Positions 1 to 26,639 of a stretch of DNA of 26,639 nt are shown here, in pieces. The first letter of the stretch is position 1; each line of letters opens with the position of its first letter. Source of the stretch: Blastocladiella britannica (taxonomy: Eukaryota > Blastocladiomycota > Blastocladiomycetes > Blastocladiales > Blastocladiaceae); NCBI GenBank assembly GCA_025349905.2, contig MU624746.1, positions 1 to 26,639 of the forward strand, given 5' to 3'. The position numbers were made by a program, and so were the translations under genes. The notes below the pieces were generated by a model. It was not told where the DNA came from and searched no databases. It worked only from the letters and a program-made list of their open reading frames with translations.

Positions 1-450
1 CAACCAGCAGTTGGATCGGGCGCGTCGGGCTCGTCAGCTGCGGCGGGAAGAAAGCGGCCGATGGCCTCGGACGCACGGCGGGGCGGGCATGGATTGGCGA
101 AGCGCCCGCGCAAGGGGAAGTCAACGCGGTCGGTGGTATTGGATCGGTCGTGGAATGACAGCTCGGAATTCCGGTAGCATGATCGGACTGAGATAATGCT
201 CGTGGAATTCCAGCAAGAAAAGGCAACGAGAAAAACAGCTTGGTTTGGCTATTGGAAAAACAAGGACTGAAGAATTCCATTGGCGATAAAACGGACGTTT
301 TTTTCTATGTCACTTCCATCACGGAATTCCAACACCGAAAGTGACCGAATAAAGTTATTTGAAAAAATATATTGGAGCCTTCCAAGGGAAAGTACAAGTA
401 CGGAAAAGACTGGCTCGAGATGAAATGAATCAAAAAAAAAAAAAAAAAGT
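1..450. other. Left-edge flank with no supportable gene
   Basis: I see no recognisable coding region here. A short open frame near 11-196 is arginine-rich and low in complexity, with no family resemblance. The segment is GC-rich up to about 150 and AT-rich after about 230, as expected for the 3' flank of the minus-strand carrier gene that ends at 451. A run of 17 adenines (432-448) lies directly beyond that gene's stop codon. Confidence 0.5.
432..448. repeat. A17 homopolymer run
   Basis: This is an uninterrupted run of 17 A residues on the plus strand (T17 on the coding strand of the adjacent gene), starting 2 bp beyond the stop of the peroxisomal carrier gene. It is probably part of that gene's 3' untranslated region. 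The length is uncertain in the usual way for homopolymers. Confidence 0.8.
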
Positions 451-1805
451 TTATGCTGACACCTGCTTGGCACGCAGACCGGCGATGCTCAAGATAAACA
501 CAGCAAACTTGAACAGCTCCTCCTTGGCCGTGAACAGCAGCGCGGCAGTGAAGATGCTCTGGAACAGCTTGGTCTCGATCCCCTTGTACAGACCTATGGA
601 CCAATTTCGTGGAGTGAATGAGACCTTCATCGATCAAATCAAAAATAAAACGTACCCTTGATGCCCTCGGCCTTGATGATCTTGCGGAACCCGTCCAGCA
701 CCGATGCGTACCGCGCCGACTCGTCCGACTTGGACTGGCGCAGCTGCATGCGCGACTTGACCACAATGTACGGGTACGTGGTTCCGGTAGCAGCCAGCTT
801 GGCCAGGGCACCCAGGATAAACACGTCAAACGCGGACAATGCCACCGACTTGCCGCCGTTGGCATCGCGACGGTACTTTTCCAGGCGGCCGCGGAGGCCT
901 TCAAACGTAGAATATTGGATTACCGGATTTGCCTATCATATTTCTTTGAAAGTGAGGTATAGCTTCGTGTGCAAAGCAAATGAAGACATACCACAAGGAT
1001 CAGAGCCGGGGCAAGTCCCTGCCAGAGCGCCGCGGGGCCTTCCTCGCGAATGATCTGCAGGAACGTCTGGTACGCGGTGGCGGCCTTCTTGGGCTTGATG
1101 GCGGCACCGGGGGCAGCGGTGGCAGACTCGTCGAGCGAGTCCTTCTTGACCGTCATGCGGGTCTGTGATTTTTTCGATGAGTCCAAATCCTTTTCATGAA
1201 GGAAACGGGAAACGTACGTTCACAACCCAGATCGGGTTGGTGGCAAGCACCGTCAGGGACCCGGCAACGGCGCCGGCAACCATGGACTCGACGGTGGACA
1301 TGACGCGACGGCCGGACGCCTTGATGAACGCCGACTTGGTGGACTCGTACGCGCCATAGTACACAAAGTCTTGATGATCATGGTCAAATCAGGACGTGTG
1401 TGCCGAGTAAAAAAAGAAAAATAAGATGAAGTACTGGTGATGGCAATGCCAAACAGAGCCGAGTGCGCGCCAGAGTACAGGCCGGGAATGCCCTCGCGCT
1501 TGATGATCTTTTGCACGCCGTCAAAGAAGCCCTGGTAGTTGTCGGCCGTGTTGCCCGATGACTTTTGCACTTGCATGCGCGAGCTCACGGTAATCAGGCT
1601 TTTTTTTTTGGTATGGTCAATTTTTTTCATTCATTCGTTCATAAGTGATTGAGATGGAAATGAGTTGTGCGTACGGGTACGAGGCCAGAGTGGACACGAT
1701 ACCGCCGGCAGCGCCTATTGAGAAAAGGTGTCAGTTCATTTTCTCAGGTCAGAAAGTGCAACGCGTTCACGTACCGGCAAGAGCGTGGGCAACGTTGTCA
1801 GACAT
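451..1805 (-). CDS. Peroxisomal adenine-nucleotide carrier (PMP47/PMP34/ANT1-type, SLC25 family), 7 exons
   Basis: This is a mitochondrial-carrier-family protein of 325 residues. The family members it most resembles import ATP into peroxisomes for fatty-acid activation. Exons (minus strand): 1805-1775, 1714-1675, 1598-1435, 1369-1218, 1162-992, 932-656, 593-451. All junctions are GT-AG and phases add up to 326 codons. The three carrier repeats are visible: SYPLITVSSRMQVQ near the N-terminus, NPIWVVNTRMTV at the start of repeat two, and TYPYIVVKSRMQ in repeat three. NPIWVVNTRM and NPVIQYSTFE are typical of PMP47/PMP34 proteins rather than mitochondrial ADP/ATP carriers. Between them lies a lysine-rich loop (KKDSLDES and following). 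The start gives MSDNVAHALAG, with the first helix directly after it. It is head-to-head with acyl-CoA oxidase (288 bp apart), which supports a peroxisomal beta-oxidation role. Confidence 0.88.
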
Positions 1806-2093
1806 GGTTTTTAGGGTAGGGGAACTTGAAGATGGCGTTAAGGAAAATTGAAAGAGAAGTCTTTTCGTTGACGGCCTTCAGGGTGATGTTAAGGCGCTCG
1901 CTGGCCCGGACCGAAGTCGAGCATCTGCTGGCCCACGCGCGGGGATCGCCGGGCACTTTGTTTCCTATGGATTTTTCACACTTACGTACGTCACAGATGG
2001 CTTGGCTTGCTCAATGGTTTTGAGTCGCGAACACTTCAAGTCTCGCGCCCTCTTTGACCAAAGAACCAAACCAAAGTCCCAAAAAAAAAAAAA
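1806..2093. promoter_or_regulatory. Shared divergent promoter of carrier and acyl-CoA oxidase
   Basis: These 288 bp separate two start codons pointing away from each other. Visible elements are a TACGTACGTCA stretch near 1984-1994 (palindromic TACGTA plus a TGACG half-site on the other strand) and TTTGACCAAAG near 2053. The acyl-CoA oxidase ATG is preceded by 13 adenines. I could not recognise a convincing oleate-response element by eye. Co-regulation of the pair is inference from layout. Confidence 0.5.
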
Positions 2094-4274
2094 ATGACCA
2101 CCCAGACCGCCGCCTACAAGCAGATCCAGTACCTCCTGGAGGGGGACAACCACAAGAACCGTGCTGCCCTGCGCGAGTTTCTCAAGGACCCGCTGTCCGT
2201 TTTTGCCTCTACATTTTTCTTTTCACGCTTGAGTCTTGGTCCTCATATGCGATCAATTCCTCTAGTTTCGCCCCTCGCTTCAACGTCTCGCTCCGCTACG
2301 AGCGCGAGCTCGCTCTTGAGCGCCTGAAGAAGATTTTCGACAATGGGTACTTGATACTGTTTTTTTTCCATTTATAAATCATCATACTCAATACCATGGA
2401 AACAGATTCATCTCCATCTACGATTTCTGGAAGAACCCGCTCAACGTGTTTGCCGTGCACGAGGTGGTTGGGAACGTTGACGGTTCGGTGGCCACCAAGC
2501 TGACCGTCCAGGTATACATTCTTTTTCAGCTTTGAGATCGATCTTGACATGCATCCATCTCACCTTCCCAAAAAAAAATACAAAAAGGTCAACTTGATGG
2601 GCGGGACCGTCCTCAAGCTCGGCACCAAGCGCCACGACTCGATCGTGCAAGAGTGCGACCGCATGGACGCCATGGGATGCTTTGCGCTGACCGAGCTCGG
2701 CTACGGCAACAACGCGGTCGAGATGGAGTCGACGTCGGTCTGGGACCCCAAGACCAAGGAGTGGATCATTGACACGCCCACCACCCTTTCGCAAAAGTGT
2801 GATCTGTTTATTTTTCTATTCTTGAGGAAAGTAACTCACTCTATGAGAATAGGTACTGGATCACCAACGGCGCCAGCCACGCCAAGTGGTGCGTCGTCTT
2901 TGCCCAGACCTACGTCGGCGGCAAGCACGAGGGCGTGAACGCGTTTGTAGTGCGCATCCGCAACGACGATCTGTCCCCCTCCCCCGGTGTCACGATCCGC
3001 GACATGGGCCACAAGGTATCCATTTTTATTTTTTCGTGTTCACCCATCACAAACTCAACCAAAAAAAAATGAAATAGTTTGGCTGCAACGGTGTCGACAA
3101 CGCCCTGCTCAAGTTCCAGGCCGTGCGCGCGCCGGCCACCGCCATCCTCAACAAATACGCCGACATTGACGCGGCCACCAACACGTTCCACTCGAGCATC
3201 TCTGCCCGCCGCCAGCGGTTCCTGCGTGTTGCCGACCAGCTTCTGTCGGGCCGTCTGTGCATTGCCGCCATGTGCCTGGGTGGGACCAAGACGGTGCTGC
3301 ACACGGCGTTCAAGTACGCGCACTCGCGTCTGACGGTAGGCCCCACGGGCAAGTCGGACACAGCCATCTTTACCTACCAGCTGCAGCAGAACGCGCTGGT
3401 GCCGCTGCTGGCGTACACGATCGGGCTCAACTTTGGCCTCAACTACTGCAAGCAAGAGTGGGCCACCACGTCGCTCAAGGAGAACCCGACCCGCGACGAG
3501 CACGGGAACGTGGTGCTGCTGGCGTGCGTGATCAAGCCGCTGATCACTTGGTCGTTCGAGAACATTGCCACCACGTGCCGCGAGCGGTCCGGTGGCCAGG
3601 GGTACCTGTCGGCCAACATGTTTGGCGCGGCCATTGGGTTCTCGCACGCGGGCATGACCGCCGAGGGCGACAATAGCGTGCTGATGCAGAAGGTGGCCAA
3701 GGAGCTGATGGACGCGGTGCAGCGCGGCGCCGTCAAGTACGCCGACCCCAAGTGGACCAACGGTGACATTTCGACCCCCGAGTCGCTGCTGGCGCTGCTG
3801 TCGACGTACGAGCAGACGATGCTGCGCGAGCTCGCGCACTCGATGAAGACCAAGGTCGGCCAGCAGGGCCAGGCGGTCTTTGACGTGTGGATGGGCCAGG
3901 AGTCGGACCGCATTCAGCAGCTGGCGCGCGCGTACGGCGAGCGGTTGTCGGCCGAGGCGTTCTTCCGCAATGTCGCCCAGGCCAAGGACGGCGCGGCGCC
4001 GATCCTGCGCGAGGTGCTGGACCTGTTCCTGTTGCACGTGATCATTGCCCAGCTGCGCGAGTACATGCTGCGCAAGATTGTGTCGGCCGAGCTCGGAAAC
4101 AAGCTCGTGGAGCGGTACCACGCCATCATCAAGTCGGTGTCCAAGAACTCGATGCCCCTGGTCGAGTCGCTGGGCATTGACGCCGAGACCGTCCGCGCAC
4201 CCATTGCCGGCGACTGGGCCCGCTACAACGAGTACGACAACCAGGGCGAGGTGGTTGCCAAGCCCCGTCTCTAA
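2094..4274 (+). CDS. Peroxisomal acyl-CoA oxidase, 6 exons
   Basis: This FAD enzyme would catalyse the first step of peroxisomal beta-oxidation, converting acyl-CoA to trans-2-enoyl-CoA with H2O2 release. Exons: 2094-2194, 2266-2346, 2406-2511, 2588-2796, 2853-3015, 3078-4274; 618 residues, somewhat shorter than the usual 650-700. Recognisable blocks in order are [35 protein letters not shown] (FAD/substrate region), [32 protein letters not shown] and [11 protein letters not shown]. The Glu of AEGDNS matches the catalytic base of the family. The C-terminus is KPRL; PRL is a non-canonical but plausible type 1 peroxisomal targeting signal. The start is chosen at the first ATG, which sits directly after a run of 13 A. 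The divergent neighbour encodes the peroxisomal ATP carrier, consistent with the assignment. Confidence 0.95.
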
Positions 4275-4397
4275 ATATTCTTTTGATTTTGTCATCGAGA
4301 CCCATCCGAAAGTGAGGAAGCGAATGAAATTTTGATTGAGGCGTGTCCTGCGCCAAATGTGTCCCACACCCAATGCCTGATGCACAGAGATAAAAAG
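4275..4397. terminator. Convergent 3' spacer, acyl-CoA oxidase / AGC kinase
   Basis: This 123 bp AT-rich spacer lies between two facing stop codons and must contain both polyadenylation regions. The only recognisable sequence is an AT-rich stretch directly after the oxidase stop. No gene is present. Confidence 0.5.
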
Positions 4398-6292
4398 TCA
4401 ATCGTTCAGCGAAACGTCCTCGTCCAGCGGCACCAGCTCGTCGCGGAGACTGCTATTGCTACTTCCAGCGATCAGAGCGGCAGCACTGGTCGGCGCAAGC
4501 GCGGGCGACGCCTGCGGGGACCCGGCGGGGCTGGCCGGGAACGCGAAATTGGCAAACACACGGTCGAGCTCGTCGATCGGGTGCGCGAGATCGCCCCATG
4601 CCCCACCGTCGGTCGCCCGCGCCGCCGTGTACCCTTCGGCCACCACCGAGTGCACGCGGCGGACCTTACGCAGCAGCCGCTTCACTTCGCCCTTAATGGT
4701 GTCGGCTGAGGGTGCCGCGGGGGCCGGAACTTGCAACGCTGCCAGCGCGGGCCAGTCGATTCCACGGAACCACGGGTGTGTCTTGAGTTTGGACCAGGTG
4801 GGCCGGTCGTCGGCGGACTTTTGCAGGAGCTGCGACATGAATGAGATCGCATCGCGGGTCAGGTACGCTGGGAACTTGGGCTTGCGCGTGGTGATGCCGA
4901 TTTCCACGTCTTTTGGTGTTTTGCCTGGGAATGGAGGCTATTTTACAATTTGTGAGGAATGAGTATGAATGAATTTGAAATGGACCTCGTACCCCTCCTG
5001 TCATCATGGAGAAGGCAAGGCACCCGAGACCCCAGTGGTCCACGCGCTCGTCATATGGCTTTCGAAGGATCATTTCCGGCGCCTGATATATATGTTTTGT
5101 CAGAGGGTGGTTTGACTCCAAGGAAATAAGAAAATGCCAACAGAACCATGAAATCAAAGGTGCCAACGAATGAGTTTGCCTGGCCTTCTAGATCGGCATG
5201 GAAGGCAAATTTGGCCAATCCGAAATCCGTCAACTAGATCGAAGATGTATGCGTCAGTTCCCTCTGGGATCAACAATGGCAACAAAAACATGTACCTTAA
5301 TGTGACCTGTAAGAAAACACACTCAAATGTCACTAAAGCTGATTCAAAAATTGAATAGGTCCATACCATTTCCATCAATCAACACGTTTTCCATCTGAAG
5401 ATCTCAAAAGCGTCAATAACAAAAATCGATAACAGCCAAAGGAATGCACGCACCTTGACATCGCGATAAATAATTTGCAATGAGTGCAAGTGTTCCAGAG
5501 CGAGGAGAATCTCGGCAATGTAAAATTTGGCCTCGTTTTCTGTGGGGAAGATCAATAGGTAAGCAGACAGTGGCAACAACCAAATCAAAAAGAGCAATAC
5601 CTTTACACCGGCCCTGGGCATTGACATACTCCCACATTTCCCCGCCCTGAGCCCAGTCAAGAACCAAGTACAGGTGCCGCGTGTCCTGGAACGCGTAGCG
5701 CAGCGTGATCAGGAACGGATGCTCGTTGATGCTAGCCAGCAGGTCGCGCTCAATCATGCCATCGCGAAAGATTTTGGGCTGCTGTTGCCCGTCGCGCGTT
5801 GGAGTCGACGGTGGCGACGGGTCAGGCGTCCCCGAGGACTCGCCTTCCACTGTCGCTCCATACGGCGGCCGCTTTGCTGCAGCCTTTCCCTTTTTGGCCT
5901 TGGGCCGCTTGGGGACAAACATCTTGGACATGACCTTCATGGCATAGAGCACACCGGTTTGCGCATGCTGTACCAGATACACTTTGGCGAATCCGCCGGT
6001 CCCGAGAAGTTTCAGAACTGTAAAGTCGTCGGGCGTTAGGTGCGCGGCAACCAGCGACGAGGCCGAGGCGGTCAGGTCCGATTCATCAATATCCGCGTCG
6101 TCTGCCAGAGCCAGCGGCGGAGGTGTTGCTGGCGGCTGCGGCGGCGATGGCGGCGTGCGGAGGGCTGCACATACAATTGTGTTAAAAGCTTAAATTTTTT
6201 TCATGCAGCACGCTTGGCGGCGCCAAATGCGAAATTGGCTACAGACTCTCTCGGGGAAGGAGGTGGGCAGTTGTCGATTCTTCAGTGTCCAT
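4398..6292 (-). CDS. AGC-family Ser/Thr protein kinase, 8 exons including 28-nt and 11-nt micro-exons
   Basis: This 483-residue kinase has exons 6292-6247, 6164-5601, 5539-5454, 5394-5367, 5306-5296, 5233-5147, 5082-4993 and 4937-4398; phases close exactly. Landmarks: glycine loop GTGGFAKVY (70-78), Lys92 in YAMKV, alpha-C Glu154 in MIERDLL, catalytic loop YRDVKMEN (Asp230, Asn235), TDFGLAK (Asp248), activation loop NSFVGTFDFMAPE with Ser266 at the usual PDK1-phosphorylated position, and DHWGLGCL. The C-tail has FANFAF (432-437) where AGC kinases carry FxxF-S/T-F/Y, so the phospho-acceptor is Ala. About 43 extra residues, basic then Ser/Pro-rich, are inserted between Lys92 and Glu154. The N-terminus has a proline-rich stretch. 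Closest feel is S6K/PDK1-like, but I cannot assign a subfamily. The first exon (MDTEESTTAHLL) is inferred: without it no in-frame ATG precedes the glycine loop. Confidence 0.87.
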
Positions 6293-6406
6293 TGATCCAG
6301 TCCGTGTATATGTGTCCGTCCGTGTATTTGGTTTGTGTGTTGCTAAAATACTGCAGTATTCCCTTTCTTGAGCAAAGTCGTGAAGAGAGAATACAATACT
6401 TTAACC
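6293..6406. promoter_or_regulatory. Very short divergent promoter, kinase / TPR protein
   Basis: Only 114 bp separate the inferred kinase start (6292) and the TPR-protein start (6407). Both transcripts must initiate in this spacer or overlap. It contains a short palindrome, AATACTGCAGTATT (6348-6361), which is the only obvious symmetric element. Confidence 0.5.
6348..6361. promoter_or_regulatory. 14-bp perfect palindrome in divergent promoter
   Basis: AATACTGCAGTATT is a perfect inverted repeat lying centrally between the two divergent start codons. A dimeric regulator could bind it. This is sequence symmetry only; the function is unknown. Confidence 0.4.
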
Positions 6407-6526
6407 ATGTCCGCACCCGACGCATCGCACGCAGCCCACCTGATGCTTGCGCTCGAGAAAAAAGAGCTCGGCAACTCGGCCTTCAAGAAGGGCGACATGA
6501 ACACCGGTACCTCCTTGCTTCATTTT

Positions 6527-6557
<31 letters not shown>

Positions 6558-7217
6558 CAATTTTCGACTTATGCGTCCACCCAATACACAGCCCTCCGGT
6601 TCTATCATGAGTCGATCCTGTATTGCTTGGCCATCACTCACTCCAAGTCGTCGCTATCCGGCATCCTGGGTTCTTCGCAACCCCAGAAAAAGTCCCCCGT
6701 GGAGTTAGAGGCCCACAGTCTTTTGGTACTTTTCTTCTTTGAACTTTTCATGGAGTCAAATCTCTGGTCACGAATATGCATCTTGATAGATCTCCATCTA
6801 CTCGAACCAGGCCGCTTGCCACACCAAACTTGAAAAGGTATTTGGATTTTTCCATATCGCACAACTGCTTACTGTAACTTGGATGTTGATCCACAGTGGA
6901 ATCGCGTGATCCAATGCTGCGAAAAGGCCCTTCAGCTGGATGAGAACCATATCAAGTCCCTTTATCGCAAGGGACTTGCCCTTCGACACCTGAAGCGGGT
7001 CGAGAGCGCCATCGAGGTATTGCGTCGCGGCCTCGCCCTGTCGCCTGGAGGTGCTTACTTACTTATGATAGAGTGCGCCAGATTCTCACAGTCCATTACA
7101 AAAATAGAAGCGTCCATTGTCCGAGAGCTCCAAGCGTGCCAGGACCTGGAACGTGCCGCCGAAGCCAAGCAAAAGCAGGAGTTTAAGGGCTTTTTCGGCC
7201 GCGGGGCCGTGTACTGA
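6407..7217 (+). CDS. Small TPR-domain protein, 4 exons
   Basis: This 200-residue protein is made almost entirely of tetratricopeptide-like helices. Exons: 6407-6506, 6592-6725, 6790-6837, 6897-7217. The sequence runs MSAPDASHAAHLML, then ALEKKELGNSAFKKGDMNTA (TPR helix pair 1), YSNQAACHTKLEK (TPR 2), WNRVIQCCEKALQLDE and SLYRKGLALRHLKRVESA (TPR 3), ending FKGFFGRGAVY. The arrangement resembles the TPR regions of TTC9- or FKBP/AIP-like co-chaperone adaptors, but there is no isomerase domain, and I cannot name an orthologue. A 41-nt stretch near 7051-7091 looks intron-like (GT...AG), but removing it breaks the frame, so it is kept as coding. Intron 1 contains a T25 run. Confidence 0.8.
6533..6557. 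repeat. T25 homopolymer in intron
   Basis: This run of 25 thymines on the sense strand lies inside intron 1 of the TPR gene (6507-6591), well upstream of the ACACAG acceptor. Length is likely polymorphic or uncertain. Confidence 0.85.
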
Positions 7218-7252
7218 TTGTGTTCCATTGCAAATCAATACACTATTGTTTA
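7218..7252. terminator. 35-bp convergent spacer, TPR protein / TRM7
   Basis: Only 35 bp separate the two facing stop codons. It contains AATCAATA and ATTG-type AT-rich sequence, so each transcript's 3' end probably runs into the other gene. Confidence 0.5.
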
Positions 7253-8441
7253 CTACAAGGGAGTCCGCTGCCCGTCCGCCTGCCGTTTGCGCTCGACCGC
7301 CTGCTTGTACGCGGGACTGGTTGGGGGCTGCACTGGCGCTAGTGGCGTGTAATCCTCGCCCAAACTGTAGGTCATGTCCGAGTCCCAACCCGAGAGATCG
7401 CCGCATGCGGCAAAGGGGACAATGAAGCGGTTGTAGTCGGTCAATTTGTCGGATGCGGGATCTGCAGTTTGCTTTGGTCAGTTACTGCCCTCGCATAGTA
7501 AGAAAGCACACCTACCGTATTCCAGATCGAGCAGCGGGTTGCGCATGGTGGGTACATAGTCTGCCGGTGGCGCATAATCCTGGCATACAATAAATGCCTC
7601 TGTTGGATCAATGGCAAGTGAGCCAATCCGCATGCGTCAGTTTATGAGAAGAAAGTATGCGAACCAATGGACGAGTTGCGCGACGACCGCGGTTTGGCAC
7701 AGGTAACGCAGCGGAAAAACAGCCGAAGCTGCGAAAAGAGCAGCGTAATGTCCTTGCCGCGAAAGATCTTGGCAACAAAGTCGCCTCCCGGGCGCAAGAC
7801 GTGCGTTGTGATGTTGAGTGCCTGGAATTCCTTGGTCAGTCACAAAAAAAACGCGTCCGTATAAAAAGTACAATTGGGTACCGCGAGCAACAGCTGCGCC
7901 TGTGCGAATTCGTCTGCATCGTGCTGGCCAGTCACTGTATATCAGGAGACGCGTCAAATTACCAAATGATATGGAGAATAACGCGAAAAGTCGAATACCG
8001 TCGGGAGCGCCATCGCAAATCACCAAGTCCGCCAGTTCGCCAGAAAAATGACCAATAATCTCGTTGGCTGTGGCCTCTTTGGTAATGTCGCCCTGCAACT
8101 GCACGACGCCCGGCAGCGGCGCCATGGCCTGCAAGTCCACGGCCACAATCACGGGCTTGTTGTCTTCGTCAGTGCAGTTTTCACTATGCGTACCATAAAA
8201 ACCATTCTTAATGAGGAGTGTATGTGTACAAAGGAGGCATTTAATAGTACACAAGGCGGCGCGAGAGCACCTGCGACCACGAGCCGGGGGCAGCGCAGAG
8301 ATCGACCGCACGCTTGACACCGTCGAGCACGTGAAACTCCTCGTCTACATGCAGCAGCTTGAAGGCGGACCGTGCGCGCCAACCTTGCTCCTTGGCGAGG
8401 CGGTAGTGAATGTCGCGTTTGTCCTTTGATGTGCGACCCAT
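7253..8441 (-). CDS. TRM7: TRM7-type tRNA (2'-O-ribose) methyltransferase, FtsJ family, 6 exons
   Basis: This 292-residue Rossmann methyltransferase is predicted to methylate the ribose at anticodon-loop positions 32 and 34 of tRNAs, as Trm7/FTSJ1 does. Exons: 8441-8251, 8183-7999, 7934-7882, 7821-7665, 7599-7516, 7461-7253. The start [20 protein letters not shown] is nearly identical to the family N-terminus, which fixes the ATG at 8441; a longer frame upstream is discarded. Motifs: RSAFKLL (catalytic Lys), [13 protein letters not shown] (SAM motif I), [11 protein letters not shown] (Asp), VAKIFRGKD (Lys), SSIEAFIVC (Glu), giving the full K-D-K-E tetrad. The C-terminus [15 protein letters not shown] and DPVQPP is diagnostic for Trm7 rather than mitochondrial or ribosomal FtsJ enzymes. 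An alternative acceptor 9 nt upstream of exon 4 would insert EFQ. Confidence 0.95.
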
Positions 8442-8740
8442 ATACTTTGTATTGTTTCTTTGAAGGAGAGGGATCCAATCTCGTGTCATTAGGATTCATG
8501 GAGCACACGCGCATACTACTGTAATACGGTACAAGTGCATACGTATATAGGCACAGGTAGATGCCGCCCACGTGTGTCCTGCGTGCCCGCTTGCCAAGTG
8601 ATATGCGTGGCGTGGCGCATGGCCCTCTCTCACATCGGCAAAAGCTGTAAAGGGAAACCAAAAACGACCAAAAAAAGTCGCCGCCCTTCTTGCTCCCTCG
8701 CCATTCACCCAAGAACGAGTATAAAGGTAAATAAAGGGAG
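8442..8740. promoter_or_regulatory. Divergent promoter, TRM7 / nucleotide-sugar transporter
   Basis: This 299 bp spacer lies between divergent ATGs. TATAAA occurs at 8720-8725 but only about 16 bp before the transporter ATG, too close to be an ordinary TATA box for that start. A TACGTATATA stretch lies near 8539. No gene is visible. Confidence 0.45.
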
Positions 8741-10035
8741 ATGATGCCGAGTACACCCACAAGGCGGCACTCCAATGCCCACGCGATGCACCAGCAAAAA
8801 GACGCGCTCCTGCGCACTCTGTCCCCCGAAAAGTACCGCCCAAGCCCGTCGCCAGCGCCGCCGGCCATCTCCACCCTCGGATCCATGGCCCCGCCACCGC
8901 GCCTGGCCAAGATGCTCTCGCTAGTTACGCTCACGGTGCAAAACTCGGCCATGGTGCTCATCTTGCGTTACTCGCGCACGCTAACGGGACCGTCCTACCT
9001 GCCCACCACAGCGGTGCTGCTGGCCGAGCTGCTCAAGCTCTTCCTGTCGGTGCTTCTGTACGCTGCCAATACCCCATGGCCGTCTGCGAGCGCCCTTGCC
9101 GCCATGCTGCCGCGCGCCGTGTTCTCGGACCGCTGGTACCTACTCGCTGTCCCCGCCATCCTCTACACGACCCAAAACAATCTGCAGTACCAGGCAGTGT
9201 CGCGCCTCGATGCCGCCACGTTTGCCGTCACCTACCAGCTCAAGATCTTGACCACAGCGTTATGCTCGGTGTGGCTGCTCAAGCGGTCGCTCTCGCCCGC
9301 AAAGTGGACGGCACTGGTGGTGCTTACCGCTGGCGTTGCGCTCGTTTCTGTCCCATCGTCCTCGTCTTCTACTTCGGGTGGAGCGTCGTCGTCAACTGAG
9401 CCATCTGCCGCCGTGATCGCTGCGGAAGCACTCGCCACCCACACGCGTCTCCAGGGCCTCGCGTGCGTAATCCTCGCGTGCCTGATCTCGGGGCTGGCGG
9501 GCGTGTACTTTGAAATGATCCTCAAGGGCTCCAAGACGTCGCTATGGATCCGAAACGTGCAACTGGCACTCTTTTCGCTTGTTCCGGCCCTATTCAGCGT
9601 CTTTTTCGTCGACGGCGCGCGGGTGAGTGCCGAGGGGTTCTTTGTCGGGTACACGGGCTGGACGTGGGCCGCGATATTGATCCAGGCCCTCGGCGGTCTG
9701 ATTGTGTCGCTCGTCGTCAAGTATGCCGACAACATTCTCAAAGGGTATGTATTAATACACGTATTCTTTGACTCAAACACCTTTTCTTATATTGTTCGCA
9801 TTCAATCAGGTTTGCGACGTCAGTCTCCATCTTGCTCTCTTCGGTTACATCCGTGTTCCTGTTTGACTTTGAGCTTTCCCTCTACTTTACACTCGGCGCT
9901 TCCCTTGTCATGGCCGCAACGTATCTATACGGCCGTCCTGATCCGGCACCGAAAACACCGCTGCCGTCGTTTCGTGACGAGAATGGAGACACCCCAACAC
10001 GCAGTTGGAGCATGACGTTTGGCCGTGGCATGTGA
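8741..10035 (+). CDS. Golgi/ER nucleotide-sugar transporter (SLC35A-like), 2 exons
   Basis: This 409-residue multi-spanning membrane protein probably exchanges a UDP- or CMP-sugar for the nucleoside monophosphate across the Golgi or ER membrane. Exons 8741-9744 and 9810-10035. Family signatures are clear: TQNNLQYQAVSRLDAATFAV followed by TYQLKILTTALCS, the core motif shared by UDP-galactose, UDP-GlcNAc and CMP-sialic acid transporters; GVYFEMILKG; and YADNILKGFATSVSILLSS near the last helices. About ten hydrophobic segments are visible. A Ser/Thr-rich loop (VPSSSSSTSGGASSS) in the middle is an expansion. The N-terminal 55 residues are polar and proline-rich, presumably cytosolic. The C-terminus is a short polar tail. 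Substrate cannot be assigned by eye. ATG at 8741 or 8744 are both possible. Confidence 0.92.
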
Positions 10036-10300
10036 AGATCCTTTTTTAGCGAGCTTGCCTCCTTTGTGTCATTTTGCATTGGGCTGCGCCTACTCCCACT
10101 TTTACTACCACTTCGATCCTTGCCCTATTCCTCCTCCTCGCTTTTTACTTTCCTCAGTTGCGTTCAATTGGTCCTTTTTGCTTTATTCCGATCCTTTGAC
10201 GTTGTCGCTGCTGGCAACACACAGCAGACAGAAGTTGAACCCTCAGCTCTCCAGTCAAAATAGAAAAAACTCAGAAAAACAGATTTTTAAAGAAGAACAC
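10036..10300. terminator. Convergent 3' spacer, nucleotide-sugar transporter / CAF1
   Basis: These 265 bp between facing stop codons are pyrimidine-rich on the plus strand up to about 10200 and A-rich after 10255 (AAAATAGAAAAAACTCAG). They probably hold both 3' untranslated regions. No gene is recognisable. Confidence 0.5.
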
Positions 10301-11429
10301 TCATGCGTCGCCGCCCGATGTGACAGCCAAGCCGTTGCCCAACCCGTGGAGGTACCCAAGAAACTGAGCGTCGTCCACGTGTCCGTTGAAATGGGTTTCG
10401 ACCAGTTTGAAAAACGTCTGGCTCGTCAACAATGCGTCCGATCCAGCCTGGTGCTGGGTCCCGATCCGCTCCACGCGCAAATCGTTGGCCAGTTCCTGCA
10501 GCCCGTTCTTGGGAGTGGGCGCGGCACGGACCATGTGCTTGATGTCGTAAATGGCGGGGAAGAACACTCGCAGCAACCGGAAAAAGTCGCGCTCGTCCGC
10601 GGGCAACGGTTTGCAGGTCAGCAGTTTGAGCAAGTATCCGAAGTCGTAGCCGCTTTTTGATGTTTCTTTTAGGTTTCCGATGTTGTAAAATGAAAAGACA
10701 AGGCGCACCTGTGGAACGAAATCCACTTGACGTCGTCCACCAGAATCAGGCCAGAGGTCATGAGCAGCTCTCCAAAGTGGGTAATGTCAATCCCATAGAG
10801 CTCGTGCTTCGCGAAATCAAGTCCTGCCTTGGTCAGCAGCTCGATCGAGTCCTGGGCGTACATGTCTTCCCTGCAGACAATTGTTTCATTCAATCAATAC
10901 TCAACCAAAGAAAATAGAGGAAGCACGTGCGCACGTCAGGCTGAATTTGAAGTTGAACTGGAACGTGCACACGTCTGGGGGCACATTGCCATTTTCGTCG
11001 GCAAAGGTGATACCGAGCTGGATCAGCTTGAGCAGGTCCACATTACACCGCAGCGTTTGGTAGTGGTAGTCGGTCGACGTTTTAAACGTGCCTATTGGTC
11101 GCGCGACTATGCCTGGAAACTCGGTGTCCTACGAGAAAAAAAAAGTACAAGCTTGAGGCCATTTTTCTTTTGGTTTTTTGGTTGCGCGAAGAGGACAAGG
11201 CGCCGCTTCCCTCGAGTCCCAACCTCATGGTAGTCAAAATAACCATAATTATAATGGCGCGGAGGCAACGGGCGGGCTCGCAGGTCGGCTCCAGATATAT
11301 AAAGCGCACCATGGCCAAATACGGATATTTATCAACGAGGTTGCGAAGGAGCACCATTTCTTCCTCGAGGTTGTCGGCCCAGACCTCTCGGATGATGTAG
11401 CGTGGCAGGTCGGGCGGCAATGTCGCCAT
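10301..11429 (-). CDS. CAF1: CCR4-NOT deadenylase subunit CAF1/POP2, 4 exons
   Basis: This is a DEDD-family 3'-5' exoribonuclease of 275 residues, the catalytic CAF1 (POP2/CNOT7) subunit that shortens mRNA poly(A) tails. Exons: 11429-11310, 11128-10935, 10870-10709, 10652-10301. The N-terminus [13 protein letters not shown] is the classic CAF1 opening. Catalytic residues are visible as DTEFPG (Asp and Glu), [15 protein letters not shown] (Asp) and [10 protein letters not shown] (His, Asp). Other conserved blocks are [31 protein letters not shown] and [10 protein letters not shown]. Intron 1 (11129-11309, 181 nt) is among the longest in the window. The protein stops shortly after the nuclease domain, at the normal length for the family. 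It is divergently paired with the ATP-grasp gene, with 260 bp between start codons. Confidence 0.96.
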
Positions 11430-11689
11430 GGTGGTTCGTTTTTCGTTTTTTCGTTTTATTTTCACCGTCAAAATATTGCGCTGAATTTGAAAGAGAAAAT
11501 AATCTGTCGATTTCCCATCCCATTTCCCAGATACTTTAAATACTTCCTCTCATTCTTCACACTCGCTCGCGCCTCTTTTTGTACCACAAGTTCCCCTCCC
11601 TTCCCCTCTTCCATATCAGTACTTTGTAGCGGCACACACCGTGTACTTTCTCTATAGAATCAGACTTCCATCCACTACATCTTGTAAAG
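11430..11689. promoter_or_regulatory. Divergent promoter, CAF1 / ATP-grasp ligase
   Basis: This 260 bp spacer lies between divergent start codons. It is pyrimidine-rich on the plus strand (CTCGCTCGCGCCTC, CCCCTCCCTTCCCC), typical of compact fungal-type promoters. No gene is visible. Confidence 0.45.
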
Positions 11690-13306
11690 ATGCCAATCCC
11701 GTACGTACCCACAGTTACCTTCCGAATCAGGTGATATTCTCAAGCAGATGTATCTCCAGATCATCGTCTCTTTCCTCGCCGCAGGATCGCAGCGAGTCGC
11801 TGCCTTGCTTTTCACACATTATCGTTCTCGCCGGTTCCCCGGATCCTGATCTTGTAGATCCAAACATTCTCTTGTATGTCCAAACTCATTCCCTCTCCCA
11901 TTCGCCAACTCATTGGTTTGGACTATTGTAGGACACATGAATTTGATCGAAATGACACGCTCTCCAATGTCACGGCGGTCCTGGAGCAGTACATGGCGAA
12001 ATCAAATTGGAATCAGCTGAAGGACAAGGGACCACAAGTCACAGTCCAGCGCGTGATCTTGCGCGACTGGCCCACGATCCTCGCAACTCTGATCGAGCTG
12101 CGTGCTACATTGGCGGCGGCCATCCCCGTGTCAGACTTGCGCACACTGCCGCTCCTCGTGTTCAACCTGTGCGACGGGTCGGAGCTGGACGGGTACCCGG
12201 GGGGCACGGTGCCCCAGTCACTGGAGGAGAACCGGTTCGTATTTACTGGTTCCATGGCGTCGTTTTACGCCATCACGACGCCCAAGACGTTGCTCAAGAC
12301 CTACCTCCAGCACGCGCACGTCCCAACGTCCGAGTTCGTGTACATGAACCTGGCTACGCTGGACCAGGACGCCAACAGCGCCCATGCGCTGCTGGGATCG
12401 CCCGTGATTGTGAAACCCGATGTTTCTTACGCCAGCCTGGGGATCACGTCCACGTCCGTGACGCGGTCGCCCGCAGAGACTGCAAACCAGTCGCGGCAGA
12501 TTCTCGCCGAGTTTCCACTGGCCGGGTGCTTTGTGGAACGGTTTTTGCCTGGCCGCGAGTTTACCGCGCTAGTATGTGGCCACTACGAAATGGGAACCGA
12601 GGGAAAGGGCGGCGTGCAAGTGTACCCGGTGGCGGAGCGTGTCTTTCGTGAGGGACTTGTTGCCGAGGAACGGTTCTTGGCGTTTGACCGGTACTGGGAT
12701 GGCACGCTTTTTTTTTTTTTTTTCGTTGGATCCTTGACCAATTATGTATTTACTATAGGATGGACAATCGAGGGCGATCGGCCTCCTGCGGATACACCTG
12801 GGTATTACAAGTACGAGCATGCCCCAATGGCATGGCAGCAGAAGCTCATGCAAGTTGCTTTGGACGCCTATGTTGGTAACGTCTCCCTATCTACGTTTGC
12901 TCTCTCTATTCAATAACTCACACGCATCCCCTACCATATGGCGGCGGCTATTAGCATGCCATGGTACAGGATACGGTCGCGTGGATATGCGCACCATGTC
13001 GACCGAAAAATGCGATGTATTTGTGCTCGAGGTCAACGCCAACTGTGGCCTGACCTTTGACGAGACATCGTCCCTTGGCGAGGTATTGTATTCTGGATCC
13101 CACCATTTCATGCAACTAAACTCACTTCAAAAGAAATTGATCAGATCCTGCGACTGTCAAAGGTCGATCCCATGCGATTTTTGTCCGACATTATCGTCCA
13201 ATCGCTGGAGCGCGCGTCGGTGATGCCAAATCTTGGCCGCGACGACTCTGCTCGCGAAGCACTCGCTCAGTCCAAACAAGTCGCTGCACCGATCCAGGAA
13301 ATTTAA
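11690..13306 (+). CDS. ATP-grasp ligase (D-Ala-D-Ala ligase-like), substrate unknown, 6 exons
   Basis: This 428-residue protein has an ATP-grasp fold resembling D-alanine-D-alanine ligases; such ligases join a carboxylate to an amine via an acyl-phosphate. Exons: 11690-11700, 11760-11873, 11932-12701, 12759-12875, 12970-13082, 13145-13306. Visible blocks are HIIVLAGSPDPD at the N-terminus, LLVFNLCDGSELDGYPGG, FTGSMASFYAITTPKTLLK, VIVKPDVSYASLGIT (ATP lysine), CFVERFLPGREFTALV, GYGRVDMRT and FVLEVNANCGL (Glu/Asn metal ligands). The first exon encodes only MPIP and is inferred from a strong GTACGT donor and a 59-nt intron. The intron at 12702-12758 has no GT donor in frame; a GC-AG intron removing a T16 run is my choice. 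The real substrate is unknown. It faces the AdoMetDC fusion, with only 18 bp between the stop codons. Confidence 0.82.
12708..12723. repeat. T16 homopolymer
   Basis: These sixteen thymines lie in a segment that would encode a phenylalanine run if translated. Long T runs elsewhere in this window are intronic, which favours this one being inside a 57-nt intron of the ATP-grasp gene. Confidence 0.75.
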
Positions 13307-13331
13307 ATATACAATTTAAATATATTACTGG
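13301..13331. terminator. Shared bidirectional 3'-end element
   Basis: The two stop codons are 18 bp apart (TAA ending 13306, TAA complement starting 13325). The spacer and the stops lie in an imperfect tandem repeat of ATTTAAATATA (two copies), which contains the palindrome ATTTAAAT. AT-rich signals here probably serve 3'-end formation in both directions. Confidence 0.5.
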
Positions 13332-14985
13332 ACTTTATCCGACATCCAGAAGAGGGACATGCCTCCGAATGACCGCATGTACGCCGTCCATTCTTGGAGC
13401 CCCGTGAACCCGATACGCGCCCACTGTCCGCGCACCTCGTCAAAGAACGGTTCGTACTCTTCCTCGACGGTGTTCATCTGCTGCACAATGCGGCCGCCCG
13501 ATCGCAACAACTTGTGCGCGTTGCCGTAAAACTCCTCGGTGTACAGGACCGCGGACGCGAGCTGAGTCTGGTCGGTGCAGTCGACAATCACCAAATCGGA
13601 CGATCCGGGCTCGACGCCGGCGGCCGGCAGGTCCGCGAGCCACTTGCCCGCATCGGCAAATGTCCAGTGCACGCGCGGGTCCGAGAACGACGAGTGCTCG
13701 CCCTCCGGCGCAAAGAAAGCGCGCGTGAGCTGCGCGACCTGCTGGTCAATGTCGACGATGCGAATCGACGCGATCTCGGACCCGTAGTGGTCGAGCAAGT
13801 GGCTAGCGACCCACCCGTCGCCGCCACCAATGATGGTCACCGTGAGCTTGCGGTCGCTGGCGCGTGCCGCGGGCAACACCGCCGCCACCGCCCGATCGGC
13901 AATGTTGGCGGTGTAAATGTCGTTGTCCTCGGTGCAAAACTGCACCACGCGGTCCAGGAGCATGCAGCGGCCGAGCGTGTTGGTGTCGACAATCTCGATG
14001 CGCTGGAATGGCGACTGCACGTCGGCGTGGATGCGCGCGGCGCGCAACAGCAGGCAGTCGTCGTCGGGGGTGTCACCATTGACGCAAATGTCCATGACCG
14101 TCGGCTCGTGCGACTCGGGTAGGCCCGACTTGGTCATCACCTCGATCGCATCAGCGTGGGCAACCACCAGCGGCGCGTGCGGCTTGGCCGTGTCCTCGGA
14201 CTCAGATGGCGAGGCCTGGGCGGCCGCAACAGGCGACTCGCCCGGGGCCGAGGTAACAACCGTATCCGTCACAATGTGCTCCACTTGCTCCGACGGCGGC
14301 GGAAGAATCGAAAGATCGCCCTGGTTGACGGTCGACGCGAGATGCCGGTCAGCGCCGCGGTCGAGGTACGTGTGCCGCACCGCCTTGGGCTTGAGCAGCG
14401 ACTTGAACTTGTCCACAATGTCCTCGGGCTTGCCGGCGCCGCACGTGTACACGTCGAGAGCCATGAACCCGTGCTCGGGCCATGTGTGGATGCTGAGGTG
14501 GCTCTGTTTTGATAATTTTGTAAGAAAGTGGTCTCACCAACTCCAGCGAAAAACATATAAAATACCTCGGATAGCAAAAAGGTGGCAGTAATGCCTCCGC
14601 ACTCAAAGTGATGGGCCGACACATCCAGCACGGTCATCCCAGCGTCGGTAATGTACTTTGAGATCTCGGAAAGCATCGAAGGATCCTCCATGAATCGAAT
14701 GCGGTCCATCGAGACGCCGTACATGTCCACCATGTGGTGCTTGCCGGTAGGGAGGTGGTTTTGGGCAATGGCGGCCATGTCGCACTTGATTCCTGGCCGC
14801 TTGCTCCATGCATTGCGAATGGCGAACGCTGCGGGCTTGATGGTCGAGGAGAAAAAAAGGTTGATGGCAATGCCCGACAAGAGGAGGCCAATGACGAGAG
14901 CGAGCGACCGGCGCTCGTTCCAGTACCGCAGCGGCATGGTGATCGAGTTGCGGCGGGTGGAGAGGAAGGATTTGGGCGTTGACAT
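13325..14985 (-). CDS. Membrane-anchored fusion: bacterial-type S-adenosylmethionine decarboxylase + spermidine synthase
   Basis: This 532-residue bifunctional protein predicts two consecutive steps of polyamine synthesis: SAM decarboxylation, then aminopropyl transfer from decarboxylated SAM to putrescine. Exon 1 is 14985-14566 (140 codons) and exon 2 is 14503-13325. Residues 27-47 form a hydrophobic anchor after an Arg-rich stretch. Residues about 80-190 are a prokaryotic-type SpeD domain with SESHLSIHTWPE and DVYTCG: Ser141 (pyruvoyl precursor, cleavage after Glu140), His146 and Cys161 are all present. An acidic, Pro/Ser-rich linker spans about 191-300. The aminopropyltransferase domain runs about 303-532: SPFQRIEIVDT, LDRVVQFCTEDNDIY, IIGGGDGW (366-370), RIVDID, VDCTDQT (catalytic Asp448) and YTEEFYGNA. 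Usual eukaryotic AdoMetDC is a different, longer form, so the SpeD part suggests ancient bacterial origin. Aminopropyl donor use is known; amine acceptor is inferred. Confidence 0.93.
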
Positions 14986-15433
14986 GTTGTTGTTTATGAT
15001 ATTGATCTTTTTTTATGCAGAGTCGGCCAGCGAATCTGCGAAATGTAGGTAATTTCCAACAGGAAATGAAAAAAGGGCGAGGGAATTGCAAGGGCTTTTT
15101 GAAGCAGCAACCTGCTCGACCTGAGTGGCTCCTTCCGGTCTTACCTTTTTTTCACCATGGCTTCATATCTTGAAATTCGCATATGGCATGATTGGCTGGG
15201 GTCATTGCATTTAATAATTTTACCGAACCACTCAAAATGTCAAAAATTGAAGGAGGCGAGTGTGGCGTTTGAAATTCATGGACAAATTTCCACCACAACC
15301 TGCTCATTTCCAGCCAACCATACATCGGCACAGAAAAACCTGGTTTAAATACGTGCTGTGATCCTCCGACCACGCGTGGATTCCTTAAAAAGTCAACCCT
15401 TGCGCCGGCCGCAATACATCCAACTTGTAAATA
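14986..15433. promoter_or_regulatory. 448-bp divergent promoter of the two polyamine-fusion genes
   Basis: Both genes start outward from this spacer, so common regulation is plausible. On the minus-strand leader a strong donor (GTAAGA, read at 15144 downwards) and acceptor (TTTCGCAG ending at 15035) frame a possible 5'-UTR intron of about 110 nt, and two tiny upstream ORFs lie just before it. On the plus strand an ATG in a good context (ACCATGG, 15157) opens a 63-codon frame ending at 15348, before the main ATG at 15434; it has no recognisable family. AT-rich stretches (TTTAATAATTTT, TTTAAATACG) may include core promoter elements. Confidence 0.5.
15141..15166 (-). promoter_or_regulatory. Two overlapping mini upstream ORFs before the AdoMetDC fusion
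   Basis: Reading the minus strand, ATG at 15166 opens MKPW followed by TGA (15166-15152), and an overlapping ATG at 15158 opens MVKKR followed by TAA (15158-15141). They lie about 170 bp upstream of the main start. Small upstream ORFs controlling translation in response to polyamines are known for animal and plant AdoMetDC mRNAs. Whether this leader is transcribed this far is not visible. Confidence 0.3.
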
Positions 15434-17598
15434 ATGACAATGCAAACGCCCTCCAAGTCCATTTCGCTCCTCAATATCCTCGTGGCTACTGCCGCCGTGA
15501 CAGCTGGCCTGCTCCATAACGCCGGCGTCCTTACTGTTTCATTCAATGGATCAGCACTCTCAACAACCGCGCCTCCTACTGCAGCTCCTCAGCGTGATGT
15601 CTCAGCACACAAGGACTGCCTCGTCGTGAGCGGCACCCCGCAGCTCTGCCCCTCGGACGAGCGCATGTGGTCCGAGAGTCTGACCCACCCGTCCATTCTC
15701 TGGCGTATGTGTAACCTTTTCATAAATTCCATCAATAAGAAAACTAAAAAATACGAAAAAATGAGACAGACCCATCGCCTCGACGTGTTTTGGTTGTTGG
15801 TCCACTCGGGCCGGCACTGGTCGCAGAGTCGCTCCGCCATTTCACGCTCTCCGAGGTTGTCTGGGTGTCGGGCTCGTCGGTTCCCAGCGCTGCCACCACC
15901 AGCTACTTTGACCTCGACACGCTCCCGGCCGCCGGCAAGGGCAACGCGACGCACAATTTCACGTACGACGGAGTGCACGATGTCCTTGGCCGCGTCAAGG
16001 TTGTCCACGACGACTTGGCGCACTACCTGGCGGGACTCGACGAGAATGCCAAGTTTGACGTGATATTGGCCGACCAACTGACCACGCCGGACGTGACGGC
16101 CCACATGGATCGCGTCAGCTCGGCGCTCGCCCCAGGTGGTGTCTTGAGCATGGCCGTGACGACGGAAAACGACGCGCTCCTGGCAATTGCCCAGCGGTTC
16201 AAGCGCGTCCAAATCGGCGAGCAGCATTTGCCGGCTGTGGGCAAGCGCGTTCTGTACGTTATACGTTACTTTTTGTCTCATTTTTGCTTGGTCTCACAAC
16301 CAAAATTACAAAAAAAAAGATTCTACTATGCAACCAACACGGACCTGCACCTCGCGCACCAGAGCATGTCCCAGGAATACGTCAATGGCCTCATCCGCCG
16401 ACGCATCTTTGACGGCGCCGAGGATCTCGACCACTACGACGGCGAGATGCACGCGCGGCTCTTTTCGCTCCCGCTCGGGCTTCGCAAGCAAGTGCGCAAG
16501 ACGGTGGCCAAGGGAGTGGCCACCAGCACCATCGATCGCGCGTCCGTATCGTATGCGCCCTCGCGCTACGCCGCCGAAATGGAGGCCGTTTCGGTGCCCG
16601 GGGTGACCCTGTGGCGCGACTATTTCGGATGCGACGAGGAGGTGCTGGCCGAGTCGGACGACATGCTCGATGCCATCAAGCGCGGTCTGGAGCTATCGCA
16701 CACCAAAATTGTGACCATTGAGGACATGGCGACCGACGACGACGCCGACAGGGCCCGGATTGCGGCGGCCCACATTGACGGCACGCCCGCGGTCGGCGTG
16801 ATTGTGTCGGCGGTGCTTGCCGACGGCCACTTGACCGTGCGCACCTACCCGTCGCTCGGGTACGCGGCCGCCGAGTACACGTCGTACACGGACGGCACCA
16901 GCACCGCGCCCGAGGAGGTGCTGGGCCTGATTGGCGAGGAGATGGGCGCCAAGCGGATTGCGGGCCACGCGATCCCGCGCGGCCAGCTTGCTCCCAGCGC
17001 ACCGGCGACCGTGAGCCACTGGTACCACGGCAGCGACTACTACATGAGCCCGAAAGTGCTTGGCCGCAAGTCCCCGACGGCGGGGCGTGGGCAGTTTGCC
17101 GGCGCGGCCATCAAGAAGGGCGAGATCATGTTCCAGGGCCCGATCGAGACATACCTTCGGCACGAGGCCGACATTCTCGCCATGCCCAAGTGGCGGCAAA
17201 AGTTCATTGACCACATGGGCGAGCAGGCCGAGGACGACATTTGGATCTCGCCGCCGCTGTTTGACGAGGACCCGTCGTACTGGACCAACCACAACTGCAA
17301 CGCCAACCTGGTGTACACGAGCTACGACACGATGGTTGCGCGCCGCGACATTGCCGAGGGCGAGGAGCTCACGTTTGACTATGCGACGGCCGATTCCGAG
17401 CCCCGGCCCATTTTTAAGTGCAACTGTGGGGCGCCAACGTGCCGCGGGGAGGTGCACGGCAACGACTGGATGCGCGACGATGTCGTCAACAATTACGGCG
17501 CCGAGGCCTTTTGGCCGCACATTCGCAAGAAGATTCTGATGCACAAGGCCGGCCTGCCGGTGGCGTCGATCCTCGATCCGTCGTACGCTGAGGAGTGA
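15434..17598 (+). CDS. SpeE-like / SpeD-like / SET-domain fusion protein (predicted pseudoenzyme plus methyltransferase)
   Basis: This 677-residue protein has exons 15434-15704, 15770-16253 and 16320-17598. A hydrophobic segment at about 11-35 suggests an anchor or targeting peptide. Residues about 62-240 resemble an aminopropyltransferase core (SDERMWSESLTHPSILW, RRVLVVGPLGPALVAESL, KFDVILADQ, LAPGGVLSMA), but the GGGDGG loop is replaced by GPLGPA and the N-terminal barrel is missing. Residues about 346-472 resemble bacterial AdoMetDC (RDYFGCDEEVL, LADGHLTVRTYPSLGYAAAE, GAKRIAGHAIPRG), but the pyruvoyl Ser, processing His and catalytic Cys positions are Gly421, Arg426 and Tyr441. Residues about 490-630 form a SET domain: GRGQFAGAAIKKGE, TNHNCNANL (574-582), GEELTFDY (599-606, Tyr606) and post-SET CNCGAPTCRG (619-628). 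The SET part looks active, the rest regulatory. Function is inferred. Confidence 0.9.
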
Positions 17599-17984
17599 CC
17601 AATACATTTTTTTGTTGTGTGGAACATAAAGAATAGCGTGGAAAAGTGTACCCGGCCTCATATAGCGGGTTCTGGCCATGGGATTGGCTCGCCTGCAAAG
17701 CATAACCGGGCGTTGTTTTAAGAAAGCACTCTACCTGACAAAACCAGCTCTGTCAGCCGCACTGAAAAACAGCAGCTGTGAGTAAAGAAGCCAGGGATTG
17801 ATATGGATGTTCCAAACGGAAGGGGTTGGCGTCGGCGCGTCGAGCTTTTATTAGGGTCTCCGGCCATCACGCGTCGCGTTGCGTCCATTTTTTTCGCTCT
17901 ATTTCTTCCATTCAAGTTCACCGCGTACCCTACGCGGTCTGCGAGGTCGGTGATCGAGACCATATCGTCGTCGGCTTCGTGGTT

Positions 17985-17998
17985 TTCGTTTCGCGAAG
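17985..17998. promoter_or_regulatory. Heat-shock element candidate 1
   Basis: The sequence TTCGTTTCGCGAAG contains a perfect inverted nTTCnnGAAn core (TTC 17990-17992, GAA 17995-17997) with a further TTC unit 5 bp to the left. Heat-shock factor trimers bind such arrays. It lies about 380 bp upstream of the Hsp70 ATG. Confidence 0.55.
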
Positions 17999-18080
17999 AA
18001 AAATCGCTTGCGAGAGAACCTCACAGAAGGATCACGCGATCCACGTGCGTGAGTGGAACTTGGCCGAATTTTTTTCGACA

Positions 18081-18098
18081 TTCTCGCACCTTCACGAA
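18081..18098. promoter_or_regulatory. Heat-shock element candidate 2 (gapped)
   Basis: TTC at 18081, TTC at 18091 and GAA at 18096 fall in 5-bp register (TTC, gap, TTC, GAA), with CTTCACGAAC forming a perfect inverted core. It is about 280 bp before the Hsp70 start, and the phase is that of a gapped heat-shock element. Confidence 0.6.
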
Positions 18099-18374
18099 CT
18101 TGCTGGACACACTGGCCAAAAAACTCGCGTCAAACGTAATCCAACGTGCTTCTCTTTCAATCCAAACACACGTCAGCCAGTCCTCGATCGAGTACAAAGC
18201 GTACGCGTCCGCCCACCTCCATTTTTACTCCATTTGCATACTCATTCTAATTTGAATACCCCTCCGAATCCTCTCTTGTTTGCTCCGCTTGTCCCCGGAA
18301 AACAACACACCCAACCTTTCCACTGTTCTATATTTCTCAGCGCCCGTGTAATTTTATCAAAAACAACCCAAACC

Positions 18375-20490
18375 ATGACCACCAAGCTTGACACCCCCGC
18401 CGTCGGCATTGACCTCGGCACCACCTACTCGTGCGTTGGTGTGTGGCAGAACGATCGGTACGTCATCTTTATGGTTAATCAACCAACAAGAGCATTTCTG
18501 ACCAAAACAACAACAAACATAACAGTGTCGAGATCATCGCCAACGATCAGGGCAACCGCACCACCCCGTCCTACGTTGCGTTCAACGACTCTGAGCGTCT
18601 GATTGGTGATGCCGCCAAGAACCAGGTCGCCATGAACCCCCACAACACCGTCTTTGACGCCAAGCGTCTTATCGGCCGCAACTTCACCGACGACGTTGTC
18701 CAGGCCGACATGAAGCACTGGCCCTTCAAGGTCGTGTCCAAGAACGGCAAGCCCTACCTCCAGGTCGAGTTCAAGGGCGAGACCAAGACCTTCTCCCCCG
18801 AGGAGATTTCGTCCATGGTCCTGCTCAAGATGAAGGAGACTGCTGGTATGCATCGCTTTTTTCTTTCTTGTTGATCCAAAACAAACAGTCGCTAACCATG
18901 GAAAAATGATATGTAACAGAGGCTTACCTCGGCACCCGCGTCGGACACGCCGTCGTGACCGTCCCCGCCTACTTCAACGACTCGCAGCGTCAGGCCACCA
19001 AGGACGCCGGCGCCATTTCCGGCCTCAACGTGCTCCGCATCATCAACGAGCCCACCGCCGCCGCCATTGCCTACGGGCTGGACAAGAAGGCCGAGGTTGG
19101 CGAGAAGACGGTGCTCATTTTCGATCTCGGAGGCGGTACCTTTGACGTGTCGCTCCTGTCGATTGAGGACGGCATTTTCGAGGTCAAGGCCACGGCCGGT
19201 GACACCCACTTGGGCGGCGAGGACTTTGACAACCGCCTCGTCAACCACTTTGTGCAGGAGTTCAAGCGCAAGCACAAGAAGGACCTGACGTCGAACGCCC
19301 GTGCCCTGCGTCGTCTGCGCACCGCTTGCGAGCGTGCGAAGCGTGCCCTCTCGGCCTCGGCCCAGACGTCGATCGAGATTGACTCGCTCTTTGAGGGCAT
19401 CGACTTCTACACGTCCATCACCCGTGCCCGTTTCGAGGAGCTCTGCGCCGACCTTTTCCGCTCGACCATCGACCCCGTCGAGAAGGTGCTGCGCGACGCC
19501 AAGATGGACAAGTCTACCGTCGACGAAATCGTGCTGGTGGGCGGCTCCACCCGTATCCCCAAGGTGCAGAAGCTCGTGTCGGACTTCTTCAACGGCAAGG
19601 AGCCCAACAAGTCGATCAACCCCGACGAGGCTGTTGCCTACGGTGCCGCCGTCCAGGCCGCCATTCTGTCGGGCGACACGTCCGAGAAGGTTCAGGACCT
19701 GCTGCTGCTCGACGTTGCCCCGCTGTCGCTCGGCATTGAGACTGCCGGCGGTGTCATGACTGCTCTGATCAAGCGCAACACCACCATCCCCGCCAAGAAG
19801 GCCGAGACGTTCTCGACCTACGCCGACAACCAGCCCGGTGTGCTCATCCAGGTGTTTGAGGGCGAGCGTGCCCGCACCAAGGACAACAACCTGCTCGGCA
19901 AGTTTGAGCTGACTGGCATCCCCCCGGCGCCCCGCGGCGTGCCCCAGATTGAGGTGACGTTCGACATTGACGCCAACGGTATCCTGAACGTGTCGGCGGT
20001 GGATAAGTCGACCAACCGGTCCAACAAGATCACCATCACCAACGACAAGGGCCGCCTGTCCAAGGAAGACATTGAACGCATGGTGGCCGAGGCCGAGAAG
20101 TACAAGAAGGAGGACGAGGAGGCTGCGTCGCGCATCTCTGCCAAGAACTCGCTCGAGTCGTACGCCTACTCGCTGCGCAACACGGCCCTCAATGACGAGA
20201 AGGTTGCCGACAAGCTGTCCGCCGAGGACAAGGAGAAGCTCACCAAGGCCATTGACGAGACTGTCTCGTGGCTCGACCACTCGCACGAGGCGTCCAAGGA
20301 GGAGTACGAGGCCAAGCAGAAGGAGCTGGAGGGTGTTGCCAACCCGATCATGACCAAGCTGTACGCTGACGGCGCTGCCCCCGGCGGTATGCCCGGCGCC
20401 GGTGGCATGCCCGGCGGTTTCGGTGGTGCCGGCCAGGCTCCCCCGCCCAACGACGGCGGTGCCGGCCCGACCATTGAGGAGGTCGACTAA
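18375..20490 (+). CDS. Cytosolic Hsp70 chaperone (SSA-type), 3 exons
   Basis: This 657-residue ATP-dependent chaperone has exons 18375-18457, 18526-18845 and 18920-20490. The N-terminus has [14 protein letters not shown] (signature 1). Further signatures are [16 protein letters not shown] and [15 protein letters not shown]; the conserved [15 protein letters not shown] block is also present. The linker region [19 protein letters not shown] follows, then the substrate-binding domain and helical lid. The tail is Gly/Met/Pro-rich ([11 protein letters not shown]) and ends GPTIEEVD; the EEVD terminus marks a nuclear-cytosolic Hsp70 that docks TPR co-chaperones. There is no signal peptide, transit peptide or ER-retention signal. 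Upstream heat-shock-element-like repeats suggest HSF control, although introns 1 and 2 (68 and 74 nt) mean splicing is needed. Confidence 0.98.
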
Positions 20491-20634
20491 GCGTGAGTTT
20501 TCTTTCCCATCATCCATTGTACCGCAAGTACGCGGATATTCAATATTTAAAATTTGTTTTATTATTACCGGTATACTTTACTCTCTCTCTCACGGATGCG
20601 TCATTCTTGGCCTTGATCATCAATTGACAAAAAA

Positions 20635-23600
20635 ATGAGCGCGAGTACTGGCTTCTTGCCAACCACGACCTTGTCGCCGAACACATGGACCGGCGTGATG
20701 AACGAGCACGTCGCCACGGTCGTGCGCCAAGTATACCCGGCTATTTCGACCGAATTCCTCGAGCAGCAAAAATCCATGTGGCTCCTTCGCGACCGCGATC
20801 TCTCCGTGCCGCAAGGAACTGCGGCCAGTGCCAAGCTTGCCGGTGAACGGCTGGCCTCATATATTGTTTCTGGACTGGTTGATCGCGCCGAGCCCATTCC
20901 TGTCGCCCCTACGCAACGCCGTGCTACCTCAGGCCCCATTCTGCCTCGATTCGACTTTGAGAGCGACTCCGACAATGATCAGGATGATCCAACGCGGGAG
21001 GTGTTGGTGCTGCCACCACCGCCGCAACTGCTGCCCCTTCCTGCAATGCAACAGCCGCGAGTGGACTACCCGATCCAAAAGGATTTGATTGTGAGCGAGG
21101 ACTACGTCAAGACGAGGTATTCTCATATATGCACCTGTTTTTTTTCTGCAGGAATTCTCACATGGATCACCAGCCGCCATTACTTGATTTCCGATTTCCC
21201 GAACGTGGCTATCCCGCACATTGAAGCGCGATTGCTGGCATGCAAGTGCCAGTACCTGCCAACGTACTCTGCGCTTGATCGCGCCCAGAGCTCGGGTGAT
21301 CCGCTCCTCCCGCCGGACTTTTTCGTCAACCCGCCACGAAAGACATGCACCCACCAGAATTGCAAGCAATCCCATTTCCTGCACGAGTACCAGCGCGGTA
21401 TCCTCTTGTGCAAGCTAGGTTCGTTTTTCTGCTTAATATTTGTTTTGCGAATGCGTGTGTCTCAATCCAACAATTAGCTGAATTGCGAAAGAAAGCGCCG
21501 GAAGCTGCGCAACCACCGCTCGAGTGTGGGTGCTGCTACGACGAGCAACCACCACGCGTAATGATTCGATGCACGGCCGGGCACCCCTTTTGTGCATCGT
21601 GCGTCCGGCGCCTGTTGGAGACGGCCGTGGGCGACCGCAAGACGTCACTTGCCTGTATGGATGCCTCGGGATGCGACTCGGCATTCCTCCCCACAAGTCT
21701 CGAGCGGGCGTGTCTTGGAAGTCGGCGGTTCAAGCTCTTGAGGGAGCGCCGCCGCCTGGAGTCCTTGTCCAATCAGACTACCGTTGCGGGTGCCGAGGGC
21801 CATGACGAGGAGGACCTTTTTGGAGATGACGAGCCCATTGTGGACGACAAGGCCGGCCTCGAGCGCGCAAGGACTGGGTGGAAGCTCTTGCGCGCGTGGG
21901 AGAAGATTGTCGCCGAGTATGTGATCAAGACTGCGGGCCTCGAGGACTTTTACGAGTGCCCCTTTTGCGATTACGGTATGCTTCTCATCCTTTTGTGCTT
22001 CTTGCATTGACTGTTGCCTAACTATTGAAGAATGCCAGGCATGATCTTGCTCCCGGGGACCTTGACTTTCCGGTGCGAAGTGTGTACCGCGGAATCGTGC
22101 ACTCGGTGCCGCCAACAATCGCACGGTGTCATGGCTTGCCAGGGTATCCTTTCAATTTTTCGTCCACTTTACGGCTCCAGAAACTAATGAGACATGGCAT
22201 GCCATTTTAGAGGCGGAGGCACTCCGGGACAAGGAAAATCTTCTCAACGTACAGCACAAAGTTGAGGAACGCATGACCGCAGCGCTCTTGCGCCAGTGTC
22301 CAGAGTGCAAGGCAAAATTTGTCAAGGACACGGGTTGCAATAGGATGACCTGTCCCGGGTGTAAGAAGTGTGCGTTTTCTTTCTTCATTCTCTAATTTTT
22401 GAGGCACCCTCAAATTGACAAATCAATGATCCAGTGATCTGTTACGTCTGCCGAGTAATCATCAAGGACTATGAGCATTTCAACTTTGACCCAACTGCTC
22501 GCGGCCTGCCGCTCACCCCCGAGCAGCTGGCGAATGGGAAATGTCCCTTGTATGACGATACGGCGACGCGCGAGTTCCAAGAAGTCCGTGCAGCTGAGCT
22601 GCAGGCCCTCGAGGAGCTGCGCGCCCGCAATCCCGATGCCGTCCCCGCAAACCCCGAGGTGCTGGCGATCGGTGGGCCCCTGGGTCGCTTGGCACCGCCC
22701 CCGGCTATCCACGTTGGCCCGCGGCAGCGGCTCGCTCCTCTCGTAATAGACCCGCATGACGCAGTGCATGAACAGATGCAGATCGTCATGGACGCCCGGC
22801 TTCGTGCGGCGCAGCAGCGGCTCGAGGGCGAGCGCGAGAACCTGCGAGTCCAGACCGCGCACGTCATGAACATTCAGCGGGCCTACGGCGCCGCTTCGCC
22901 GCAAGCGCAAGCGGTCGCCGGCAACCTGGCGCACGCCAACATCCGAGTGCGCGCGGCCGAGGACGCGGTGCTGCAGGCGCAGCGTATGGTCGGCCAGTTG
23001 CATGCCAACCTGCACGCCAACGAGCGGGGCGCCGGTCTTGGAGTTCTTCTCGGCTTTGGCGGAGGCTTGGCCGTCGGCGCCGGTGCTGGCGCTGGCGCTG
23101 GCGTTGGCGCTGGTCGTGGAGTCGGCGGAGGTTTTGGCGCTGGTGCTGGACTCGGCCGGGTTGGTCCTGGATTTGGCGAGGGCGTTGGGTTTGGCGCCGG
23201 TCGCGGCATTGGATTCGGCGGCTTTGGTGTTGGTTTTGGTGCAGGTGCCGGTGCAGGTGCCGGTGCAGGCGCAGGTATCGGCTTTGGGGCTGGCCGCGGC
23301 GTCGGCGGGGGCTTCCGCGGTGGCCCTGGTGCTGGTCGAGCTGCTGGAGGCTTCGGTGCTGGTGCTGGTGCTGGTGCTGGACTCGGCGGGTTTGGTGTCG
23401 TCAGAGGCGCAGGAGCCGGCGCCATTGCAGGTATCGGGCCTGGTCAACCTGCCGGACCTGGTGTCCCGCTTGGCTTTGGCGCCGGCCGAGCTGTCGGCGG
23501 AGGGTTTGGCGCCGGTACTCCTGCTGGATTCGGTGCTGCTCCTGGTGCTGGACTCGGCGCAGGCGAAGGCTTCGGTGCCGGTGGTGGTATCGGCCTTGGC

Positions 23601-24224
23601 ATTCCTTTCGCTGCTGGCGCTGGCGCCGGTCGCGTCGTCGGACTTGACGCCGGTGCTGGTGCAGGAGCCGCTGCCGGTGCTGGCATCGGCTTTGGCCAAG
23701 GAGTCGGCGGTGGCATGCCCCTTGGTTTTGGCGCCGATCGCGGCGGAGGAGGCGGCGCTCGACTCGGCGGCGTTGAACTGGCCGGCATCGGAGTCGGCCG
23801 CGGCGAAATTGGCCGCCCCAACAACGCCTTCGGCGCGTTTGCCTTCCAGCCCCAGCCGGGACCGATGCCCGGGCCGCAGCCGCAAATGCTGGCGCAAATA
23901 CTAGCGCCAGTTCCCGTACCACCACCAGCGCTGGCGGCACCTCAACCGCAGCGCGCAGTCTTTGGTCCCCTCCACAATGATATCAACCTGATGCGCGATC
24001 AGCTGCGGCGACTGCGTGAGCGCTGGACGTTCTTGACCGCCAAGATCGCCCGCCAGCAAGCAACTCTTGACCGACTTCAAACCACGCTTGGTCAAATTCA
24101 CCCGGAGACACTGGATGCACGCCAGCGCGTGGAAAAGTCCCGCGCGTCCCTGGCCCTGGTCGAGACCACGGGACGCCAATTGGACGCACAGGTGGCCCAA
24201 GCAATGCAAGGCCAACCACACTGA
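20635..24224 (+). CDS. RBR E3 ubiquitin ligase (RNF216/TRIAD3-like) with Gly/Ala-rich silk-like tail, 6 exons
   Basis: This 1092-residue protein has exons 20635-21116, 21174-21418, 21478-21975, 22039-22143, 22211-22369 and 22435-24224. The N-terminal ~160 residues are polar with an acidic patch (ESDSDNDQDD). Then comes SRHYLISDFPNVAIPHIEARL, as in RNF216. RING1: LECGCCYDEQ, CTAGHPFCASCVRRLL. IBR: YECPFCDY, RCEVCTAESCTRCRQQSHG. RING2: RQCPECKAKFVKDTGCNRMT and CPGCKKLICYVCR; the first Cys of the RING2-type Cys-rich unit after CNRMTC is the likely thioester region. Residues about 695-957 are a Gly/Ala-rich tract (GAGAGAGVGAGRGVGGGFGA style), followed by a Pro-rich stretch and a final coiled-coil-like helix (LMRDQLRRLRERW, DRLQTTLGQIH). 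RBR ligases transfer ubiquitin via a cysteine intermediate. The tail is not a normal family feature. Confidence 0.9.
23029..23815 (+). repeat. GC-rich coding repeat encoding Gly/Ala-rich low-complexity tract
   Basis: About 790 bp of degenerate GGNGCN/GGTGCTGG-type repeats lie inside the last exon of the RBR gene. In the gene's frame they encode GAGAGA and GFGAG blocks. Frame assignment rests on continuity with the RING2 region upstream and the coiled-coil-like end downstream. Several other frames on both strands remain open across it only because of composition. Confidence 0.85.
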
Positions 24225-24459
24225 TCGCACATAGATTTAACTCCACGACGATCCCTTTTTGACCAAATATGAATTGCATTTTTATTGAATTTAAAAATTA
24301 AAAGGACAAAGGGTTCGTGGGGGGGTGCGCGCGTTGCCGTCAACGGAAAGCTTGGCGACGGGGAAGGAAACAAGGATGTGCAAATATAGAGCAAAAAAAA
24401 AAAGGTACAAGGTCAGCCAAAAGCGAATGTGTGGAGACAAGGCGACAGTTGGGTCTCAT
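24225..24459. terminator. Convergent 3' spacer, RBR ligase / BTB protein
   Basis: This 235 bp spacer lies between facing stop codons and is AT-rich at 24235-24300 (TTTTTATTGAATTTAAAAATTAAAAGG). An A-rich stretch occurs near 24393-24403. These are probable polyadenylation regions; no gene is present. Confidence 0.55.
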
Positions 24460-26560
24460 TTAGGAAAAGAAAGTGCTCAGGCGCGAGACAACGTTGCCCT
24501 TGCCTGCCTTGGAGCCGACAGTGGAAGACGAACCTGAGCGGGGTTGCTGCACTTGCGGCTGAGCAGAGCGAGGGGGTGCCGTCACGGGGACCGCGGCGCC
24601 GTTGCTGCTTCCGGCCTGCTGTTGCTGCTGGAGGTACATTTGCTGCTGGTACTGCTGCTGCAGGTACGCCTGCTGCGCCTGCTGAGCCTGGTGATACGCA
24701 GCGTACTGCGCATCGGCCGTCAGCGCGCCGTTGGGAGCGGGCGCGGCAGCGGTGGTGGTCGTGGCCACGGGCGGGGGCGTGCGCGAGGGGTGGCCAGTGA
24801 CGGGAAGCGCGGGGGAAGTGGCCACGCCAGAAATCGCGGTGCGCGGCGGGTACTGCTGCTGATGTTGCTGCTGGGCCACGGGGCGGGGACCCGCGGCCAT
24901 GGCGGCCGGCGCGGGGGCAGTGGCAATGCCGCCGAGGGGCGAAGGCGCGGCCGCGTGCACGGGGGTGGCCGGGGCCGTGTGCGCCGTATACGACGTGGAA
25001 ATGGAGGCCATCGAGCCAGCGTGGTACTCACCGCCAGCGGTCGAGATGGACCCGGGGCGGTCGTGCACGCCGGGCTGGTGCATCGCCGCGGTGGGTGAGG
25101 TCGGGTGCTGGGCGTCGGCCAGAACGTGCGACATGCTAATATCGCGCTCCTGCGGAAGCGGCGGCAGAGGGGATCCCACTGACGAGGGGTCAACCGGAGC
25201 ATGTTGTGGCTGCTGCTGTTGATGTTGCTGTTGGTGCTGCTGCTGCTGTTGTTCCTGGACCTTCATGCGGGACAGCGTAGTGGCAACAAACGCCATCTGC
25301 TCTGCGTGTGACATGTCCGCGAGCGCCGCCGTGGGCGCGGGTGCGGCGGCAGCCATGGCCGCGGTGGAGGGAGTGCCCGGGCGCGCCACCGCAGGCGGGT
25401 GCTGCTGCGCGGCCATCGACTGCTGCTGCTGCACCGACACCAGCTTCTGCATGACGGCGCCAAACACGAGGTCGTGCGGAACGTGCGCCATCCCAAATCC
25501 GCGGGCCAGCGTCTCGGTCTCGAGCGCCGAAAAGTCAATCAGGCCCCAGAACGCACGCGTATCCTCGGGTGACAGCGGCGCATTCTGCGCGCACGTGCAC
25601 CAGTCCGAGTCGTCGTCTGACTCGTCGTCGTCGTCGAGCATGATGGGCGCAGCGGAATCGCCACCATCCACCACATCGGTGGCCGAGTCGGCCGATGCCT
25701 CGCGGGCGCGCGTCGTTCCTGAAGCTGCTGCTGTCGCGTGGTCTGCGGAAACACGGCCCTCGGGGTGCACAATGCACACACGGTGGGAGGCGGGTGCCAC
25801 GTTCTTGGAAATGTAGGACTGCACCAGGTCAAAGCGGCGGTCCATGGTCAGCACGGCGGCGGCGGCAGTGACCAGGGCCGTAAAGTCGGCGCGGGCCAGG
25901 TGCGCGACCGCGTCCCACGACGCCGCATCGACAATTCCGCGCTGCTGCTCGGGCGCCACCAGCGCGGCGCAAATCTGCTTGACGAGGTCGGGCATGTTGA
26001 GCTGCACGGCGGCGGGAATCATGCCGGCGGGGTCGGCGGCCACAAACCGCGCCTGCATGGACGTGGCCAGCTGGTGCAGGTCGTACACACCGAGGTCGCG
26101 GGCGGCACGGGCCACGCCAATCACATTGCCCGGGTGTACGCTGGCGACACGGCTGTAGCAGTAGTCGAGCACCAGCTCGGCCACGTTCTGCGGGTCAAAC
26201 GCCAAAAAGTCGGCCAGGTTGATGGCGGGGGCGTCGGGGAACTGCAGCAGGTGCGACCGCAGCGCCTGCGAGGCAGTGCCGAGGATGATTTTGTGGGCGC
26301 GCACCTCGCGGCCGTCGGGCATGTGTACCGACACGTCCGAGAACAGACCCTCATTCTTGAGCTCGAACATGGTCGTGTACTGTCCACATCCATATTTGTC
26401 AGTCTAATGCGGTTTCATAAGGTGGCTAAGCGGAAGAAAAACGTACCACGTCCTTGCATGGGCGGCAGCGCTCCAGGCGGCCACCGAGTGGGCGGTTCGG
26501 CGTTGCGGATGGAGGGCGGGCGACCTGACCACCGGCGTGGTGTGCGTGCTCTGTAGACAT
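24460..26560 (-). CDS. BTB/POZ-domain protein with acidic patch and long Gln/Pro/Ala-rich tail, 2 exons
   Basis: This 677-residue protein has exon 1 at 26560-26447 (38 codons; MSTEHAHHAGGQVARPP..., with RCRPCKDV at its end) and exon 2 at 26379-24460. The BTB fold begins at about residue 42: MFELKNEGLFSDVSVHMPDG, then VRAHKIILGTASQALRSHLL, VAELVLDYCYS and LGVYDLHQLA. A BACK-like helical region follows (about 150-245). An acidic stretch LDDDDESDDDSD sits near residue 290. The C-terminal ~330 residues are low-complexity, with several glutamine tracts (QEQQQQQHQQQHQQQQ and YLQQQYQQQMYLQQQQQ) and Ser/Pro/Thr-rich segments. No Kelch, zinc-finger or MATH domain is present. BTB domains dimerise and can recruit CUL3; a transcriptional or scaffold role is possible but not shown. 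The start is in frame with a good GTACGT donor. Confidence 0.85.
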
Positions 26561-26639
26561 TTGTTGATGGGATTGGATGACGGTGCTCAGGGAAAGAGGA
26601 AAGCGGTGAACTGAATTTGCTGTGTCCCAAAACGGTCAA
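26561..26639. promoter_or_regulatory. Partial upstream region of the BTB gene
   Basis: These 79 bp up to the window edge lie upstream of the minus-strand BTB start codon. No distinct element is recognisable, and the promoter is probably incomplete in this window. Confidence 0.35.

Follow-up and report, generated by a model that had tools for sequence, protein, structure and literature searches.

The locus examined here raises the question of why a fungus keeps, side by side, an intact-looking polyamine fusion and a second fusion in which both polyamine modules are dead and a SET domain is conserved. The sequence comes from Blastocladiella britannica (Blastocladiomycota; assembly GCA_025349905.2, contig MU624746.1), and the window is the whole stretch of DNA that was analysed, 26,639 nt in length. 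The answer favoured here, tentatively and at less than even confidence, is that genes A, B and probably C form a bacterial-type cluster that aminopropylates and N-methylates an acceptor amine, with B docked on A and the SET domain methylating the product. The A protein would make decarboxylated SAM (dcSAM) and then transfer an aminopropyl group to the acceptor amine. B may dock to A through its dead SpeD-like or SpeE-like module, as both families dimerise. The SET domain of B would then methylate the aminopropylated product and not a histone. A and B would act at a secretory membrane, while C may couple an amino acid or a similar acid to the amine.

The locus naturally pairs a live fusion with one in which both polyamine modules are dead and the methyltransferase is conserved, and it bears on how pseudoenzymes persist as scaffolds. 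It also bears on whether BurB, which acts on methionine, is the only case of a SET domain methylating a small molecule, and provides a small test case, in a culturable fungus, for the role of the diatom polyamine-SET fusions that were predicted in 2011.

Gene layout and the intact-looking fusion A

The initial annotation described A and B as a divergent pair, and this was confirmed: the genes are separated by a 448-bp gap and both contain SpeD and SpeE modules and a predicted anchor (Table 1). Motif checks on both genes also bore out its description of an intact set (A) beside a dead set (B). Contamination was considered as a source of the pair and rejected, because the genes have introns and eukaryotic neighbours, and orthologs are found in four further species.

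Table 1. Positions of the genes, modules and spacer within the window.
Feature	Position	Strand	Description
Gene C	11876..13306	+	ATP-grasp, D-Ala-D-Ala-ligase-like, 410 aa; tail to tail with A
Gene C introns	12702-12758 (GC-AG, assumed), 12876-12954, 13083-13144		
Gene A	13325..14985	-	SpeD-SpeE fusion, 532 aa; exons 14985-14566, 14503-13325; splice model, Pfam; identical to P0005
A aminopropyltransferase	13334..14053	-	residues about 291-530; GGGDG 366-370, Asp448 kept, acceptor side altered
A class 1b AdoMetDC	14354..14739 (intron within span)	-	residues 83-190; Ser141, His146, Cys161 present
A anchor	14851..14907	-	hydrophobic segment, residues 27-45, predicted membrane anchor; Kyte-Doolittle 2.31; helix 18-48 in model
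Spacer A/B	14986..15433		448 bp, start codon to start codon
Gene B (P0001)	15434..17598	+	anchor + SpeE-like + SpeD-like + SET; exons 15434-15704, 15770-16253, 16320-17598; splice model
B anchor	15458..15514	+	hydrophobic segment, residues 9-27, predicted membrane anchor; Kyte-Doolittle 1.93; in 5/5 orthologs
B dead aminopropyltransferase	15617..16503 (two introns within span)	+	residues about 62-313; GPLGP instead of GGGDG
B dead AdoMetDC	16591..16989	+	residues 343-475; Gly for Ser, Arg for His, no Cys
B SET + post-SET	17062..17451	+	residues about 500-629; NHNC, ELTFDY, CxCGx3CR kept in 5/5

The AdoMetDC of A matches AdoMet_dc with an E-value of 2.6e-27 (PF02675, 95.7 bits; cut-off 25) and is recognised at equivalog level by TIGR03330 (102.1 bits; cut-off 75.65). 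Besides the serine, the processing residues of the T. maritima AdoMetDC are presumably His68 and Cys83 in its numbering. The processing serine itself is S63 (title of 1tmi). Of 14 A rows, 12 have the ESH motif; the remaining two are models that start downstream of it. The transferase matches PF01564 (70.2 bits; cut-off 22.9) and PF17284 (25.3 bits; cut-off 22.1) and has the dcSAM motif and the catalytic Asp. It falls below the NCBIfam aminopropyltransferase equivalog cut-off (125.2 versus 260), and thus no substrate is assigned to it. Mean identity among A proteins is 73% in SpeE and 64% in SpeD. An anchor is predicted in 9 of the 11 A proteins examined; the models of the other two begin late.

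In a Foldseek search with the whole A chain, the top match was human spermine synthase, with 324 residues aligned at an rmsd of 13.4. The human enzyme is a fusion of an AdoMetDC-like domain and a transferase, and is described as requiring its dead AdoMetDC domain in order to dimerise and to be active (PMC12803844). In the same account, animal spermine synthase is an acquired bacterial AdoMetDC-SpmSyn fusion that has lost its AdoMetDC residues. A shares its domain order and overall fold, but keeps the AdoMetDC residues and adds an anchor; the acceptor side of A is altered and its C-terminus is shorter. The canonical eukaryotic AdoMetDC (PF01536) is a separate gene on another contig (C480), and a spermidine synthase is likewise encoded elsewhere, on contig C2 (E 4.6e-66); A is therefore not needed for ordinary spermidine. 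As the acceptor side of A also differs from those of spermine and spermidine synthases, the enzyme may act on an unusual acceptor amine.

The dead modules of gene B

The initial annotation had staked its reading on the SET protein having both a SpeD and a SpeE fold, and the two were found by profile comparison (with clean controls) and by structure matching. A Pfam scan of B returned SET, AdoMet_dc (PF02675) and Spermine_synth and nothing else. The SpeD part scores 34.9 bits against PF02675 (cut-off 25) and 31.5 against TIGR03330, below the 75.65 of that model. The SpeE part lies above the Pfam cut-off in P0125 and below it in P0001. In all five orthologs the AdoMetDC catalytic residues are lost (Gly, Arg, no Cys) and the GGGxG dcSAM motif is missing from SpeE; the Asp aligned to the catalytic Asp (D192) is retained in each.

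Orthologs of B occur in four other Blastocladiomycota, from B. emersonii, Catenaria, Sorochytrium and Paraphysoderma, giving five species in total. The expected co-occurrence in relatives held, as all five species with B have A; head-to-head adjacency was seen in this window only. A and B very probably lie on the same contig in each species, since the contigs that carry them are of equal length in all five (26639, 561733, 753298, 521420 and 432824). Chytrids have A but no B among the matches listed, suggesting that A-type proteins can apparently work alone.

By analogy with known pseudoenzymes, B could hetero-oligomerise with A and activate its AdoMetDC or transferase, with the SET domain as a passenger or regulator. 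This is rather doubtful. It is consistent with dead paralogous modules that accompany a live enzyme in five of five species. There are also precedents: in trypanosomes, a dead AdoMetDC paralogue is described as activating the live one (PMC5201418), and human spermine synthase depends on its dead AdoMetDC domain, as outlined above (PMC12803844). Against it stand the chytrids, which among the matches listed have A without B, and the conservation within B, where mean identity between orthologs is 70% in the SET domain, 42% in the dead SpeE and 41% in the dead SpeD. The best conserved part is thus the SET domain and not the dead modules. Like the trypanosomatid prozyme, B is a dead paralogue accompanying a live enzyme; unlike it, B belongs to PF02675 and has SpeE-like and SET parts. 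The prozyme family is presumably PF01536, the eukaryotic AdoMetDC that is here another gene on another contig.

It also counts against this activator role that the SpeD parts of A and B have no special closeness, the B profile being closer to bacterial SpeD (3.3e-13) than to A SpeD (4e-4). In a tree of SpeD, the 11 rows of A and the 5 of B form separate clades, each with 100/100 support; the branch to B is 5.37, which leaves B unplaced in this tree. Both fusions do consist of the same two modules, but by the profile scores and clades B is not a plain dead copy of A. Recent duplication of A is not favoured on the same grounds.

The SET domain of gene B

The SET domain matches PF00856 at 36.6 bits (cut-off 22.4; E 6.6e-9), and this part of the B structure model is poorly predicted. 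Its top single-sequence PDB match is BurB (1.3e-7 over 75 residues), with the core and post-SET aligned. BurB is a SET fold that acts on a free small molecule, and is described as a methionine S-methyltransferase (PMC12542666). A profile of the five orthologs matches the MLL1 SET domain at 1.8e-11, a higher score than for BurB, and the domain is near MLL1 and BurB alike. It scores 93 and 69 bits with SET genes beside bacterial SpeD-SpeE and 73 bits with ATP-grasp-SET proteins; its apparent affinity to the former is not specific.

It is unlikely that B is instead a protein lysine methyltransferase whose dead modules serve as sensors of SAM, dcSAM or polyamine. The post-SET and core motifs do resemble those of histone methyltransferases, as in the MLL1 match. 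However, the SpeE-like pocket is unlikely to bind dcSAM, because the motif is gone in all five orthologs. The predicted membrane anchor of B, and a free-methionine enzyme as the best single-sequence PDB match, also argue against such a sensor.

A low probability is likewise given to the dead modules being only remnants or spacers from a bacterial fusion that was acquired, with B a plain SET enzyme and A making ordinary spermine or thermospermine. The rapid divergence of these modules (41-42% identity) would fit, as would the resemblance of A to bacterial AdoMetDC-transferase fusions that are described as making spermine (PMC12803844, PMC11107197). Yet the modules keep their fold, length and several invariant residues (GHxTxR; DHYDG or EHYDG) in five of five orthologs, Physodermatomycetes included, and spermine and spermidine synthases have a different acceptor side from A. 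It is very improbable that free methionine is the substrate of the SET domain, as it is of BurB (PMC12542666), with the products entering an AdoMetDC- or aminopropyl-like reaction: BurB tops the single-sequence matches, but that alignment covers the core and post-SET only and the five-ortholog profile scores MLL1 above it.

The ATP-grasp neighbour and related systems

The favoured biosynthetic cluster draws on gene C, which was absent from the initial annotation and points to biosynthesis rather than sensing alone. C scores 39.5 bits against PF07478 (cut-off 24) and 63.8 against NF002378 of NCBIfam (cut-off 243), which makes it ligase-like with no enzyme assigned. It adjoins A in the B. britannica window, and from these sequence comparisons A, B and C are probably one cluster. 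No segment of C resembles an anchor (its maximum Kyte-Doolittle value is 1.59), and C may therefore lie in a different compartment from A and B.

C scores 102 bits against an HMM of bacterial ATP-grasp-SET proteins. In these proteins (L128, L129, L131, L134, L135), the two halves have the SET domain of B and C as their best matches in the genome; unlike them, the fungal halves are in two genes flanking A. Searched against the whole genome, L129 found the SET domain of B at 1.5e-15, C at 2.7e-12 and a second ATP-grasp copy (C217) at 4.4e-9, and L128 gave the same ranking. The second copy scores not far under C. With the SET domain of L009 alone, that of B was the best match, in a genome with 16 SET matches on 15 contigs. 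The chance of two independent best matches within 5.4 kb of 15.26 Mb is about 7e-4, a figure that is partly post hoc, as the matches of B and C had been noticed before the genome-wide test. SpeD and SpeE are absent beside the bacterial ATP-grasp-SET genes in eight of eight neighbourhoods.

SET-SpeD-SpeE fusions were found in a few bacteria (P0031, P0086, L009-L012). They hold the same three domains in one chain as B, but differ in their order, keep the catalytic motifs and have no anchor segment by eye. The fusion is the sole SpeD found in four of four such genomes. Descent of B from such a fusion was considered, with no preference either way: the domain order differs, and in a sample of 345 genomes from the G001 phylum the fusion occurred in G001 and G003 only, both previously known. 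The third ORFs of L009 and L011 are ATP-grasp-like by eye only, with no Pfam family and no match to the ATP-grasp HMM; a BLASTP comparison of C with them gave no useful similarity (best E 0.15). In viral_contigs, two exact-pattern scans found nothing related to B or to these bacterial fusions.

In diatoms, AdoMetDC-aminopropyltransferase fusions have a signal peptide, and forms with a dead AdoMetDC exist. Such fusions, some with a histone-methyltransferase (SET) domain, were proposed in 2011, as related in later accounts (PMC3820600, PMC6356823, citing Michael 2011, FEBS Lett 585:2627). For these related fusions, the making and methylation of an unusual polyamine has already been suggested. 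Going on descriptions alone for the diatom side, these fusions share with A and B the three modules, a bacterial-type AdoMetDC and N-terminal targeting. Unlike them, as far as those descriptions go, the present locus is fungal, is divided into two divergent genes (one live, one doubly dead) and has an ATP-grasp neighbour. SpeE-SpeD-SET proteins had been taken as undescribed; this does not hold for the kind of protein, given the diatom and bacterial fusions, but does for the SpeE-SpeD-SET order in fungi, of which a literature search gave no report in the sources it returned and of which we know no example.

A bolder and correspondingly less probable version of the cluster is that C-A-B was horizontally assembled, was kept through Blastocladiomycota and makes a previously unseen N-methylated, amino-acid-capped long polyamine at the secretory membrane, as a fungal counterpart of the diatom silaffin-polyamine machinery with another gene layout. 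A would then build the aminopropyl chain, B would be a pseudoenzyme scaffold, docked on A, that turns SET into a polyamine methyltransferase, and C would add the acid cap. To our knowledge, B. britannica is not a silica former.

An origin of B from planctomycete SpeD-SET proteins (L014) was considered and is not supported, as their SET parts are only distantly similar to the SET domain of B, at 19.3 and 3.1 bits. Among 294 genomes sampled from the phylum of L014, the full fusion was found in G006 itself only. L014 shares with B the SpeD-SET order and the His-to-Arg change.

The divergent pair and its catalytic residues

The Blastocladiella britannica assembly comprises 15.26 Mb in 624 contigs, of which the window is C207 (26,639 bases). 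Gene A encodes an anchor, a class 1b AdoMetDC (SpeD) and an aminopropyltransferase (SpeE), while gene B encodes an anchor, SpeE-like and SpeD-like modules and a SET domain. The initial annotation described a divergent pair sharing a 448-bp interval, and this is borne out by the gene models, with 448 bp between the start codons. The splice models match the NCBI proteins, the final residues of B excepted.

Features of the pair, its neighbour and related loci
Feature	Source	Coordinates	Strand	Description
Gene A	Window	14985-13325	minus	532 aa; single intron 14565-14504
Gene B	Window	15434-17598	plus	677 aa; two introns 15705-15769, 16254-16319
Gene C	Window	11876-13306	plus	D-Ala-D-Ala-ligase-like ATP-grasp; adjoins A tail to tail, 18 bp apart
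AdoMetDC	B. britannica	G000:C480:5797-7224		Canonical eukaryotic
Weak match	B. britannica	G000:C68:15725-16096		Third aminopropyltransferase-like match
ATP-grasp match	B. britannica	G000:C217:24289-24738		Second of gene C type
L009	Flavobacteriales	L009:5950-9194		Match reaches SET part; second small SET directly after SET-SpeD-SpeE
L010	Planctomycetales			Match reaches SET part
L011	Rhodohalobacter	L011:5962-9294		Match reaches SET part; second small SET directly after SET-SpeD-SpeE
L012	Verrucomicrobiales			Match reaches SET part; cut by contig end
L014	Planctomycete	L014:4613-8564		SpeD-SET, SpeE-like, SpeD-SET, SpeE

The catalytic residues of A are intact, as had been claimed. Its AdoMetDC contains Ser141, His146 and Cys161 and passes the TIGR03330 equivalog cut-off, and its aminopropyltransferase retains GGGDG (366-370), Asp448 and Tyr337. 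In the transferase alignment, YHE is present in 15/15 bacterial rows, whereas 14/14 A-group rows carry YT-x. As the C-terminus of A is also shorter than the bacterial rows by a median of 49 residues, the acceptor site appears to have changed. Elsewhere, B. britannica encodes a eukaryotic AdoMetDC (C480) and has a strong spermidine synthase match (C2; 4.6e-66, genome search), which argues for a role of A other than ordinary spermidine synthesis. Across the genome, class 1b AdoMetDC matches are confined to A and B. The C480 match contains one TGA, perhaps an intron.

The polyamine modules of B had been called degenerate, and the catalytic residues of both are gone in all five orthologs. In the SpeD-like part the processing serine is replaced by Gly and His by Arg, the corresponding stretch holds no Cys, and no GGGxG is left in B (5/5 for each). 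The SET domain retains NHNC, ELTFDY and the post-SET cysteines in the same five. Mean ortholog identity is 70% in SET, compared with 42% in the dead SpeE and 41% in the dead SpeD; in A it is 73% for SpeD (4 sequences) and 64% for SpeE (5 sequences). From the kept motifs and this difference in identity, B looks to be constrained as a scaffold-bearing methyltransferase.

Distribution and known fusions

Protein searches, with ~8,000 candidates scored in each, found B orthologs in B. emersonii, Catenaria, Sorochytrium and Paraphysoderma, the last three being Blastocladiomycota by taxonomy look-up. All five B-bearing species also have A, the co-occurrence for which a survey of relatives had been proposed. 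The longest contigs reported for the two proteins are equally long in each species (26639, 561733, 753298, 521420 and 432824), so A and B probably share one contig in all five. Their adjacency was seen only in the window. A-type proteins also occur in chytrids, among them Spizellomyces, Cladochytrium, Fimicolochytrium and Lobulomyces; B was not found there among the candidates scored, which does not prove its absence. Two B orthologs, P0002 and P0004, carry the NCBI name “putative protein serine/threonine kinase”, and a Pfam scan finds no kinase in them.

The view that no SpeE-SpeD-SET protein had been described stands only in part. According to a review (PMC3820600, citing Michael 2011), the AdoMetDC and aminopropyltransferase of diatoms came from bacteria and in some cases are joined to a histone N-methyltransferase domain, with a proposed role in making and N-methylating long-chain polyamines; on this source, the fusion is of an already known kind. 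The fungal A/B pair, its double-dead member, its ATP-grasp neighbour and its conservation within one phylum are apparently undescribed, a literature search having found no publication on any of these. Michael is also said to describe forms with a dead AdoMetDC.

A putative biosynthetic cluster

The likeliest of the readings considered is that A, B and probably C form a biosynthetic cluster, the steps beyond the domain calls being conjectural. A would make decarboxylated SAM and then pass on its aminopropyl moiety. B, which like A has a predicted anchor, would dock through its dead modules, which come from dimerising families, and its SET domain would methylate the product of A; C may add an acid. 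There are precedents for both roles proposed for B: human spermine synthase keeps a dead AdoMetDC domain for dimerisation (PMC12803844), and the SET fold of BurB, a methionine S-methyltransferase, works on a small molecule in free form (PMC12542666). BurB is the top single-sequence structure match of the B SET (1.3e-7), although the five-sequence profile favours the histone methyltransferase MLL1. Rival readings would make B a prozyme-like activator of A, a protein methyltransferase that senses polyamines, or simply a SET enzyme whose polyamine modules are remnants; a further rival invokes sulfonium chemistry.

Gene C, whose splice model presumes one GC-AG intron, scores 39.5 bits against PF07478 (cut-off 24). 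Bacterial proteins of ~500 aa combine the same type of ATP-grasp with a C-terminal SET (5/5 scanned: L128, L129, L131, L134, L135), and further such loci are L136-L143; a literature search found no publication on them. With an HMM built from the ATP-grasp region of these proteins, gene C reaches 102 bits. In a search of the entire fungal genome, where 16 matches to SET are spread over 15 contigs, L129 matches the SET of B best (1.5e-15), then gene C (2.7e-12) and the C217 ATP-grasp (4.4e-9); L128 gives the same ranking (1.2e-14, 1.4e-6 and 3.7e-5). By our own arithmetic, the chance of the two best matches falling within 5.4 kb in 15.26 Mb is ~7e-4, a figure softened by the C and B matches having been seen beforehand. 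Two results count against the link of C to the cluster: its product has no anchor-like segment, and no SpeD or SpeE occurs in 8/8 bacterial ATP-grasp-SET neighbourhoods, five of whose proteins also built the HMM. A second such ATP-grasp is found in 3/8 neighbourhoods and another SET gene in 4/8.

Bacterial fusions of the same modules

At least two bacterial proteins among the 120 listed of 209 matches to A (P0031, P0086) carry the three domains as SET-SpeD-SpeE and retain the catalytic motifs. At least four loci among the 80 listed of 260 relatives in a genome scan extend into the SET part (L009-L012), and in each of these genomes the fusion is the sole PF02675 match. Such fusions are rare, occurring in 2/345 genomes sampled in the phylum of genome G001, both already-known carriers. 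The small SET protein of L009 has B as its first match in the fungal genome (3.8e-14). In both L009 and L011 the small SET is followed by a conserved stretch that Pfam assigns to no family, separate in L009 and fused in L011 (56% identity between the two).

At L014, genes for two SpeD-SET proteins alternate with two SpeE genes. Its first SpeD keeps ESH and TCG, with RTYP in place of HTWP, and the second keeps HTWPE without ESH and TCG, as if the motif losses were complementary. Another layout of these modules is seen in P0118, a metagenome protein of 921 aa, in which two transferase domains precede an AdoMetDC domain.
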